Source of the DNA: Silvibacterium bohemicum
Lineage (GTDB): Bacteria; Acidobacteriota; Terriglobia; Terriglobales; Acidobacteriaceae
Assembly: GCF_001006305.1 (NCBI RefSeq)
Contig: NZ_LBHJ01000004.1
Coordinates: 682,001-746,000 of the forward strand
Length of the DNA stretch: 64,000 bases
Reading direction: 5' to 3'
Part shown: piece by piece, positions 1 through 64,000 of the stretch
Position numbering within the stretch: position 1 is the first letter of the stretch
Layout: each line of letters begins with the position of its first letter
Notes under the pieces: generated by a model
Told to the model about the DNA's origin: nothing
Database searches by the model: none
What the model saw: the letters and a program-made list of their open reading frames with translations, nothing else
Made by a program: the position numbers and the translations under genes

Positions 1-1179
1 AATAACTATGACGTCCGCATTGCCGCACAGCGCGTGCTTGAACAACAGGCGCAGGTCAAGATCACTCGGTCGCAGGAATTTCCAACGCTCAGTGTCGGCG
101 GAACTGGAATCGGCGCCACCATACCCAGCAGCGTCGGAAGCGGCATCCCGAATCCACTGGTCGAAGGCAGCTTCAACCTCAGCGCCGCGTGGACACCTGA
201 CTTCTGGGGTCTCTATCGCAAACAGACCGAAGCCGCACGCGCGCAACTCCTCGCGCAAAGCTGGGCGCAGCGCGCAGTTCGCCTGACACTCGTGCAGCAG
301 GTTGCCACAACCTACCTGCAGCTTCGAGCGCTCGACCGGCAATTAGAGATCACCAGACAGACCCTGAAGGTGCGCCAGGATTCGCTCGACCTCACCAAGA
401 CACTCGAGAGCGGTGGCTCCGCTCCACTTTCAGATGTACGTCAGGCCGAACAGCTCCTCTACACTGCGACCTCTGAAGTGCCGCAATTGGAAGAACAGAT
501 TCAGCAGCAGGAAAATGCTCTGAACCTGCTGCTCGGAGGAAATCCCGGACCGGTTGCTCATACCGACCCCAACGCGCTCACACCTCCGCCGCAGGATTTG
601 CCCACCGGCATTCCATCGCAACTGCTCGAACGCCGGCCTGACATTCAGCAGGCGGAACAGACGCTGATTGCAGCCAACGCCCAGATCGGCGTTGCACGCG
701 CGCAGTTCTTCCCCAACCTCTCCATCTCTGGCTCTGGTGGCGTAGGGGGCGACTCGTTGTCGAGCATCTTCGATCCTTCCGGCAAGACCATCTACGGCAT
801 CGGAACGCTGACGCAGCCCATCTTCGAGGGCGGCAAACTTCGCGGCCAACTCAACCTGGCCAAGGAGACGCAGAAGGAGATGGTCCTCAATTACCAGAAG
901 ACCATTGCCGGAGCCTTCCGCGATGTCTCGAACGCTCTCATTGCTCTGAACAAACAACGCGTATACCGCGAGGAGCAAGAGAAGCTGGTCGCCGCAGCAC
1001 AAGACGCAACACGGCTGGCGCGTATTCGCTACCAGGGCGGGTCGACCTCCTATCTCGAAGTCCTCACAACCGACTCCAATCTGTATTCGGCGCAGTTGAC
1101 GCTCGTAACTGCACAGCAGGAAGAAGCTCTCACGCTCGTCCAGGTTTACAGCGCACTCGGCGGTGGATGGCAGGAGTAG
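1..1179 (+). CDS. Outer-membrane efflux factor (OprM/NodT-like TolC family), 5'-truncated by window edge
   Basis: The reading frame is open from base 1, so the gene begins outside the window; about 392 residues are visible. It encodes the outer-membrane channel of a tripartite RND or MFS drug exporter. The visible part holds both halves of an outer-membrane efflux domain. There is a long alpha-helical stretch rich in Gln/Ala/Glu, then the LLGGNPG and LLERRPDI motifs typical of the OprM/NodT subgroup, then QFFPNLSISGSGG and the second helical repeat ending GGGWQE. The repeated YLEVLTTDSNLYSAQ region is also characteristic. The N-terminal lipoprotein or signal peptide would lie upstream. No pump or adaptor gene follows; they are expected upstream. 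Family assignment is firm, substrate unknown. Confidence 0.93.
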   Translation, partial: NNYDVRIAAQRVLEQQAQVKITRSQEFPTLSVGGTGIGATIPSSVGSGIPNPLVEGSFNLSAAWTPDFWGLYRKQTEAARAQLLAQSWAQRAVRLTLVQQVATTYLQLRALDRQLEITRQTLKVRQDSLDLTKTLESGGSAPLSDVRQAEQLLYTATSEVPQLEEQIQQQENALNLLLGGNPGPVAHTDPNALTPPPQDLPTGIPSQLLERRPDIQQAEQTLIAANAQIGVARAQFFPNLSISGSGGVGGDSLSSIFDPSGKTIYGIGTLTQPIFEGGKLRGQLNLAKETQKEMVLNYQKTIAGAFRDVSNALIALNKQRVYREEQEKLVAAAQDATRLARIRYQGGSTSYLEVLTTDSNLYSAQLTLVTAQQEEALTLVQVYSALGGGWQE

Positions 1180-1261
1180 GTCGCTACGCGACCAGGGCGT
1201 CAACAACACTGACGCCCTGGTCCCAAACCCTTTCTCACATCTTCGAACGAAGATTACCCGT

Positions 1262-1705
1262 TCAATAGCCTCCCCGGATAACAATCACCGCATACGTCCT
1301 GGAAGCCCCATCGACCGACGTCGCCACAACGTTGATGAGGTTTTTTCCGGGCTTCAGATTGATCGCCGATGAGGTTCCGCCGCTGGAGATGGTCTGGCCC
1401 GCGATGGTTATTGTCGCGTTGGGATCTTCCGTTGTCGCGCCCACCTGAATGCCGGCGACCCTCTGATCCACTCTCACCGTATACGTGTCCACGTTGGCGT
1501 GAAACGAAGGATTCAGCGTTCCTGCGCTTACCGTCAGAGCAGTCAGCTGGTTCGCATCGAAGACTGCTCCTGGCCACGCTCGGCGCCTGCACTCAATAAA
1601 GGCATCAGGACATCCGCATATACACGAGAGCCGATTCAGTCGGCAGGCACACGCCGCCTTGCCTTCAATAGTGCGATAGCCTAACTCGAGGCTTGCCCAC
1701 TTCAT
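1262..1705 (-). pseudogene. Remnant of a cadherin-like beta-sandwich domain protein
   Basis: The last ~97 codons (from about 1552 down to 1262) read as one cadherin-like beta-sandwich domain (PF12733-type). It has the pattern LTALTVSAGTLNPSF, DTYTVRV, DPNATITIAG, LKPGKNLINVVAT and the closing RTYAVIVIR. Such domains normally occur in long, multi-domain secreted surface proteins. The ~50 residues before it are Cys/Arg-rich and look like out-of-frame DNA, with no signal peptide or plausible start context. I read this as the 3' end of a decayed gene. It is convergent with the efflux gene on its left. Alternatively it is a short intact gene with an odd N-terminus; I think that less likely. Confidence 0.5.
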
Positions 1706-1721
1706 ACCGATCGGTCGTTCA

Positions 1722-3811
1722 ATGTCAAAACGCGAAGGGAATAAGAGAAAGATTCAGATGTCTCTAGTAACTGAAATAGCCAAGGCTCAAAGAATGACTC
1801 GTTCCGCACGATCGATCTTCCTCCTCGTTCTCTTGTCCATCACCGTTGCACCTCTCCACGCACGCGTTACTCGTGTCGACATTGCTTCCCGCACCGATGT
1901 CCTTAACGGACAATCGTTCGGCGCTGCTGGGGCATATGAGCGCGTCAGTGGACGCATTTATTTCTCGCTGGCCGTCGCAAATCCGCACAATCAGGGAATC
2001 GTCGATCTTCGCAATGCAGTGAACCTGAAGGATGGCGAGGTCGAATTCTCCTCGGACTTCGTCGCCATTCGGCCAAAAGATCCCGCCAAGAGCAATGGCT
2101 CAATGATTCTGGAGATTCCCAACCGAGGTAAAAGGATCATCGTCGCTTTCATCGACGGCGGCGATGCGGATGTCGCGAAGGATGCCGGCGATGCATGGTT
2201 GCTGCGCAAGGGCTACACCATCGTGAGCCTCGGCTGGGAATGGGATGCAACCGGGCCGGGAGCGCTGCGCTTCTACGCTCCGATCGCGAAAGAAGACGGG
2301 AAGACGATTACCGGTTTATTGCGCGGCGATCTGATGCCCTCAAAGGTGATGGCGGAGATCCCGCTCGGCCACCTCGTTCTCGGCAACATTGGAGGAACCG
2401 AATATCCGGTCTCCGCACCCGATGACCCTCGCAATACGCTTACCGTTCGCGACTCGCCCGATGCACAGCGCACCGCGATCCCTCGATCCGAGTGGCAGTT
2501 CGCGCATACGGTCGATGGCAAACTCGCTCCAAGCGATCGATACATCCATCTCAATGGCGGCTTCCTGCCCGGCAAGATCTATGAATATGTCTACGTCGCC
2601 GCCGATCCTGTGATCGCAGGAGGCGCCTTTGCCGCGGTGCGCGACCTCGCCTCCTATGCCAAGCACGCGCCCGATTCTATCGTTCCCGTTGCGCGCGTCT
2701 ATGGTCAAGGCATCTCGCAGGATGGCCGATTCCTGCGCGATTTTCTGTATGAGGGCTTCAATGCCGACGAAGATGGAAAGATCGCGCTCGACGGGTCCTT
2801 GCTCACGTCGCCGGAGCCGGCCGCGGCAGTTTCAACTACCGCTTCGCGCAGCCCTCGCGCGATGGGCAACCGACCTCATCTCTCTTTTTCCCCACCGACA
2901 TCTTTCCCTTCACCGATCTTCCCGAGCGTGATCCAGTCACAAAAGAAACCGGCGGATTGCTCGACCGCGCTGCCGCTGACAAAGTCGTACCGCATATCTT
3001 TTTCTCCAACACCTCTTTCGAATACTGGGGCCGTGCCGCCGCCCTTATCCACATCAGCGCGGACGGAAAACACGACGCACCCATCTCGGACAACGTACGC
3101 ATCTATCACTTCACCGGTCTGCAGCATTTCTCCGGTCCTTTTCCGCCCGCACGAGGCAAAGATGACCTTCTCGGTCAGCAGCCGGAGTCGCCGCTCTCCC
3201 ATCGATACTTGATGCGTGCCATGATCTCGAACATGGACGCCTGGGCGAGGAACAATACACTTCCACCTGCTAGCAGCTATCCCAGGCTTGCCGACGGAAA
3301 TCTGGTATCCCTACGCGACTATGCACTGCCGGCGATTCCCGGCCTGAATCGTCCGCACGAAGCCAACGAAGCGTGGCGACTCGACTTCGGTCCGGGCTGG
3401 CGCAATGGCATCCTGAGTGTGCAGCCACCTAAGATCGGCAAGGTCTATCCCGTCCTCGTGCCCCAGGTCGACGCGGATGGAAATGAACGCGACGGCGTCC
3501 GTCTGCCGGAGATCACTGTCCCGCTAGCAACCTACGCAGGATGGAACCTTCGCGATCCGTCGATCGGAGCCCCCGACCTGCGTGTAGCTTTCGAGGCTTC
3601 CTATATTCCGTTCGCTAAAACAGCGGCCGAGCGCAAGAAGGCCAGCGATCCCCGCAAGTCCATCGCCGAGCGCTATGCGAATCACGATGACTACAGCGCC
3701 CGATACAAAGATGCTGTCGATGATTTGATCAGACGGCGCTGGATCCTGCCCGAAGATCGGGCCGCGCTTCTGCAACGCGGCGAGCAGGAATGGAGCGAAG
3801 CTACGAAGTAA
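1722..3811 (+). pseudogene. Secreted alpha/beta-hydrolase domain protein (Abhydrolase_10-like), single frameshift
   Basis: Two overlapping frames make up one protein of about 695 residues. Frame one (from 1722) covers the N-terminal part, with a signal peptide best read from the ATG at 1794 (MTRSARSIFLLVLL...LHA). Frame two continues from about 2793 to 3811. In frame two, translation right after the shift gives VLAHVAGAGRGSFNYRFAQ, the conserved block of this family, and it joins the upstream DGKIALDG if one base is restored in the GGG of gacgggtcc near 2791-2795. Later blocks (GLQHFSGPFPPARG, RYLMRAMISNMDAW, PEITVPLATYAGWNLRD) are intact. The change is either a real -1 inactivation or a base missed in a short G run. 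Starts at 1722, 1758 and 1794 are all possible. Confidence 0.75.
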
Positions 3812-3927
3812 GCTGCCTGCTAAGTGAGATCGCGTTTCCGAACTCACTCCTAAGGGAATAAAAAGATGCTCCAGGTGTTTACCTAGAAGTTCCCCGATAT
3901 GAAATTGAAGATTCGAAGGAAAAGAAC

Positions 3928-4422
3928 GTGCGCAGCTGTAAGTTGAAACATCTTCTGGCCATTCCCGCTCTTTCTGCCATGGCCTTGATTTTTCCCATAG
4001 CTTCACAGGCGCAGTCGGACGCAAGTGCCGCACCCGTTGTGAACATTGCGAAGCTACCCTTTAGTCCGGGTCTCCAGGTCGGAGATACTCTTTATGTCAG
4101 CGGCCATCTCGGCGTGCCTCCTGCTGCGAGCAAAGCGCCAGCCGACCCTGAGGATGAAGCGCGTCAGGTACTCACTGCGGTCCAGGAGACACTGCACAAA
4201 GCCGGCATGAGCATGAACGATCTGGTCTACGTCGAAGTCTACTGCACAGATCTCAAAATGTACGCGGCCTTCAACAAGGCGTATGGTTCTTTCTTTACCG
4301 CGCCCTATCCCGCGAGAGATTTTATCGGCATTAAGGATTTGCTCTTCGGAGCGCATTTCGAGGTTATGGGTATCGCAGTTCGGAACGCAGCGCAGAATAA
4401 AGCACAGCCTGTCGCCCAGTAG
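3928..4422 (+). CDS. RidA/YjgF-family protein with signal peptide
   Basis: A RidA (YjgF/UK114) domain of about 130 residues follows an N-terminal signal peptide (LLAIPALSAMALIFPIASQA, cleavage before QS). RidA proteins are trimeric and commonly deaminate reactive enamines or imines. The domain shows GDTLYVSGHLG, EARQVLTAVQETL, GMSMNDLVYVEVYCTDL and the PARDF arginine that usually binds the substrate carboxylate. The predicted export is less usual, since most RidA proteins are cytosolic; secreted members are common in acidobacteria and Bacteroidetes-type genomes. The start is GTG, supported by a GAAGGA ribosome site at 3915-3920; the next in-frame ATG (3979) would cut the signal peptide. Substrate unknown. 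Confidence 0.88.
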   Translation: MRSCKLKHLLAIPALSAMALIFPIASQAQSDASAAPVVNIAKLPFSPGLQVGDTLYVSGHLGVPPAASKAPADPEDEARQVLTAVQETLHKAGMSMNDLVYVEVYCTDLKMYAAFNKAYGSFFTAPYPARDFIGIKDLLFGAHFEVMGIAVRNAAQNKAQPVAQ

Positions 4423-4455
4423 TTTCTGTCTCCATCCTGTTGCTTGTTGAGAAAT

Positions 4456-4491
4456 CATGCGCTGTTCTTTCTATGTCAAGAATAGCGCATG
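4456..4491. terminator. Stem-loop after the RidA-like gene
   Basis: Inverted repeat CATGCGCTGTTCTT / AAGAATAGCGCATG with an 8-nt loop; 13 of 14 positions pair. It sits 34 nt after the RidA-like stop. There is no clear T run on the 3' side, so termination is inferred from position and stem strength only. Confidence 0.45.
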
Positions 4492-4615
4492 CCTGGGATA
4501 GGATTCAGCGGTCGATCTTCGGCAAATCGTAAACGCTGGCCAAGTCCCGTTTGTCATGGGCTGTGATTTCGATCTATAGATTCAAGATGTCAAACGATCT
4601 TTGATGAGGAGTGTT

Positions 4616-6028
4616 ATGAACCGTCGCGCTTTTCTTGCTGCATTCGCTGCTACAGCATTGGCTCCGGCCGCCCATGCCGCTTTCGCCCCGCTGGCTTCAC
4701 CCCGGCGAAAGGTGATTATTGTGGGCGGAGGATTGGCTGGCCTTTCTTGCGCATACGAGTTACAGAAATATGGTCTCGATGCAGTCGTTCTTGAGGGCCA
4801 GGGGCGAGCGGGAGGCCGGGTACAAACGCTACGGGAAGGACTTTATCCGGGACTTACGGCCGAAACAGGGGCGACGCGAATTCCGGATACCCATGATTTC
4901 ACGCTTTCCTATGTGCGCGAGTTCGGGCTTCCTCTGGAACCTTTCCACGGCGGTGATTATTCCGATGTGCTTCATCTGCGCGGGAAAAATTATCTTGCAG
5001 GACAAACTCCCGAACCGGATTGGCCGCTGCAACTGACTCCCGAGGAGCGCCGTCTGGGCCGCAAGGGTATGGCCGAACGCTACCTGGCCGGTCCCGTGCA
5101 ACTCGCAAAAGGCACAGAGAAATCGCCCGAGATACCTAAGGCTATTTTGGCGCAGGATGGCCCCACGCTTAGCCAATACCTTTCGAAACAAGGTCTCTCC
5201 CCTGATGCCATTAAACTTTTGACCCTGGGTGGAGATACGGAAATTAGTACCGGATTGCTCCTGCTCGTTGAATCCAATGAGCAGATCAATCACCAGTATT
5301 TCCATATTGCCGGCGGTAACGATCAGCTTCCGGCGGCGCTCGCCAAGCAGGTCGGCGGAGCGGTCCGGTATGGATGCCGGGTAGTGAGCATTGGACAGGA
5401 CGACAGCGGCGCGTGGGCGGTGATTGAAAACGCCGAGGGCCATGAGACTATTCGCGGCGATTATGTCGTCTCCGCGCTTCCTTTTTCGGTAGCCAGAAAT
5501 CTCTTCGCCGATGCGCGTCTGCCGGCGGACAAGCAGCGCGTTATCCAGGAGCTGAATTACTTCCCAGTCGATAAGATCTTCCTACAAATGCGGAAGCAGT
5601 TTTGGAAGGCCAATGGCCAGAGCGGCTTTGCCAACACCGATCTACTGTCCGATCGTTTCTGGGCACTGGGGCCTGACTCGCTCGACCAACGTGGCCTTCT
5701 ACTGTCCTATGTAATCGGGTCTCATGCCGTGAAGCTGGACGAAATGGATGTAGAGAGCCGTATCAAACAAACACTCGCCGATGCTGAAACTGTGTTTCCT
5801 GGCGCCAACGAACACTTTGAAGCGGCTCGAGTCAAGAGCTGGGCTCAGGATCCGTGGCAGCTGGGCGGTCTGTCGGGATTCGCTCCGGGCAAACTCGATA
5901 CCATATATGTAAACGCACGCAGGGAAGGCCGAATCTTCTTTGCCGGCGAACATACGTCTCGTTGGAATGGATGGATGCAGGGCGCTATCGAGTCTGGGCA
6001 GCGTGTAGCGAAAGAAATTCACGGGTAA
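4616..6028 (+). CDS. FAD-dependent amine oxidase with Tat signal
   Basis: A flavin monoamine oxidase/phytoene-desaturase-type FAD enzyme of 470 residues. The leader MNRRAFLAAFAATALAPAAHA carries an RR-x-F-L Tat motif, so the folded flavoprotein is probably exported. The FAD-binding Rossmann motif IIVGGGLAGLSCAYEL follows at about residues 32-48, then GRAGGRV. The C-terminal flavin motif is RIFFAGEHTSRWNGWMQGAIESG. These are classic amino-oxidase (PF01593) signatures; the substrate may be a primary or secondary amine or an amino acid. I take the ATG at 4616 because GAGGAG at 4606-4611 is well placed before it; upstream in-frame TTG 4601 and ATG 4604 overlap that ribosome site. It stands alone, with a RidA-like gene upstream: amine oxidases can yield the imines RidA handles, which makes the pairing suggestive but unproven. 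Confidence 0.88.
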   Translation: MNRRAFLAAFAATALAPAAHAAFAPLASPRRKVIIVGGGLAGLSCAYELQKYGLDAVVLEGQGRAGGRVQTLREGLYPGLTAETGATRIPDTHDFTLSYVREFGLPLEPFHGGDYSDVLHLRGKNYLAGQTPEPDWPLQLTPEERRLGRKGMAERYLAGPVQLAKGTEKSPEIPKAILAQDGPTLSQYLSKQGLSPDAIKLLTLGGDTEISTGLLLLVESNEQINHQYFHIAGGNDQLPAALAKQVGGAVRYGCRVVSIGQDDSGAWAVIENAEGHETIRGDYVVSALPFSVARNLFADARLPADKQRVIQELNYFPVDKIFLQMRKQFWKANGQSGFANTDLLSDRFWALGPDSLDQRGLLLSYVIGSHAVKLDEMDVESRIKQTLADAETVFPGANEHFEAARVKSWAQDPWQLGGLSGFAPGKLDTIYVNARREGRIFFAGEHTSRWNGWMQGAIESGQRVAKEIHG

Positions 6029-6344
6029 GCGTGAGGCTTCACCAGGATTCCGCACAATAGACTTTCACCCCGGTATTCTCTTTGGCTGTGACTAACCAAA
6101 TACTTTTGTGAGACATATCAACCTCGCAGGAACAGGTATTCTGTCGCAATAGCGATTACAGAGGATCTGTTCCCGCGGTTTAGCTTCGCTTGGACTGTTT
6201 CCTTGAACTTCAATGAGCTGCCTGCTCTGGCGATATAGATTGCAGCTCTTCGTCACCGGCTGCTTGTGTTGAGCCGGCCGACTTAGGAGTTAGATCAAGT
6301 AGTCTGTGATTTGAAACCAGCAGGACGGCAAGTGTGGACTTTCT
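6029..6344. other. Intergenic region before the TetR gene
   Basis: No open frame with coding character, tRNA or strong hairpin is visible. It presumably holds the promoter of the downstream TetR gene; I could not pick out a convincing -35/-10 pair or a clear palindromic operator by eye. Confidence 0.5.
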
Positions 6345-6935
6345 ATGAGTAAAGGTACTGAAACACGAAATCGGATTATCGCGAAGGCCGCACCCCTATT
6401 CAACCGAAAGGGCTTCGAGGGCTGCTCGATACAGGACATCGTTTCGGAAGTAGGTTTGGAGAAAAGCAGCCTCTATGGCCATTTCTCCACGAAGGAAGCG
6501 CTTGCTGTTGCTGCCTTCGAATATGCATGGAAAGAAGTCAGAGACGCGCGTCTGGCCAGAATGGATACCGTCGCCAATGCAATCGAAAAACTAAGAATAC
6601 ATGTCGACAATTTTGTATCTACGCCGTCATTTCCTGGAGGATGTCCTCTCATCAACGCCGGAGTAGACAGCGATGACGGAAATCCGACCCTCAAGAAGAT
6701 GGTGAGAGCCGCGCAGAAAGAATGGCGCCTCTACCTCGAACGCGTTGTAAAAGAAGGGCAGGACCGAAGAGAGATTCGGGCGAAGGTTCAGCCTGAAGAT
6801 ATCGCTTCATTCATCATTGCCTCGCTCGAAGGAGCAGTGGCTATGGATCGATTGGACAAGAAAGTCGGCTATCTGGACAGGGTGTGCGCTCATCTCAACC
6901 TCTACCTTGATACGGTGGCTTACCGGCCAGGCTGA
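6345..6935 (+). CDS. TetR/AcrR-family transcriptional regulator
   Basis: A 196-residue one-component regulator. Residues 1-60 form the TetR helix-turn-helix: TRNRIIAKAAPLFNRKGFEG, then CSIQDIVSEVGLEKSSLYGHFSTKEAL, the strongly conserved recognition region. The C-terminal ligand domain has the SFPGGCPLINAGVDSDDGNP block seen in the LmrA/YxaF/AcuR-like subgroup (TetR_C_6-like), where the Cys is often conserved. It likely represses its own promoter and a nearby target; the GT1 glycosyltransferase 390 nt downstream on the same strand is the obvious candidate, but no operator could be identified. The ribosome site before the ATG is weak. Confidence 0.92.
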   Translation: MSKGTETRNRIIAKAAPLFNRKGFEGCSIQDIVSEVGLEKSSLYGHFSTKEALAVAAFEYAWKEVRDARLARMDTVANAIEKLRIHVDNFVSTPSFPGGCPLINAGVDSDDGNPTLKKMVRAAQKEWRLYLERVVKEGQDRREIRAKVQPEDIASFIIASLEGAVAMDRLDKKVGYLDRVCAHLNLYLDTVAYRPG

Positions 6936-7326
6936 CGCGAGATTCTTAAACCGGACTCTGTTGCGGACTCCATCAAGAATGTGATCGACGACTAGAAAAA
7001 TCTCTGCAATTCCATCTCAGGAAATGCAGCCGACCATCCCTTATACCCGCGAATCGCTCTACAGCGATGAGACGATGCTCGCCGCTGAACGCTCCTATCG
7101 TCACTACAGCCACGGTAGCCGGGCACTGGAGTGCGAAATCAATCCCGCGCGGGGAATAAAGGCGGAAGCCAGTTGTTATTCAGGGCAAGGTCAGTCAGCA
7201 TATCTGCTTGGCCTAAAAAAACATCCGAACGTTCGATCTTTTAAAGCTCGTTCGCCAACCTTCCTGGGCCTATCGCCCTGACGCAACGACGAGAAAGAAA
7301 TTATCTGTAACCGGGAGAGATCAAAT
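6936..7326. other. Intergenic region between TetR and glycosyltransferase genes
   Basis: Holds an 85-codon open frame at 7024-7281 with no recognisable domain and no ribosome site, which I do not accept as a gene. A GGGAGAGA ribosome site at 7313-7320 serves the downstream glycosyltransferase. Nothing else is apparent. Confidence 0.45.
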
Positions 7327-8634
7327 ATGAAAATCGGCTTTTTATCCCAGCCCATATCCGGGCACCTGAATCCCATGACCGCACTCGCGCGTAAATTGCA
7401 ATCACGTGGACACGAAGTGGTATTCATTTCTGTTCTGGATGGAGAATCCATCATTCGCGGTGCGGGCCTGGATTTCGTTCCTTTTTGCGAGCAGGAATAT
7501 CCCCTTGGCTCTGCAACCAGGAGTTGGGGCGGCGTATCCAAGATGCACGGCTTAGACGTGGCGCAATTTACGGTTCACAATGTGCTGCCCGGCCTGATCG
7601 CGGCGGGATTAGAGCATTTGGAGAAAAAGATAGTGGAGACTGGCGTTGAGGCGCTGGTTATCGACACCATCTATTTTTACCTCGAACTTGTACCCATGCA
7701 TCTCGGCATTCCCTTTGTACATATCTGGAATATTCTTCATGTCGATTTTTCCGGCGCGACGCCGCCAAGCTTTTTCAACTGGCCGCATGAGGTGAGCCCT
7801 GAAGCGCTCGCCAGAAATAAAGAAGGGGCTCGGCAACTCGGCATCGCATGGAAGCCAATCGCGGAGGCTGCGGCCGGCTATGCCGAAAAAAATGGATTGA
7901 AGATCGATTGGAGCGACTATGGTTACACCGCTTCCAAGTTGGCAATCATCTCGCAAACGCCCAAGGAATTCGATTTCCCAGGCTCTCCCTGGCCCCCGCA
8001 ATTTCACTACGCAGGCCCATTGCATGAAGAGGGAGGCCGCGCGCCGATAGATTTTCCTTGGGAAAAGCTGGATGGCAAGCCATTGATCTACGCTTCGCTG
8101 GGAACATTGGTGAATGGCCTCGAGCATATATACAGGACGATTCTTGCGGCGGTCGCTCCGCTTTCAGATGTTCAGCTCGTAATCTCGGTCGGCCGCAATC
8201 TGGACCTCGAAGAGCTGGGAAAGATTCCATCGAACACTGTCGTGGTGCGCTCGGCTCCTCAGCTGGAGCTGCTGAAGCGTGCGTCGCTCTGCATCACGCA
8301 CGCGGGCCTGAATACAGCCCTGGAGGCGTTAGCGCAGGGTGTGCCTTTAGTAGCGATTCCCATCGGTTATGAGCAGCCGGGTGTTGCGGCCAGAATTGCA
8401 CATCATGGAGTGGGTGAATTCGTAGAAGTCGACGATCTTACGGTCGAGGGTCTTTCAGAGTTGATTGACCGCGTACGCAACAATCCGTCTTATCGCGACA
8501 AGGCGCTCTATTTCCAGGATGTGATTGCAAAAACCAACGGACCGGAGACGGCCGCCGATGTGATTGAAAGGGTCTTCGAAGTCAATCGCGGTGTGGATGT
8601 GCCTGAGCTGATTGCATCGCAGTCAGAGCGCTGA
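7327..8634 (+). CDS. GT1-family glycosyltransferase (UGT/MGT-like)
   Basis: A 435-residue GT-B-fold transferase that moves a sugar from an NDP-sugar to a small lipophilic acceptor. The N-terminus MKIGFLSQPISGHLNPMTAL is the acceptor-side motif with the catalytic-type His in SGHLNP. The C-terminal donor motif is THAGLNTALEALAQGVPLVAIP, followed by YEQPGVAARI. This matches the zeaxanthin-glucosyltransferase/macrolide-glycosyltransferase group. The ATG has a good ribosome site (GGGAGAG). The preceding TetR gene may regulate it, as often seen for detoxifying or secondary-metabolite glycosyltransferases. Acceptor unknown; no pathway genes are next to it. Confidence 0.9.
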   Translation: MKIGFLSQPISGHLNPMTALARKLQSRGHEVVFISVLDGESIIRGAGLDFVPFCEQEYPLGSATRSWGGVSKMHGLDVAQFTVHNVLPGLIAAGLEHLEKKIVETGVEALVIDTIYFYLELVPMHLGIPFVHIWNILHVDFSGATPPSFFNWPHEVSPEALARNKEGARQLGIAWKPIAEAAAGYAEKNGLKIDWSDYGYTASKLAIISQTPKEFDFPGSPWPPQFHYAGPLHEEGGRAPIDFPWEKLDGKPLIYASLGTLVNGLEHIYRTILAAVAPLSDVQLVISVGRNLDLEELGKIPSNTVVVRSAPQLELLKRASLCITHAGLNTALEALAQGVPLVAIPIGYEQPGVAARIAHHGVGEFVEVDDLTVEGLSELIDRVRNNPSYRDKALYFQDVIAKTNGPETAADVIERVFEVNRGVDVPELIASQSER

Positions 8635-8892
8635 TCCTCACTCCAGGGATTTGTACATGCTGAGACAGCTTCTACTTGAGGCTGTCCCAGCGTCTATCTT
8701 TCCGACTTCAACCGAAAGAGCTGACCCGCTTCGGGGCGGAGAATTGGAGTGCATGCTCTCAAAATCGAGCCTGTATTCTGGAAGCAGGCGCTTGCAATCG
8801 GATCCTGCCCAAGAAGTCCTGTTATCTAACCAAACAGCAGGTCAAGGTCTTTTTGGGGCAATCTGTCGCCGTAAGGAACTGCGCCCAGGTAA

Positions 8893-9624
8893 ATGAACTT
8901 AACCCTGTTTGAAGACGGACGCCTGCAGGAAATTCACGACAGGCTGCTTGTAGCTTATGGCCCTCCTCCTTTGCGCGTGCCGTGGCCTCCGCTGCGGCAG
9001 TTCGTATATTCCATGCTCTCGTCCCGCACGAAAACGGAGACTTCGCATGAGGTTCTCTACGCGTTGGAGCGGCACTTCAAAAGCTGGGAGCGGGTGCGCG
9101 ACTCCTCGGAAGACGAAGTCCTGCGCATCATCGCGCCTGCAACCTTCGCTGAAACCAAGGCGCCTCGCCTTCAGAAGGCTCTGCGCCGCATCGCTCGTCA
9201 AAATGGCGGCAAGCTCAATCTAGATTTCCTTCATGGCCAGCCTATCGATCGAATCCGCAAATGGCTCGAAACGTTCGAGGGAGTCGGCCCAAAGACCAGC
9301 GCATCGGTAGTCAACTTCAGCACCATTCGCGGATCGGCTCTCGTCATCGACTCTCATCATCAACGCATCGCGGAGCGGCTTCACCTCGTCCCCAAAAACA
9401 CTCCCACCGCGGAAACAGAAAAGAAGCTGATGAGCCTGGCTCCCTCCACCTGGGGACCGGAGATGCTGGACGACCACCATAGCCTCATCAAGCTTCATGG
9501 TCAGCGTGCCTGCACCAAGCTGCAATGGCAGCCGCACTGTCCTCCTTGTCCGCTGCTAACCATCTGCCCTACCGGCAAAGAAGTTACCTCTTCCAGAGAT
9601 GTGCGAGAGACCATCAGAAGATAG
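8893..9624 (+). CDS. Endonuclease III-like DNA glycosylase (HhH-GPD, FeS)
   Basis: A 243-residue base-excision-repair protein. The helix-hairpin-helix is ETFEGVGPKTSASVV with the putative Schiff-base lysine K134, and the catalytic aspartate D153 lies in LVIDSHHQRIAERL. A C-terminal [4Fe-4S] loop has four cysteines in CTKLQWQPHCPPCPLLTIC, giving C-x8-C-x2-C-x5-C. Canonical Nth has x6 between the first two, so the loop is two residues longer. That and an aspartate block diverging from the usual VDTHV/VDTHIFR place it in an Nth-like side family rather than the housekeeping enzyme. Start is the ATG at 8893; the ribosome site is weak. It is isolated in its neighbourhood. Confidence 0.88.
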   Translation: MNLTLFEDGRLQEIHDRLLVAYGPPPLRVPWPPLRQFVYSMLSSRTKTETSHEVLYALERHFKSWERVRDSSEDEVLRIIAPATFAETKAPRLQKALRRIARQNGGKLNLDFLHGQPIDRIRKWLETFEGVGPKTSASVVNFSTIRGSALVIDSHHQRIAERLHLVPKNTPTAETEKKLMSLAPSTWGPEMLDDHHSLIKLHGQRACTKLQWQPHCPPCPLLTICPTGKEVTSSRDVRETIRR

Positions 9625-9663
9625 TTCGCATTCGCACGCTCAAGAAAGCCGCCGAGTGCCGAG

Positions 9664-9707
9664 CGATTTCATGAGGCTTCCAACCATCCGTTGCCTCAAT
9701 GAAATCG
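9664..9707. terminator. Stem-loop downstream of the glycosylase gene
   Basis: CGATTTCATGAGGC pairs with GCCTCAATGAAATCG with a single bulged base and a 15-nt loop. It lies 40 nt after the stop. No T run follows, so the terminator role is positional inference. Confidence 0.4.
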
Positions 9708-9795
9708 AACGCCGCCGAAGCCGCGAGTCATCGTATACTGCGTCCTAATTTGTCTTCGCAATCACCTTTAGATTTTTTCAGGAGCACACATCGGC

Positions 9796-11679
9796 ATGGC
9801 GCTTGATCGTCGTGGATTTCTGGCTGTTTCCGGCCGCTTTGGCCTCGCATCGACGCTCTTTCCCGGAGCCCTCTACACGCTTGCCGCGCAGGCTCAGCAG
9901 GCAGACCCCGCTAAGAAATCGCCGGAAGCACCCAAGATCACATCGGAGATGATCGATCAGGCCGCGGCATTGGCAGGCCTCACTATCGCCCCCGCTCAAA
10001 AGCAGATGATGCTCGACGGCCTCAACCAGCAGCGCGACAGTTACAGCGCCATACGCAAGCTGCATATGCCCAACAGCGTCGCGCCTGCCTTCATCTTCGA
10101 TCCCCTGCCGCCCGGCGCGACGGTGAACACCGAAAAGCATAAGCCGGTCTATAGCCGGACTGTATTCACCATGCCCTCCAACATCGAGGACCTCGCCTTC
10201 GCAACCATCCCTGAGCTCGCCGACCTGGTGCGGCGAAAGAAAGTTTCCTCGCTCGATCTCACGCAGATGTATATCGCACGGCTGCGCAAATACGATCCGC
10301 TGCTGCACTTCGGCATCACCGTAACGGAAGAGCGCGCCATCGCGCAGGCCAAGCAAGCCGATGCGGAAATCGCTGCTGGGAAATACCGCGGGCCGCTCCA
10401 CGGACTGCCCTGGGGCGCAAAGGATCTGCTCGCCGTAAAGGGTTATCCCACAACATGGGGAGCCGGCGGCTTTGAGAAGCAGCAGATCGATGAAGACGCC
10501 ACGGTGGTCAAGCGACTCGATGAAGCCGGAGCCGTGCTGGTGGCCAAGCTCACTCTCGGAGCGCTGGCCATGGGCGACAAGTGGTTCGGCGGACGCACAC
10601 GCAACCCATGGAATCCGAAGCAGGGCTCGAGCGGATCGTCGGCCGGCCCGGCCTCGGCCACATCCGCTGGATGCGTCGCCTTCTCCATCGGCTCGGAAAC
10701 CCTCGGCTCCATCTCCTCGCCGTCCACACGCTGCGGCGTGACCGGGCTTCGTCCCACGTTCGGCTTCGTGCCGCGCACCGGCGCCATGGCTTTGAGCTGG
10801 ACGATGGACAAGCTGGGACCGATCTGTCGCGGCGTGGAAGACTGCGCGATGGTGCTGCAAGCGATCTATGGTCCGGACGGCCAGGATCTCTCGGCACGCG
10901 AGGCGGCCTTCAACTGGAACGCCGATCTCGACTGGAAGAGCCTGCGCATCGGCTACGTCCAAAGCGAATTCGAAGCGGATAAGCCCGCGGACCCGTCTGC
11001 AGATCAGGAGCCCGAAAAGCAGTCTGCGCCGCTAACCGAAGAGGAAAAGAAAAAGCACGCGGAGCGGCAACGTCAGGCAGCCGCATTTCGCGCGCGCCGC
11101 GCCTACGACCGAAACTACGATCAGGCTGCGCTCGACAAGCTACGCAGCATGGGCGTGAACCTGATTCCGATCACGCTGCCCGACCTGCCCTACAGCTCGA
11201 TGACTCCGCTGCTCACCGCCGAGGCCGCCGCAGCCTTCGATGAGCTAACTACCACCGGCCGCGACAAGCTGCTCACCGAACAAAGCCCCGAAGACTGGCC
11301 GAACGACTTCCGCATCGCGCGCTTCTATCCGGCGGTCGAATACATCCAGGCCAACCGTGCGCGCAGCCTCGCCATTCGCGAAGTCTCGAAGCTCTTCGAT
11401 CAGGTCGATGTGATCGTCGCTGCCACCAACAGCGAGCAACTCGTCATCACCAATCTCACCGGACATCCCGCCGTCATCGTGCCCAACGGCCTACGCGGCG
11501 AAGATGCTCCGACGCCGCCAAAGGTCGACACCGGCGACGACGACCAGATTGGCGGTCCGGGCACGCCGGTGAGCATCACCTTCCTCGCAGGCCATTACCA
11601 GGACGCAAAACTCTGCGCCTTCGCCCGCGCTTACCAGGAGGCAACAGGATTTCAGAAGCAGCATCCCAAGCTCGGCTGA
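9796..11679 (+). CDS. Amidase-signature hydrolase with Tat leader
   Basis: A 627-residue amidase signature enzyme (GatA/fatty-acid-amide-hydrolase superfamily, PF01425). The leader MALDRRGFLAVSGRFGLAST has the Tat RRGFL motif. The Ser-cisSer-Lys triad can be traced: Lys in LPWGAKDLLAVKG, cis-Ser in the glycine/serine loop GSSGSSAGPASAT, nucleophilic Ser in SETLGSISSPSTRCG. Canonical loops read GSSGGSAAA, so Gly to Ser is a small deviation. The residues translated from about 10975-11105 form a charged insert (DQEPEKQSAPLTEEEKKKHA...) that lengthens the enzyme beyond the usual ~500 residues. Substrate unknown; export suggests periplasmic amides or peptides. CAGGAG at 9779-9784 is rather far (11 nt) from the ATG. 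Confidence 0.9.
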   Translation: MALDRRGFLAVSGRFGLASTLFPGALYTLAAQAQQADPAKKSPEAPKITSEMIDQAAALAGLTIAPAQKQMMLDGLNQQRDSYSAIRKLHMPNSVAPAFIFDPLPPGATVNTEKHKPVYSRTVFTMPSNIEDLAFATIPELADLVRRKKVSSLDLTQMYIARLRKYDPLLHFGITVTEERAIAQAKQADAEIAAGKYRGPLHGLPWGAKDLLAVKGYPTTWGAGGFEKQQIDEDATVVKRLDEAGAVLVAKLTLGALAMGDKWFGGRTRNPWNPKQGSSGSSAGPASATSAGCVAFSIGSETLGSISSPSTRCGVTGLRPTFGFVPRTGAMALSWTMDKLGPICRGVEDCAMVLQAIYGPDGQDLSAREAAFNWNADLDWKSLRIGYVQSEFEADKPADPSADQEPEKQSAPLTEEEKKKHAERQRQAAAFRARRAYDRNYDQAALDKLRSMGVNLIPITLPDLPYSSMTPLLTAEAAAAFDELTTTGRDKLLTEQSPEDWPNDFRIARFYPAVEYIQANRARSLAIREVSKLFDQVDVIVAATNSEQLVITNLTGHPAVIVPNGLRGEDAPTPPKVDTGDDDQIGGPGTPVSITFLAGHYQDAKLCAFARAYQEATGFQKQHPKLG

Positions 11680-11681
11680 AG

Positions 11682-11720
11682 AGCGGGTAGCTAAAGGCCG
11701 GTTAGCGAAAGCGGCCAGCG
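11682..11720 (-). repeat. Inverted copy of the GCTAACCGGCTTTTA repeat
   Basis: Immediately after the amidase stop, bases 11682-11707 are the reverse complement (24 of 26 matches) of 11896-11921. Read on the minus strand it contains two or three ~15-nt units of the same family as the array at 11851-11938. With that array it could form a long-range stem with a ~190-nt loop. Confidence 0.7.
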
Positions 11721-11850
11721 GGAATTTTTCTTTCCTTTGAATTGTGCGAGGCAATGCGCGAACCACTCCCTGACATCGCTTTCGCAACCGATCTTTGCTC
11801 CGCAACTGAACTTATCGAGTCCAATCTGGCCAAACATTCACCACTGTTTC

Positions 11851-11938
11851 GCCAACCAGCTTTTAGCTGACCGGCTTTTCCGCTAACCGCTTCTTAGCTA
11901 ACCGGCTTTTAGCTACCCGCTTTATAGCGATCCGCTCC
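11851..11938 (+). repeat. Six-unit 15-bp tandem array, consensus GCTAACCGGCTTTTA
   Basis: Units begin at 11851, 11866, 11882, 11897, 11912 and 11927, each 15-16 bp and starting GC(T/C/G)A(A/C)CCGG-like. They fill the gap between the amidase and the ABC ATPase and end about 28 nt before the ATPase ATG. The same unit recurs at 39853-39907. No start codon or ribosome site makes it coding. Confidence 0.75.
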
Positions 11939-11966
11939 AACAGCCGCCTTCATTTATCCTCTCTCC

Positions 11967-12728
11967 ATGCCCCTGCTCGAAGCCCGCAATCTCTCCAAGA
12001 GCTATGGACCCGAGGCCCTTGTCGTCGATAACGTCTCTTTCTCCATCGCCAGTGGCGAGACGTTGGGGCTAGTAGGCGAGTCGGGATCGGGCAAGTCGAC
12101 GATTGCCCGCATGGTCCTGGGCCTCATCGAGCCCAGCAGCGGCTCCGTTCTCTTCGATGGCAGCCCCATCAGCGGTGTTTCGCAGCGCAAGCTGCGCCCT
12201 ATTCGCCGCAGCATGCAGGTCGTCTTTCAGGACCCGTTCGCCGCACTCAACCCTCGCATGCGGGTCAAAGACATCGTGGCCGAACCGCTTGTGATCCACA
12301 AAGCTTGTCCGCACTCCGAGCTGCAGCCGCGCACCGCCGAACTGCTTCGCGCCGTGGGCCTCGATGACTCGGCTCTCGCCCGCTTCCCTCATGAGTTCTC
12401 GGGCGGACAACGCCAGCGCATCAACATCGCGCGTGCGCTGGCCTTGCGGCCGAAGCTGCTCGTCCTCGACGAACCGGTATCCGCGCTTGACGTCAGTGTG
12501 GGCGCGCAGATTATCAACCTGCTTCGCGATCTGCAGCGTGAGTTCTCGCTCACCTATCTCTTCATCTCGCACTCCATGCCGCTCGTGCGCTATCTTTCCA
12601 CAAACATCGCCGTACTTCATCGCGGACGTCTGGTCGAATCCGGCAGCAGCGCCGAGATATGCGATGCACCACGCGAGGCCTACACCCGCTCCCTGCTCGC
12701 GGCCACGCCGGAAATTCGCGTCGATTGA
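11967..12728 (+). CDS. Oligopeptide/dipeptide-type ABC transporter ATP-binding protein (DppF/OppF-like)
   Basis: A 253-residue ABC nucleotide-binding subunit. Walker A is GESGSGKST, the Q-loop is VFQDPFAALNPRM, the signature is FSGGQRQRINIARAL, Walker B is LLVLDEPVSALD, and the H-loop is FISHSM. The DPFAALNPRM Q-loop and the DVSVGAQIINLL segment are typical of the OppF/DppF half of peptide or nickel importers. No permease, binding protein or second ATPase is adjacent, so the rest of the transporter must be elsewhere or the protein works with a distant complex. The C-terminal OppF extension is absent, making it shorter than the usual 320 residues. Start context is poor but the ATG gives the full NBD. 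Confidence 0.9.
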   Translation: MPLLEARNLSKSYGPEALVVDNVSFSIASGETLGLVGESGSGKSTIARMVLGLIEPSSGSVLFDGSPISGVSQRKLRPIRRSMQVVFQDPFAALNPRMRVKDIVAEPLVIHKACPHSELQPRTAELLRAVGLDDSALARFPHEFSGGQRQRINIARALALRPKLLVLDEPVSALDVSVGAQIINLLRDLQREFSLTYLFISHSMPLVRYLSTNIAVLHRGRLVESGSSAEICDAPREAYTRSLLAATPEIRVD

Positions 12729-12787
12729 TTTGTTCCTGCATCACCTCGCAACGCAATTTCTATATTGAAAAATAGAACTCCGGGTGC

Positions 12788-12813
12788 CCCACATCTCGAT
12801 TTTGAGAGGTGGG
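12788..12813. repeat. CCCACATCTC-loop-GAGAGGTGGG hairpin
   Basis: Ten-base arms with one mismatch and a GATTTT loop, preceded by CGGGTGC. A related fragment, GCTGCCCCACATCC, occurs near 43419. Hairpins of the form GGGTGCCCCACAT... are, from memory, frequent in acidobacterial intergenic DNA. It could act as a REP-like element or an mRNA-end hairpin for the ABC gene. Confidence 0.5.
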
Positions 12814-12871
12814 ATTCACAACACCAATCGTCACGAACCTGTAGGCTCGCGATCTCGATAAAATCAAATCA

Positions 12872-13654
12872 ATGCACCTTACATTGAATCTGCCTGCCAT
12901 CTGGCTGGTTGTGGCCTCCTTTTTGGCCGGAGCACTGAACGCAATGGCAGGCGGTGGGTCCTTCTTATCCTTTCCCGCGCTGCTCGGAGTCGGCGTGCCG
13001 CCCATTCAGGCCAATGCGACCAATACCGTCGCGCTATGGCCGGGGCAGTTCACCTCGATCGCCGCTTACTGGGAAGACCTGAAGCACAACACGCATCTTG
13101 TATGGCCGCTCGGCACAGCAGCGCTTCTAGGAGGATGCACCGGCGGCATGGTGCTGCTTCACACCGGTCAGGCGACGTTTCTTCATCTCGTCCCATGGCT
13201 TCTGCTGCTGGCGTCGACGTTGTTTGCTGCTAGCGGACCCATTTCTCGTTGGTTGAACGCCCGCGCACGCGGAAGGAGAGCCAGCGACTCCCAGCCGTCG
13301 CTGATTCCGATCTTTCTCGGAACGATTTTCGTCTGCTTTTACATTGGCTACTTCGGAGCCGGTGCGGGATTTCTCATCATGTCTCTGCTCGCGCTCTTTG
13401 GCATCCAGAACATCAACCAGATCAATGCCCTCAAAGTGGTCACCACTACCCTGGCCAACGGCATCGCGGTAGTGGTCTTTATCGTCCAGAAGCAGATCCT
13501 GTGGCAGCATTGTGTTTTGATGATGCTCACGGCGGCTATCGGCGGCTATCTGGGCGCACGCGGCGCGCGCAACGTTGACCCGCGGCTCATGCGCGCCTTC
13601 GTGATCGTGATCGGCTTCGGCATGGCCGCATATTTCTTCTGGAAGACCGCATGA
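12872..13654 (+). CDS. TSUP-family (TauE/SafE-like) membrane transporter
   Basis: A 260-residue polytopic inner-membrane protein with about eight hydrophobic segments in two repeats. Each repeat carries the family's glycine-rich motif: LAGALNAMAGGGSFLSFPALL with QANATNTVALWPG in the first half, and YFGAGAGFLIMSLLALFG with INALKVVTTTLANG in the second. TSUP proteins export sulfite, sulfoacetate or other small organosulfur anions. The stop codon overlaps the start of the downstream SemiSWEET gene (ATGA at 13651-13654), so the two are translationally coupled; the pair may be a transport unit but no substrate is indicated by context. Confidence 0.9.
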   Translation: MHLTLNLPAIWLVVASFLAGALNAMAGGGSFLSFPALLGVGVPPIQANATNTVALWPGQFTSIAAYWEDLKHNTHLVWPLGTAALLGGCTGGMVLLHTGQATFLHLVPWLLLLASTLFAASGPISRWLNARARGRRASDSQPSLIPIFLGTIFVCFYIGYFGAGAGFLIMSLLALFGIQNINQINALKVVTTTLANGIAVVVFIVQKQILWQHCVLMMLTAAIGGYLGARGARNVDPRLMRAFVIVIGFGMAAYFFWKTA

Positions 13655-13923
13655 CCCTTTCGGCACAGACGATCAACCTCATCGGCACAGCAGCCGCGTG
13701 CTGCACCACCACCTCCTTCGTTCCCCAACTGCTGCGGGTGTGGAGGCTCAAAACGGCGCGGGACATCTCGCTGATCATGTTTCTGGTGTTCTCGGTCGGA
13801 GTCTTTTTATGGCTCGTATACGGAATTTATCTGCACTCTTTTCCCATCACGCTTGCCAATGGAGCCACACTGGCCCTGTCGCTGGCCATCCTCGCTCTCA
13901 AATTGCGATATGACCGGGGATAA
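13651..13923 (+). CDS. SemiSWEET-type sugar transporter (PQ-loop/MtN3)
   Basis: A 90-residue protein with three transmembrane helices, the size of a bacterial SemiSWEET half-transporter that works as a homodimer for sugar diffusion. The first helix contains the PQ-loop motif CTTTSFVPQLLRVWRLKTA followed by RDISLIMF, and the third helix ends in a basic tail. It starts inside the stop of the TSUP gene (4-nt overlap), a strong sign of one transcript. Confidence 0.88.
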   Translation: MTLSAQTINLIGTAAACCTTTSFVPQLLRVWRLKTARDISLIMFLVFSVGVFLWLVYGIYLHSFPITLANGATLALSLAILALKLRYDRG

Positions 13924-14013
13924 CTTCGGAATTTGCAAGATGCAGCCACGAAGTAGCAACGAACCGCGAAGCCTTCCGATACGCGCTGACTGCATTTGCG
14001 GGAGAATAGAAGC

Positions 14014-14454
14014 ATGAGCCACGAAGGAATTCGCATGATCAGCGCCGAGCAGGCCAGGAGAGCAGACTGGCAGCAACGCGATCTGCCGCGCGAGGCCACC
14101 GATCCGGCCAAGGTACGCGTACACAAGACCGAGGGCACCGGTCTCGAGATCGATTGGAAAGACGGACACCGCAGCTCATGGACCTTTGCCTGGCTGCGCA
14201 ACGCCTGTCCCTGCGCCACCTGCAATGAAGAACGCGAGGCATCGGGACGTCAGCCGGGCCAGCCAAAGCCGGCGCCAGCTACGCTGCTCCCCATGTATCA
14301 GGATCCGCCGCGGCCCAACTCGGTGATACCGGTGGGTCGCTACGCCCTCACCTTCTACTGGAACGACGGGCACACCAGCGGCATCTACTCCTGGGACTAT
14401 CTCCGCCGCCACTGCCAGTGCGAAGAGTGCCGATCGCAAAATCCGCTGGATTGA
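14014..14454 (+). CDS. DUF971 (GBBH-like N-terminal) domain protein
   Basis: A 146-residue protein with the DUF971 fold, which is also the N-terminal domain of gamma-butyrobetaine hydroxylase. The core reads LEIDWKDGHRSSWTFAWLRNACPCATC, then GRYALTFYWNDGHTSGIYSWDYLR. Two cysteine clusters, CPCATC and CQCEEC, probably bind zinc or join an Fe-S cluster. In several bacteria DUF971 proteins are linked to iron-sulfur cluster biogenesis or carrier functions; no such partner is adjacent here. I start at the ATG 14014 behind GGGAG (14000-14004) rather than the in-frame TTG at 13996. Confidence 0.87.
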   Translation: MSHEGIRMISAEQARRADWQQRDLPREATDPAKVRVHKTEGTGLEIDWKDGHRSSWTFAWLRNACPCATCNEEREASGRQPGQPKPAPATLLPMYQDPPRPNSVIPVGRYALTFYWNDGHTSGIYSWDYLRRHCQCEECRSQNPLD

Positions 14455-14457
14455 TTT

Positions 14458-15066
14458 CTACTTCACCAGCTCATCCAACTTCGGATCATGCACCGGAGTT
14501 TCGATCTGTTCCCAGGCTCTTTTGATCTCAAGCAGAGTTCCTGGAACATCTTCGGTCACCAGTACCCGCTGCCGGTTCTCCGTCTTCAGGAAACCCTGTT
14601 CGACCGCATGATCGAGGAACTGCAAGAGAGCATCGTAATAGCCGCCAACATTGAGCAGCACACAGGGCTTCGAGTGAATGCGCAGCTGCGCCCAGGTGAG
14701 GATCTCGAGAAACTCATCCATGGTGCCGAAGCCGCCGGGCAGCGCCACGAAGGCATCGGCCCGCGAAGCCATCAGAGCCTTGCGCTCGTGCATGGTGTGA
14801 ACGGCATGCAGCTCGGTCAGCCCGCGATGCGCGATCTCACGATCCATGAGCACATCGGGAATAACGCCGACGACTTCCCCGCCGGCTGAAAGCGCAGCAT
14901 CGGCGACAGCGCCCATCAAACCCGCCGTCGCTCCCCCATAGACGAGTCCATGGCCCTTGCCCGCAATCGCCAGGCCCAGCTCGCGGGCGGTGGCCAGATA
15001 TTCAGCCCTTGCACCATTCGCCGAGCCACAGAATACACAGATCCACTTCTTCTTTGACCTACTCAT
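14458..15066 (-). CDS. LOG-family nucleoside 5'-monophosphate phosphoribohydrolase
   Basis: A 202-residue Rossmann-like enzyme of the LONELY GUY/TIGR00730 family, which releases a base (cytokinin or another nucleobase) from a nucleoside 5'-monophosphate. The diagnostic motifs are intact: VFCGSANGA at the N-terminus, GLVYGGATAGLMGAVADAAL, and PGGFGTMDEFLEILTWAQL with the catalytic Arg/Glu context (MHERKALMASRADAFVALPGG upstream). The frame extends to 15144, but the ATG at 15066 (MSRSKKKWICVFCGS) gives the normal family length, so I prefer it. It converges with the DUF971 gene three bases away, so the two messages may share a terminator region. Confidence 0.9.
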   Translation of the reverse strand: MSRSKKKWICVFCGSANGARAEYLATARELGLAIAGKGHGLVYGGATAGLMGAVADAALSAGGEVVGVIPDVLMDREIAHRGLTELHAVHTMHERKALMASRADAFVALPGGFGTMDEFLEILTWAQLRIHSKPCVLLNVGGYYDALLQFLDHAVEQGFLKTENRQRVLVTEDVPGTLLEIKRAWEQIETPVHDPKLDELVK

Positions 15067-15115
15067 CTTGAAACCCAGTCTACCGATAAACCTGGAGAAT
15101 TCGTGCGGAGGTATT

Positions 15116-15334
15116 TTGAAATCTATAAAGAAGACGATCGACATTCAGTCGTTAAAGGGCATCATCCCTAGGCCAAAGAAACCTATATCCATCGAGGATA
15201 TGAACGAAGCCGTGGCAGAATGCGGAGCCAATTCAGGTGGTCTTGAAAATCTGAACAATCCCGCACGTCAGGAAGAAAATCGCACTGTGAGCAAGAGGCA
15301 TACCAAGAACAAGCCAGGACGATCAAAGCGGTAA
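15116..15334 (+). CDS. Small protein with AbrB-type antitoxin C-terminal motif
   Basis: A 72-residue frame starting at TTG 15116, four bases after a perfect GGAGG (15107-15111). The segment SLKGIIPRPKKPISIEDMN (about residues 12-30) matches the C-terminal tail of AbrB/MazE/SpoVT-type antitoxins, where the swapped-hairpin DNA-binding domain is followed by this toxin-binding linker. The ~45-residue DNA-binding half is missing: only KSIKKTIDIQ precedes it. A basic tail (KRHTKNKPGRSKR) follows. It is either a decayed antitoxin gene whose toxin has gone, or an intact small peptide keeping the toxin-neutralising motif. No PIN-domain toxin is next to it; pcrA follows after 37 nt. Confidence 0.45.
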   Translation: MKSIKKTIDIQSLKGIIPRPKKPISIEDMNEAVAECGANSGGLENLNNPARQEENRTVSKRHTKNKPGRSKR

Positions 15335-15371
15335 AATAGGGAAAGCTTATCTAAGAATCGGACTTTCCCCT

Positions 15372-18074
15372 TTGCAGCATCTACTAGCTAAATTGAACCC
15401 TGAGCAGCGTGCGGGCGTTGAGAGCGTCGACGGCCCCGTGCTCCTGCTCGCCGGCGCCGGCTCCGGTAAAACGCGCGTCATCACGCATCGCATCGCCTAT
15501 CTCATCCAGGAGCGCGGCGTGGCGCCCGACTCCATCCTCGCCGTCACCTTCACCAACAAGGCTTCGAAGGAGATGGCCGAGCGCGTCGACAGCCTGATTG
15601 GGCACTCGACCCTGGCCAAGCCGCTGGTCGCCACCTTCCACTCCTTCTGCGTGCGCATGCTGCGCCGCGACATCGAAGCCCTCCGCATCGGCAATGAAGG
15701 GCTGACGAAGAACTTCGCCATCTACGACGAGGCCGATCAGCAGGCCGTCGTGAAGGCTGCCATGCGCCGCATGGGCCTCGACGATAAGCAGCTCACGCCG
15801 CGCGTGGTCCTGTCCAAGATTTCCTGGGCCAAGAACCACATGATCGACCCACAGGAGTATTACCTCAGCTCCTCCGATCCAACCAGCGAGCGGGTGGCGC
15901 ACATCTTCGAGTCCTACAAGAAGGAACTGCTCAAGGCCAACGCCCTCGACTTCGACGATCTGCTGCTCGAAGCCGTGCGCTTGCTCAAGGTCTCCGGCGA
16001 AACCCGCGAGCGCTACAACCGCCGCTATCGTTATCTGCTCATCGACGAGTATCAGGACACCAACCGGCCGCAGTATGAGCTGATGAAGCTGCTGGCTGGA
16101 CCGGAAAAGAATGTCTGCGTGGTCGGCGACGAAGACCAGAGCATCTATTCCTGGCGCGGCGCCGACATCCGCAACATCCTCGAGTTCGAAAAGGACTTTC
16201 CCGGCGCGAAGACCATCCGCCTGGAACAAAATTATCGCTCCACGCAGATCATTCTCGAAGCCGCATCGGCCGTAGTCTCACGCAACACGCAGCGTAAAGG
16301 AAAGGCTCTATGGACCTCGCGCGAGGGCGGCTCGCTGATCGGCTATTACGAAGCGCCCGATGGCGAGAACGAAGCGCTGTTCATCGCCGATACCATCCAG
16401 AAGTATTTTCGCAAGGCCGGCCCGGAAGTAGACCAACCTCGCGCCGCCGTCCTCTATCGCACCAACTCGCAGTCCCGGCTGGTGGAAGAGGCGCTGCGCC
16501 GCTACGGCATCAAGTACACCATGGTCGGCGGCTTCTCTTTCTACGAGCGTGCCGAGATCAAAGACCTGCTGTGCTACCTGAAACTGATCCTGAACACGGA
16601 TGACTCCATCGCGCTCCAGCGTGTGATCAATACGCCGACGCGGGGCATCGGCAAGACCACCGTGGATACTCTGGAACGGCTTGCACTCGAGACCGGCTCC
16701 AGCACCTGGACCGCGATCCAGCGCGCGCTTCGCGAAAAATTGCTGCCGTCCCGAGCATTGATTGCCCTGGACACCTTTCGCCAGGTCATCGCAGATGCCC
16801 GTGCCATGCTAACTCCGGATTTTGCCGAAAAACTGGCCGAAGATGTCGCCGCGTCTGCGACAGATGCGGACGAAGATACCAGCTTCGCCTTCGAAGCAGA
16901 GGCAAGCGATGCCGCCGAAATCGAAACCGATATCAGCTTTGATTTCGGCGATGAACAACAGCATGGGCTGGCATTTCCATCAAGCTTTTCCCCCGGGCCA
17001 GAGCCCGATCTGCCCATCGATGCCGCCGCCTTCAATCCTTTCGCCGACGAGCCGCCCGTTCCGCATGCGGCAGCCTCGCACGCAGCTCCCGCGAGCAAGG
17101 TCGAAAAGATCTCTGAGGCGGTTCCCGGCTTTCGCGCTCCCGGCGATGCGGGGACACTGCCGGAGCTCATCAAGTTCGTGATCGATCGCACCGGATACAT
17201 TCGCTCGCTCGAAGAGGAAGGTACGCCGGAAGCCTTCTCCCGCATCGAGAACTTGAAGGAATTGGCGAACGCTGCGCAGGATGCGCACGAGCGCGGCGAG
17301 ACCCTCGCGGAGTTTCTGGATCACGCCGCGCTGTCCAGCGACACGGACAAGTACGATGCTGACTCACGCGTCACCCTCATGACCCTGCACGCAGCCAAGG
17401 GTCTCGAATTCCCTCTGGTCTTGCTGGCCGGCATGGAGGAAGGGCTCTTCCCGCACTCGCGCACCTTAAACGATCCGAACCAGATGGAGGAGGAGCGGCG
17501 ACTGTGCTACGTAGGCCTGACCCGGGCCATGGACACGCTGTTCGTCACGCGGGCGCGCTATCGCCGCCGTTATGGCAACGACATGCCGGAAGCCAGCATG
17601 GCGTCGCGCTTCCTTGAGGAGATTCCCTCCCATCTGATCGAAGAAGCTGCCGGCAGCACCCGGCAGAGCAGTTGGAACAGCCACGGCAGTTCCGGCTACG
17701 ACCGGCGCGGGGATGACGGTGCGACCGGCCGCCACTACAGCTACGAGGACGAAGACCAGAGCGCTGGCTCCTACAATGCTCGTTCCAACCAGACCGGCCG
17801 AGGCGCGAAACCCGAGAAATCGCTCGACAACATAGCGCAATTCTTCTCTTCGCGCGGCGCCGCCGTGCCGAAGTCGCGGCCCAAGCTGGATGTTCCGGAA
17901 CCGGCTGGCTCGAAGGGTCTGAAGAGCGGCCAGCGCGTCCGCCACCCCAAATATGGCGAGGGAGTCGTCTTCCGCCGCGAAGGCGATGGGGAAGATGCCA
18001 AGGTTACGGTACAATTTTCTAAGTTCGGAGTGAAGAAGCTGGTGGAGAAATTTGCCCAGCTGGAACGGCTTTAG
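15372..18074 (+). CDS. pcrA: UvrD/PcrA-type ATP-dependent DNA helicase with acidic insert
   Basis: A 900-residue SF1A 3'-5' helicase for repair, replication restart and mismatch repair. Motif I is LLAGAGSGKTRVITHRI (residues ~25-41), Ia AVTFTNKASKEM, II LLIDEYQDTN, III VVGDEDQSIYSWRGAD, IV RLEQNYRS, V VTLMTLHAAKGLEFP and VI EERRLCYVGLTRAM. The C-terminus (GLKSGQRVRHPKYGEGVVFRR) is the Tudor-like domain that binds RNA polymerase in PcrA. At about 900 residues it is longer than the usual 720-780. Much of the excess is an acidic, Pro/Ala-rich, probably disordered stretch at residues ~495-575 within the 2B subdomain. Start is TTG at 15372, giving the family-typical LNPEQRAGV near the N-terminus; no good ribosome site is visible. 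Confidence 0.95.
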   Translation: MQHLLAKLNPEQRAGVESVDGPVLLLAGAGSGKTRVITHRIAYLIQERGVAPDSILAVTFTNKASKEMAERVDSLIGHSTLAKPLVATFHSFCVRMLRRDIEALRIGNEGLTKNFAIYDEADQQAVVKAAMRRMGLDDKQLTPRVVLSKISWAKNHMIDPQEYYLSSSDPTSERVAHIFESYKKELLKANALDFDDLLLEAVRLLKVSGETRERYNRRYRYLLIDEYQDTNRPQYELMKLLAGPEKNVCVVGDEDQSIYSWRGADIRNILEFEKDFPGAKTIRLEQNYRSTQIILEAASAVVSRNTQRKGKALWTSREGGSLIGYYEAPDGENEALFIADTIQKYFRKAGPEVDQPRAAVLYRTNSQSRLVEEALRRYGIKYTMVGGFSFYERAEIKDLLCYLKLILNTDDSIALQRVINTPTRGIGKTTVDTLERLALETGSSTWTAIQRALREKLLPSRALIALDTFRQVIADARAMLTPDFAEKLAEDVAASATDADEDTSFAFEAEASDAAEIETDISFDFGDEQQHGLAFPSSFSPGPEPDLPIDAAAFNPFADEPPVPHAAASHAAPASKVEKISEAVPGFRAPGDAGTLPELIKFVIDRTGYIRSLEEEGTPEAFSRIENLKELANAAQDAHERGETLAEFLDHAALSSDTDKYDADSRVTLMTLHAAKGLEFPLVLLAGMEEGLFPHSRTLNDPNQMEEERRLCYVGLTRAMDTLFVTRARYRRRYGNDMPEASMASRFLEEIPSHLIEEAAGSTRQSSWNSHGSSGYDRRGDDGATGRHYSYEDEDQSAGSYNARSNQTGRGAKPEKSLDNIAQFFSSRGAAVPKSRPKLDVPEPAGSKGLKSGQRVRHPKYGEGVVFRREGDGEDAKVTVQFSKFGVKKLVEKFAQLERL

Positions 18075-18111
18075 ACGCCGCAAGCATACTCCGCAAAAGA
18101 TAAGGATTCGA

Positions 18112-18267
18112 ATGGCAAACACCAAGACGATTGAAGACAAGGTAGAACGCAAGAAGGTAAAGCGCACCGCGCGCAAGAAGGCAGCTCCCAAGGCAGCACG
18201 GACGGCGCCGCGTGGCGCCAACAAGAAGAAGATCAAGAAGCTGAGCCGCGGCCAGAGCAAGCGCTAG
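18112..18267 (+). CDS. 51-aa Lys/Arg-rich small protein
   Basis: ATG 18112 follows AAGGAT (18102-18107) and encodes 51 residues, about half of them Lys, Arg or Ala (KVKRTARKKAAPKAART...). It resembles the tails of histone H1-like or ribosome-associated basic proteins; it probably binds nucleic acid. It starts 37 nt after pcrA on the same strand and ends at a GC-rich hairpin, so it is likely co-transcribed with the helicase. No named family is recognised. Confidence 0.7.
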   Translation: MANTKTIEDKVERKKVKRTARKKAAPKAARTAPRGANKKKIKKLSRGQSKR

Positions 18268-18273
18268 CCTCAA

Positions 18274-18307
18274 GCCCGCTCCGTGCGATTCCACTCGCGG
18301 AGCGGGC
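18274..18307 (+). terminator. GC-rich hairpin after the pcrA unit
   Basis: GCCCGCTCCG pairs perfectly with CGGAGCGGGC across a 14-nt loop, starting 7 nt after the small basic gene. No T run follows, so it is a non-canonical terminator or mRNA-end hairpin. Confidence 0.55.
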
Positions 18308-18355
18308 CTAACTCCGGATACACTCCCCTCAATCCCGCACACGAGGAACCGGACT

Positions 18356-19906
18356 CTGCCGCCTCAAGTATTCTCCTGCAAATCGATCGACAAGCTGATC
18401 AGCGAGTCGGAAAATCCCGAGCACAGCCTCAAGAAGACGCTCGGACCTCTTTCCCTCACCTCGCTCGGCATCGGCGCCGTCATCGGTTCGGGTATTTTTA
18501 CCGTAATCGGCACCGCGATCTCCGGGGAGAAGTTCGACACCTCGTCGATGCTGAACACTCCGGTGCTGGATTACCTGGTGCATCACACCGCCCTGGCCGG
18601 CCGTCCGGGCGCAGGACCGGCGCTCGCGCTCTCGCTGGTGCTGGTGGCGATTGTCTGCGCCTTCACCGGACTTTGCTATGCCGAGCTGGCGTCCATGATC
18701 CCCATTGCGGGATCAGCCTACACCTATACCTACGCGACGATGGGTGAGTTGGTCGCCTGGATCATCGGCTGGGATCTCATCCTCGAATACGCCTTCTCCA
18801 ATATGGCCGTCTCCGTCGGCTTCGCCGAGCATGCCGTCGGATTTCTCGATTGGTTTGGCATCCATCCCAACCTGCGATGGATCTCCCCGGCCTATCTGCC
18901 CTCCGGTCTGCAGGATCTGCAGGGAAACACGCTCTACGCCTCGGGCTGGCATTTCGGCTTCAACATCCCGGCATTTCTGATCGTCATGCTGCTCACCATG
19001 GTGCTGGTTCGCGGCATCCGCGAGTCCGCAGAGACCAACAACGTGATGGTGCTGCTTAAGATCGCCGCCATCCTCCTCTTCGTCGGCGTAGGTGCGCATT
19101 TCATTCACCCCACCAACTGGAAGCCGTTTTATCCGAATGGATGGTCGGGCGTTCTGACCGGCGGCTCGATCATCTTCTTCACCTACATCGGCTTCGATTC
19201 AGTCTCGACGGCTGCGGAAGAGTGCAAAAATCCACAGCGCGACGTTCCCATCGGCATCATTGCGACCCTCATCATCTGCACCATCCTCTATATCGGAGTA
19301 GCGGTCGTTCTCACCGGCCTGATCCGCTGGGATGCGCTGATCGACGACGCCGCACCGGTGGTCAACACCCTCAAGAAAATTTATCTCGCGCATCCGAGTG
19401 CCACGCTGAACTGGACTCGCCTGGCTATCCTGATCGGCGCCATGCTGGGCATGATCTCATCGATCTTAGTTTTTCAGATCGGACAGGCGCGCGTGTGGTT
19501 TGCCATGTCGCGCGATCGCTTGCTGCCGACAGTCTTCAGCAAAGTGCATCCCCGCTTCCGCACTCCAGCCGTCGCTACATGGGTCGCAGGATTTGTGGTG
19601 GGCATTCCGGCGGGGCTTCTGGACATCGGCACATTCTCCGACCTGTCGAATATTGGAACCCTCTTTGCTTTCGTGCTGGTATCTGCAGGCGTGCTGATCC
19701 TGCGCTACAAAGACCCGGGCCGCCGCCGTGGCTTCCGCTGTCCCGGCGGACCGGTCTTCCCCGTTCTGAGCATTCTTTTCTGCATCCTGCTCATGGCCGG
19801 ACTGCCCATCATCACCTGGATTCGCTTCTTCATCTGGCTGGCCATCGGGCTGGTCATCTACTACTTCTACAGCCGCAAACGCAGCGAGTTCGCACGAGCG
19901 AAGTAG
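18356..19906 (+). CDS. APC-family amino acid permease, probable CTG start
   Basis: A polytopic (about 12-14 helices) amino acid/polyamine/cation antiporter family permease of about 516 residues. The first in-frame ATG (18548) would delete transmembrane helix 1 with its signature GIGAVIGSGIFTVIG, which forms the substrate-binding break. The frame is open and family-like upstream, reading PPQVFSCKSIDKLISESENP then HSLKKTLGPLSLTSLGIGAVI, and homologues begin a few residues before the KS-IDKLI motif. No ATG, GTG or TTG exists there; CTG 18356 lies 7 nt after GAGGAA (18343-18348). Later motifs include IGFDSVSTAAEECKNPQRD-type helix 6, as in cationic amino acid transporters. I therefore place the start at CTG; a sequence error in an original ATG is the alternative. 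Confidence 0.85.
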   Translation: MPPQVFSCKSIDKLISESENPEHSLKKTLGPLSLTSLGIGAVIGSGIFTVIGTAISGEKFDTSSMLNTPVLDYLVHHTALAGRPGAGPALALSLVLVAIVCAFTGLCYAELASMIPIAGSAYTYTYATMGELVAWIIGWDLILEYAFSNMAVSVGFAEHAVGFLDWFGIHPNLRWISPAYLPSGLQDLQGNTLYASGWHFGFNIPAFLIVMLLTMVLVRGIRESAETNNVMVLLKIAAILLFVGVGAHFIHPTNWKPFYPNGWSGVLTGGSIIFFTYIGFDSVSTAAEECKNPQRDVPIGIIATLIICTILYIGVAVVLTGLIRWDALIDDAAPVVNTLKKIYLAHPSATLNWTRLAILIGAMLGMISSILVFQIGQARVWFAMSRDRLLPTVFSKVHPRFRTPAVATWVAGFVVGIPAGLLDIGTFSDLSNIGTLFAFVLVSAGVLILRYKDPGRRRGFRCPGGPVFPVLSILFCILLMAGLPIITWIRFFIWLAIGLVIYYFYSRKRSEFARAK

Positions 19907-19960
19907 GATGGACTCCGAAGTAGCCCGCACGATACTCTGTCTGGCGCTTCTTGGAAACCG

Positions 19961-20389
19961 ATGAACGTCGAGTTGCTGCGCGCCTACCTGCTCTCTCTGC
20001 CTCACGTTGAGGAGACGGTGCAGTGGGGCGACAACCTTGTCTTCTGGGTGGCCGACAAGGCCATCGGAGGAAAGATGTTCGCGCTAGCCAACTTGAGCCC
20101 GGATAGCCGCGGCGTTCTCTCCTTCGCGGCCGGCCCCGAACGCTACGCTGAGTTGCTGGAGATAGAAGGCGCACACCCTGCACCATACCTGGCGCGAGCC
20201 TACTGGATCGCCATCGAGCGCTACGATGTCTTTTCTTCCAAGGAACTCAAAAATCATCTTCGCAACGCCTATGAATTCGTCTATGCCAAGCTTCCGAAGC
20301 GCACCAGAGATGTTCTCGGCATGCCGCCGGCAGAGCGAAAAAAGCTGATAGCCGCGCGAAAAAGGCTCCTCGTCTCCCAAGGCAAGTAG
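19961..20389 (+). CDS. MmcQ/YjbR-family protein
   Basis: A 142-residue protein of the MmcQ/YjbR (CyaY-like fold) family. Recognisable blocks are LRAYLLSLPHVEETVQWGDN, the GGKMFALANLS strand, then PERYAELLE and the ALARAYW-like LARAYWIAI segment. YjbR-like proteins have a double-wing DNA-binding-like fold, but their cellular role is not settled. It is short and cytosolic, with ATG 55 nt after the permease stop; the two may share a message. The C-terminal third (KLPKRTRDVL...KRLLVSQGK) is basic. Confidence 0.85.
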   Translation: MNVELLRAYLLSLPHVEETVQWGDNLVFWVADKAIGGKMFALANLSPDSRGVLSFAAGPERYAELLEIEGAHPAPYLARAYWIAIERYDVFSSKELKNHLRNAYEFVYAKLPKRTRDVLGMPPAERKKLIAARKRLLVSQGK

Positions 20390-20523
20390 GAACTTATCTA
20401 GCCCGAGAAAATCTGGCTCCGAACGGTAGCGCTTCCTTCACATCTTTAAATCCCATCTGTGGCAAATCGTGAAGCACGCGCTTTCATGAACGGGTATTCT
20501 CATCACCACAGGAGTTTTACCCG

Positions 20524-21084
20524 ATGAATCGAACGCTATTTGCTTGTAGAACCTCCATCCTTGCGGTTGCTTTTCTTGTTTTCTCCCTCGTCCAGGCGCA
20601 CGCCCAGTGCGATCCTCATGCGGCCAATCCCCCCAGCCCTCCCGCACAAGCCAGCGTCACCCTCAGCGGCAAGTCGATCACCATCGACTATTGCGCGCCC
20701 TCCGCGCGCGGACGCAAGATCTTCGGCGGCATCATTCCCTATGACCACTGGTGGCGCACCGGAGCCAACACCTCGACCACGCTCAAGACCGAAACCGATC
20801 TGCGCATCGGCACGATCAAAGTTCCTGCCGGCACCTATTCGATCTACTCCATTCCCTCAGCCACGGCGTGGAAGCTGATCGTGAACAAGCAGACCGGCCA
20901 GTGGGGAACGGTTTACAAGCCGGAGATGGATCTCGGGCAGGTCAATATGACGGCAGGCGATTCGCCGTCCTCGCCCGTGGAGACCTTCAAGATCACCTTC
21001 GAACACACGGCAGGCAACAAGACCCAGCTTCACCTGATCTGGGAAAACACGAATGTCTATGTGCCTGTGGAAGCCGTAAAGTAA
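20524..21084 (+). CDS. Secreted DUF2911 protein
   Basis: A 186-residue exported protein with a signal peptide (cleavage after LVQAHA). The DUF2911 core is complete: ITIDYCAPSARGRKIFGGIIPYDHWWRTG, then ANTSTTLKT, KVPAGTYSIYSIPS, and a C-terminal beta-rich part ending HLIWENTNVYVPV. This family is abundant in acidobacteria and Bacteroidetes; its biochemical role is unknown. ATG 20524 has the ribosome site CAGGAG at 20509-20514. A bidirectional terminator closes the gene 22 nt after the stop. Confidence 0.9.
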   Translation: MNRTLFACRTSILAVAFLVFSLVQAHAQCDPHAANPPSPPAQASVTLSGKSITIDYCAPSARGRKIFGGIIPYDHWWRTGANTSTTLKTETDLRIGTIKVPAGTYSIYSIPSATAWKLIVNKQTGQWGTVYKPEMDLGQVNMTAGDSPSSPVETFKITFEHTAGNKTQLHLIWENTNVYVPVEAVK

Positions 21085-21106
21085 TTGAAAAAGTGTTCTG
21101 AGAAGC

Positions 21107-21138
21107 AAAGGCTGCACCGCGCGAGCGATGCAGCCTTT
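21107..21138. terminator. Bidirectional intrinsic terminator
   Basis: AAAGGCTGCA pairs perfectly with TGCAGCCTTT with a 12-nt loop; A and T runs extend both sides of the stem. It lies between the convergent DUF2911 gene and the small minus-strand gene, so it can stop transcription in both directions. Confidence 0.85.
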
Positions 21139-21413
21139 TACTTTCGGGAGTTTTCGGCTTCGCGCTGTCGTTCCAGCTCCTGCATGACAGATTGAATCAA
21201 CTCTTTCGCGCCGTTGATCTCACCCAGTACAGTCTGCAGATCGAGCGCAGGTTTGGAGGGGTTCCGCTGCGATGTGCAATAGACACCATGCTGGCCAATC
21301 AGGATCAGCGCATCGGTCAGCATGTCCAGCGTAACGGCCAGCCGCCCACGAGCCGGCCCCATCATGAATTCGTATTTCTCTAACTCGTCGCGGTGATGAC
21401 TGAGATTAGACAT
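21138..21413 (-). CDS. 91-aa hypothetical protein
   Basis: Not recognised. ATG 21413 lies 8 nt after AGGAG, a good start signal. The protein is mostly predicted alpha-helical: LAVTLDMLTDALILIG in the middle is amphipathic to hydrophobic, and the C-terminus (QTVLGEINGAKELIQSVMQELERQ) could form a coiled coil. There are no motifs for DNA binding or export. It lies downstream of the GxxExxY gene, separated by a palindromic repeat, on the same strand as the gcv genes. Confidence 0.6.
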   Translation of the reverse strand: MSNLSHHRDELEKYEFMMGPARGRLAVTLDMLTDALILIGQHGVYCTSQRNPSKPALDLQTVLGEINGAKELIQSVMQELERQREAENSRK

Positions 21414-21441
21414 AGACAATTCTCCTGGGCCTGAACTGATT

Positions 21442-21535
21442 CACCGCAAAGACGCTAAGACCGCAAAGCTTTCTCAACATTTTCGCGCCTTAACGCCCTT
21501 AGCCTCCTTGGCGTTCTTAGCGTCTTAGCGGTGAA
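21442..21535. repeat. ACCGC-AAGACGC palindromic repeat, copy 1
   Basis: Arms at 21442-21466 (TCACCGCAAAGACGCTAAGA...) and 21511-21535 pair at 22 of 25 positions around a ~44-nt centre that itself contains related CGCCTTAACGCCCTTAG sequence. It directly follows the GxxExxY gene. The same element recurs at 23521-23590 and, as a half copy, at 25056-25084. Confidence 0.85.
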
Positions 21536-21545
21536 GTCTCATTGT

Positions 21546-21935
21546 TTACAAACCATTGACCATGCGCACGATGCCATCCTTCATCAACGGCACATTGAAG
21601 TTCATAAGCAGCCCAAGCCGGCATCCGCTCAATCTCAAATACGACAAAAGCTGAGCGCGGTGTATGGGGGCGATGGCATCGATTGACTTAATCTCCAGGA
21701 TCACGCTTTCGGCGATCAGAATGTCGATTCGATAGCCCAGCTCTAATCTGACACCGTCATACACAACCGGAAGGCCAACTTGAATTTTGACTTCAAGTCC
21801 GCGCTTACGCAGCTCGTGCGCCAAACAAGCCTGATGCGTGCTCTCCAACAGTCCCGGACCTAATGCGCTGTGGACTGCGATAGCACTGTCGACAGCCTGT
21901 CGCGCAAGCTCGTTCAATACTTCGGGACCGGCCAT
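21546..21935 (-). CDS. GxxExxY-family protein (PD-(D/E)XK-like)
   Basis: A 129-residue member of the GxxExxY family (TIGR04256-like), small proteins with a PD-(D/E)XK nuclease-type fold and unknown role, often in several copies per genome and next to repeats. The N-terminal motif region reads ALGPGLLESTHQACLAHEL: Gly and Glu are kept but the final Tyr is His. The nuclease-like core shows YRIDILIAESVILEIKSID (D-x-n-E-x-K), then LSYLRLSGCRLGLLMNFNVPLMKDGI, the family's closing signature. It starts 9 nt after gcvPB, so it is co-transcribed with the glycine cleavage genes, which looks like insertion into that operon's tail. Confidence 0.9.
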   Translation of the reverse strand: MAGPEVLNELARQAVDSAIAVHSALGPGLLESTHQACLAHELRKRGLEVKIQVGLPVVYDGVRLELGYRIDILIAESVILEIKSIDAIAPIHRAQLLSYLRLSGCRLGLLMNFNVPLMKDGIVRMVNGL

Positions 21936-21944
21936 AACCCAGCC

Positions 21945-23492
21945 CTACCACTCCTTCGCTGGCGTATCGACTTCAACCGGAGTGGAAGCCGCTGGGGCCT
22001 TCCACCGCAGTACCGGCTTGCGCGCCGCAGTTGTTTCGTCAAGGCGCGAAATCCGCGTAGAGTGCGGTGCGGTGATCACCACTTCCGGATTCTCATCCAC
22101 CTCGCGCGCAATCTGTCGCATCGCATCCACGAACAGATCAAGCTCCTCGCGCGACTCGCTCTCCGTAGGCTCGATCATCAGCGCCCCGGGCACGATCAGC
22201 GGAAACGAAGTTGTATAGGGATGAAAGCCGTAGTCGATCAGCCTCTTCGCGATATCGCCAGTCTTCACGCCATTCTTCGTCTGCCGCTTATCGCTGAAGA
22301 CCACTTCGTGCATCGACGGCGTATTGTAAGGCAGCTCGTAAACATCCTGAAGCTTGGCGCGAATGTAGTTCGCATTCAGCACCGCATCTTCGGTCGTCTG
22401 GCGCAGACCATCCGGGCCGTTGGCGAGAATGTACGCGAGAGCGCGCACGAACATCCCGAAATTGCCGTAGAGCATGCGCACACGGCCGACCGATTCCGGA
22501 CGATCGTAATTCCAGTGCAGCAGCCCATCCGCTCCCTGAGCCAAAACCGGCGAAGGCAGGAACGGTTCCAGGATTTTCTTGCACGCCACCGGACCCGATC
22601 CCGGACCACCGCCGCCATGCGGAGTCGAGAAGGTCTTGTGCAAATTGAGGTGCATCACGTCCACGCCGAAATCGCCGGGCCGCGTCTTGCCGACCAGCGC
22701 ATTCATGTTCGCGCCATCCATGTAGAGCAGCGCGCCCTTGTCGTGCAGCACATCGGCAATCTTGTGGATCTCATTTTCGAAGACGCCAATCGTCGAAGGA
22801 TTGGTCAGCATCAGAGCTGCCGTGTCTTCATTCACCATTTGCGCCAGGGCCGCAACATCGACTCCGCCTTGCGCATTCGACTTCAGATTGATCACCTGAT
22901 AACCGCAGCTTGCGGCCGTTGCCGGATTCGTCCCATGCGCGGAGTCAGGGATGATGACATGCTTGCGCGCGTTGCCCTTCGACTGGTGATAAGCCCGCGC
23001 CAACAGGATGCCGGTAAACTCACCATGCGCGCCCGCAGCAGGTTGCAACGTGATGGCATCCATGCCGGTAATCTCGATCAAGCAATCCTGCAACAGCTTC
23101 ACGACGCCCAGCGCGCCCTGTGACAGCGACTCCGGCTGATAGGGATGCGCCTCGGCAATCCCCTCCAGCCGTGAGACAAACTCGTTCACGCGCGGGTTGT
23201 ACTTCATGGTGCAGCTGCCCAGCGGATACATGCCGAGATCGATCGCATAATTCCACGTCGAGAGCCGCGTGAAGTGGCGGATAATCTCGATCTCGCTCAG
23301 CTCCGGCAGCGCGCCTACATCCGCGCGCACCGCGCCATCGAGCAGCGCCGACGCCTCTACTTCGGGCACGTCGAGAGGAGCGAGTTTGTAGCCCTTCTTA
23401 CCCGGAGACGATTTCTCAAAGCTCAGATTTTCGTTCTGCGTCAGGTGCGCAGTGACCTTGCGCGTCGTACCCACAAATTTATCTGTTGCCAT
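21945..23492 (-). CDS. gcvPB: Glycine dehydrogenase (P-protein) subunit 2
   Basis: The beta subunit (515 residues) of the split pyridoxal-phosphate P-protein, which decarboxylates glycine and transfers the aminomethyl group to GcvH. The PLP-binding lysine lies in HLNLHKTFSTPHGGGGPG; other conserved parts are YPLGSCTMKYNPRVNE, GAHGEFTGILLARAYH and DSAHGTNPATAASCGY. The C-terminus has DLFVDAMRQIAREV and a short tail. I choose the ATG at 23492 over the upstream TTG 23501. It forms the functional enzyme with gcvPA, whose gene is directly upstream with only a repeat between them. Confidence 0.97.
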   Translation of the reverse strand: MATDKFVGTTRKVTAHLTQNENLSFEKSSPGKKGYKLAPLDVPEVEASALLDGAVRADVGALPELSEIEIIRHFTRLSTWNYAIDLGMYPLGSCTMKYNPRVNEFVSRLEGIAEAHPYQPESLSQGALGVVKLLQDCLIEITGMDAITLQPAAGAHGEFTGILLARAYHQSKGNARKHVIIPDSAHGTNPATAASCGYQVINLKSNAQGGVDVAALAQMVNEDTAALMLTNPSTIGVFENEIHKIADVLHDKGALLYMDGANMNALVGKTRPGDFGVDVMHLNLHKTFSTPHGGGGPGSGPVACKKILEPFLPSPVLAQGADGLLHWNYDRPESVGRVRMLYGNFGMFVRALAYILANGPDGLRQTTEDAVLNANYIRAKLQDVYELPYNTPSMHEVVFSDKRQTKNGVKTGDIAKRLIDYGFHPYTTSFPLIVPGALMIEPTESESREELDLFVDAMRQIAREVDENPEVVITAPHSTRISRLDETTAARKPVLRWKAPAASTPVEVDTPAKEW

Positions 23493-23520
23493 ATCTTTCA
23501 ACCCTCAAATCCGAAACATG

Positions 23521-23590
23521 CACCGCGAAGACGCAAAGACCGCAAAGTTCGTCCTACGAAATTCTTGGCGTTCTTTGCGTCTTAGCGGTG
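23521..23590. repeat. ACCGC-AAGACGC palindromic repeat, copy 2
   Basis: CACCGCGAAGACGCAAAGAC (from 23521) pairs with the arm at 23567-23590 at 21 of 24 positions. It occupies essentially the whole gcvPA-gcvPB gap, so it is transcribed within the operon and could form a strong RNA hairpin just before the gcvPB start. Confidence 0.85.
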
Positions 23591-23598
23591 AAGCGCTC

Positions 23599-24963
23599 TT
23601 ACCGAGCCGCCGCGCTTACCAGAGCCGCGGCCACCGCAGCCGCCGCTGCATCAATCTGCGCTCGCGTCATTAGTTCCGTAGCACACCACAGCGTCGCGTT
23701 CCCCAACTCCGGATACCACTTGCTCAGCGACAAGCCGCCGATGATTTTTTTCTCCAAGAGTCGCGCGTTCAGCGCCTCGGGAGCCTCGTCCGTTTCCAAA
23801 ACGAATTCATGGAAGCGCGGTGTCTTCGCAAAGAGAAGCTTGCCCTGCGCACTCAGAGTATCGGCTGCGTACTTGGCCTTAGCCAGATTCTGCAGCGCCA
23901 GCTCGCGCATTCCTTCCTTGCCATAAACGGTAAGGAAGATGGTCGTCATCAGCGCGACCAGAGCCTGATTTGTGCAGATGTTCGAAGTCGCCTTCTCGCG
24001 GCGGATATGCTGCTCGCGCGTCGACAGCGTCAGCACGAATCCCCGACGTCCTTCCGTATCCTTGGTCTCGCCAACGAGACGGCCCGGCATCTGTCGCAGA
24101 TACTTTTCCTTCGCAGCCAGCACGCCGCAGTAAGGACCACCGTAGCTCAGCGCCACGCCGTACGACTGCGCCTCCATCGAGACGATGTCTGCTTCGACCG
24201 GCGGCCGCACAATTCCCAGCGAAACCGCCTCGGCGATCGAGACAATCAACAATGCGCCCTTCTTATGCGCGATATCGGCGATGGCAGGGATATCTTCCAT
24301 TACGCCGAAGAAGTTCGGCGACTGCACCAGCACGCAGGCCGTCTGGTCGGTCACTGCCTGCTCTAACGCCGCCAGATCGATGCGCCCCGCGCCCGGCTGC
24401 CCCTCGGCGATGTATCCAACCTCGCGCGCATCGTGCCCCTGATGCTGCGCGTAAGTGTGCATCACCTCGCGATACTCCGGGTGCACGGTCCGCGCCACCA
24501 GCACGCCATCGCGCCCGGTGATGCGCACCGCCATCATCACTGCTTCCGCCGCACCTGTCGAGCCGTCATACATCGACGCGTTGGCGATATCCATCCCCGT
24601 CAGCTCGCAGATCATGGTCTGGAATTCGAAGATTGCCTGCAGGGTGCCTTGCGTAATCTCAGCCTGATAAGGTGTGTACGAGGTAAGAAATTCCCCGCGC
24701 TGCACCAGCGAGTCGATTACCACCGGCCGATAGTGCCGGTAGGCGCCCGCACCTAGAAAGCTGGAGTAGCCATTCGCGTTCAGCGCGGCAGTCGCCTTAA
24801 AGTGCTCCACAATCTCGGACTCGCCCATCTGCCGCGGAACCTTCAGATCGCGCGTCAGTCGATACTCTTCAGGCACGGTTACAAATAGATCGTCAATCGA
24901 CGACGCGCCGATCTCGCGCAGCATCTCCGCACGCTCGGCATCCGACTTGGGCAAATAACGCAT
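23599..24963 (-). CDS. gcvPA: Glycine dehydrogenase (P-protein) subunit 1
   Basis: The alpha subunit (454 residues) of the two-subunit P-protein. N-terminal [19 protein letters not shown] and the stretch [17 protein letters not shown], then [36 protein letters not shown] and GGPYCGVLA are the standard blocks. It lacks the PLP lysine, which sits in subunit 2. The C-terminus ends in an alanine-rich stretch. Gene order gcvT-H-PA-PB on the minus strand gives all the substrate-specific parts of the glycine cleavage system; the lipoamide dehydrogenase (L-protein) is not in the window. Confidence 0.97.
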
Positions 24964-25055
24964 CAGTTATTCCTTCTTGGTTCGGCGTTTCGCTTAGCGG
25001 GTTCTAAACTTGGAGCTCAAGCCACCACAGAGCGCATCGGACTTGTCACGAAACC

Positions 25056-25084
25056 CTTTGCGCTCTTCGCGTCTCCGCGGTGAA
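25056..25084. repeat. Half copy of the ACCGC-AAGACGC repeat
   Basis: CTTTGCGCTCTTCGCGTCTC then CGCGGTGAA resembles the right arm of copies 1 and 2; a matching left arm is not clear, with only CCACAGAGCG at 25025 as a candidate. It lies between gcvH and gcvPA. Confidence 0.6.
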
Positions 25085-25104
25085 ATCTTTTGAAGCATGC
25101 AGAC

Positions 25105-25494
25105 CTACTTCGCGGTCTCTTCCGCGATGAAGGCTTCATAGTCCGCCGCCGAAAGCAGCGAGCCAAGCTCCGCGGCATCGCCAAGCTCCACCTTCATGAT
25201 CCATGCGGAGTGTGCCTCGGTGTTGAGCTTCTCCGGCGAAGCATGCAGCTCCTCGTTCACTTCTGTAACCGTCCCGGTTACAGGAGAATAAAGGTCGGAG
25301 ACAGCTTTCACCGACTCCACGCTGCCGAACACCGCGCCCTTTTCCACCTTCGATCCGATCTTCGGAGCATCCACGAAGACGATATCGCCGAGCGAGTTCT
25401 GGGCGTAGTCGGTGATTCCCACCGTGCCCACGTTGCCCGCCACTTCGATCCATTCATGTTCCTTGGTGTACTTGTATTTCTCCGGATACGCCAT
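25105..25494 (-). CDS. gcvH: Glycine cleavage system H protein
   Basis: The 129-residue lipoyl carrier of the glycine cleavage system. It shuttles the aminomethyl group from P-protein to T-protein. The lipoylated lysine is in GSVESVKAVSDLYSPV; other family blocks are YTKEHEWI near the N-terminus, VGITDYAQNSLGDIVFV and LNTEAHSAWIMKVEL. Length and sequence are standard. A ribosome site GAGGAGAGCAAGCCG precedes the ATG. It is separated from gcvT by 76 nt. Confidence 0.98.
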   Translation of the reverse strand: MAYPEKYKYTKEHEWIEVAGNVGTVGITDYAQNSLGDIVFVDAPKIGSKVEKGAVFGSVESVKAVSDLYSPVTGTVTEVNEELHASPEKLNTEAHSAWIMKVELGDAAELGSLLSAADYEAFIAEETAK

Positions 25495-25570
25495 CGGCTT
25501 GCTCTCCTCTTTCTAATGTTTATAAATAATCACGGCCAAGTCGCAAAGTACATCGAGAGCCTCGTGAGCT

Positions 25571-26707
25571 TTACGATGTTTTCTTCGGCCGCTTATAAAA
25601 CGGAGTCGGCACAATGCGCGACTTCACCGGGTTTCCACGTATCTCGACAGCTACCTCGCCGCCCTCCACCGCCAACTCGGTTGGGATGTAGGCCAGCGCG
25701 ATATTCTTTTTCAGGAACGGAGCGGGCGACCCGCTGGTGATTTCGCCGATCTTCTTTCCTTCGGCATCGACTACTGCATAACCGTCGCGTGCAATGCCCC
25801 GCTCGATGATCTCAAGTCCCACCAGCTTCCGCGCAGGCCCGCCCTCTACTTTGATCTTCGTCAATGCTTCAGATCCGAGGAACGGTCCCTTTTCGAGCTT
25901 GAGGAAGCGATCCAGGTGCGCCTCAAAGACATTGATCGACTCCGAAATCTCATGACCGTTGAGGGCCATCGCCGCCTCGAGCCGCAGCGTGTTGCGAGCC
26001 CCCAGGCCGCAGGGCAGAATGCCGAATTCCCTGCCCGCATCCAGCACTTCATTCCACACCCGCTCGCTGGTCGGCACATCGGAGGGCACATAGATCTCGA
26101 AGCCGTCCTCGCCGGTATAGCCAGTGCGCGCAATCAGTGTATTCGCCAATCCGCAGACCGTTCCCCACTTGAACCAGTAGTTCTTGATCGAGCTAAGATC
26201 TACGTCGGTAAGCTTGGCCAGCGTATCGACGGCCTTCGGTCCCTGGATCGCCAGCTGCGTGTAGTAGTCGCTGTAGTCGCTCACGTGGCACTTGAAGCGC
26301 TGGGCATTCGTTCTAATCCACTGGAAATCTTTTTCGCGCGTGCCGGCATTGATCACGATCAGGTAATCGTTGTCGCTCAGCTTGTGCACGATCACGTCGT
26401 CGACAAATGTGCCGTTCGGATAGAGCATCGCCGAGTAGTGCGCCTGCCCCACCTGCAGCTTTGAGGCATCGTTCATCGAGATATGCTGCACCGCAGCCAG
26501 CGACTCCGGCCCGCGCAGCTGAATGTCGCCCATGTGGCTGACATCGAAGAGGCCGACGCCCGTCCGAACGGTCATATGTTCGGCGATCAGCCCGGAATAT
26601 TCGACCGGCATATCCCAGCCGCCGAAGTCCACCATCTTCGCGCCCATCTGATGGTGCATGTCATTGAGAGCGGTTTTTCGAAGCGCAAGTGCAGTTGCAG
26701 AAGCCAC
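25571..26707 (-). CDS. gcvT: Aminomethyltransferase (T protein)
   Basis: The 378-residue tetrahydrofolate-dependent T-protein, which releases ammonia and forms 5,10-methylene-THF. Conserved blocks are [26 protein letters not shown] with the catalytic-region Asp, [15 protein letters not shown], and the C-terminal GYTSGSPSP-like [19 protein letters not shown]. It starts at GTG 26707 behind GGAAGG and is the first gene of the cluster. I looked for a glycine riboswitch upstream and did not find a convincing one on this strand, so the mode of control is open. Confidence 0.97.
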
Positions 26708-27090
26708 GGCGGGAATCCTTCCGGCGGGATATCTCGAACTTTTTACGGTAGCACGTCGGAGAGCGGAATTGGGAGCTTGAGGCTATCCGCGGTCTGAAGG
26801 GGAGAGCGTGCCGTAGAGACACGCTTCAAAAGTGGTCTGCAAAGAGGGCTTTCACTTCGGGAGCGGGGGGCAGTTGAACCGCGATGGGAGGGCATTCGGA
26901 GGGAACAGCAACTGCAATCACATTAAGGCGTCATCGGCTCACAACCCCGCACATTGGCATAAAAAATCGCTTTTCTTCCGTGACCAGGGTAACGACCGCT
27001 GAAGATCAAAAGCCGAAAGGAACTCCTGAATCGGGTGAATGCTCCTGCAGATAAAAGCGGAAACACTCACCGTCGATTCAAACCAGCCAT
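26708..27090. other. Intergenic region upstream of gcvT
   Basis: The promoter of the gcv cluster must lie here, read on the minus strand. I see no open frame with coding character. The tandem glycine-riboswitch aptamer signatures (GGAGAG ... GCCGAAGG ... CTCTCAGG-like) are not recognisable on the gcv strand, although GGGGAGAGCG near 26800 on the other strand resembles one fragment by chance. Confidence 0.4.
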
Positions 27091-27777
27091 TTACCGCTTC
27101 AACCCGCGCTTGAGCCGATAGACGACGCCCACTGACAGCGCAAACTGTTCGTGGATGCCGCCGCTTCCGAAATTGGTTAACGTCGCGTCCGGCGAGATGC
27201 GGAACACCCAGCGCGGCGACCGGTTCAGGTCGATCGAGCCGCCGATGGCGCTGCCGAAGGTGGTCTGATTGCTGAACAGGCCCAGTGCCGCGGGAGGCAC
27301 CGGAGCCCCCGACTGATTCTGAAGCGCCGACTCGAAGCTGCCATGGGCGCCCCCAAAAAGGGCGTGGAAAGTCATCGAGACGTGTTCGTTGCTGGGCCCG
27401 CGGTATTCCGGACCGGCCATAAACATGTACTCGTCGACAAAAGGTCCCTTGATGCCGTAGGGATTGGGCAAAACGCCGCTGGTTCCGTAATATCCGCGTC
27501 CATTGGCAGCGACCGCCCAGCGCTTGCGAAAGAAGCGCGCAGCCTGGATGTCGAAGCCGCCCAGGTTCGAGCCCTGAACGAGGTCGGGACCGGCGTTGAA
27601 GTGCGAATAGGCCAGGCCGCCGTAGATTTCCCACTTGTAGTCATAGTGCACGCCCGCCAGGGTGTCGCTCGGGGCTATCACCGGCTGTTGGTACTGGGCA
27701 TGAGCCTGAGTTTGCAAAAAAGGCAGCAGCCCCACTCCAACTGCCAGCATGAACACAATCTTCCGCACGTCCTTCAA
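27091..27777 (-). CDS. Outer-membrane beta-barrel protein
   Basis: A 228-residue secreted protein with a signal peptide (MKDVRKIVFMLAVGVGLLPF...QAHA). The mature part alternates polar and aromatic residues as in small beta-barrels (YDYKWEIYGGLAYSHFN, GGFDIQAARFFRKRWAVAANGRGYY) and ends in a strand with YRLKRGLKR. Many acidobacterial genomes carry such OmpA-like barrels without the peptidoglycan domain. Start: TTG 27777, nine bases after GGAGG, gives a proper charged n-region; ATG 27750 would lack it, and the open frame runs up to 27852. No neighbouring partner suggests a function. Confidence 0.75.
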   Translation of the reverse strand: MKDVRKIVFMLAVGVGLLPFLQTQAHAQYQQPVIAPSDTLAGVHYDYKWEIYGGLAYSHFNAGPDLVQGSNLGGFDIQAARFFRKRWAVAANGRGYYGTSGVLPNPYGIKGPFVDEYMFMAGPEYRGPSNEHVSMTFHALFGGAHGSFESALQNQSGAPVPPAALGLFSNQTTFGSAIGGSIDLNRSPRWVFRISPDATLTNFGSGGIHEQFALSVGVVYRLKRGLKR

Positions 27778-28058
27778 CAGACACAACCTCCAAAACCGGC
27801 TCCGCGAACCTCCACGGGCGTCTCCATCCGCGCAGTCGCTGCAATATCTCAAGATACATGCCTAGACTGTCTTCTGTCCCGTTCGTTAGCCGTTTCCACA
27901 GATCCAGCTTCCGCCGTCGTGCGTTTTGATAGTGCATCATTAAAACCGCGTGCCGGTCTGGTACACGGTACCCTGCGCTGTGCGACAATATGCTCAGCGA
28001 GATTTGACAATCGCACTCCGGCAGGACACACCCTGTTGGAATTTCGGGAGATACCACC

Positions 28059-28268
28059 ATGCTCGATAACCTGTTTACGCCCACCCACCTGATCATCATT
28101 CTGGTCATCGCCCTGCTGATTTTTGGCCCGCGCAAGCTTCCGGAACTCGGAAAGGGATTGGGCGAAGGGCTCAAGGGTTTCAAGGACGGCATCAAGGGTG
28201 GAGGCGACGCCGCCAAGCAGGAAAACGTCGCAAAGACCGAAGCGACTCCGACTCCCCAGCCCAAATAA
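28059..28268 (+). CDS. tatA: Sec-independent translocase TatA/TatE subunit
   Basis: A 69-residue TatA-like protein: one N-terminal transmembrane helix ([15 protein letters not shown]), the [21 protein letters not shown] amphipathic hinge motif, and a charged C-terminal tail. It forms the pore-like oligomer that lets folded proteins cross with TatBC. GGGAGA at 28045-28050 is a good ribosome site. tatB and tatC are not adjacent. Several genes in this window (amine oxidase, amidase, Gfo/Idh protein, GH79-like enzyme) carry Tat leaders. Confidence 0.95.
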
Positions 28269-28524
28269 ATCTCTAGTCAGAATCATTGCCGAGGGAGCTC
28301 AGAAGAGAACGTCTGAGTTCCCCGCAGCCCCTCCCGTTTCATCTTTTACTGCCGCCATTTGAGCTTTCGCGCCCGCACCTGTGAATTTGCAAGAGCATTC
28401 CCGCCCCAAAATGCCGCCCTCGAAAATTGTGTGCGAATTTAGGGGAGTATCATTCCAGCGACGAACAGCGCACAGGCATGGGGAAGGGTTCTAAATGCTG
28501 AACCCTATCCCCTGCACCCTGCTT

Positions 28525-29298
28525 TTACTGCGGCTTTGGTCCGGAAATGATGCTCATCAGGCAGTTGCCCATCTTGTCCTTTGGCTGAAAGACGCCGGCT
28601 TCCTGAGTGACCGCACCGATTGACGAGTCGAGGACCAGATCCAGGCCGAGCATTCCGGCCATGGCGTCCGCGGCGCGCCGTTCATGCTGCCGTGTCGGGA
28701 TATAGGGAACCTCAGAGGTGATGTAGAGGTCGGTAACTCCCTTCACCGGGCTGAAGTCGGTTGAGAAGCAGGCCCCATGCAGCTCCACGGAAGTGACTTG
28801 CTTGTAAATGACGATGTGCTCAAGAGCGACCGCTGAAGGGATGATCGTGGCATCCCGTCCGCTGAAGCAGGAACCCGAGGACGGACCCGAGGTTGAGGCG
28901 AGGAAATCGCATTGCCAGTCGTCGGGAGGAAGAGGAAGCTTGAACGCGATTCCCCAGTCCGCTCCCATGGGGCGATTCGAAACAACCCAGGGGGTATTGG
29001 TGCCGATATTCTTCTGGAGTTGCCCCAGCGTCAGTGGCGCGCTCACGTGGCCTGCAGGATAAACAGGGTCGATGCAGTGCCAGTAGTCTTCTAGCATGTA
29101 AGTCGCGCCGCCATTGATTGAAGCGCCGCTGCTGTGTTCGCATACCGGAGTGTAAATTTCAACTCCGGTGAGCTTGGCATTGGCGTCGGAGGAGTTTCCT
29201 TCCGTTGCAATGGAGAAAACAAAGGCACCGTTGAAGTGGATACGCAAATCGAATGGGGTCGCGGCCGCCGGAGGCGATCCTGCACCAGACTCAGTCAT
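28525..29298 (-). CDS. Unrecognised 257-aa protein coupled to the CHAT gene
   Basis: Not a family I recognise. It starts at an ATG 8 nt before the CHAT stop codon (overlap 29291-29298), so translation is coupled. It has no signal peptide or membrane helix. The N-terminus after a Pro/Ala linker, FDLRIHFNGAFVFSIA, resembles the first strand of a beta-sandwich, and GVEIYTPVCEHSSG continues it. Six cysteines are spread over the chain (VCEHS, HCIDP, QCDFL, SCFSG, ACFST, NCLMS). GADWGIAFKLPLPPDDW and KGVTDLYITSEVPYIPTRQHERRAADAMAGM are the most distinctive stretches. By position it is a candidate substrate or effector of the CHAT peptidase; that is inference only. Confidence 0.8.
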   Translation of the reverse strand: MTESGAGSPPAAATPFDLRIHFNGAFVFSIATEGNSSDANAKLTGVEIYTPVCEHSSGASINGGATYMLEDYWHCIDPVYPAGHVSAPLTLGQLQKNIGTNTPWVVSNRPMGADWGIAFKLPLPPDDWQCDFLASTSGPSSGSCFSGRDATIIPSAVALEHIVIYKQVTSVELHGACFSTDFSPVKGVTDLYITSEVPYIPTRQHERRAADAMAGMLGLDLVLDSSIGAVTQEAGVFQPKDKMGNCLMSIISGPKPQ

Positions 29299-32200
29299 TG
29301 TGTAACAGCTCCTTGAGGTTGGTAGTGCTCATCCCAAAAACGTAATATGGCGCCCAGTAATACGGGTGCCGGTATTCAGTGATCGTGCTCACTGAGTTTT
29401 CGGCCTGCAGGAGTGCCTGGGGGACTGCCAGCCCGCGTGCCAAACCGGAGTAGAACTCTTTCATCAACGCGACCGATGCAGCAGAGTCGACGTCCCAATG
29501 CGTCGCTACCACCTGCTGCGCTCCTTCAGTGGTGAACGTCTGAACAATGTCCTGGATATCGTCGGATTCTCGCTCTTCCTTTTTCCCGGTAGAACAGGCC
29601 GACAGCACGACAAGGCGGCAATCGGCGAAGGCATGCGGACCGAAGGTGCGCGCATCCAGCCAATCCGGGCCGGATCCTGCGGAACTGGCCATCAGGAGCT
29701 GCGTGACCCCGTTGACATACCGTGTGTGCCCGGCAAAATGTATCAGGGCTGCGTGCGGGGCAGCAGCCGCGACTGCACCGGCGGCTGCTTCGTCACCGAC
29801 GAAGACCTTGGGGCGATGCAGGAAACCAGCCACGGCCAGGGCCTCGCTCTTTGCTTCAGGCAGCCGCGAGGCCTCCGGATCGCCAGGGTCCGACGCTCCC
29901 ACAACCACACCTGGTCGCGGAAGTTTCGCCATCTCCGGCTCTCGACTAGCCAGCAGGACGGAGTGAATCGTGCTCGTGCCGAATTGCAACCCGAGATACC
30001 GGCCGTTCACCGGCAGCGCGGCAACCGGAAGAAACTCCATGCTGTCATCCAAGTCGAAGACCAGCGTCCGGTGCGCCTCGAGCGAGGAAGCAACCGGCGT
30101 GAGCAGAGAGGCCGCCAGCCGGGCGCCATAGAAGCGAATCTGGGCTTCGCTGCTCGCCGGGGTAGCCAGCACCTCAGAGAACGCGTGACACAGCAGATCG
30201 AAGCGCTCCGGCTCAATGCCCACCTCATGCATCCGGACGCCTTGCCCGTCCATGGTCCAGAGCAGCAGCGAATGATCCAGGCGGATGGTGCCGACGATCG
30301 TCTCCTGCTTGAGATGTCTGCGGGCCGCTTCGAGCGGCTGCGCGAGACAAGCAAGATCGGCCCCGTGGCACCAGTTTTGGAGCGAGACGCCGCTCGAAAG
30401 AATCCGATATCGCTCCCATAATGCAAGGGATTCCAGGGGATCTTTGCCCTGTCGCTGCCACAGAAGCACCAGAGCCGCATAGATCCCGCGGGAGCTCTCG
30501 ATCCAATCGATGCGGTCCTGCTGATCTTTCACCTCTCCGTAAGCCGCCTCAGCGTCTGCCAGTCCACGCGTGAGCCGGTCCGCGGCCAGTTGATAGTTCC
30601 CTTGCTGCAGCGCCAGGCGGCCGGCGGTCGCGGTATAGCTCAGTTCCATTTCGCGGTTGCCGATCGCGTCCACGTCGGATGCAACCGTCTCCAGCATTCT
30701 CGCGGCAGCCTGCGCATCTCCGCGAACAAGATAGGCTTCGGCAAGCAGAATCCCTGTGTTCGCGGCGGCTCCACGAAGGGCAACGTGATCCGGCAGAGAA
30801 ACCAGCTCCGACTTCGCGATCTCCAGGTCTCGCCGCGCTGCCAGGGTGTCACCGGCCTGGATTTCGGCCTTGACCAGCAGAAAACGATTCGAGTTGAGCT
30901 GCTCAGGATTTCCCTGCAACGCTGCCACGCTGACAGCCTCCCGTCGCAGCAGCTCGGCGCTGTAGAAGCGGCTTGACCGCTGCTCCGTGTAGGCCAGGCT
31001 GACGTATGGCTGAAGACGCCGGATCATCGGATAGTTGCCGCTCCAGTAATCCCGTAGCACCTGCATATTCATCTTCCAGGCGCGGCCGCGGTTTCCCATC
31101 GCCTCCTCGTCCGAGGCGGCAAAACCAAGCGCACGCAGATGGATCACCCGATAACCGGCATCGCTGGAAATTGTTAAAGCACGATGCAGGCTCGCCATTG
31201 CGTCCGCAAAATCGTTCTGTCGCGCGTAGCAGGACGATTGATCCGACCAGAAGAGCGATTCCTGCCAGGGATACCGGCCACTCGAGACCGAGGATTGCAA
31301 GTCGTGGGCCACCAGGAGACAGACGCGCGGATCCAGCAAATGCTCAAGGTCGTAGACCTGCTGTACACGCGCGGCGGCGATGCCCGCAATGTTGCCAGTA
31401 TGCTGGAAGGCTGCCTGCGCCTCCTGGGCTTCTTTAAGCGCATTCGCTGGATTCGCATACCTTCCATCATCGAGCGCGCGGGCGAGAAGGCGAACTCCGG
31501 CTACGTAGCCGGGAGTCGCAGCGCCGGCCAGCAGGTCTTCAAGCCATTGATCGCGATGATGCTCTCGCAGCGAAGCCGCGACTGCACGCAGCAGCGTTCG
31601 CGCTGCACTGCAAGTTTCGGTGCATTTCGATTCAGGGGGAGAAGAATTGCTGAAGGAAGAGTCGACTGCAGGAGGGGGAAAGGCGGCTTGAAGCAGGTGC
31701 GGGAGGGAAACGGTCGAAAGCTCTTCATCGTAATCGGCAATCATGGCCGGACTACGCGCCAGGTGCAGCATCCCCTCGGGATTGCCCAGAAACGGATCGA
31801 GCCGCGACTGCTGCGCTTTCACCTTGGCCTCAAGCGCTTCAATCTCGGCCAGACGTTTTTTGCCATCAGCAACCCAGGCCGGATCGTGTTCCACCGCGAG
31901 AAATCTCTTCCAGGCAGCGATCGCATTCGAATATTGGAAGAGGTCCTGCAGCACCAGGGCCTCGTTATAAATCACGATGGAGTTATTGGGCTCGCGCCGC
32001 GCCGCCTGCTCCAGATAATCCAGGGCCGTCGCCTCGTCCGTAGCGGCTTCCGAGGCCCTGGAGCGCATCAAGTACGCCGAAGCCAGATCTGTCAACGCGG
32101 ATACGTTTCCCGGGTCAGCCGCCAGCAGTCGCTTCAGCGTGTCGATGGCCGGGTCGTAGCTCTCATTCAGCAAATCGGAGCGGGCCTGCAGCAGCAGCCA

Positions 32201-32878
32201 ATGCGGATCTTCCGGCGTCTTCATCAGCGCCTGGGTGATCGCGGCGCGCGCCTCGAGCAAGGGCACCGAATCGCTCATGGTGGGTCCAGCCGCGCGGCTA
32301 TGACGCGACGAGTCGACGGGAGCAAATCCGGCGAGTGGGATACGCGCGTCCATCACGCGATGATCGGTGTAGGCCTCTGCCAGCAGGCGCTCCGGCGAGG
32401 ATTGGGGGTGCATGCCCCCTAGGAACAGAACGAAAAGAGCCGCCGCTGCGGCCAATCCGCCGGCGCCCAGAAACCATGGCCACAGAACGCGCATGCCGGA
32501 GGGGCTCTTCGACTGCCGGGTCGCAGCCAACATCGTCTGGGCCATGCGCTCCTGCCAGGCAGGAGTCAGAGAGGAAAGCTGGCCGAGCATCGCTGTTTCT
32601 TCCGGAGTCTGCTCGTCGGAGAGAACACCAGCCCAAAAACTTAACTGCGCGCCACAATGCTGACATTCCGCCGCATGTTCGACCAGCCGGCGGGATTGCT
32701 CATCAGCCGGTCCGTTCGAGGCAATTCGCTGCCATTCCGATGGGGCCGGACAGCTCCCCCGGCGCCTCGAAATCTCCAAAATACTATGCGATCCGATCCC
32801 CTCGCCGTCTTCACGCACGACCAGCCGGTCAAGGAGTTCCTCGATTTTTTCGCTGGGGACGCGCCGCGGAGGATTCAT
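29291..32878 (-). CDS. Anti-sigma-like zinc finger / TM / TPR / CHAT-peptidase fusion protein
   Basis: A 1195-residue multidomain protein. Residues 65-76 hold a zinc-finger motif H-x3-C-x2-C (VEHAAECQHC), as in anti-sigma factors. About 131-155 is one transmembrane helix (WFLGAGGLAAAAALFVLFLGG). The middle ~700 residues are helical TPR-type repeats, for example YDPAIDTLKRLLAADPGNVSALTDLASAYLM. The C-terminal ~280 residues are a CHAT domain, a caspase-like cysteine peptidase: His in IHFAGHTRY (about 1051) and Cys in VVLSACSTGK (about 1095), then GAQQVVATHWDVD. ATG 32878 overlaps the sigma-factor stop (ATGA), behind AGAGGTGA. The topology places the zinc finger in the cytoplasm and the TPR-CHAT part outside it, unless the helix is not membrane-spanning. 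Confidence 0.92.
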   Translation of the reverse strand: MNPPRRVPSEKIEELLDRLVVREDGEGIGSHSILEISRRRGSCPAPSEWQRIASNGPADEQSRRLVEHAAECQHCGAQLSFWAGVLSDEQTPEETAMLGQLSSLTPAWQERMAQTMLAATRQSKSPSGMRVLWPWFLGAGGLAAAAALFVLFLGGMHPQSSPERLLAEAYTDHRVMDARIPLAGFAPVDSSRHSRAAGPTMSDSVPLLEARAAITQALMKTPEDPHWLLLQARSDLLNESYDPAIDTLKRLLAADPGNVSALTDLASAYLMRSRASEAATDEATALDYLEQAARREPNNSIVIYNEALVLQDLFQYSNAIAAWKRFLAVEHDPAWVADGKKRLAEIEALEAKVKAQQSRLDPFLGNPEGMLHLARSPAMIADYDEELSTVSLPHLLQAAFPPPAVDSSFSNSSPPESKCTETCSAARTLLRAVAASLREHHRDQWLEDLLAGAATPGYVAGVRLLARALDDGRYANPANALKEAQEAQAAFQHTGNIAGIAAARVQQVYDLEHLLDPRVCLLVAHDLQSSVSSGRYPWQESLFWSDQSSCYARQNDFADAMASLHRALTISSDAGYRVIHLRALGFAASDEEAMGNRGRAWKMNMQVLRDYWSGNYPMIRRLQPYVSLAYTEQRSSRFYSAELLRREAVSVAALQGNPEQLNSNRFLLVKAEIQAGDTLAARRDLEIAKSELVSLPDHVALRGAAANTGILLAEAYLVRGDAQAAARMLETVASDVDAIGNREMELSYTATAGRLALQQGNYQLAADRLTRGLADAEAAYGEVKDQQDRIDWIESSRGIYAALVLLWQRQGKDPLESLALWERYRILSSGVSLQNWCHGADLACLAQPLEAARRHLKQETIVGTIRLDHSLLLWTMDGQGVRMHEVGIEPERFDLLCHAFSEVLATPASSEAQIRFYGARLAASLLTPVASSLEAHRTLVFDLDDSMEFLPVAALPVNGRYLGLQFGTSTIHSVLLASREPEMAKLPRPGVVVGASDPGDPEASRLPEAKSEALAVAGFLHRPKVFVGDEAAAGAVAAAAPHAALIHFAGHTRYVNGVTQLLMASSAGSGPDWLDARTFGPHAFADCRLVVLSACSTGKKEERESDDIQDIVQTFTTEGAQQVVATHWDVDSAASVALMKEFYSGLARGLAVPQALLQAENSVSTITEYRHPYYWAPYYVFGMSTTNLKELLHND

Positions 32879-33573
32879 AGCCACTCACCTCTCTGAATCG
32901 TGGACTCGGAGAGAAATCCTTCGCGGGAACTACATTTTTTTACAGAAACTGAGGTTACAAACGGTTTTTGGACGTGTTTGCGTATCAGCGCGGTCATGCG
33001 ATGAAGCGCACTTTCCACTCCCTTGACCGAAAGCGCGATGCCCGGAAGGTTAGCGATGGCGCTCGCCGTCATCCCCTGCTGGTAATAGAGCCAGAACACG
33101 GTGCGATCCCGTCGCCCCGTCTCATCCCGGCCGGAGCTCTCGAGAAAGCTGTCGATCTCCCGTAATAGCTGGTTGCGCTCGATCCACTCCGCATCCTGCA
33201 CCATGCCCACGTGCAGTTCGGAGATAGGCTCTTCCTTCACGCCTCCTCCGCGCTTCACGGTGTTCCGTTTGCGGAAATAGTCGTTCGCCGTGGCCGCGCT
33301 TACTACCTTTGCGAACGCGGTGAAGGAACCATTGTGGCGGGGCTCAAATTCGCGCAGAACCTTACGGTCGTTCTCGCAGAACTTGAGAAAGACATCCTGG
33401 ACAATATCATCGATGACGGCGGGCGATGTTTCCCCCCACAGCCGGCCCACGCGCAATGCGCTGAGCGCTATCGGACGAGTGAATCGCCGCACGAACTCAT
33501 TCCACGCATCTATATCGGCCTCAACTGCACAGAGGCTAGCTAGGTCGTCGGATGAAATGTCTTTTATAACCAC
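32875..33573 (-). CDS. ECF-like RNA polymerase sigma factor
   Basis: A 232-residue sigma-70-family factor with regions 2 and 4 only. Region 2 includes WNEFVRRFTRPIALSALRV and DIVQDVFLKFCENDRKVL, then SFTAFAKVVSAATANDYFRKRN (the 2.4 part). Region 4 has DRTVFWLYYQQGMTASAIAN, then GIALSVKGVESALHRMTALIRKHV. A ~30-residue linker and a C-terminal tail of ~30 are unusual. It begins at GTG 33573 with a weak ribosome site. It is the first gene of a three-gene operon. The next gene, overlapping by 4 nt, encodes an anti-sigma-like zinc finger fused to a CHAT peptidase, so control of this factor by proteolysis of its own regulator is plausible. Confidence 0.9.
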   Translation of the reverse strand: MVIKDISSDDLASLCAVEADIDAWNEFVRRFTRPIALSALRVGRLWGETSPAVIDDIVQDVFLKFCENDRKVLREFEPRHNGSFTAFAKVVSAATANDYFRKRNTVKRGGGVKEEPISELHVGMVQDAEWIERNQLLREIDSFLESSGRDETGRRDRTVFWLYYQQGMTASAIANLPGIALSVKGVESALHRMTALIRKHVQKPFVTSVSVKKCSSREGFLSESTIQRGEWL

Positions 33574-33733
33574 GAGAATGGCATCAGATTACATCAAAAT
33601 CTTCATGTTTAGCACGATTTCCGAGCTTCAACCCAATCCCGGTTAAGTGCTGCGGACGCCTGTAAACGGTTACCTGAGAGCAAATTGTCCGGATTCGGAT
33701 ATAGTGGTCCCGTTCTTGGGAGGAACCCCGATT

Positions 33734-35053
33734 ATGGCTCAATTTCCCTCACTATCCCGCCGGGCATTTCTTCATGCTGGAGCGGGTGCGGCGGCGGCCG
33801 GACTGCTTGGCATCTCCGAGGTCCATCTCGACGCCCAGACGCCCGATATGGACCTCAGCAACCCCGTCCGCTTCGGCATCATCGGGGTCGGCACTCAGGG
33901 TTCCGCGCTTCTTACCAACTCCGTCGCCCTGCCTGGAGTGAAGTGCCTCGCTGCGAGCGATCTCTACGACGGCCGCCATACTCTGGCGCGAGAGATCGCC
34001 GGCCAGGACGTGAAGACCAGCCGCCGCTACCAGGATGTCCTCCAAGACAAATCCATCGAATGCGTGATCGTCGCTGTCCCGGATTTCTGGCACAAACAGG
34101 TGGTTGTTGACGCGCTCAAAGCCGGTAAAGACGTCTACTGCGAAAAGCCGATGTCGCACACCATCGCCGAAGGCGAGGAGATGGTCTCCACGTCCCAGCA
34201 CACCGGAAAATTCGTTCAGGTAGGCTCGCAGCGGGTCAGCTCCCCTATCTTCATCAAAGCTCAGGAGTTGATATCGAACGGCTCCATCGGCGATGTTCTG
34301 CAGGCCGAGCTGCAGCTGGGGCGTAACTCGCCCGATGGCGCGTGGGAATATCCTCCGCCGCCCGATCTTTCCCCGGAAAACCTCGATTGGGTAACCTGGC
34401 AGAAGGATCTGCCCAAAAAGCCTTTCGATCCCAAAACCTTTGCACGCTGGCGCTGCTGGCATGAGTACGGCACCGGCATGGCCGGGGATCTGATGGTGCA
34501 TCTGGTGAGCGGCATGCAATTTGTGACCGGCATCAACGCCATCCCCGATTCAGCCTATACCGCGGGAGGCATCGAACGCTGGAAGGACGGCCGGAACATG
34601 CCGGACGTGCAGTCGACCGTGCTGAAGTACGGCAAGGTTCCGGTTTCGGTGCGGCTGACCCTCGGCACCGAAACTCCGGAGATCACCCGGGTGCTGGGCA
34701 GCAAAGGCGTCGTCGAAATCACCAACAACTCCGTGACGTATCTACCTCAGCTGGGAATCAACACCGGCCCCAGCTACTACTCGCAAAGCTATTCCGCAGC
34801 CCTGCGCCACCAGTATGACCAGGATTGGCATGCCCAGAACGACCCCATCCTCGCGCAGCATCCGTTAGCCGACGCTACGGTCTACCGGGGTCAATCCTGG
34901 GACAACCTGAAACCGCACCTAGCAAACTTCTTCAGCGCCGTTCGCACCCGCAAGCCGGTCGTCGAAGACGTGGTCTTTGGTCACCACGCAGCCGCTGCCT
35001 GCCACATGGCCAACGCCTCCTACTTCGAGGACAAACTCATCAAGAGGGCCTGA
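33734..35053 (+). CDS. Gfo/Idh/MocA-family oxidoreductase with Tat leader
   Basis: A 439-residue NAD(P)-binding oxidoreductase. The leader MAQFPSLSRRAFLHAGAGAAAAGLLGI has a SRRAFL Tat motif. The Rossmann dinucleotide motif is FGIIGVGTQGSALL (about residues 44-57), and the conserved EKP triad motif is DVYCEKPMSH, where Lys is catalytic. YSQSYSAALRHQYDQDWHAQ and VVEDVVFGHHAAAACHMAN match secreted acidobacterial/planctomycete members acting on sugars or inositols. ATG 33734 follows GGGAGGAA (33719-33726), so the track-type upstream start is not needed. It converges with the transglutaminase gene. Confidence 0.92.
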   Translation: MAQFPSLSRRAFLHAGAGAAAAGLLGISEVHLDAQTPDMDLSNPVRFGIIGVGTQGSALLTNSVALPGVKCLAASDLYDGRHTLAREIAGQDVKTSRRYQDVLQDKSIECVIVAVPDFWHKQVVVDALKAGKDVYCEKPMSHTIAEGEEMVSTSQHTGKFVQVGSQRVSSPIFIKAQELISNGSIGDVLQAELQLGRNSPDGAWEYPPPPDLSPENLDWVTWQKDLPKKPFDPKTFARWRCWHEYGTGMAGDLMVHLVSGMQFVTGINAIPDSAYTAGGIERWKDGRNMPDVQSTVLKYGKVPVSVRLTLGTETPEITRVLGSKGVVEITNNSVTYLPQLGINTGPSYYSQSYSAALRHQYDQDWHAQNDPILAQHPLADATVYRGQSWDNLKPHLANFFSAVRTRKPVVEDVVFGHHAAAACHMANASYFEDKLIKRA

Positions 35054-35083
35054 AGAATTAGCAGGATTTACAACTGGACTTGG

Positions 35084-35929
35084 TCAATTCTGCCCGGAAA
35101 GAATCCGCTCTGCAGAAGCCTCTTCCACCACCTCGTCGCTGACCACGAAAAAGTGGCGGAGATTCGCGACCCCGAAAGAAGTCGTAATCGCCACGTCGGA
35201 CGCGTCGCGTCCGACCGCCATCAGCACCCGCCCCACACGCGGGCGGTTGTGCCGTGCATCGAAGGTCCACCAGCGGCCGGAGAGATACACCTCGAGCCAC
35301 GCGCTGAAATCCATCGGGGAGGGCGGAATGTCGATGCGAATGTCGCCGAGATAGCCGGTCGCGTAGCGCGCCGGAATATTCAAGGCTCGCAAAAACGTAA
35401 TGGCCAGATGCTGGAAATCGCGGCACACCCCCTGCCGCTCCGTGAAAACATCCAGTGCGGTTTTGGTCGGCCGTGCAAAGTGATATCCGAAGGTGACCTT
35501 CTCATGCACCCAGCTGCAAACCGCGTGAACGCGCGACCACCCCTTGGGCAGATGCCCGAAGAGATCCAGTGCAATGCCGGAGAGCCGGTCGACCTCGCAG
35601 TAGCGGCTGCTCATCAGGTAGCGCAGAACGTCGCTGGGCAATTCGGAGATCGGATGCTCGACAGCGGAGAGGTTAATTGCGTCTGGCTCACCGGAATCCA
35701 AAATAAGAGTGTTGTTCGAGAGCCGAAGCCGGCCGGCCGGAGCGTCGAAACGTGTGCAGACGTTGCCGAAGCTATCGATATAGCAGTCGAGAGAAATCGC
35801 GGGATCCACCTGCATCAGGTCAGGCTCGCGCAGATCGGCGGAGCGCGAGGGATGGACGTGCAGCATGGCTACAAAAGAAACGGGCGCTGGCAGGTCAAAT
35901 TGGATATCGTATCCAAGTCGGATAAGCAT
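35084..35929 (-). CDS. Transglutaminase-like cysteine protease (Anbu-associated type)
   Basis: A 281-residue protein with an N-terminal beta domain (MLIRLGYDIQFDLPAPVSFVAML) and a C-terminal transglutaminase core. The nucleophile is C169 in ERQGVCRDFQHLAITFLRALNIPARYATGYLG. The second catalytic segment reads MDFSAWLEVYLSGRWWTFDARHN: Asp 224 is present, but where many transglutaminase-fold proteins have His before AW there is Ser 209. The family sits beside the proteasome-like anbu gene in many bacteria, as here. I start at ATG 35929; the longer open frame upstream has no family support. Divergent from anbu with a 160-nt shared promoter region. Confidence 0.88.
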   Translation of the reverse strand: MLIRLGYDIQFDLPAPVSFVAMLHVHPSRSADLREPDLMQVDPAISLDCYIDSFGNVCTRFDAPAGRLRLSNNTLILDSGEPDAINLSAVEHPISELPSDVLRYLMSSRYCEVDRLSGIALDLFGHLPKGWSRVHAVCSWVHEKVTFGYHFARPTKTALDVFTERQGVCRDFQHLAITFLRALNIPARYATGYLGDIRIDIPPSPMDFSAWLEVYLSGRWWTFDARHNRPRVGRVLMAVGRDASDVAITTSFGVANLRHFFVVSDEVVEEASAERILSGQN

Positions 35930-36089
35930 AGATTTTCTTTCATGGCCCTTTCGCCCTGAATTCGTGCCGGGATGCCCATTATGCAGCAAGGATGGCGATA
36001 TTAAGATGCGATGAATGGCCTGAAACGTTTGTCGCGGCCGCATTTCGTTTAGAGTTTCACTAGCGACGACTATCGCTACGAGGGACGAC

Positions 36090-36836
36090 TTGACGTACTG
36101 TCTCGGCATTCTTACCCACCAGGGATTGGTCATGGCCTCCGACTCGCGCTCCAACGCGGGCTTCGATCAGGTCAACATTTGCCGCAAGATGCACACCTTC
36201 GTTCATCCGGGTGAGCGGGCCTTCGTCATCCTCACCAGCGGCAGTCTTTCCCTTACGCAATCTGTCATTGCCCTGCTACGCGATGAATTCGACGCGGGCG
36301 AAGGACTTGCACGGGTGAATTCGTTCTACGCAGCGGCACGCGTGGTTGGCGACTGCGTGCGCAAGGTGTCGGAGCTCGACCGCGCCGCTCTCGAGCGCGA
36401 CGGATTCAACTTCAACATCAATCTTCTGCTTGGAGGACAGGTCAAGGGCGAGCGCCCGGCTCTCTCGCTGATCTATCCCCAGGGCAATCCGTTGAGCGCC
36501 ACACACGACTCGCCGTATCTGCAGATCGGCGAGGTCAAATACGGCCGGCCCATCCTCGATCGCGGCATCGTCTCCGGCTCGACCACGCTCGAAGACGCGG
36601 CCATGTACGCGTTGCTCTCGTATGACGCCACCATGCGCTCCAACGTGACCGTAGGGCCGCCCATCGAATTTCTGCTGTATGAGAACGACAAGCTGGAGTT
36701 GGACCGCTATCGACGCTTCTCCGCCGACGACTCGGAGTTGATGCTCATCCACCGCTGCTGGGAGCAGGCGCTGCGCCGCGCCGTCGAGGACCTACCCAAG
36801 ATCCAGTTCAACGCCTGTCTGCCAAATCTTCCGTAG
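36090..36836 (+). CDS. Anbu-like proteasome-type protease (Ntn hydrolase)
   Basis: A 248-residue bacterial proteasome-homologous protein (COG3484/Anbu). It assembles into open helical or ring-like oligomers. The start MTYCLGILTHQGLVMASDSRSNAG exposes Thr2 as the N-terminal nucleophile after Met removal; the SDSR segment supplies the conserved Asp/Arg of the active site and RKMHTF a Lys. GSTTLEDAAMYALLSYDATMRSNVTVGPPIEF is the conserved C-terminal half. The start codon is TTG 36090, the only one that puts Thr at position 2, behind GAGGGA. Its physiological substrates are not established. Confidence 0.93.
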   Translation: MTYCLGILTHQGLVMASDSRSNAGFDQVNICRKMHTFVHPGERAFVILTSGSLSLTQSVIALLRDEFDAGEGLARVNSFYAAARVVGDCVRKVSELDRAALERDGFNFNINLLLGGQVKGERPALSLIYPQGNPLSATHDSPYLQIGEVKYGRPILDRGIVSGSTTLEDAAMYALLSYDATMRSNVTVGPPIEFLLYENDKLELDRYRRFSADDSELMLIHRCWEQALRRAVEDLPKIQFNACLPNLP

Positions 36837-36896
36837 CCGGACATCAGACTCGAGAGTCAACGGCAAACGCGAAGCGGCAGGCCTGGACGGCCAGAC

Positions 36897-37979
36897 CTAT
36901 TCGATGTCGCCGACGGCGTAGTAGCCCTTCCGGGACTGCACCTTCAGCCCATCGCCTTTGCAAGAGATATCCAGCTTGCGGTAGCTGCCGTCCAGCTTGT
37001 TATTGGTCGGCGTATAGCTCGCAAGGTACTGGGTCCGCAGCTCCTCTTCGATCTGGGCAAAGGCGTCTTCGAGCTTCTTCCCGTTATTGCCCACGTTGAT
37101 CACGCGGCCGCCGGTCTCCTGCGTCAGCTTCTGCATCTGCGAATCGCCCGAGTAGCCCAGGTTGAATCCGCCATTGCCATAGAAGGGGCGATCCGCGATC
37201 AGGATCACGTAAATGATGGCGTTCGCCTTCTGCGCCGCCTCGATCGCCTGGTTGGGCTTGGTCTCGCTACCCTCGTCCTCGCCGTCGGTAAGCAGGATGA
37301 GCGCCTTGCGTCCAGTTTCCGAGCGGATCTTGTCATTCGATACCTGCGAGACCGCGTCGTAGAGCAGCGTCCCCTTGGGGGCACCGTGAGTAGGCACCGG
37401 CCCCTGGCCGATCCCCGGTACGCCTCCTCCGCCAGCGCCGACATTAATGTCTGTCTTGTCGATGGCGCGCTGCAGCTCGCTTACGTTATTGGTGAAATCC
37501 TGTTCCAGGTTCACGCCAACATCGAAGCTGACCACGAACGCCTCGTCCTTTTTGCGCATGAGGCTGCGCAGAAAGTTGTCGGCCGCCTGCTGCTCCAGAG
37601 GAAGAACGCGCTGCTGGCTCCCGCTGGTGTCGACCATGATCCCCAGCGTCAACGGCAGATCGGTCTCAGCCGAGAAGTTCTTGATGGTCTGCTGCTGCTT
37701 GTCCTCGACGATATTGCAGTCGCTTTTCGCCAGCGTTGGAATCAAACCATTGTGCTTGTCGCGGACCGTGAAGTAGAGGCTGACCAGGTTGACGTTCACC
37801 TTCAGCGTCGTTTCGGCCTTCGACTCGTCCGGCTGGTCGGGAAAGCTGCTCGCCGGCGGCGGAGCATCGGCCGAAGGGGTGGTCTGAGCCCGGGCGCTCA
37901 AGGCTCCCAGGCCGAGCGGGAGAGACAGCAAGGCGACAAGCGGAAGGCGTAGCGGACGATCGCGAAAAGATAAAGACAT
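36897..37979 (-). CDS. Secreted VWFA-related domain protein (acidobacterial type), intact MIDAS
   Basis: A 360-residue exported protein with a signal peptide ending LSARA. The VWA core follows a conserved N-terminal strand region (VNVNLVSLYFTVRDKHNGLI, SDCNIVEDKQQQTIKNF). The metal-ion site is LGIMVDTSGSQQ (D117-x-S-x-S). The C-terminal half has ALILLTDGEDEGS, EEELRTQYLASYTPTN and a closing beta domain ending RKGYYAV. It is a member of the VWFA-related group common in acidobacteria; such proteins bind partners through the metal. It is divergent from a second, degenerate VWFA gene. ATG 37979 has GAGGTGG before it; the longer frame upstream is not used. Confidence 0.92.
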   Translation of the reverse strand: MSLSFRDRPLRLPLVALLSLPLGLGALSARAQTTPSADAPPPASSFPDQPDESKAETTLKVNVNLVSLYFTVRDKHNGLIPTLAKSDCNIVEDKQQQTIKNFSAETDLPLTLGIMVDTSGSQQRVLPLEQQAADNFLRSLMRKKDEAFVVSFDVGVNLEQDFTNNVSELQRAIDKTDINVGAGGGGVPGIGQGPVPTHGAPKGTLLYDAVSQVSNDKIRSETGRKALILLTDGEDEGSETKPNQAIEAAQKANAIIYVILIADRPFYGNGGFNLGYSGDSQMQKLTQETGGRVINVGNNGKKLEDAFAQIEEELRTQYLASYTPTNNKLDGSYRKLDISCKGDGLKVQSRKGYYAVGDIE

Positions 37980-38326
37980 GGCCACCTCATTAGACGGGAT
38001 TCCGCAGGAAAATGTCAGTCCCTGACGGCCGGAATCGATACGGGAATCGACTCGGCGAGGAATCCGTAAAACACAAAGCCGCGTACCTGCATCTGGTAGT
38101 CTGAAGCATACGCCCGGGACCCTCCAAGCGATTGGGGATTCGGCGCGTCTAAGATAAGGAAGTTTGACCGGGCCCAACCTCGAGGCAGATACGATCTGAG
38201 GCATGCCATCGAGTGCCTGAATTAGCGGTAACTTACGCTGCAGGCGGAGCTTTTCCGCCCGATCACAAGGTTTGAAAGGGTCCGGAACCGCCGGGCCACG
38301 TATGGAAGGTAGTTGGAGGATTTCTG
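37980..38326. other. Divergent promoter region between two VWFA genes
   Basis: 347 nt with no coding sequence I can support. It contains a GGCGGA / TCCGCC hairpin at 38243-38259 and a GGAGGA ribosome site at 38314-38319 for the plus-strand gene. Promoters for both VWFA genes should lie here. Confidence 0.5.
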
Positions 38327-39616
38327 GTGACGCAAGGCGCCTTGGCAATCGCGTTCTCCCTGTTCATGATGGGAGCCGCGCAACAACAACCGCAGCAGCA
38401 GCAAACGCCCCCTAACATTCCGGACGCGCCTGCACCATCCGGCCTTTCCGATCTCAAAGGCCAGGTCACTCCCGGGTCAGGCACCATTGTCGACAAACAG
38501 AGCAGCCCCGACTTGCCTCCCGGACAGACCACCCAGGCGCCCGCTCCAACCACGCCGCCCGCTCCCGATACTTTTCAGACGGAAGCTCCGGAAACGCCGA
38601 AGACCGCCGCGGATGCCCAGGCCTTCACGATCCACGTTCCAGTCAATTACATTGACATTCCCGTCACCGTGCGCGACAAGCACCACCAGCTTGTAGCCGG
38701 TCTGACCTGGCGGCAGTTCCGCATCTTTGAAGACGGCCAGCGCCAGAAAATCGCTTTTTTCACCGTCGATCCGTATCCGCTCTCCGTAGCCTTCGTCATC
38801 GACCAGACGCTGCCGTCGGACATCATGCAGAAAGTCAACGAGAGTCTGGCCGCGGTCACCGGCGCGTTTTCTCCTGCGGATACCGTTGCCGTCATCACCT
38901 ACAACAACAACCCGCAGACGATCACCGACTTCACCGGCGCTCAGGGCGCACGCCTGCCCGTAGCGCTGCAACAGGCCAAGCGTCCAGGACGCGATATGGG
39001 CGTGCCCCAGCCTACCGGCCCATTGGCGTCTGGCATGTCCATCAACGGCAATTCGCCTGATCCCAACCTGGCTCCGCAGCGTGGTAATCCGGGTAACTTC
39101 CTGACGATTCCCAGGGAATCCCACCCCCTCAACGATGCTATTCTCTACGCTGCGCAGATGCTCTCCCGGCAGCCCAAGGGACGGCGTCGCATCCTCTACG
39201 TCATCACCGACGGTAAGGAAAAGCGCAGCACCGCTTCGCAAAAGGAAGTGCTGAGGTTTCTGTTGACCAACAACATTACCGTCTACGGCACGCTGGTCGG
39301 AGACGCAGCCACCTGGGGCGTCGGCTACCTGGATAAGGTCAAGCTGCCCCTGCTGCCCGCGGACAACGTGATGCCCAAATACACCACCTTTACGGGCGGC
39401 TATCTGGAATCCCAGTTCTCCGAGAATGGTATGCAGAAGAGCTTCGCCGCGATCACCGGCTCGGTGCGCACCCAGTACACTCTCGGGTACTACAGCCACG
39501 CGCCATCTCTCAGCGAAAAGCATCACTCGGTCGATGTGCGGGTGGAAGGGATTTCCGGTCTCGACGTCACCGCCAAGGAAGGTTACTACCCGTCGTTGGC
39601 CAATATGACGCAATAG
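38327..39616 (+). CDS. Secreted VWFA-related domain protein, degenerate MIDAS
   Basis: A 429-residue exported protein. A short hydrophobic N-terminus leads into a Gln/Pro-rich linker (residues ~20-95), probably disordered. The VWA core shows NYIDIPVTVRDKHHQLVAGL, then FRIFEDGQRQKIAFF as in its neighbour. The metal site is FVIDQTLPSDI: D159 is present, but the DxSxS pattern is D-Q-T-L-P, so metal binding may be weak or lost. An inserted Gly/Asn/Pro-rich segment (from PGRDMGVPQPTGPL) widens the middle. RRILYVITDGKEKRS and ITGSVRTQYTLGYYS close the domain. GTG 38327 sits behind GGAGGA. A strong terminator follows. Confidence 0.9.
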   Translation: MTQGALAIAFSLFMMGAAQQQPQQQQTPPNIPDAPAPSGLSDLKGQVTPGSGTIVDKQSSPDLPPGQTTQAPAPTTPPAPDTFQTEAPETPKTAADAQAFTIHVPVNYIDIPVTVRDKHHQLVAGLTWRQFRIFEDGQRQKIAFFTVDPYPLSVAFVIDQTLPSDIMQKVNESLAAVTGAFSPADTVAVITYNNNPQTITDFTGAQGARLPVALQQAKRPGRDMGVPQPTGPLASGMSINGNSPDPNLAPQRGNPGNFLTIPRESHPLNDAILYAAQMLSRQPKGRRRILYVITDGKEKRSTASQKEVLRFLLTNNITVYGTLVGDAATWGVGYLDKVKLPLLPADNVMPKYTTFTGGYLESQFSENGMQKSFAAITGSVRTQYTLGYYSHAPSLSEKHHSVDVRVEGISGLDVTAKEGYYPSLANMTQ

Positions 39617-39638
39617 CCGGTCATCATCCGAAAGTTTC

Positions 39639-39676
39639 AAAAAGAAAGCCTGCCCGGTTGGGCAGGCTTTCTTTTT
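39639..39676. terminator. Strong intrinsic terminator
   Basis: A perfect 17-bp stem, AAAAAGAAAGCCTGCCC with GGGCAGGCTTTCTTTTT, and a GGTT loop, with A and T runs for termination in both directions. It lies 22 nt after the second VWFA gene. Confidence 0.93.
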
Positions 39677-39852
39677 GGTCGATGACAAACCACCCGATCT
39701 GTTTTTGAGAGAGCGCGTGAAGCTTGGCCCGCGGATCAGCCATTTCACTGTCGCTTCGCCGGAATTCTTGCTTCCGTCGGCCATTAGAACGACCTGCCCT
39801 GAATGACGGGCCCAGACTTGAGCGATCTCGTACGCGGCTCTGCCAGTTTCGA

Positions 39853-39907
39853 GCCAACCGGACTAGAGCCAACCGCGCCTTAGCTACCCGCTTCCCAGCT
39901 ACCTGCC
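39853..39907 (+). repeat. Second locus of the 15-bp GCTAACCGG-type tandem array
   Basis: Four units start at 39853, 39868, 39883 and 39898 (GCCAACCGGACTAGA, GCCAACCGCGCCTTA, GCTACCCGCTTCCCA, GCTACCTGCC). They share a 14-nt identity, TTAGCTACCCGCTT, with the array at 11851-11938. The rest of the 361-nt gap between the terminator and the GH79-like gene has no recognisable content. Confidence 0.7.
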
Positions 39908-39977
39908 ACCCGAATTTATCCACAAATTATTGTGGCTCCGCGCGATCTGAAATGGCATCAATTCAGAGGCGAGCTAT

Positions 39978-41495
39978 TTGCGTAAGGAAGCCGCCAATGA
40001 TCGAATGCTAGCTATGCATCGCCGGGATTTTCTGCGCCTCTCCGCTCTTGCCTCCAGCTCGACCCTCATCGCAAAACGCGGGTGGGGAGCGCCTGACTCG
40101 GCCGCTATTGCCCGGCTGACCATCGACCCAAGCCGCGAAGGAAACGTCATCGGTCCCGACTTCACCGGTCTCAGCTATGAAACCGCGCAGCTCGGCGATC
40201 CCGAATTCTTCTCTCCCTCCAACAGAGATTTGGTTGGCCTGATGCGCCGCCTCGGAGGCTCGGGAGTTCTCCGCATCGGCGGCAACACCAGCGAATATTC
40301 CCGGTGGACGGCTGAGACGCCGGCAGCCATGGGCGCCGACGCGCCCGCGCAGCCGGGTGCCGCAGTCGGTCCGGATACCGGCAAGGCTCCGCCCAAGCCC
40401 ACCATCATCACGCCTCATGCCATCCGCAACCTGCGCGGCTTTGTCGACGCCCTGGGATGGAAGCTGATCTACGGGCTCAACCTGGGCACCGGGACGCCCG
40501 AGACGGCTGCCGAGGAAGCGGCCTATGTCTTCAACACTTTTGGGCCGAGGCTCATCGCTTTTCAACTTTGCAACGAGCCCGATCTCTTTTCCAGAAACGG
40601 CATCCGCAAGGCCGGCTATGCCTATCCCGACTTTGCCAAGGAGTGGCGCAGCTTCTACGAAGCAATCAAGAAGCGCGTTCCCGATGCGCCATTTGCCGGA
40701 CCCGATACAGCCTTCAACAACGAATGGCTGTTGCCGTTCGCGAACGAATTCAAGCAGGACATCGTCTCTCTTTCGCAGCATTACTACGCCGAGGGACCGC
40801 CGACCGATCCTTCCATGACCATCGCTCGGCTTCTCCAACCGAATCCCAAACTGCAGTCTCAATTCGCTGGAATGGGGCAGACGAGAAAGGACACCGGCCT
40901 TCCCTTTCGGCTGGCGGAAACCAACTCCTGCTATTCGGGCGGCAAAGAGGGAGTCAGCGATACCTTCGCGTCCGCTCTATGGGGAGCGGAGTTGATGTAT
41001 CAGCTCGCCCAGGCCGGGGGAGAAGGCATTAACTTCCACGGTGGAGGCTTCGGATGGTACACACCCATCGCCGGCACTCGCGAAAAAGGATTTACGGCGC
41101 GGCCCATCTTTTACGGAATGCTGCTCTTCGCGCAGGCCGGAGCGGGTAAGCTGCTCGCATCCAGCCTCGAATATCAGCAGGACGAGCCTCTACTCACCGC
41201 CTATTCTCTGCGTTCGGATTCAGGGAGCATCAAAGCCGTCATCTTCAACAAACATAAAGATCGGAGTGCCCGAATCGCTATTCAGCCGCAGGAACGTTCC
41301 GAGGAAGCGTCCGTCTTGCGCCTCACAGCTTCTGGTCTGGAAGCAACAACTGGAATCGTGCTGGGCGCGAATGGCGTCGACGGCGGCGGGAAGTGGGAAT
41401 ATTCAAGCCTGGAGCGGGTTTCTATCGTTGACAATGCAGCAACAATCGAAGTGCCGTCTGCAAGCGCAGCGCTCGTCTCGTTCAAGCGGCTATGA
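39978..41495 (+). CDS. GH79-like glycoside hydrolase (beta-glucuronidase/heparanase type), Tat leader
   Basis: A 505-residue exported (beta/alpha)8 hydrolase with a C-terminal beta domain. The Tat leader is MHRRDFLRLSALASSST. The GH clan-A acid/base is E200 in FQLCNEPDLF and the nucleophile E314 in FRLAETNSCYSGG, spaced as in GH79 enzymes that cleave beta-glucuronides. The segment GLSYETAQLGDPEFFSPSN and RIGGNTSEYSRWT near the N-terminus are also family-like. TTG 39978 has GAGG eight bases upstream; ATG 40005 or 40014 would still keep the Tat motif. It is alone and downstream of a 15-bp repeat array. Activity on plant or animal glucuronides is inferred. Confidence 0.87.
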   Translation: MRKEAANDRMLAMHRRDFLRLSALASSSTLIAKRGWGAPDSAAIARLTIDPSREGNVIGPDFTGLSYETAQLGDPEFFSPSNRDLVGLMRRLGGSGVLRIGGNTSEYSRWTAETPAAMGADAPAQPGAAVGPDTGKAPPKPTIITPHAIRNLRGFVDALGWKLIYGLNLGTGTPETAAEEAAYVFNTFGPRLIAFQLCNEPDLFSRNGIRKAGYAYPDFAKEWRSFYEAIKKRVPDAPFAGPDTAFNNEWLLPFANEFKQDIVSLSQHYYAEGPPTDPSMTIARLLQPNPKLQSQFAGMGQTRKDTGLPFRLAETNSCYSGGKEGVSDTFASALWGAELMYQLAQAGGEGINFHGGGFGWYTPIAGTREKGFTARPIFYGMLLFAQAGAGKLLASSLEYQQDEPLLTAYSLRSDSGSIKAVIFNKHKDRSARIAIQPQERSEEASVLRLTASGLEATTGIVLGANGVDGGGKWEYSSLERVSIVDNAATIEVPSASAALVSFKRL

Positions 41496-41609
41496 ACTGT
41501 CCGCCGCTCCCCTGCGTAGTTTCGCTTGTTGAACTAGATATGTCGATACAGCCTGGGGCCCTTCAAGTCACGGATGCCGATCGTCCGTAAGCGGCGTTAG
41601 CCTTCGTCG

Positions 41610-43244
41610 ATGACTCGCGCAAGTGCCAGAAGTGATGCTTCTCACGAACGCGTGACGACAATCCGGTTGCTAACCGATACTGTGGATGAGGAGTCCATTC
41701 GAGCAATGCAACAGTTCGGCGATTTTCGCATCGACCCTCAGAATGAGTGTATGTGGCGCGGAGAGGCAATGATCTCCCTCACTCCGCGCCCATTCGCCGT
41801 CCTGCGCTATCTGGTTGAGAACTCGCAGAGGCTGGTCACGCATGACGAGCTGCTCGAAGCGTTGTGGCCCGAAACCTACGTTCAGCCACAGGTGTTGCGC
41901 ACTTATATTCTTGAGCTGCGCAAGCTCCTCGGTGACGACCCCTCCTACCCACGTTACATTCAGACTGTACCCAAGCGCGGCTATCGCTTTCTCTGCGCAG
42001 TGACCGATGTGTCTTCTGCCAGCAATGCGGGATTGTCCGCCACGCTGGTAGGACGTGAGTTTGAGCAGGGTTTTCTTGTCGACCATCTCAATCGCGTCAA
42101 GAAAGCAGAACGCTCCACCCTCTTTATTACCGGAGAGCCGGGCATCGGCAAAACCGCACTGATCGACGCGTTCTGCGCACAACACTGCGAGGAAGAAGGC
42201 CTTCGCGTCGCACGCGGACAGTCGATCGAAGGCTTCGGAGGCAAAGAGGCCTTCTATCCCGTGCGCGAAGCTCTTAACGATCTCTGCTCCTGCGACGATG
42301 GCAAAGCACGCTCCCTGTTGAACTCGCTCGCGCCCGGATGGACCGGCCGCAACGGCGGGTCGTCCGTGGGAGAGCTCTGCGAGGCCTTCGAATCGCTCGC
42401 GGCCAATCACCCGCTGCTGCTCATCTTCGAAGACATTCACTGGGCGGACACTTCGACCCTCGACCTGATTTCTGCCCTTGCACGCCGCAGGTCGCGGGCC
42501 AAACTCATGGTGCTGGCCAGCTATCGCCCGAGCGACATCGATACCGAGCATCCGCTGCGTCTGCTCGAGCAGGACCTGCTCACCAATCGCCGCAGTGAGG
42601 AATTGCGCCTCGGGCCGCTCGACAAACAGGCGATATCCGCATATCTCCGCCGCGAACTTCATTCGGAGAAGCTGCCTTCCGGCCTCTCCAGCCTGGTTCA
42701 TCAGCACTGCGCCGGCAACCCGCTCTTCATGACCGCGGTGCTCGAGCACCTGCGCACGCAGAACATCTTTCGGCTCGACGATGGGCAGCTGAGTCTGCGC
42801 GTGCCGCTCAGCGAAATCGAACTGGGCGTGCCCGAGGGTCTGGCCGGCATCATCGAGTTCCAGCTCGAAAAACTCACCGATGAAGACCGCCGGCTGCTCG
42901 AAGCCGGAAGCATCGCCGGAACCATATTCCCCGCATGGGCTGCGGCTGCGGCGCTGGAGATCACGATCGACCAGGTTGAGGAAGCTTACGCTAAGCTGGT
43001 ACGCCGCGTCCGTCTCCTCACCATCGCCGGACACGACGAGCTGCCCGACGGAACGCAATCGGCGTTTTACGTCTTCTCTCACGCTTTGTATCGCGAAGCG
43101 CTCTATGCGCGCATGCCCGCCGCACGGCGTGCGCACTGGCATCGCCGGGTCGCCGAGCGCCTGCGCGCCATGTTCGCCGGGCAGGAATCGAGCGTGGCCT
43201 ACGAGATCGCCGCACATGCGGAAGCCGGCGGAGTGGCACGGTAA
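41610..43244 (+). CDS. wHTH-AAA ATPase transcriptional regulator, C-terminally truncated
   Basis: An OmpR-type winged helix (FGDFRIDPQNECMWRGEAMISLTP...LEALWPETYVQPQVLRTYILELRK) is followed by an AAA-type ATPase module with Walker A GEPGIGKTALI, Walker B LLLIFEDIHWAD and a DxxW-type tail. This architecture normally continues into several hundred residues of TPR repeats. Here the frame stops after EIAAHAEAGGVAR, just where the TPR part should begin. Downstream of 43244 another frame still reads HGNRNYVVHLPRRSAEACLHRDA, which looks like the start of that domain, and then decays. The gene is therefore probably frameshifted and missing its C-terminal half. An alternative start at ATG 41706 is possible. 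Confidence 0.8.
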   Translation: MTRASARSDASHERVTTIRLLTDTVDEESIRAMQQFGDFRIDPQNECMWRGEAMISLTPRPFAVLRYLVENSQRLVTHDELLEALWPETYVQPQVLRTYILELRKLLGDDPSYPRYIQTVPKRGYRFLCAVTDVSSASNAGLSATLVGREFEQGFLVDHLNRVKKAERSTLFITGEPGIGKTALIDAFCAQHCEEEGLRVARGQSIEGFGGKEAFYPVREALNDLCSCDDGKARSLLNSLAPGWTGRNGGSSVGELCEAFESLAANHPLLLIFEDIHWADTSTLDLISALARRRSRAKLMVLASYRPSDIDTEHPLRLLEQDLLTNRRSEELRLGPLDKQAISAYLRRELHSEKLPSGLSSLVHQHCAGNPLFMTAVLEHLRTQNIFRLDDGQLSLRVPLSEIELGVPEGLAGIIEFQLEKLTDEDRRLLEAGSIAGTIFPAWAAAAALEITIDQVEEAYAKLVRRVRLLTIAGHDELPDGTQSAFYVFSHALYREALYARMPAARRAHWHRRVAERLRAMFAGQESSVAYEIAAHAEAGGVAR

Positions 43245-43459
43245 CCGCAACTACGTAGTCCATCTTCCAAGGCGATCCGCCGAAGCCTGCTTACACCGCG
43301 ACGCACGTGCAGCAGCGCGGAGCTGGAACATCCCGGCGTGCGGTGCACGATTTTATCCCCGAATAAAATTTTCGTATCGACAACCCGCCGCCTCAGACTA
43401 ATATCCGTACATTCGGGCTGCCCCACATCCACGATGCCGAAGGCGCCCTGAGGTGAAAG

Positions 43460-43786
43460 ATGATTGCGAGAGTGTGGCGTGGATATACCAGAGCCGAAGA
43501 TGCCAGCCTCTATGAGGCTATGCTGAAACCCGAGCTGTTGCCCGGCATCGGCATGGCGAGCGGTTACATCGGCAGTTATCTCCTGCGCAGGCAGCAAGAC
43601 GCAGAGGTCGAATTCATCACCATCATCCTCTGGGACTCGATCGAGGCCATACGCGCCGTTGCCGGTGAAGATTTTGAAACCGCCATTGTCCCCGAGGAAC
43701 GCCGCAAATATCTTCTACGGTATGACGAAAAATCGGCGCATTATGAAATCGCGTCGGTCCACGGGCTGGGATTGGCTTTGAACTAA
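43460..43786 (+). CDS. Small dimeric alpha/beta-barrel (ABM-like) protein
   Basis: A 108-residue antibiotic-biosynthesis-monooxygenase-like protein with the ferredoxin-type fold. It reads MIARVWRGYTRAEDASLYEAM, then GYIGSYLLRRQQDAEVEFITIILWDSIEAIRA, ending in EEAxKYLLRYDE-type helix. Such proteins act as monooxygenases, heme degraders or stress-response partners; nothing specific can be read here. GAGGTGAAAG precedes the ATG. It follows the decayed end of the regulator gene and precedes a DinB-like gene by 18 nt. Confidence 0.8.
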   Translation: MIARVWRGYTRAEDASLYEAMLKPELLPGIGMASGYIGSYLLRRQQDAEVEFITIILWDSIEAIRAVAGEDFETAIVPEERRKYLLRYDEKSAHYEIASVHGLGLALN

Positions 43787-43804
43787 TCCCAGGCGGAGCA
43801 CCTT

Positions 43805-44344
43805 GTGTCGTCGATTCCGCAAAACATGCGAAACGAATACACTCACCCCATGAGCTCTGAAATAGGAACCATCTTTCTGCGCCACTCCACGTCGAAGCTG
43901 GAGGACATGGTCAGGTGCGTCGAAGCATGTCTGCAAAAACTCACCAATGATCAAGTGTGGCAGCGTCAGGCCGACCACGAAAATACTATCGGCAATCTCA
44001 TCCTGCATCTGTGCGGCAGTACTCGCCAGTGGATCATGCACGGCGTCGGCGCCAACTCTGACGTGCGCACCCGTGACCAGGAATTTTCAGCCGCGGGCAG
44101 CCTCACCGGGGCCGAGCTCATCGGCCTGTTCAAGAAAACAATTGCAGAAGCAAACGATGTCCTCGGGCACTTGCCTACGCAGCGGCTCGAGGAGCGCATT
44201 CGCCCTCAGAATCGGGACGTCACCATTCTCGAAGCGATTTATCAGGTCGTGGGTCACGTGCAACAGCACACCGGACAGATCATCCTGCTGACCAAGCAGA
44301 TGACGCAGCAAGACCTCGACCTGACCACGCCACGGCCGCGATAA
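43805..44344 (+). CDS. DinB/DUF1572-like four-helix protein
   Basis: A 179-residue DinB-superfamily protein. Helical segments LEDMVRCVEACLQKLTNDQVW, ENTIGNLILHLCGSTRQWIMHGV and the third-helix motif QVVGHVQQHTGQIILLTKQM give the three His (in NLILHLC, VGHVQQH) that bind a metal in this fold. Family members include thiol transferases and bacillithiol-linked enzymes; the exact activity is unknown. The start is GTG 43805 with GGAG upstream; ATG 43850 would give the standard N-terminus and cannot be excluded. It is probably co-transcribed with the small ABM-like gene. Confidence 0.82.
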   Translation: MSSIPQNMRNEYTHPMSSEIGTIFLRHSTSKLEDMVRCVEACLQKLTNDQVWQRQADHENTIGNLILHLCGSTRQWIMHGVGANSDVRTRDQEFSAAGSLTGAELIGLFKKTIAEANDVLGHLPTQRLEERIRPQNRDVTILEAIYQVVGHVQQHTGQIILLTKQMTQQDLDLTTPRPR

Positions 44345-44371
44345 ACTCCTCTCAAGCACGGCCGCTACAGT

Positions 44372-46153
44372 CTAGTGCAGAAGATAAACCCAGGTGTCGG
44401 TTCCATCCACACGCTGCCAGCCTGCCGGCGTGCTCACATCGGATGGCTTATTGGAAGCTACCGCCGCAGCTGCTCCCGCATTGCGAAACAATGTCAGGAT
44501 TCTTCCCTGCAACTCAGGCGAGCCGTGCCAGAACTCCTGAACTTCCGCACCTGCCGGAGCCTGATGCGGATTACGCTGATCGAAAGGATCGCCGCCCAGT
44601 TCGGCCACAATCCGCAGGTGCGCGACATAGGCCCAGGTGCAGCTCGCATTCGGTCCACCGATAGCGGCAACTTCGTCTCCCGGCTTGAGGCCCAGCCGCT
44701 GTAGTCCCATGCCCAGCTTCCACTGCGGATTTTCCGCATAAGTGTAGTGATGGGCGATGTGCGAAAAAATATCGCGGTCGACCAGAAGGTAGTTAAGAGC
44801 GGCTCCAAGCGTCATGATCGCGAAAATTTGCGTACGCGTTTTGCGCGACGGCAAGCTGCTCAGTGCCGCAACCGTCACGAACGGGAGCAGACAGAGGATG
44901 GCGAAAAACGATCCGAGATAGCGGTCCTCAAGGTGAACCTGAACGTAGAGCAGAATTCCCAGCAGCGCCGGAAGATAGAACGGCCAAAAACTTAGCGCCG
45001 TCTTCAGCATGGCGCGACGATTTTCCGCCGCAGCAAGTAAGAGCAGAGTAGAAAGAAGCACGGCGTAGAAGATCGGCTGCCCAACCAATATCTTCGCCAG
45101 ATAACCAAGATCGCGCCCAATCCCAATCGCCTGGTACTTCGCGCTCCAGAAATGCCGATACCCTTCATACCAATAAACAACATTGCCGAAAGGTGGATAG
45201 GTATTGTGGTAAGGCTCGCCAAAAACGAAGAGATCAGGCCCCTTCAATACCTCATGCGTAGGATGAACCGGCGTCCCATACCCCGCGGGACCGCCTTGCC
45301 AGTTTGTCCATCGCGGCAGATAGTTCACATGGAACGCATAGTTCAACTGGCCCGATTCGCCCGTGGTGAAATGCCCGTACGACCAGGACAGCCCAGCAAC
45401 ATAAGGTGCGGCAACTACCGCGAATACTAGAAACGCTATCAGGACCGGCGCAATTCGCCGCTTCTTCCAGAGGAATGCGCCAGCCGTCACTAGCAGCAGG
45501 ATGAAAGAGAGCGGAAGGAAAATGCCTTTGATCCAATATCCCACGCCTAAGATGACGCCGAGAACAATGGCGCGTCCATAGTTGGGATTTCCAAGCAAGC
45601 GCCAGATCGTAGCCGTTGCAAGAAAGAAGAAAGTAGTGACCAGCAGGTCGGGGCCAACACGAGAAACGGAATCGATGCAGAGCTGAATCGCAATGAAGAT
45701 ACAGACGCCGGCATAGTGAACAAACCTGCGCCGCTGCAAAGCCTCTTCCAGGGGTAAATCTTCGCTCAAAGAGTTGAAGCTCTTCAGGAGATAAAGGAAG
45801 GCCAGCCATGTGCCTAGAAAAATAATGAGATTGAGAACATGGATGGCAAGCCACTCCCCGTTGGCGCTCGATGGAAAGAACGGGCGCGCCGCCGCAAGCA
45901 ATAAGGGATAACCGACGCTCCACAGCGGATTGAATACCATCTTCCAATCTCTGGCGGGGATCGCTCTGCTGATATCGAGATAAGAGATGGCATCGGTGGC
46001 GAAGTCGGTGCGTTTGAACCATCCTTCGATGGCTCCGAGAAAGAGGACAAAGCAGGTAAGCGTAACCTGCCGCCCGAGAGGTTCGTTGAGTTCTCTCCTG
46101 CGACTGACCGGGCCGGTAGCGGCGGAGCCTTCCGTCGCGTTGATTGCTGACAT
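44372..46153 (-). CDS. Polytopic membrane protein, GT39/ArnT-like glycosyltransferase
   Basis: A 593-residue protein with ~11 hydrophobic segments and a soluble C-terminus, the layout of lipid-linked sugar transferases (GT39/GT83-like). The first periplasmic loop has FATDAISYLDISRAIPARDW, with the Asp pair expected of the DxD-like catalytic loop. Other features are PLWSVGYPLLLAAARPFFPSS, the EDRYLGSFFAILCLLPF region and a C-terminal soluble part with GDEVAAIGGPNASCTWAYVAHL. Donor would be a polyprenyl-phosphate sugar. It is divergent from the PAF-acetylhydrolase-like gene (99 nt apart) and convergent with the DinB-like gene. Function beyond the fold is inference. Confidence 0.8.
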   Translation of the reverse strand: MSAINATEGSAATGPVSRRRELNEPLGRQVTLTCFVLFLGAIEGWFKRTDFATDAISYLDISRAIPARDWKMVFNPLWSVGYPLLLAAARPFFPSSANGEWLAIHVLNLIIFLGTWLAFLYLLKSFNSLSEDLPLEEALQRRRFVHYAGVCIFIAIQLCIDSVSRVGPDLLVTTFFFLATATIWRLLGNPNYGRAIVLGVILGVGYWIKGIFLPLSFILLLVTAGAFLWKKRRIAPVLIAFLVFAVVAAPYVAGLSWSYGHFTTGESGQLNYAFHVNYLPRWTNWQGGPAGYGTPVHPTHEVLKGPDLFVFGEPYHNTYPPFGNVVYWYEGYRHFWSAKYQAIGIGRDLGYLAKILVGQPIFYAVLLSTLLLLAAAENRRAMLKTALSFWPFYLPALLGILLYVQVHLEDRYLGSFFAILCLLPFVTVAALSSLPSRKTRTQIFAIMTLGAALNYLLVDRDIFSHIAHHYTYAENPQWKLGMGLQRLGLKPGDEVAAIGGPNASCTWAYVAHLRIVAELGGDPFDQRNPHQAPAGAEVQEFWHGSPELQGRILTLFRNAGAAAAVASNKPSDVSTPAGWQRVDGTDTWVYLLH

Positions 46154-46252
46154 TATCGATGAGAGCCCGACTTCGCTCCATTCCTCTCACAAAGTTCGGC
46201 AACACGCTATACGATACCCTGTGCGTGGCTCACCGCAAAGGAATATGAAACG

Positions 46253-47635
46253 ATGCGAACGTTCGAAATCCTACTTGCTCTGCTGGTTGTTGCGAGCGCC
46301 TTGGCCGCATTCTTGCAGAGAACTCCGCGGCGCATCCTGTCCGGCCTGCTTCTTCTCGATCTACTCGTATTGCTGTTGCATGCCGTCTTAGAAGGCCCGC
46401 ACTGGCAGATGGCTCCCGCGTATCTTGCCGTGCTTTTATTCGCCGCTGCCTTCGCTTTTCGAAGACCGATGATCCAGCGGATCGTTGCTGTGGCGATGTT
46501 GCTTCTAACGCTCGGAACCTGCGCCGCGTCGGCAATGCTCCCCATGTTCAAGCTGCCCGCTCCCACCGGTACTTATGCCATCGGCACTCGCATCCTGACA
46601 CTGGTCAACGATCATCCATCCGATCCCTCGTCGGCGAACTCCACCGGCAAGCGCGAGTTAGTTATTCAGGTCTGGTATCCGGCCGCGCCATCGCATGCTC
46701 CGCGTGCCCCTTATCGCAAGCTGGCGGAAACCAATCTCATATCTTCCTATCAAGCCGTCTTGTGGACTCACTCCCGCTGGAACGCTCCTTTCGCGCAAAG
46801 CAGCCATCCGTTCCCGCTACTACTTCTCAATCCCGCCTGGGGTGGCCGGCGCACTTACTACACCTACCTTGTCGAGGAACTGGCCAGCCACGGCTATATC
46901 ATCATCGGCATCGATCACACCGGCAACTCAGGTCCAACGGCTTTTCCAGACGGACACGTGGAACAGCCCGACCTCGGTGAAGGAATCGACTTCGAGACTC
47001 ACAGCTTCGATCAATTGAAGGTCTACGCTGCAAAGCAGCAGGAGATCCAGGTGGACGACAATCGCATTGTGCTGGATCAGTTCCAATGCTGGAGCGGAGA
47101 TCAGACCAGCCCGTTTTATCGACGCGTCGATATGGATCGCGTCGGGGCGCTGGGACACTCCATAGGAGGATCGGTCGCAGCCCAGGCCTCTCTCGAAGAC
47201 AGCAGGATCAAATCTGCGCTTGATATGGATGGATCATTCTGGGGACAGATTCAGCAAGAGGGCTCTGCCAAGCCTTTCATGATGATCGAAGAAGACGTCA
47301 CGCAATTCACGCCTGCAGAATTACATCAGGACCGCGGTGCGCTCATCGATCTTCTCCTCGATCTCGGCGACACAACGATGATGCAGAAGTCGAACGGCTA
47401 CCAGATCACATTGCACGGCAGCACACATCCCAGCTTTACCGACCGCAGCCTCTTCTCTCCTCGCAAAAGTTCATCGGGCGCGGGAACAATTCCGGTAGAG
47501 CGTGAGTACGCGATTCTGCGAACCTACGTTCTTGCGTTCTTCGGCAAGACTCTTCGCGGAGAAGACCCGGCAATCCTGCGCAACACGGATCAGCCGTTTC
47601 CCGAAGTAAGTTTCCGGTTTCTGCAGCGGCAATAG
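46253..47635 (+). CDS. PAF-acetylhydrolase/dienelactone-hydrolase-like protein with N-terminal membrane anchor
   Basis: A 460-residue alpha/beta hydrolase. Three or four N-terminal hydrophobic helices (residues ~1-100, for example LLALLVVASALAAFL and ILSGLLLLDLLVLLLHAVL) anchor it. The nucleophile elbow is GALGHSIGGSVAAQ. The Asp is probably in SALDMDGSFWG and the His in LHGSTHPSFTD. The oxyanion context PLLLLNPAWGGRRTYY resembles the platelet-activating-factor acetylhydrolase (PF03403) group. Substrates may be short-chain phospholipids or esters. It starts on the opposite strand from the membrane transferase gene, with which it shares a 99-nt promoter gap. Confidence 0.87.
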   Translation: MRTFEILLALLVVASALAAFLQRTPRRILSGLLLLDLLVLLLHAVLEGPHWQMAPAYLAVLLFAAAFAFRRPMIQRIVAVAMLLLTLGTCAASAMLPMFKLPAPTGTYAIGTRILTLVNDHPSDPSSANSTGKRELVIQVWYPAAPSHAPRAPYRKLAETNLISSYQAVLWTHSRWNAPFAQSSHPFPLLLLNPAWGGRRTYYTYLVEELASHGYIIIGIDHTGNSGPTAFPDGHVEQPDLGEGIDFETHSFDQLKVYAAKQQEIQVDDNRIVLDQFQCWSGDQTSPFYRRVDMDRVGALGHSIGGSVAAQASLEDSRIKSALDMDGSFWGQIQQEGSAKPFMMIEEDVTQFTPAELHQDRGALIDLLLDLGDTTMMQKSNGYQITLHGSTHPSFTDRSLFSPRKSSSGAGTIPVEREYAILRTYVLAFFGKTLRGEDPAILRNTDQPFPEVSFRFLQRQ

Positions 47636-47682
47636 GAGAACTTCTCAAACGCGCGCCGCCAATGCCGGCTCGGAATTACAGT

Positions 47683-48915
47683 TCAAGACTTTTCAGACAG
47701 CGTGCCGGGCTCATGCTCGTTGCTGAGTTGAGGAGCAGCCTCCGGCGTAACGCCAGACGCCCCATGCCCAAATGCCACCGCCGCAGGCCCCACCGCAGTG
47801 CGCTCCATCAACCGCCATTCTTCCAAATATCCACTGCAGATCATTTCGAGCGTCTTGGGTATCGGCCGCCCCATGCGAGCCATTAGCTCCAGAATTCTGC
47901 TGCCGAGATGCTTGGCCACGGCCGCCAGCCCTCTCTGCTTATCGATAAAAATCGAGCGATACATTTGCGGTGCGCAGAATCGGCCGAAACTCAACGAGGT
48001 GCCCCCCATGAACTGCAGCTCTGCATGCCCGGATGAAATCAGGGACTCGACCATGCGTCCTCGCAGCACCACCGATAGACTTAAATGCTCGAAACCTACG
48101 TCGTTGAGTTGGGTCAGCAGGTGAAATCGATCCCCCTGGGTAAACCCGCATAGGATCGCCACCCAATTCCCGTGCTCGTCGCGCAAGCCCATCCTCTGGC
48201 TGCCCGAGTGAAATGCCAGCAGGCGTTCGTCCCGGACGAGCCTTGCTTCCTCCACCGGAAATGCCGTGCTGGTATTCAGGCGATGGACCCCGGCCTCATA
48301 CTCCTGCCGGGTCAGCGAGGGCACGAACTCGATACCGGCGCTCGCTGCCTTCCTGATGTAGTTGCGAATATTTCTGCGCGTGTGCTTTCCCATCGTTCCG
48401 AGGAACTCATCAAAGCTGCCGGTAAGGATCATGCGGTCTCCCGGCACAACCGCGTCCAGATACTTCATTCGCGTGCCCGGCACCTGCGTCTTCTCATCCG
48501 TCCTTCGCAGGACACGAAGGTGAAGCGAATGAACTCCGCCGGAGAGTATTTTTTCGATCGACGCCTTTATAACTGCGGCCTCACGCTCGGGGCGGCACAG
48601 CAGCAGCCCTCGACCGACATAGTCGCCGCCGATAGCAAAACCTGTAGCAACTCCGCGTACATAGTGTTGGGTGGCATAGACCAGGCCGATTAACACATCG
48701 CCCTCCCAGCAGGCTACCGAGCAGGAACGGCGCGTGTCGTCAGTAGCAGCTAAAAAATGCAGCGGGTCTTGCAGGACATCGTCCTCCGCGCCCACTTCCC
48801 GGCGCAGAGCATCGATCTCGTCCCAATACCGGACAAAGCTCCGTGCGTCACTCAGCGTTTCTGTTCGCATGCCAGCGATCGATGTCATTGGAGGAAAGGA
48901 TGAAGCGTTAAACAT
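47683..48915 (-). CDS. GNAT-fold acetyltransferase (BioF2/FemAB-like)
   Basis: A 410-residue protein of the FemAB/Acetyltransf_6 type. The middle has IGGDYVGRGLLLCRPEREAAVIKASIEKIL, then FLGTMGKHTRRNIRNYIRKA, the basic helix typical of this group, and later LNDVGFEHLSLSVVLRGRMVESLI and LQFMGGTSLSFGRFC. Such enzymes transfer acyl or aminoacyl groups to cell-wall or polysaccharide precursors. Start: ATG 48915 or one of two later Met codons (MTSIAG, MRTETL); ribosome sites are weak. It is convergent with the PAF-acetylhydrolase gene. Substrate unknown. Confidence 0.82.
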   Translation of the reverse strand: MFNASSFPPMTSIAGMRTETLSDARSFVRYWDEIDALRREVGAEDDVLQDPLHFLAATDDTRRSCSVACWEGDVLIGLVYATQHYVRGVATGFAIGGDYVGRGLLLCRPEREAAVIKASIEKILSGGVHSLHLRVLRRTDEKTQVPGTRMKYLDAVVPGDRMILTGSFDEFLGTMGKHTRRNIRNYIRKAASAGIEFVPSLTRQEYEAGVHRLNTSTAFPVEEARLVRDERLLAFHSGSQRMGLRDEHGNWVAILCGFTQGDRFHLLTQLNDVGFEHLSLSVVLRGRMVESLISSGHAELQFMGGTSLSFGRFCAPQMYRSIFIDKQRGLAAVAKHLGSRILELMARMGRPIPKTLEMICSGYLEEWRLMERTAVGPAAVAFGHGASGVTPEAAPQLSNEHEPGTLSEKS

Positions 48916-49699
48916 CCGAAGTACAGTCCAACTAGACGAGCTAACCTGCAACTTGAATCGGATGCATCTAAAAATATTTCATATGTTACAGTTTGCTGAA
49001 TAATTCGTAATGACAATATTTTGAAAACGCCTTTTCTGTCGACTGCCATTTACCGGTTTAGGGAAAATAGTTTCGCGAGCCTTACGTTAAAGCTCCCATT
49101 ACCAGGAATTGAAGACAGTTCGCACGGGCCGAACTACCTTTCCAGTAGTAGTAGATGCAGTTTTCAGAGATTCGTGCAGATTCTGGAGAAACCGCGCGTG
49201 CGTCATCTTTCTCTTGAGATCTTTCTGGAACGAGCGCACGTTTTCTGGGTCTTGAGCGCGACTCTGTCCTCCAGATCATCGGCAGACAGGGGAATTCCCA
49301 AAGGCGTTTGGCTCGATATACGGCGGCGACGCAATCGATCGCCGCGCTGCAACGCCAAACACGCGGTGGCTCGCGGTTATGTCTCGCATCTCCAGCAATG
49401 GGAGTGCGACATCGTCCGAAAAACATCTGGCCCTGAATCTACCCTCTGGATCTACCTTGCGCAGCAAAGCAAGTGGATCCAAACTCTATCGGCCAGCAGT
49501 TTGAAAAGTAGATAGTGAGCATTCGATTTTTTGTGCCGCAGGTACATGGGCGAACACGAACGCGCAGCACCAGGTCGGCCGGGCGCTGTCGACGTTCAAC
49601 CCATCAGCGCACTATTAGGAGATCGGAACCACGCCAGGATGGAAGAACTCCAATCATCTTCTCCGCGGTCTCAGCCCTCGTGGCGATCGAGGATGCGCA

Positions 49700-49900
49700 T
49701 CATTTGCAAAACGAACAGTTCTGGCAAAAGCCCGTCGAGAAGTATGACAGGCGCTCCTTAAATGTGATCGGCGTGCGGCAGCGGAAGCAGCGATAATCTT
49801 CTCTTTTTCGGATGATCGACCAGAACCAGCGGGGTTTCCACACCGAGGCAAGCTGAATGAACTCTTTCATGGGCTGGAACAGACTAGCGCCCGGAAACAA
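49700..49900 (-). CDS. Possible small Cys-rich (zinc-ribbon-like) protein
   Basis: A 66-codon frame whose C-terminal half has five cysteines, YRCFRCRTP then FSTGFCQNCSFCK, in a CxxC-x17-CxxCxxC arrangement that could bind zinc. The N-terminus is MFPGASLFQPMKEF. No ribosome site stands out, and a competing frame (49654-49851) overlaps. It may be a genuine small protein, the end of a decayed gene, or chance. Confidence 0.25.
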   Translation of the reverse strand: MFPGASLFQPMKEFIQLASVWKPRWFWSIIRKREDYRCFRCRTPITFKERLSYFSTGFCQNCSFCK

Positions 49901-49910
49901 TCACAAAGCT

Positions 49911-49945
49911 CTATCTTTCGGCTAGAAGAGACTATCTTTCGGCTA
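49911..49945. repeat. 14-bp direct repeat CTATCTTTCGGCTA
   Basis: Two perfect copies (49911-49924 and 49932-49945) 21 bp apart, 128 bp from tRNA-Lys. Too short to be a certain attachment-site core; no identical copy of the tRNA end was found. Confidence 0.6.
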
Positions 49946-50072
49946 CTTTTTGTGCGGGCTCAAAAAGAAGGCCCCATGATGCAGTCACGTCAGAAATCTC
50001 GGGGAGATCCACCACTCGCGGATGGTCCCGCAGACGCGATGCCCGAGTCATGGATTGACGTATTCTTGTGGA

Positions 50073-50148
50073 TGGTGGACGCGGGTGGAATCGAACCACC
50101 AACCTGTCGATTAAGAGTCGAATGCTCTGCCAGTTGAGCTACGCGTCC
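50073..50148 (-). tRNA. tRNA-Lys (anticodon CUU)
   Basis: 76 nt including an encoded CCA. The acceptor GGACGCG pairs with CGCGTCC, D-arm GCTC/GAGC, anticodon loop CTCTTAA (CTT at 34-36), T-arm GGTGG-TTCGATT-CCACC, variable loop AGGTT. One mismatch is at the base of the anticodon stem (27-43). It reads the AAG codon. The nearby 61-codon plus-strand frame (VDAGGIEPPTCRL...) is the usual false translation of a tRNA complement. Confidence 0.97.
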
Positions 50149-50267
50149 AGTGGGTGCCGAAGAACCTCGGCTTGAGATGGTGGGAGCGTGTAAAACGACT
50201 CAACCGCCTCATTGAATATAACACAAAAATTCGCGTGGATTAGCTCGCTGCCGCAGCAGATCGATGC

Positions 50268-51956
50268 TCAGAAAGTGAAGGCGAGGCCGCCCTCAACCGC
50301 TCGTTCCGCTTGCGCGAAATAGAGCACACTGCCGTCGCTGGTAACCATCGGGCGATAGCCCTGCGCGAGGAGATTTCTCACGTCGATGATCGCCTCCAAT
50401 CCACTGGGAAGGACACAGCGATAGTGGATCGGCTGCCGGACGAAAAAGCTCAGATAAGGATCGGCCAGATTCCGATTGAACGCATCGACCGAGGTCATCG
50501 AACCGGGCTGCTGCCAGCGATACGAGGCCTGCCATTGGGTCCTGGCGCGGGTTAGCTTGCCGCCGAAGGATGCCGAGTACATCTCGGTGCGGACGGGGCG
50601 CAGGCTGAGCAATCCATGTTCCAGGGTCACCGGTAGCGGCTGCGCATCCAGCGTAAGAGCGTCGCCCGTCGCCGCGGCGAAGGAGATCCACATGTCGTCC
50701 GGCAGCATGTCTTTGAGCTCGAGTACGGCGCCGTTACTGGCGAAGCCTTCACCTGCGATCCGCAGCGTGTCCGTCGCCGAATCGTAGAGCAGATCGCCGC
50801 TCTTCCAGTCGGCTTGCGAGATTGTGCCGCCGCCTTCGATCATCGGATTGGCATCCCGATCGTGGAATACCGTCATGCTCCACCGGACATTCCCATCGCC
50901 TTTGCTCAGCGAGAGCTCCTGGTGCAGCCCGTGCTCGAGTTCCAGCTTCCCGTTCGTTTCCCCAAGCGCCGGAACCAGCGTACTTGCCCGGTCGATCTGG
51001 TCCGCCTGCCGCACACCGGGCGTAGTGGTCATCCGATAAGTAACCGCGGTGTCGCCTGCCAGCACTCGCAGCGACCCAAAGGGATGGTTGGCGACCGCGG
51101 TCGTTCCCAGGTGTACAGCCTCAAACTCATTGCCGGCTTCGACCTGAATCGCCGGGGTAAGATCCATCGTCTGGGCGGTGCGAAACACCATCGCCTGCAG
51201 ACCCTGCATATCCGTTCCACCCGCAATCTCGGGTCGATCCACGAATGCGGCCACCGTGCGCAGAGTTCTGCCCGGAGCCAGCTGCTGTTCATAGCCAACA
51301 ACGGTATTGAGCGCCGGATCGTCAGCCTGGCTCAGATCGGCGCGCAGGAGCAACTGCCGGGTGCTGTCGTTCGACCGGCGCACCTCGAAGCCGTTATGCA
51401 CGCCGCCGTCGCCAAATCCACTCGCCCCGCCGCGGATGGTGACCCGCGCCTTCAACGCCGCATTCTGGCCTTCCGCCTCCTGCATCACCACCATGGGACC
51501 ATCGCCCAGCATGCGCAGTAAGGGCCGGTTGGCAGAAAGGCGCAGGGTCCAGGTCCAGTCATCTTGAGGCTCATCCGCCAGACGAGGCTGGGCCGGAAGC
51601 CAGCGAAACGCTTCATAGATCGTGCTGAGCGTGAGATTCACAACCAGCTTGGAGCTGGGGGCTATATGCAGATTCTCGCGCAGGGTAGGAAGAAAAAGCT
51701 CCGCCGTAGCCTTGATGCCGTAAACGCCGGGAAGAATCCTGGGGAGGGTGTAGTGACCGTGATCATCGGTGAAGGTCTGAGAGATCACCGAGAGATCGGG
51801 CTTGACCAGCTGGACCAGGGTGCCGATCTGAGGCGAACCCTTGGCGTCGCGCACCACGCCCGATACCGTTCCATCCGTCAGGGCATAGGCGGGGAACTGT
51901 AGCGCTGCACAGAGCAACACAATGATCGGGGCGTAAATGGAAAACCTTTTGGTCAC
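50268..51956 (-). CDS. Carboxypeptidase-regulatory-like/outer-membrane protein
   Basis: A 562-residue exported protein. After a signal peptide (SIYAPIIVLLCAALQFPAYA) comes a carboxypeptidase-regulatory-like domain: TDGTVSGVVRDAKGSPQIGTLVQLV then DDHGHYTLPRILPGVYGIKA. The rest is beta-rich and ends in aromatic/hydrophobic strands (AVEGGLAFTF), as in outer-membrane barrels that carry this N-terminal domain in acidobacteria. A plug/TonB box is not visible, and the length is about half that of TonB-dependent oar-like transporters, so I call it a short relative. Start GTG 51956 gives the shortest n-region; the open frame extends to 52010. Confidence 0.78.
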   Translation of the reverse strand: MTKRFSIYAPIIVLLCAALQFPAYALTDGTVSGVVRDAKGSPQIGTLVQLVKPDLSVISQTFTDDHGHYTLPRILPGVYGIKATAELFLPTLRENLHIAPSSKLVVNLTLSTIYEAFRWLPAQPRLADEPQDDWTWTLRLSANRPLLRMLGDGPMVVMQEAEGQNAALKARVTIRGGASGFGDGGVHNGFEVRRSNDSTRQLLLRADLSQADDPALNTVVGYEQQLAPGRTLRTVAAFVDRPEIAGGTDMQGLQAMVFRTAQTMDLTPAIQVEAGNEFEAVHLGTTAVANHPFGSLRVLAGDTAVTYRMTTTPGVRQADQIDRASTLVPALGETNGKLELEHGLHQELSLSKGDGNVRWSMTVFHDRDANPMIEGGGTISQADWKSGDLLYDSATDTLRIAGEGFASNGAVLELKDMLPDDMWISFAAATGDALTLDAQPLPVTLEHGLLSLRPVRTEMYSASFGGKLTRARTQWQASYRWQQPGSMTSVDAFNRNLADPYLSFFVRQPIHYRCVLPSGLEAIIDVRNLLAQGYRPMVTSDGSVLYFAQAERAVEGGLAFTF

Positions 51957-52050
51957 AGATCCAATCTGTCTATTGCTCCCTGGCTCTTCGCTCCCAAACG
52001 TAAGGACCAAAGGCGGATTGACTGCTCTCCGGCAGTTTTTCCGCTTCCGC

Positions 52051-53787
52051 CTAATCTACCGTAAATGGCGCCGACTGGGCGATCTCCTGTTTCGAGACGC
52101 TGTCATTCACCATGACCTTGACAACATATTTCCCAGGCTGAAGGCTGGCAAGGGGGAGGCTCTTTTCCACCGTCAACTGATCGGAATTCGCGCTCATGGT
52201 CTTGGAGTTCTCTTCCGTGTCCAGAAGCGCTTTGTTCGAGGCGACATCGATAATCTGATATTTGATGGTCGCCGCATTCTGTTTGCTCTTCTCATCGATG
52301 CCCAGGTTATAAATCTGCATCCAGAAGCTCAGACTCTGGTCGCGATGAAAGGTCACCGGCGTGGCTGCATTTGCTGTCACGCGGGGACGAACAAAAGTGT
52401 TGCCGATGATGAAATTTCCCGTACCGATCTGCTTCGAAGGCACACGATACATTTTGTCTGCCAGAATCAGCGAAGAGGCCGAAAGCCGGTCATCGTCATA
52501 CTTCGGAACCGTAACGCCCTGCGCGAAGATGCCGACGTGGTCGGGGTTATTCACATCCTTGATCGCGATATCGATGCGATAGCGGCCCGGCCGCAGAGGC
52601 AGCGCCTTCCAGTAAAGCTGGGAGTTGTCCAGGGTCTTCGGAAGCAGCTCCGAAGGCTGCTCCACCTGCACCGTCTCCTCAAATGTCTGGACTATGTGAT
52701 CGGTAATCGTCGAGACGCGGCCCAGGATATTGACCTCGCCCTTCGATACACCATCCTTGGTCTGGAAGGTGATGTCGCGATTTTTGATCTGGAGCGTAAC
52801 CGGCATGATCACCGTGTCATCCGTGACCTTCACAAAATCAGTCCGCACGTCGAACGGGAAGATCGGGCCAGTCAACAACTTGTGGTTGGCGAGGAAGGAC
52901 TCCAGATCCTTGAACTTCACCGGAGGAGGAGCCTGCAGCTTGGCGTAAAGCTCAAGCCGGTCGAACTGCTTGCTCTGCAGCTGGGAGGACATCGGCCCGG
53001 TGCCCAGGTTTTCCAGGCCGCCGCGGAAACGATCCGCCTGCTTGGCCATGCCCATCTGCTCGTAAAGTGTCGCGCCGGCCCCAGGAACGTGCTGCAGTGC
53101 GTCTTTCTCCGAGCGGTCGATGGTCATGTGGTAATCGCCGCACATGCAGGTGTCGACGAATTCGACGTCGATGTTCTCGCCGATGCCTTCGAGATAGCGA
53201 TAGTGCCAGATCTCAAAGGGATAAGTAGACGTCTGGCCGCCACCTTCTTCCATGGGACGGTCATACATGCCGCCGCTGGGGTGGGAGTCGATGCTGTCTG
53301 CCTTGCCGAATGCAATGTAGATATGTCCGCGATCCGTCTTCCAGCCCGGCTTGCCCGCTGCAAAGTGCTCATTGGCGTAGGCAATACGGCGGTAATTCTC
53401 TTCGCGGAACTCATTTTCAGGCGAATCCGGGTTTGGATTGCGGCGCTGCCAGAAGTTTTCGATGAAGTTATCCCGCTCTTCGTCGTTGCTGAGGCTCTTA
53501 AACGCCTTCAGCTCCTGGTCCGTGATGATCCAGTGGACATCTTCGTCCACCCACTTCTTATATGTGCCGTGGAGCTCCTGCTTCAATTCCTTCTGTTGCT
53601 TGAAGCGCTCCTTGTCCGAACGTTGGCGAGTGAGCGGATCCTGAGCCGGCGCAGACTGATCCTGCGCATCCGGTGTGGCCTGTGAAGGTGTGGCCGGTGA
53701 ATCCGTCTGTTGCGCCTGAATGGATGGAATCGCTAGAAACGCACCGAAGGCGATCGCAAAAATGGCTGGAAAACGACCCTTTGACAT
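52051..53787 (-). CDS. GWxTD-domain protein
   Basis: A 578-residue secreted protein with a signal peptide (IFAIAFGAFLAIPSIQA), a Gln/Ser/Pro-rich linker, then the GWxTD-type domain: KKWVDEDVHWIITDQELKAFKSL and EERDNFIENFWQRRNPNPDSPENEFREE, typically followed by GWKTDRGHIYIAFGKAD. This acidobacterial/Bacteroidetes family has unknown function, and members are usually exported. The C-terminal ~250 residues form beta-rich domains with regular PGKYVVKV-type strands. ATG 53787. It is in the same orientation as the outer-membrane gene downstream and may share its message. Confidence 0.9.
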   Translation of the reverse strand: MSKGRFPAIFAIAFGAFLAIPSIQAQQTDSPATPSQATPDAQDQSAPAQDPLTRQRSDKERFKQQKELKQELHGTYKKWVDEDVHWIITDQELKAFKSLSNDEERDNFIENFWQRRNPNPDSPENEFREENYRRIAYANEHFAAGKPGWKTDRGHIYIAFGKADSIDSHPSGGMYDRPMEEGGGQTSTYPFEIWHYRYLEGIGENIDVEFVDTCMCGDYHMTIDRSEKDALQHVPGAGATLYEQMGMAKQADRFRGGLENLGTGPMSSQLQSKQFDRLELYAKLQAPPPVKFKDLESFLANHKLLTGPIFPFDVRTDFVKVTDDTVIMPVTLQIKNRDITFQTKDGVSKGEVNILGRVSTITDHIVQTFEETVQVEQPSELLPKTLDNSQLYWKALPLRPGRYRIDIAIKDVNNPDHVGIFAQGVTVPKYDDDRLSASSLILADKMYRVPSKQIGTGNFIIGNTFVRPRVTANAATPVTFHRDQSLSFWMQIYNLGIDEKSKQNAATIKYQIIDVASNKALLDTEENSKTMSANSDQLTVEKSLPLASLQPGKYVVKVMVNDSVSKQEIAQSAPFTVD

Positions 53788-54145
53788 ACGCCGTCTTACT
53801 GCTCCTCTACAGCCTTTTGATTTTACGGACTTGAAACCCCATATACAAGCACAACCGCAGCTCTGGGGGCGCTAAACCTCAATCAAATTCAGGCTTCGCT
53901 GACACCAAATCGCTATCCGGCTTCGGAGTTTCTGCTGCTATCATGGATACCCGGAGGCGATGTAGCTGCTTCCCCATTCACTCGCGCCCCCAAGCCGTGG
54001 AAGTAAGACTCCGTAGACACGAAAAAGACAGCAAGGCTTGTTCAAAAAGCTCCGATTCGACCTGACGTTTTGACTGGGAACCATTTCCACTCCTCGTGCG
54101 TATATCGGGCGAACGAGGAACGCGGCAAATTAGCCATCGGGAAGA
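53788..54145. other. Divergent intergenic region between GWxTD and adaptor genes
   Basis: 358 nt, no supported coding sequence. Holds the promoters of both divergent genes; CGGGAAGA at 54138-54145 is the probable ribosome site of the adaptor. No clear palindrome seen. Confidence 0.45.
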
Positions 54146-55528
54146 GTGCGCTTGAAGAAAATCATTATTATTGTCCTCGGCGTTGCCGTCGTGGCTGGGA
54201 TTGTGGCTCTCACCATCGTGCGAGCTCAGGCCGGTTACACCAAGGTGCTTACCGGGAAGGTCGTGCGGCAAAACCTGACCTCGACCGTCAGCGGCACCGG
54301 CCAGATCAAGCCCAAGACCTACGTGAACCTCGGCGCTCGCGCCCTTGGCCGCATCACCCATCTCTATGTCAAAGAGGGCGACAAGGTCCATAAGGGCGAA
54401 GAGGTTGCGACCGTCGAAAATGTGGAGCAGGAGGCCAATGTCGAAGGCCAGAAGGCAGCCATCGCCGCCGCCAACACCGACATTGCCGCTGCCATAGCCG
54501 CGGAGAAGACGCAGGAAGCCTCCGTCGAACACGCCAAGGCCGACCTCGAACAGAAGCGCCTCGACTTCGATCGCGCCCAGGGGCTCTATCAGGCCGGAAT
54601 CATGGCCAAGCAAGACTATGACGCTAAGAAAGCGGCGTATGACACCGATGCCGCCACGCTCGCTCAGAACCAAGCCGCCGTGGCTCAGGCCAAGGCCAAC
54701 ACCGCCTCCGCCCGCGGCCACATGAATACCCAGGTTTCGAATCTCACCGCCAACGTCGATCTCTTCAACAAGACCATCGCCGTGGCGCCCTTCGACGGCA
54801 TCGTGACCAACCTGCCGGTGCGCGAGGGCGAAACCGTCGTTCCCGGTATTCAGGACACCAACGGATCTGTGCTGATGACCCTCGCCGACGTTTCGGTGAT
54901 CACCGCCGAGGTCAAGGTCGACGAAACCGATATCGTCAACGTGGCTATCGGGCAGAGCGCCGATGTCTCCGTCGATGCCCTTCCCGGGAAGGTCTTCAAA
55001 GGCCATGTCACGCTGGTAGGCGACCAGGCGCTGCTGCGCTCGACAGGCGTCGCGACCAGCCAATCCACCAGCGGCCAGGAAGAGGCGAAGGACTTCAAGG
55101 TCGTCGTCACTCTGGACACTCCCACCGAGGAGCTGCGTCCCGGCCTGTCCACGACCGCCAAGATCACTACAGCTCAGAAGAACGACGTGGTCACAATTCC
55201 CATCCAGGCGCTGGCCTTACGCGCCCCTGACGATGGCGCCAAGAAGGGCGCCAATGCGGTGCAGGCCGCCACTGCCGCGAACAGTGCGCAAAAGCAGGTT
55301 CAGGGCGTCTTTGTCGTGCGCGACGACAAGGGCAAGCTCCGCGTTCATTTCATTCCGGTCGCCACCGGAATTACCGGCACCACCGACATCGAGATCACCG
55401 GCGGATTGCAGCCTGGCGATGAAATCGTCACCGGCACCTTCCAGATTCTGCGCGATCTCAAGGATAATTCGTTAGTGAAGCGCGATACGACACCGGTTGC
55501 GCCTCCCAAGAGCGATTCGTCATCCTAG
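54146..55528 (+). CDS. RND/MacA-type periplasmic adaptor (membrane fusion protein)
   Basis: A 460-residue HlyD-type adaptor. One N-terminal membrane helix (KKIIIIVLGVAVVAGIVALTIV) is followed by a biotinyl-lipoyl half (GRITHLYVKEGDKVHKGEEVATVEN), a long coiled coil (residues ~95-190, rich in Ala/Gln/Lys), the returning lipoyl half with IAVAPFDGIVTNLPVREGETVVPG, a beta-barrel and a C-terminal membrane-proximal domain. The gene begins at GTG 54146 (or TTG 54152). An ABC ATPase of the LolD/MacB kind follows 124 nt later, so the pair resembles a MacAB-like exporter, but the MacB-type permease and outer-membrane channel are not adjacent. Confidence 0.9.
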   Translation: MRLKKIIIIVLGVAVVAGIVALTIVRAQAGYTKVLTGKVVRQNLTSTVSGTGQIKPKTYVNLGARALGRITHLYVKEGDKVHKGEEVATVENVEQEANVEGQKAAIAAANTDIAAAIAAEKTQEASVEHAKADLEQKRLDFDRAQGLYQAGIMAKQDYDAKKAAYDTDAATLAQNQAAVAQAKANTASARGHMNTQVSNLTANVDLFNKTIAVAPFDGIVTNLPVREGETVVPGIQDTNGSVLMTLADVSVITAEVKVDETDIVNVAIGQSADVSVDALPGKVFKGHVTLVGDQALLRSTGVATSQSTSGQEEAKDFKVVVTLDTPTEELRPGLSTTAKITTAQKNDVVTIPIQALALRAPDDGAKKGANAVQAATAANSAQKQVQGVFVVRDDKGKLRVHFIPVATGITGTTDIEITGGLQPGDEIVTGTFQILRDLKDNSLVKRDTTPVAPPKSDSSS

Positions 55529-55581
55529 CAGCAGTTGGCTCGATTCCTTTTGGAACTTGAACCGCGTCCAAACCGTATCCT

Positions 55582-55620
55582 GGCTAAGTCGTAGCCGATG
55601 GCTGGGCTAGGTCGTAGCCG
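55582..55620 (+). repeat. Direct repeat GGCTAAGTCGTAGCCG / GGCTAGGTCGTAGCCG
   Basis: Two 16-bp copies (15 identical) with a 7-nt spacer; each is itself weakly palindromic (GGCTA...TAGCC). They lie 33 nt before the start of the ABC ATPase, where they could be an operator or part of a 5' leader. Confidence 0.6.
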
Positions 55621-55652
55621 GACGCTTGCGCGTAGTCGAATAGGAGTAGTGG

Positions 55653-56420
55653 ATGACCACCGAAACCACCAACGAAACCGAAGCCAGAACTGCGGCCGCC
55701 GTGTCGCCAGGCGATGTAATTGTCGTAGAGGATATCTGGAAGACCTACGACATGGGCTCGGAGCAGCAGGTGCATGCGCTGCAGGGAATCACGCTCCGCA
55801 TCAAGCACAACGAATATGTCGCAATCATGGGTCCCTCCGGCTCCGGCAAGTCCACGCTGATGAACCTGATCGGCTGCCTGGACACCCCGAGCAAGGGGCA
55901 GTACTGGCTCAATGGGCACCTGGTCAGCGAACTGAACGACGACGAACTGGCCCGCATCCGCAACAAGGAAATCGGCTTCGTCTTCCAGACTTTTAACCTG
56001 CTGGCCCGCGCCAGCGCTCTGCATAATGTGGAGCTGCCCTTGATTTACAACGGCACTCCCGCGGCGGAACGGCTGGAACGCGCCCAGGGCGCGTTGCGCG
56101 CCGTCAATCTCGACACCCGCATGAATCACAAGCCGAACGAGCTCTCCGGCGGCCAGCGGCAGCGCGTAGCCATCGCACGCGCGCTCATCAACCGGCCTTC
56201 GATCATCCTGGCCGATGAGCCCACTGGAAATCTGGACTCGAAGACCGGCGACGAAATCATGGCGCTCTTCGATCAGCTTCATTCGAACGGAAACACCATC
56301 GTGCTGGTCACCCACGAGCCGGATATCGCCGAATACGCTCACCGCGTCGTCCACATCCGCGACGGAAAGATTTTCTCCGATCAGCCCTCCTCGCGCGTGC
56401 GCCGCCCCGAAAATAGCTAA
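55653..56420 (+). CDS. ABC transporter ATP-binding protein (LolD/MacB type)
   Basis: A 255-residue nucleotide-binding protein. Walker A is [18 protein letters not shown], the Q-loop VFQTFNLL, the signature [19 protein letters not shown], Walker [16 protein letters not shown], and the H-loop LVTHEPDIA. The LIGCLDTPS and [11 protein letters not shown] stretches are typical of LolD/MacB/FtsE-like proteins, which drive lipoprotein release or mechanotransmission-type export. It has a ~28-residue N-terminal extension rich in Thr/Glu. With the upstream adaptor it suggests a MacAB-type system; the FtsX-like permease is missing next to it. Confidence 0.93.
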
Positions 56421-56551
56421 ATCATCCTCCATCCCCTCTTGCATCGCAAGGCCCTCAATCCTGGGCTCTCAGTTCGCGCCTTGAGCCACGGATGGCTTAG
56501 CATCCTTTCATCTCCTCTCGATTCCCGCCGATAAGGGAACGAGAGGATCGA

Positions 56552-57604
56552 TTGATCTTGGTGTCTGGGCAGCAAATTCGGGAGCAATTCGGGGAGCAAA
56601 CCTCGAAGCAGAGCAGAGACCAGCTGCTTCACCAGGCAGCGTCTGCGGCTGCGAAGCATCCCGAATGGTCGCTTGGCCTCATGGCCGGCCGAAGTCTGGT
56701 GATGCAGCGCCTCTTCGCGCAGATGCGATCGACCGCGCCTCACCTCCGCATCGCCACCCTTGAAGGCCAAAGCGGCACCGGCAAGGAGACCGCCGCGCGC
56801 ACCCTGCATGCACTCGGCCCAGCGGCATCTGGCATCTTTCTTCCCTGTCCCGCTCCACATTTTTTCGAGCATCTGCCCGCGGTCATTCGCGAATCGCGAG
56901 ATGGAACGCTGCTGTTGAATCACATCGAAGACCTCACCGCCGCCCAGCAGGCTCGTCTGCTGGATTTCCTTCAGTGGCTCGATCACCAGCACGCCCGGCG
57001 CCTGCCCGATTCCGCCCCGCGCCAGGTCTTCTTCAGCACGAACCTGCCAGTGCGGAAGCTCGTCTCGGCCTTCTCGCTGCGCATCGATCTGGCCAATCGC
57101 CTCACCGTGATCCGCTTCACCTTACCTCCGCTGCGCGAACGTCGCGAAGACATCCCTCTACTGGCCGACTTCTTTGCAGAACGTTTCTCGGTAACCCATA
57201 ACAAACCGGTTCGCGGACTGGGACCGCAGTCGCTTCCCCGGCTCCTGACCCATCCATGGCCCGGCAATGTACGTGAGCTGGAAAACACGATCCATGCCGC
57301 CGCCATGGCCTGCGAAGGTCAATGGATTCGCCCCATCGACATCCCTTCCCTTTCGCCGGGCTTCTCTGTAGGCAGCACAGATCTCGCAGGGCCGGATAAC
57401 GATGCCGGCAGAGGCAGCAGGCAGGACACTCCCGCAGAGGATCCAAGCCACGATCCGAATCACGACCCAAATCTGGACCGCGCCATCTTGCGCCACATCA
57501 CGCTCGTCCTGGCGCAGGTGGATGGAAACAAACTCCGCGCCGCCCGCCTGCTCGGCATCAGCCGCTCCACCCTTTACCGCCTGCTCGAATCCCGCCGGTC
57601 TTAA
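56552..57604 (+). CDS. NtrC-like AAA+ regulator lacking the GAFTGA loop and Walker B acidic pair
   Basis: A 350-residue protein with a sigma-54-activator-type AAA+ fold and a C-terminal Fis-like helix-turn-helix (DGNKLRAARLLGISRSTLYRLLESRR). Walker A is intact (GQSGTGKET, residues 72-80), and PPLRERREDIPLLADFF plus HPWPGNVRELENTIHAAA are standard. But only ~40 residues separate Walker A from the Walker B position. The GAFTGA loop that contacts sigma-54 is absent, and Walker B reads LLLNHIED instead of LFLDEIGD, losing both acidic residues. It is therefore probably not an ATP-hydrolysing sigma-54 activator, but a DNA-binding regulator or a decaying one. Start TTG 56552 follows AGAGGA. Confidence 0.85.
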   Translation: MILVSGQQIREQFGEQTSKQSRDQLLHQAASAAAKHPEWSLGLMAGRSLVMQRLFAQMRSTAPHLRIATLEGQSGTGKETAARTLHALGPAASGIFLPCPAPHFFEHLPAVIRESRDGTLLLNHIEDLTAAQQARLLDFLQWLDHQHARRLPDSAPRQVFFSTNLPVRKLVSAFSLRIDLANRLTVIRFTLPPLRERREDIPLLADFFAERFSVTHNKPVRGLGPQSLPRLLTHPWPGNVRELENTIHAAAMACEGQWIRPIDIPSLSPGFSVGSTDLAGPDNDAGRGSRQDTPAEDPSHDPNHDPNLDRAILRHITLVLAQVDGNKLRAARLLGISRSTLYRLLESRRS

Positions 57605-57660
57605 ATTCACCGACCTCCGGTCTTAGGTTCGACGACCTCCGGTCTTGGATTCACCGGCCC
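57595..57660 (+). repeat. 22-bp tandem repeat (3 copies) over the gene end
   Basis: Copies at 57595-57616, 57617-57638 and 57639-57660 follow CCGGTCTTAxxTTCxxCGACCT. The first copy contains the last codons and the TAA stop of the preceding regulator, so the array grew from, or into, the gene's 3' end. A degenerate fourth piece (CCGCGCCTAGA) follows. Confidence 0.85.
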
Positions 57661-57785
57661 CCGCGCCTAGATCGCGACCGCGCTCCTGGTCGGGTTATCG
57701 CCGAAAATCGCAAGGCTCAGCCCTGAAGCTTGCGGACCTCCGCATATCGCAGCCACTACAATGAGCGAACGGATTCGTATAACCC

Positions 57786-59654
57786 ATGCAGAAATCTTTC
57801 GCCGTTGCCGTCGTCGCCCTCGTCCTGCCCATTGCCTCGGCCCACGCCCAGACCTTTCCCAAGTCAGTGCAGAAAGAGGCCGCGCAGCACTCGGAAGAGC
57901 AGAAGCTAGGAGTTCCTGCCGCTCCAACCGCCGCTCCCGCCCTCGCTCCGGATGCTTCACTCGAAGACCGGCGCAAAGCGCTCAACGCGCTCTTTGCGGA
58001 GATGTGGGAGACCCGTCTGCGGCTCGATCCAGAATTCGCCTCAACCATCGGCGACAAGCGCTACAACGATCAGCTCACCGATTACTCCGTCGACGCCTAT
58101 AACGAAGAGCTGGCTCGCGGCCGCGACTCCATCATTCGCCTCGGCTCCATCGACACCGCCGGAATGGATGATCAGGAAATCCTCAGCAAAGACCTGATGA
58201 TTCGTCAGCTCGTCGATCAGCAGGCCGAAGCGGAGTTCAAGCCCTGGGAGATGCCCGTCAACCAGTTCAGCGGGCTGCACAACGAGCTGCCCCAACTGGT
58301 TCCCCGGCTTAGCTTCGAGACGGTGAAGGACTACGACGACTACACCGCACGCCTCACCAAAATTCCTACCGCCTTCGATCAGATCAGCGCCAACATGAGC
58401 ACAGGCATCGAAGATGGCCGCGTGCCGCCCAAGTATCTGCTCGAAAAAGTGCTTGTCCAGGTCAACGCCATCGCCACGGCAAAGCCCGAAGACACGCCCT
58501 TCGCCAGGCCGCTGCAAAAATTTCCATCTGCAATTTCTCCCGAAGATCAGACACGCATCAAGGCCGCAGTTCTCGACGCCATCCAGAAGCAGGTACTTCC
58601 TGCCTACGCGCAGTTCGCGCGCTTCCTCAAGGCTACGTATATCCCCGCAGGCCGCACCGACCCCGGCGTGTCGTCGCTGTCCGATGGCGACAAGTATTAC
58701 GCCTTCCGCGTCCGCGAAAGCACGACGACCGACCTCACCCCGGCGCAGATTCATCAGATCGGCGTCGACGAGGTGAAGCGCGACGAAGCGGAGATGCTGG
58801 CTATCGCGCAGAAACTGGGATTCAAAGACATCGCGGCGCTGCGTGCATCGATCAATACCAATCCCAAGCAGCACCCGCAGAGCAAAGAACAGTTTTTGAA
58901 TACCTTTCGCGCGGACATCGATCAGATGCGTCCCAAGCTGCCCTCTCTCTTCGGACGGCTACCCAAGGCTCCGCTTGAAGTCGAGGCAGTTCCGGAATTT
59001 ATCGAGAAAGATCAGGCGCCCGCCTATTACGACCCCGGCACGCCCGACGGCAAGCGTCCCGGCAAGGTCTTCGTGAACACTTACGATTTCGAACACCGCT
59101 CGCTGGCCAATGTCGAGTCCATCGCGTACCACGAAGGCATCCCCGGCCATCACCTGCAGATTTCCATCGCGCAGGAGTTGACTGGCATTCCCGAGTTCCG
59201 CAAATATCTCGGCTACACCGCATTCGTCGAAGGCTGGGGCCTCTATGCGGAGCGGCTGGGCAAAGATGTCGGCTTCTACCAGGACCCATACTCCGACTAC
59301 GGCCGCCTGGAAACCGATATCTTCCGCGCCATTCGCCTGGTTGTCGACACCGGAGTTCACTCCGAGCATTGGAGCCGCGAGCAGATGGTCCAGTACTTCC
59401 ACGACCACTCCGGGCTCGACGATGCGACGGTGCAATCGGAGGTCGACCGCTACATCGCATGGCCGGCACAGGCGCTGGGCTACAAGATCGGGCAGCTCAA
59501 GATCCTGGAGCTGCGTGCGAAAGCCCAGAAGGAACTCGGCAGCAAGTTCGATCTCAGCGCCTTCCACGATCAGGTCATCGACTCGGGAGCGTTGCCGCTC
59601 GATGTGCTTGAGCAAAGGATCGATGCTTGGATTGTTAAGGTGAAAAGCCACTAA
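57786..59654 (+). CDS. DUF885-family secreted protein (putative metallopeptidase)
   Basis: A 622-residue DUF885 protein with a signal peptide (VVALVLPIASAHA). The central block is NVESIAYHEGIPGHHLQISIAQEL, an HExxxHH-type metal site, followed about 35 residues later by AFVEGWGLYAERLGKDVG, which supplies the third Glu ligand as in gluzincin-type folds. Many DUF885 proteins are predicted zinc peptidases; activity has been shown for few. N-terminal MWETRLRLDPEFASTIGDKRYND and the C-terminal QALGYKIGQLKILELRAKAQ are family signatures. It lies alone between the repeat array and the convergent kinase gene. Confidence 0.9.
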   Translation: MQKSFAVAVVALVLPIASAHAQTFPKSVQKEAAQHSEEQKLGVPAAPTAAPALAPDASLEDRRKALNALFAEMWETRLRLDPEFASTIGDKRYNDQLTDYSVDAYNEELARGRDSIIRLGSIDTAGMDDQEILSKDLMIRQLVDQQAEAEFKPWEMPVNQFSGLHNELPQLVPRLSFETVKDYDDYTARLTKIPTAFDQISANMSTGIEDGRVPPKYLLEKVLVQVNAIATAKPEDTPFARPLQKFPSAISPEDQTRIKAAVLDAIQKQVLPAYAQFARFLKATYIPAGRTDPGVSSLSDGDKYYAFRVRESTTTDLTPAQIHQIGVDEVKRDEAEMLAIAQKLGFKDIAALRASINTNPKQHPQSKEQFLNTFRADIDQMRPKLPSLFGRLPKAPLEVEAVPEFIEKDQAPAYYDPGTPDGKRPGKVFVNTYDFEHRSLANVESIAYHEGIPGHHLQISIAQELTGIPEFRKYLGYTAFVEGWGLYAERLGKDVGFYQDPYSDYGRLETDIFRAIRLVVDTGVHSEHWSREQMVQYFHDHSGLDDATVQSEVDRYIAWPAQALGYKIGQLKILELRAKAQKELGSKFDLSAFHDQVIDSGALPLDVLEQRIDAWIVKVKSH

Positions 59655-59751
59655 CTGCGAGCCTTCAACGATCGCGGTAGCGGCTTCACGTCAGCAATCG
59701 ATGCTCGCTGGGCTTCAGCTTCGATTGCTCAAAGTGCGCGCGGCCAGCCCC

Positions 59752-61275
59752 TCAATACACCTGGGGCCGATTCATAGGCAGGCGAACCTGAAAGCAAGTC
59801 GAACCCGAAACCGATTGCACGGTGACCGAGCCCAGGTGCTTGTGGACGATGCGCCTCACGGTATCGAGCCCCAGACCTAGAGCCTGTCCGATCGGCTTGG
59901 TCGTAAAGAAGGGCTCGAAGATACGCGAAGAGATAGCTGGATCGATGCCCGGCCCATCGTCCCAGAACTCGATGAAGGCCACTTCTCCGTTCAGCGTGAT
60001 CGTAATCTTCAGCACGCCGTGGCCGTTCATCGCCGCGAATGCATTTTCGATCAACGCCGTCCACACCTGGCTAAGCTCTCCGCCATAAGCCATGATCTTG
60101 GGCATGGACGGATTGAAATCACGAATGATGGTGATCCCCTGTGATTGCGAATGCAGCAGCGTCAATGCGCTCTCTACCGACTGGATCAGATCGACATCCT
60201 GAACGGGAGCCTGATCCATGTAGGAGTAATCCTGAATGGCCTTGATGATGCTGAAGATGCGCGAAGAGGAATCGGCAATCGTCTTCACGGTCAGGCGCGC
60301 ATTCAACGAGGTGGAGAAGCTGGCTACGGCGGCGGGAAAAGCCTTTGCTCCGATCTGGGACGCAAGCTCCTCGAGCGATGCGACAGGCAGATGCGCTGCG
60401 GCGAAGACTGGCGCAAGCTTCCATGCGTCGGGGACCCGGTGCGCTTCGAGCCAGCGCAACAGCACATCCTCGCGGTCGCCATCCGACAAGGCGCCACCAT
60501 CTGCGCGCTGGGCAGCGGCTGCGGCTTCGACGATCCTCTGCGCGCGGCATATCCACTCTCGATACAGGGAGAACTCTTCTTCGGAATCGAAGAGCCGGCC
60601 CAGGCGGCAAAGCTCTTCGTCGCGGTCGATATTCGATAGCAAACTGAGCGCGGCTCGCTGCGCGGCAGACGCCGGGTTCTTGAGTTCATGAGAGAGATTT
60701 GCGGCCAGCTTTCCAAGCGCATCCAGCTTCTCCGCCTGCTGCTCGGCGCGGGTAAAATCACGGGTCCGTTCGACCAGAATCGATGCGCAACGCTGCCCCA
60801 TGGAGGGGATGGCAAGCAGCATCTCCGGAAACAGATCCTCATGAACATCGAGAATCCACGCCGGGCCCGAGGTCGAGCCGCCACCGCCCCAGGTCTTCAT
60901 CCTTGAAAAAGGCAGTTTGCCTGTGACTTTTCCAGTGCGTCCAATGGACAGCGTGATAAGGCCGGAATTCTTCCGGTAAACGCAGACTTCGCCCTTCAGA
61001 ATGACGCTGAAATGGTGCGCGGGCGCGCCTTCTCGAAAGATGATCGCCTGATCGGGACCGACGCGCTCACTGCTATGCGTGGCCAGCCAGAGATATTCCT
61101 CGTCGGTCAGGCCCTGGAGCAGTTCCACACCGCGCAGTGCCTCGACGATTTCCTCTACAGGCGTAGGAACCGGGGGAGCCGTGCAGAGCTGCCCGTAGCC
61201 CAGACCGAATGGCCGTAGCTCGAGGGGAGAATGATTCGCGGGTTGTTCCACCGCTTCCGGGGTCTGGCTCGTCAT
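59752..61275 (-). CDS. Sensor histidine kinase with cyclic-nucleotide-binding domain
   Basis: A 507-residue cytosolic kinase. Residues ~45-155 form a CRP-type cyclic-nucleotide-binding domain (LLQGLTDEEYLWLATHSS, IIFREGAPAHHFSVILKGEVCVYRK), though the phosphate-binding cassette is degenerate. The dimerisation H-box is LAANLSHELKNPASAAQ with His 196. The catalytic part has WTALIENAFAAMN (N-box), DDGPGIDPAISSRIFEPFFTTK (G1/F box) and GLGLDTVRRIV (G2). No response regulator is next to it, so the partner is unknown. It converges with the DUF885 gene and is divergent from proC. Confidence 0.92.
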   Translation of the reverse strand: MTSQTPEAVEQPANHSPLELRPFGLGYGQLCTAPPVPTPVEEIVEALRGVELLQGLTDEEYLWLATHSSERVGPDQAIIFREGAPAHHFSVILKGEVCVYRKNSGLITLSIGRTGKVTGKLPFSRMKTWGGGGSTSGPAWILDVHEDLFPEMLLAIPSMGQRCASILVERTRDFTRAEQQAEKLDALGKLAANLSHELKNPASAAQRAALSLLSNIDRDEELCRLGRLFDSEEEFSLYREWICRAQRIVEAAAAAQRADGGALSDGDREDVLLRWLEAHRVPDAWKLAPVFAAAHLPVASLEELASQIGAKAFPAAVASFSTSLNARLTVKTIADSSSRIFSIIKAIQDYSYMDQAPVQDVDLIQSVESALTLLHSQSQGITIIRDFNPSMPKIMAYGGELSQVWTALIENAFAAMNGHGVLKITITLNGEVAFIEFWDDGPGIDPAISSRIFEPFFTTKPIGQALGLGLDTVRRIVHKHLGSVTVQSVSGSTCFQVRLPMNRPQVY

Positions 61276-61496
61276 ATGCTCCGCTCCTTATGTCCGTAAG
61301 GTATCAGCCGCGATATCCACAAAGCGTTAGACGCTTTCAACGAATAGATGCCCGGCGGCAGACGATGTAACCGGGTTTTGATCGTCGTCTGCCCAAATTA
61401 CCTGCGAACATGTTTGCCTTTGATCCTTGAGCCTACTCCCGCTCCTGTCGTCGGAATATCAACAGCAAAGCCCGCTCCTGTACTCTTAAACCACGT

Positions 61497-62336
61497 ATGA
61501 ACACCGCTGCACTGAATCAAGACCTGTCGCAATTGCGAGTGGCCGTGCTGGGAGCCGGAAAAATGGGCGGCATCCTCCTGCAAGCCTTTCTGAAGCAACA
61601 GATTCTCAGCCCTGACCAGCTCCTCGCCACGGTCGCGCACGCCGATCGCGCTGCCGCTCTCTCCGCACAATGGGGTGTCGAAGTCTCGACCGACAATCTG
61701 GCTATCGCGCAAAAGGCCGATGTCATCCTCCTTGGTGTCAAGCCCTTTCAAATTCCGGACCTGGTCGAGCAGATTCGCCCCGCGCTTACTCCAGAGAAGC
61801 TGCTCATTTCCTTCGCTGCATCGGTGAGAATCAGTGCCATCGAGCAGGCTGCGGGCATGGACATCGCGGTCATCCGCTCCATGCCGAACACGCCCTCGAT
61901 GCTCGGCGCCGGCATCTCCGCGCTCTGCCGGGGCCGCTTCGTGAACGACGCACAGATGGCCTTCGCCTCGCGGATCTTCGAAACCGTCGGCCGCACCGTC
62001 GTCGTCGACGAGAAACACATGGACGCCGTAACCGGCCTCTCCGCCAGCGGTCCGGCCTTCATCTACATCATTCTGGAATCGCTCGCCGAAGCCGGAGTGA
62101 AGGTCGGCCTGCCCCGCGATATCGCCACGCTCCTGGCAGCGCAAACCACCTTCGGCGCGGCCAAGATGGTGCTCGAAACCGGTTATCATCCGGCACTGCT
62201 CAAAGACGCCGTCACAACTCCCGCGGGATGCACCATCGATGGCATTCTCGAATTAGAAGAGGGCGGCCTGCGCGTGACCTTGATCAAGGCCGTGATGCGC
62301 GCCACCCAACGCGCCAAGGAATTGGCCGCGGGCTAA
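61497..62336 (+). CDS. proC: Pyrroline-5-carboxylate reductase
   Basis: A 279-residue proline biosynthesis enzyme; it reduces 1-pyrroline-5-carboxylate with NAD(P)H. N-terminal Rossmann motif VAVLGAGKMGGILLQAFL, then VILLGVKPFQIPDLV, RSMPNTPSMLGAGISAL, and the C-terminal signature AVTGLSASGPAFIYIILESLAEAGVKVGLPR with PAGCTIDGILELE. All are canonical and the length is standard. It is not in an operon with proA or proB here. ATG 61497 is the only suitable start. Confidence 0.96.
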   Translation: MNTAALNQDLSQLRVAVLGAGKMGGILLQAFLKQQILSPDQLLATVAHADRAAALSAQWGVEVSTDNLAIAQKADVILLGVKPFQIPDLVEQIRPALTPEKLLISFAASVRISAIEQAAGMDIAVIRSMPNTPSMLGAGISALCRGRFVNDAQMAFASRIFETVGRTVVVDEKHMDAVTGLSASGPAFIYIILESLAEAGVKVGLPRDIATLLAAQTTFGAAKMVLETGYHPALLKDAVTTPAGCTIDGILELEEGGLRVTLIKAVMRATQRAKELAAG

Positions 62337-62415
62337 GGAACCATTTGGGGAAATCTGTGTTTATTCTCTAAGAGAATTTTTCTATGACTTTGTCCGTGTG
62401 AGAAATTCACTAAAT

Positions 62416-62441
62416 GCAGCTTTTCTTAACCGAAAAGCTGC
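62416..62441 (+). terminator. Hairpin after proC
   Basis: GCAGCTTTTC pairs perfectly with GAAAAGCTGC with a 6-nt loop. A second, imperfect inverted repeat (AGAGCAT... with ...ATGCTCT, about 62443-62487) follows directly. Both lie between proC and the CPBP-like gene; neither has a clean T run, so the terminator call is moderate. Confidence 0.55.
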
Positions 62442-62502
62442 TTAGAGCATCTCTTTACGGTCTGCTTCCAAAGGGAAATGCTCTTAGCGGGAGATTTCGC
62501 CT

Positions 62503-63153
62503 GTGATCCTTCGCACGAAGATACTGCTCATCGTCGAGTTCCTTGGAATCTTCGTTGCCATTCCCCTGGCCCTGGTCCTCGGACCGCAAATCGTCCCGCC
62601 GATGCCGATTCTCTGGCTGGCCGCCGCCTACGGTTTGATCGCGCTCTATCGCGACCCCAACTATCGCCGCTCCGAGTTGTGGAACCCAGGCCCGCTGCGC
62701 AGGCAGCTCTCCTCAATGCTGCTGCTCTTCGCGATGGGCATAGCAGTCATTGGCGCCCTGGTTTATGAATTCGCGCATCCGGTGCTGTTCAGCTTCGTCC
62801 GTGCTCATCCCATCGTCTGGGCGCTGGTGATGGTCCTCTATCCCGTTCTTTCCGTATATCCGCAGGGCATCCTCTTCCGTGCCTTTCTTCTTCATCGCTA
62901 TCGAAATCTCTTCGGCGCGCCGCCACAAAAGGAAAAGGCGCTGATTTTGCTCAGCGCCTTTTCCTTTTCCTTGATGCACGTTGTCTTTCGAAACTGGGTC
63001 GCGGTCGCCCTCACCTTTGCGGGCGGCGTTCTTTTCGCCCGGCGGCATCTGGCTACGCGCTCCCTCTTTGTTTCGTCCTTCGAGCACGCGCTTTACGGCT
63101 GCTTCATTTTCACCGTAGGACTCGGCCAGTACTTCTTCGCCAAGCTCGTATAG
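62503..63153 (+). CDS. CPBP-family-like intramembrane protein with degenerate active site
   Basis: A 216-residue polytopic protein with about six hydrophobic helices. The first CPBP motif (EExxxR or QExxxR) appears as SVYPQGILFRAFLLHRY, with Gly 122 where the catalytic Glu belongs. The second, FxxxH, is FSFSLMHVVF with H159, and a later SFEHALYGC may supply another His. CPBP members include the CAAX proteases and bacteriocin-immunity proteins; losing the Glu suggests a non-peptidase role or decay. A perfect 18-bp hairpin lies within the coding region (62927-62968). GTG 62503 has GGGAGA before it. It is convergent with the Lys/Thr-repeat gene. Confidence 0.8.
   Translation: MILRTKILLIVEFLGIFVAIPLALVLGPQIVPPMPILWLAAAYGLIALYRDPNYRRSELWNPGPLRRQLSSMLLLFAMGIAVIGALVYEFAHPVLFSFVRAHPIVWALVMVLYPVLSVYPQGILFRAFLLHRYRNLFGAPPQKEKALILLSAFSFSLMHVVFRNWVAVALTFAGGVLFARRHLATRSLFVSSFEHALYGCFIFTVGLGQYFFAKLV
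62927..62968. repeat. Perfect 18-bp inverted repeat inside the CPBP gene
   Basis: AAAAGGAAAAGGCGCTGA and TCAGCGCCTTTTCCTTTT pair without a mismatch around a TTTTGC loop. It encodes QKEKALILLSAFSFS, so the frame is open across it. As RNA it looks like an intrinsic terminator placed within an ORF. Confidence 0.85.
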
Positions 63154-63585
63154 CTACTGGGGCTTGGTGGCGTCGTTCACCTTCTGGTCGGTTTCCTTGG
63201 TCTTGTCCTTGGTCTTGGTCGCAGTCTGGTGCGCATTGTCCTTGGCCTTGGAACCCGCCTCTTTGTTGGGAGCGAAGACCTTTTCGGTGCCTTCCTTGGT
63301 CTTGTCGCCTACCTTCTGTCCGGTTTCCTTGGTCTTGTCGTAGCCTTTCGTGGTGCCTTCCTTAGTCTTGTCGTAGGTCTTGGTCGTTCCCTTTTTCGTG
63401 CCGTGATAGGCCTTCGTGGTTCCCTTCTTGATCGCGTGGCCGGTGCTCTTGGCCGCATCCTTGGTGTCGGTCCCTGCGTTCTTGACGTCTTGCTTGGCGC
63501 CGGTGTCCTGGGCTAATACAGTCGAACCGGCTCCAAAAGTCAGGGTGGACGCCAGCAATAGGGTAAAAATTCGTGAGTTTTTCAT
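63154..63585 (-). CDS. Secreted Lys/Thr-rich repeat protein
   Basis: A 143-residue exported protein: signal peptide MKNSRIFTLLLASTLTFGAGSTVLA, then a low-complexity mature part built of ~11-residue units such as KKGTTKAYHGTKKGTTK, KTKEGTTKGYDKTKETGQK and DKTKEGTEK. The periodic Lys, Thr, Gly and Asp/Glu pattern resembles LEA-like or antifreeze-type unstructured proteins. ATG 63585 is chosen because it gives a clean signal peptide; the open frame runs upstream to 63909 over the opposite strand of ctaA. It is transcribed away from ctaA. Confidence 0.8.
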   Translation of the reverse strand: MKNSRIFTLLLASTLTFGAGSTVLAQDTGAKQDVKNAGTDTKDAAKSTGHAIKKGTTKAYHGTKKGTTKTYDKTKEGTTKGYDKTKETGQKVGDKTKEGTEKVFAPNKEAGSKAKDNAHQTATKTKDKTKETDQKVNDATKPQ

Positions 63586-63658
63586 ATCAGTCCACAGATT
63601 AGCCAAAGCGAGGTGGAGTTGCCTACGGGAATCGGTAAAATAAGTCGATGAGCCTCGA

Positions 63659-64000
63659 ATGAACGCTACGTCGTCCATCCCCGGACCTGCTATGCCCGGA
63701 CCTGCTATGCCCGGACCTGCTATACCCGGATCTACCATTCCCGGATCTGCGCTTCCGGCAACATTCGCTCCAGCCCCCATGCCTTCTCGGGCGGTGCGGC
63801 GATATGCATGGGGCGTTGTCGCGTACAACGTCGCGGTAATCATATGGGGAGCTGCGGTGCGCGCCACCGGTTCGGGAGCAGGCTGCGGCGATCGGTGGCC
63901 TCTCTGCAACGGCTCCGTGATTCAGCATCATCCCACCGTGGCCACGCTGATCGAGTTTGCTCATCGCTCCATGAGCGGCGTCGCTCTCATCCTGATCGCC
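63659..64000 (+). CDS. ctaA: Heme A synthase (COX15/CtaA), 3'-truncated by window edge
   Basis: The frame is open from ATG 63659 to the window end (114 codons visible). After a variable N-terminus it reads [39 protein letters not shown], the first-helix and cysteine-pair signature of CtaA/COX15, then [17 protein letters not shown], the His-containing second helix. CtaA hydroxylates heme O to heme A for cytochrome oxidase. Unusually, the N-terminus carries five units of a (I/M)PG(P/S)A-type repeat encoded by a 15-bp tandem array (63677-63751). The Met at 63779 is an alternative start that would bypass it. Confidence 0.9.
63677..63751 (+). repeat. 15-bp tandem repeat in the ctaA N-terminus
   Basis: Five 15-bp units (ATGCCCGGACCTGCT-like); the middle ones are near-identical, the last two diverged. 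In frame they give a repeating MPGPA pentapeptide ahead of the first transmembrane helix. Confidence 0.85.

Follow-up and report, generated by a model that had tools for sequence, protein, structure and literature searches.

An operon of three genes in Silvibacterium bohemicum encodes an ECF-type sigma factor, a fusion protein that carries an anti-sigma-type zinc finger, a predicted membrane helix, a TPR region and a CHAT peptidase domain in one chain, and a third protein belonging to a divergent family that is linked to such fusions. We read the fusion as a membrane-spanning anti-sigma factor equipped with its own caspase-like protease, and the operon as a three-gene relative of the DdvS/DdvA system of Myxococcus xanthus, a reading to which we assign a probability of about 0.6. 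The operon lies in a window of 64,000 nucleotides, which is the whole stretch of DNA analysed (contig NZ_LBHJ01000004.1, positions 682,001 to 746,000), and all coordinates below are those of the window.

Operon structure and linkage across loci

The three genes are intact open reading frames on the minus strand, running from 33573 to 28525 in the order sigma factor, fusion, third protein. The sigma factor P0003 (232 aa) occupies 32875..33573, the fusion P0002 (1197 aa from GTG 32884) 29291..32884 and the third protein P0001 (257 aa) 28525..29298. ATG 32878 is an alternative start for the fusion, with the same end at 29291; with this ATG the sigma gene and the fusion overlap by 4 nt (ATGA), and the fusion and the third gene overlap by 8 nt, confirming the minus-strand operon with 4-nt and 8-nt overlaps of the original prediction. 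The neighbouring genes have an ordinary metabolic look, and include glycine-cleavage-like ORFs (named by eye) and a GFO/IDH oxidoreductase. P0003 passes the curated sigma model TIGR02937 of NCBIfam (45.1 bits, cut-off 42.9), with Pfam matches to regions 2 and 4 below cut-off (Sigma70_r2, E 3.7e-4), and the sigma profile A3 matches sigma-H and sigma-E chains of the PDB; the ECF-like identity first proposed for this gene is thereby supported.

Linkage was surveyed in 98 neighbourhoods, consisting of the window and 97 fetched loci. Core loci are those in which the best CHAT ORF scores over 600 bits with profile A1 (69 of 98); the others comprise 24 tier-2 loci at 250-600 bits and five below 250. 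In 65 of the 69 core loci a sigma gene immediately precedes the fusion and shares its strand, and 59 have a third-gene relative downstream of it. When the loci used for profile training are removed, the counts are 53/56 and 45/55, respectively. On this evidence the three-gene arrangement is not a product of chance. The zinc-finger motif is also present in 65 core loci (doubled in 38, single in the window), a count that is partly built in since A1 includes the zinc finger, while the linkage counts are free of this effect. The four core loci without the zinc finger or the sigma gene are two at a contig end (L034 and L041) and two that are split (L039 and L194).

Relatives of P0002 at E up to 1e-20 occur in 15 of 100 genomes, CHAT-only matches included, and within the same taxonomic family, for which 398 genomes from 79 genera were scanned, the P0002 family profile at E up to 1e-120 identifies members in 71 genomes and 16 genera. 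Among plasmid records, P0002 has 22 matches, none spanning more than 80% of the query, and those listed (20 of the 22) are limited to its C-terminal part.

Domain composition of the fusion protein

The zinc finger of P0002 (32654..32752) has the pattern H70-x3-C74-x2-C77, a spacing which we take to be that of anti-sigma zinc fingers, with C45 placed 25 residues N-terminal of H70. These ligands are present in all 65 core proteins that possess an N-terminus, and in 54 of the 65 the nearest Cys is exactly 25 residues before the His. P0002 itself has no match to the Pfam model zf-HC2 (PF13490). At E up to 1, zf-HC2 matches 13 of 40 zinc-finger stretches of the family, and the zf-TPR protein of the split relative L105 passes the model (27.2 bits, cut-off 22.2). 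When the zinc-finger profile A5 is searched against the PDB, the top match, at a modest E of 0.0026, is 8rlz_A, “Antisigma factor DdvA”, followed by 8rot_B (E 0.014) and then the anti-sigma factor ChrR (E 1.2). The DdvA and L105 matches support the anti-sigma type originally suggested for this finger.

The predicted membrane helix lies at aa 138-156 (32417..32473, Kyte-Doolittle maximum 2.15) and the TPR region, with approximate limits, at 30305..32254, where the TPR hits from Pfam, lying at aa 211-347, 545-575 and 713-779, all fall below cut-off. The hydrophobic stretch and these matches are consistent with the helix and long TPR region anticipated earlier. The CHAT domain (aa 920-1184, 29333..30127) is matched by PF12770 at E 7.7e-43, and its catalytic residues, His1053 (codon 29726..29728) and Cys1097 (codon 29594..29596), are 44 residues apart. 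Every one of the 69 core proteins keeps this dyad, which an active CHAT peptidase requires. Of the 24 tier-2 proteins 22 keep it, and the remaining two have gaps at these positions. The CHAT domain of P0002 may be an active protease. The peptidase with His and Cys in place was part of the original prediction, which was to be abandoned if homologues did not conserve the dyad or lacked the gene linkage; it withstands both comparisons in the core loci.

The domain assignment draws on Pfam and on the alignment of the family profile with 8rot_B, which is from a PDB structure (8rot/8rw5) named “CHAT domain-containing protein” and is taken here as DdvA because its A5-aligned residues are identical to those of 8rlz_A. 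Aligned with 8rot_B, the full family profile covers TPR (89-301), CHAT (833-974) and, weakly, the zinc finger (6-43), and the catalytic His and Cys of the two line up. In M. xanthus, DdvA is the anti-sigma factor of the ECF sigma factor DdvS, which is active once DdvA is inactivated and which the promoter PddvS requires (PMC4374960). Given the DdvA profile matches and this M. xanthus pair, the combination of a sigma factor with a zf-TPR-CHAT protein is already known, and the suggestion that the arrangement was undescribed fails for the pair, which DdvA represents. The family of the window has the features of a DdvA-type protein, namely an N-terminal anti-sigma zinc finger, TPR and CHAT in one chain, and an adjacent ECF sigma gene at the frequency given above for this survey.

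The third protein family

P0001 had been called unrecognised. That still holds for database models, since searches of Pfam, NCBIfam and PADLOC with E up to 1 give no match to it, but the protein does not stand alone: it belongs to a divergent family whose members occur alongside these fusions. Searched as a single query against 61 genomes, P0001 finds relatives in only 3; these belong to the genus of the window and include the window's own genome. Its identity to relatives outside the genus is 13-20%, and membership was therefore checked by leave-out profiles as well as by linkage. A family profile made without the window's genus recovers P0001 at E 2.8e-15, and one made additionally without ten ORFs of the next closest signal-less groups recovers it at E 1.5e-5; among the 5878 ORFs of all 98 loci, the only stray match of these profiles is a third-like ORF of L173. 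A2 alone matches 62 of the same 5878 ORFs and the iterated main profile 64, all of these 64 being downstream of CHAT and on the CHAT strand. Three residues are near-invariant (window numbering): G24 (61/64), H55 (62/64) and C246 (61/64). By crude rules, which probably miscall some sequences (e.g. L177), Tat-, Sec- or lipoprotein-like N-termini are found in 43 of the 64; the same rules find no export signal in P0001 and 20 others, some of the 20 being truncated or mis-started.

The main profile finds no third gene in 10 of the 69 core loci, or nine if the L173 ORF, matched by a second profile, is counted. In five of the ten, a Peptidase_C11-like gene lies in convergent orientation (assigned by PF03415 in the four loci tested with Pfam and by phmmer in L170); it is absent from all other loci examined. 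L180, L181, L184 and L185 have neither a third gene nor C11. The replacement is seen even in a congener of the window organism (G003, locus L031), where a C11 peptidase takes the place of the third gene.

Profile A4, made from 12 third proteins of tier-2 loci, also has an invariant G, H and C. Tier-2 third proteins were considered for the same family and left out, HHalign giving weak alignments (E 0.0031, probability 10%, 43 columns; E 0.027, 19 columns). No credible PDB chain was found with the third-family profile at E up to 1, and a single-sequence fold of P0001 has a pLDDT of 37, too low to use. Plasmid records contain no match to P0001 and viral contigs no relative of it. Over 347 genomes, the third-family profile alone finds only genomes that supplied training members, in a first-pass search that we consider insensitive because it missed G265, whose third gene has an E of 3.7e-18.

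Split loci and predicted membrane topology

In L039, whose genome is one contig, and in L194, the sigma factor and a zf-TPR protein are encoded on one strand, and the third gene and a TM-TPR-CHAT protein on the other. L108 has sigma and zinc finger on one strand with CHAT and a third-like ORF (identified by eye) on the other, and in L105 the fusion is likewise split. The zinc finger is thus paired with the sigma factor, and CHAT with the third gene, in L039, L194 and L108.

The N-terminus of the fusion is predicted to be on the cytoplasmic side and TPR-CHAT outside the membrane, because the N side of the helix carries the more positive net charge in 53 of 65 proteins (equal in 4, less positive in 8), and because the split CHAT proteins of L039, L194, L105 and L108 have a hydrophobic stretch of their own at aa 11-25. 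This orientation goes beyond the original prediction. P0001 and the 20 other third proteins without an export signal would therefore be on the wrong side for simple periplasmic contact. For P0001, this counts against a simple periplasmic model. If the topology holds, CHAT proteases would also work outside the cytoplasm, as sensors.

Proposed mechanism and alternatives

In the mechanism that we propose, the cytoplasmic zinc finger or fingers would hold the co-encoded ECF sigma factor, as suggested by the profile match and the M. xanthus precedent, and a single helix would cross the membrane, so that TPR-CHAT faces outward. The third protein may be a dedicated partner of TPR-CHAT, as a ligand, inhibitor or substrate, to judge from linkage and the split loci. 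A signal would alter the contact between the two, upon which CHAT would become active and cut either its own chain or the third protein; with the anti-sigma factor inactivated, the sigma factor would be freed to transcribe its target genes, probably with its own operon among them. TGTAAAA or GTAAAAT is present 5' of the sigma gene in 10 of 65 loci, where 200 resampled sets average 1.2, but as this box is also like a housekeeping -10 element, sigma autoregulation is tentative. A more elaborate version, which we put forward tentatively, is a self-contained transmembrane sigma switch, where one chain would be anti-sigma factor, sensor and protease, the mostly exported family with its G, H and C would provide the ligand or substrate, and a separate site-1 protease would be needless.

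It is unlikely, in our view, that CHAT is a receptor only and that the sigma factor is freed by another protease (of the site-1/site-2 type, or a housekeeping one) or by a conformational release without cutting. DegS, RseP and ClpXP do act in turn on the anti-sigma factor RseA (PMC10028731), and the signal that inactivates DdvA was reported as unknown in 2015 (PMC4374960), both of which would be compatible with such a receptor. However, a pure receptor would have no need of His and Cys, and the conservation of His1053 and Cys1097 throughout the core loci and, gaps aside, in tier-2 speaks against it. We give slightly less credence to a conflict or cell-death module, in which CHAT would mainly activate or process the third protein as an effector and the sigma factor would boost expression. 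Caspase systems beside ECF sigma factors have been proposed as conflict systems (PMC8195603), the spread within the taxonomic family is patchy, and the third protein accompanies CHAT, not sigma, in L039, L194 and L108; against this, the three proteins have no PADLOC match, their neighbours are ordinary metabolic-looking genes, and the membrane anti-sigma architecture, together with the DdvA precedent, favours signalling.

TPR-CHAT beside an ECF sigma factor also recalls CRISPR type III-E (Craspase), where by analogy TPR-CHAT would cleave a Csx30-like third protein and thereby free sigma, and P0003 has a weak match to CAS_III-E_sigma (E 4.3e-5, 23.5 bits against a cut-off of 100 bits). Membership of that system is nevertheless highly improbable: there is no CRISPR-like repeat array in 18000-46000 of the window, PADLOC and the PDB are as silent as described above, and the putative anti-sigma factor here has its zinc finger in one chain with CHAT, and a predicted membrane helix in addition. 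The membrane-spanning anti-sigma factor with its own protease is the reading that we retain.

Comparison with known systems

Several described systems share parts of this arrangement. EACC2-caspase neighbourhoods also have a caspase domain near an ECF sigma factor and a TPR protein, but are characterised by the EACC2 and DUF1822 domain set, and their description in the relevant part of PMC8195603 does not mention a zinc-finger fusion. The ECF54 group has CHAT, and also subtilase genes, in the neighbourhood of its sigma factor; unlike the module of the window, it is presented in the corresponding section of PMC8999054 as having no anti-sigma factor, proteolysis being proposed without one. In CalpL/CalpT/CalpS, an anti-sigma factor is cleaved by a protease and sigma is freed, but CalpL is a Lon-family protease with a SAVED sensor, activated by cA4 (PMC11229360). 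Craspase, consisting of the TPR-CHAT protein Csx29, Csx30 and CASP-sigma, resembles P0002 in that a TPR-CHAT protease controls an ECF-like sigma factor, with a dyad spacing of 43 (H615/C658) compared to 44 in P0002; in Craspase, however, an RNA-guided protease and a sigma inhibitor are two distinct proteins, whereas in P0002 they are fused, zinc-finger based and, by prediction, membrane-anchored (PMC10028731).

Like the operon of the window, DdvS/DdvA combines an ECF sigma factor with an anti-sigma factor that carries a zinc finger at its N-terminus as well as TPR and CHAT, and 8rot_B has the catalytic His and Cys at the aligned positions, but the PDB chain is 991 aa compared to the 1197 aa of P0002 and the sequences are distant. 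In open-licence papers on the combination of CHAT, sigma and anti-sigma, the third family (which has no name), the splits of the fusion and the replacement of the third gene by a C11 peptidase were not found described, and these are what may be new here relative to the DdvA precedent. As a candidate partner of DdvA-like proteins, conserved catalytic residues that can be mutated and natural split forms are now in hand, the switching-off of a CHAT-bearing anti-sigma factor becomes directly testable.

The sigma factor gene and the third gene position

The box TGTAAAAT lies 21-34 nt ahead of the called start of the sigma factor gene in 8 of 65 loci (L031, L032, L036, L151, L154, L160, L163 and L173), and the sigma factor gene of the window is preceded by a weaker TGTAATCTGA at 20 nt before its start (33584-33593). 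Half of the core loci without the third gene (5/10: L031, L144, L170, L089 and L172) instead carry a convergent Peptidase_C11 (clostripain-like) gene downstream, which occurs in 0/59 of the remaining core loci. Near the module in the window are a transglutaminase-like gene and a weakly proteasome-like gene (35087-36833), two types of gene that frequently occur together.

Related genes within the genome

The sigma factor has a close paralogue in the genome, encoded by an orphan gene (G000:C12:440340-440954, seen in neighbourhoods L197 and L210; E-value of 1.5e-62 with the sigma factor profile A3), around which no CHAT or third-family ORF was found in the 12 kb examined. Neither the zinc-finger motif nor a third-family neighbour was found for any of the four other CHAT genes of the genome (L211-L214). 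That of L213 has a sigma-like ORF approximately 1.3 kb upstream, scoring under the Pfam cut-offs.

Weaker relatives

Among the lower-scoring CHAT loci, L092-L094, L096, L100-L102 and L104 pair a TM-TPR-CHAT protein, from which the zinc-finger motif is absent, with a different small sigma-like protein (HHalign E-value of 7e-5 and probability of 63% against A3). A C39-like gene is additionally present in L094, and a subtilase gene is found in L095. In the downstream protein of the weaker relatives, G, H and C are invariant.
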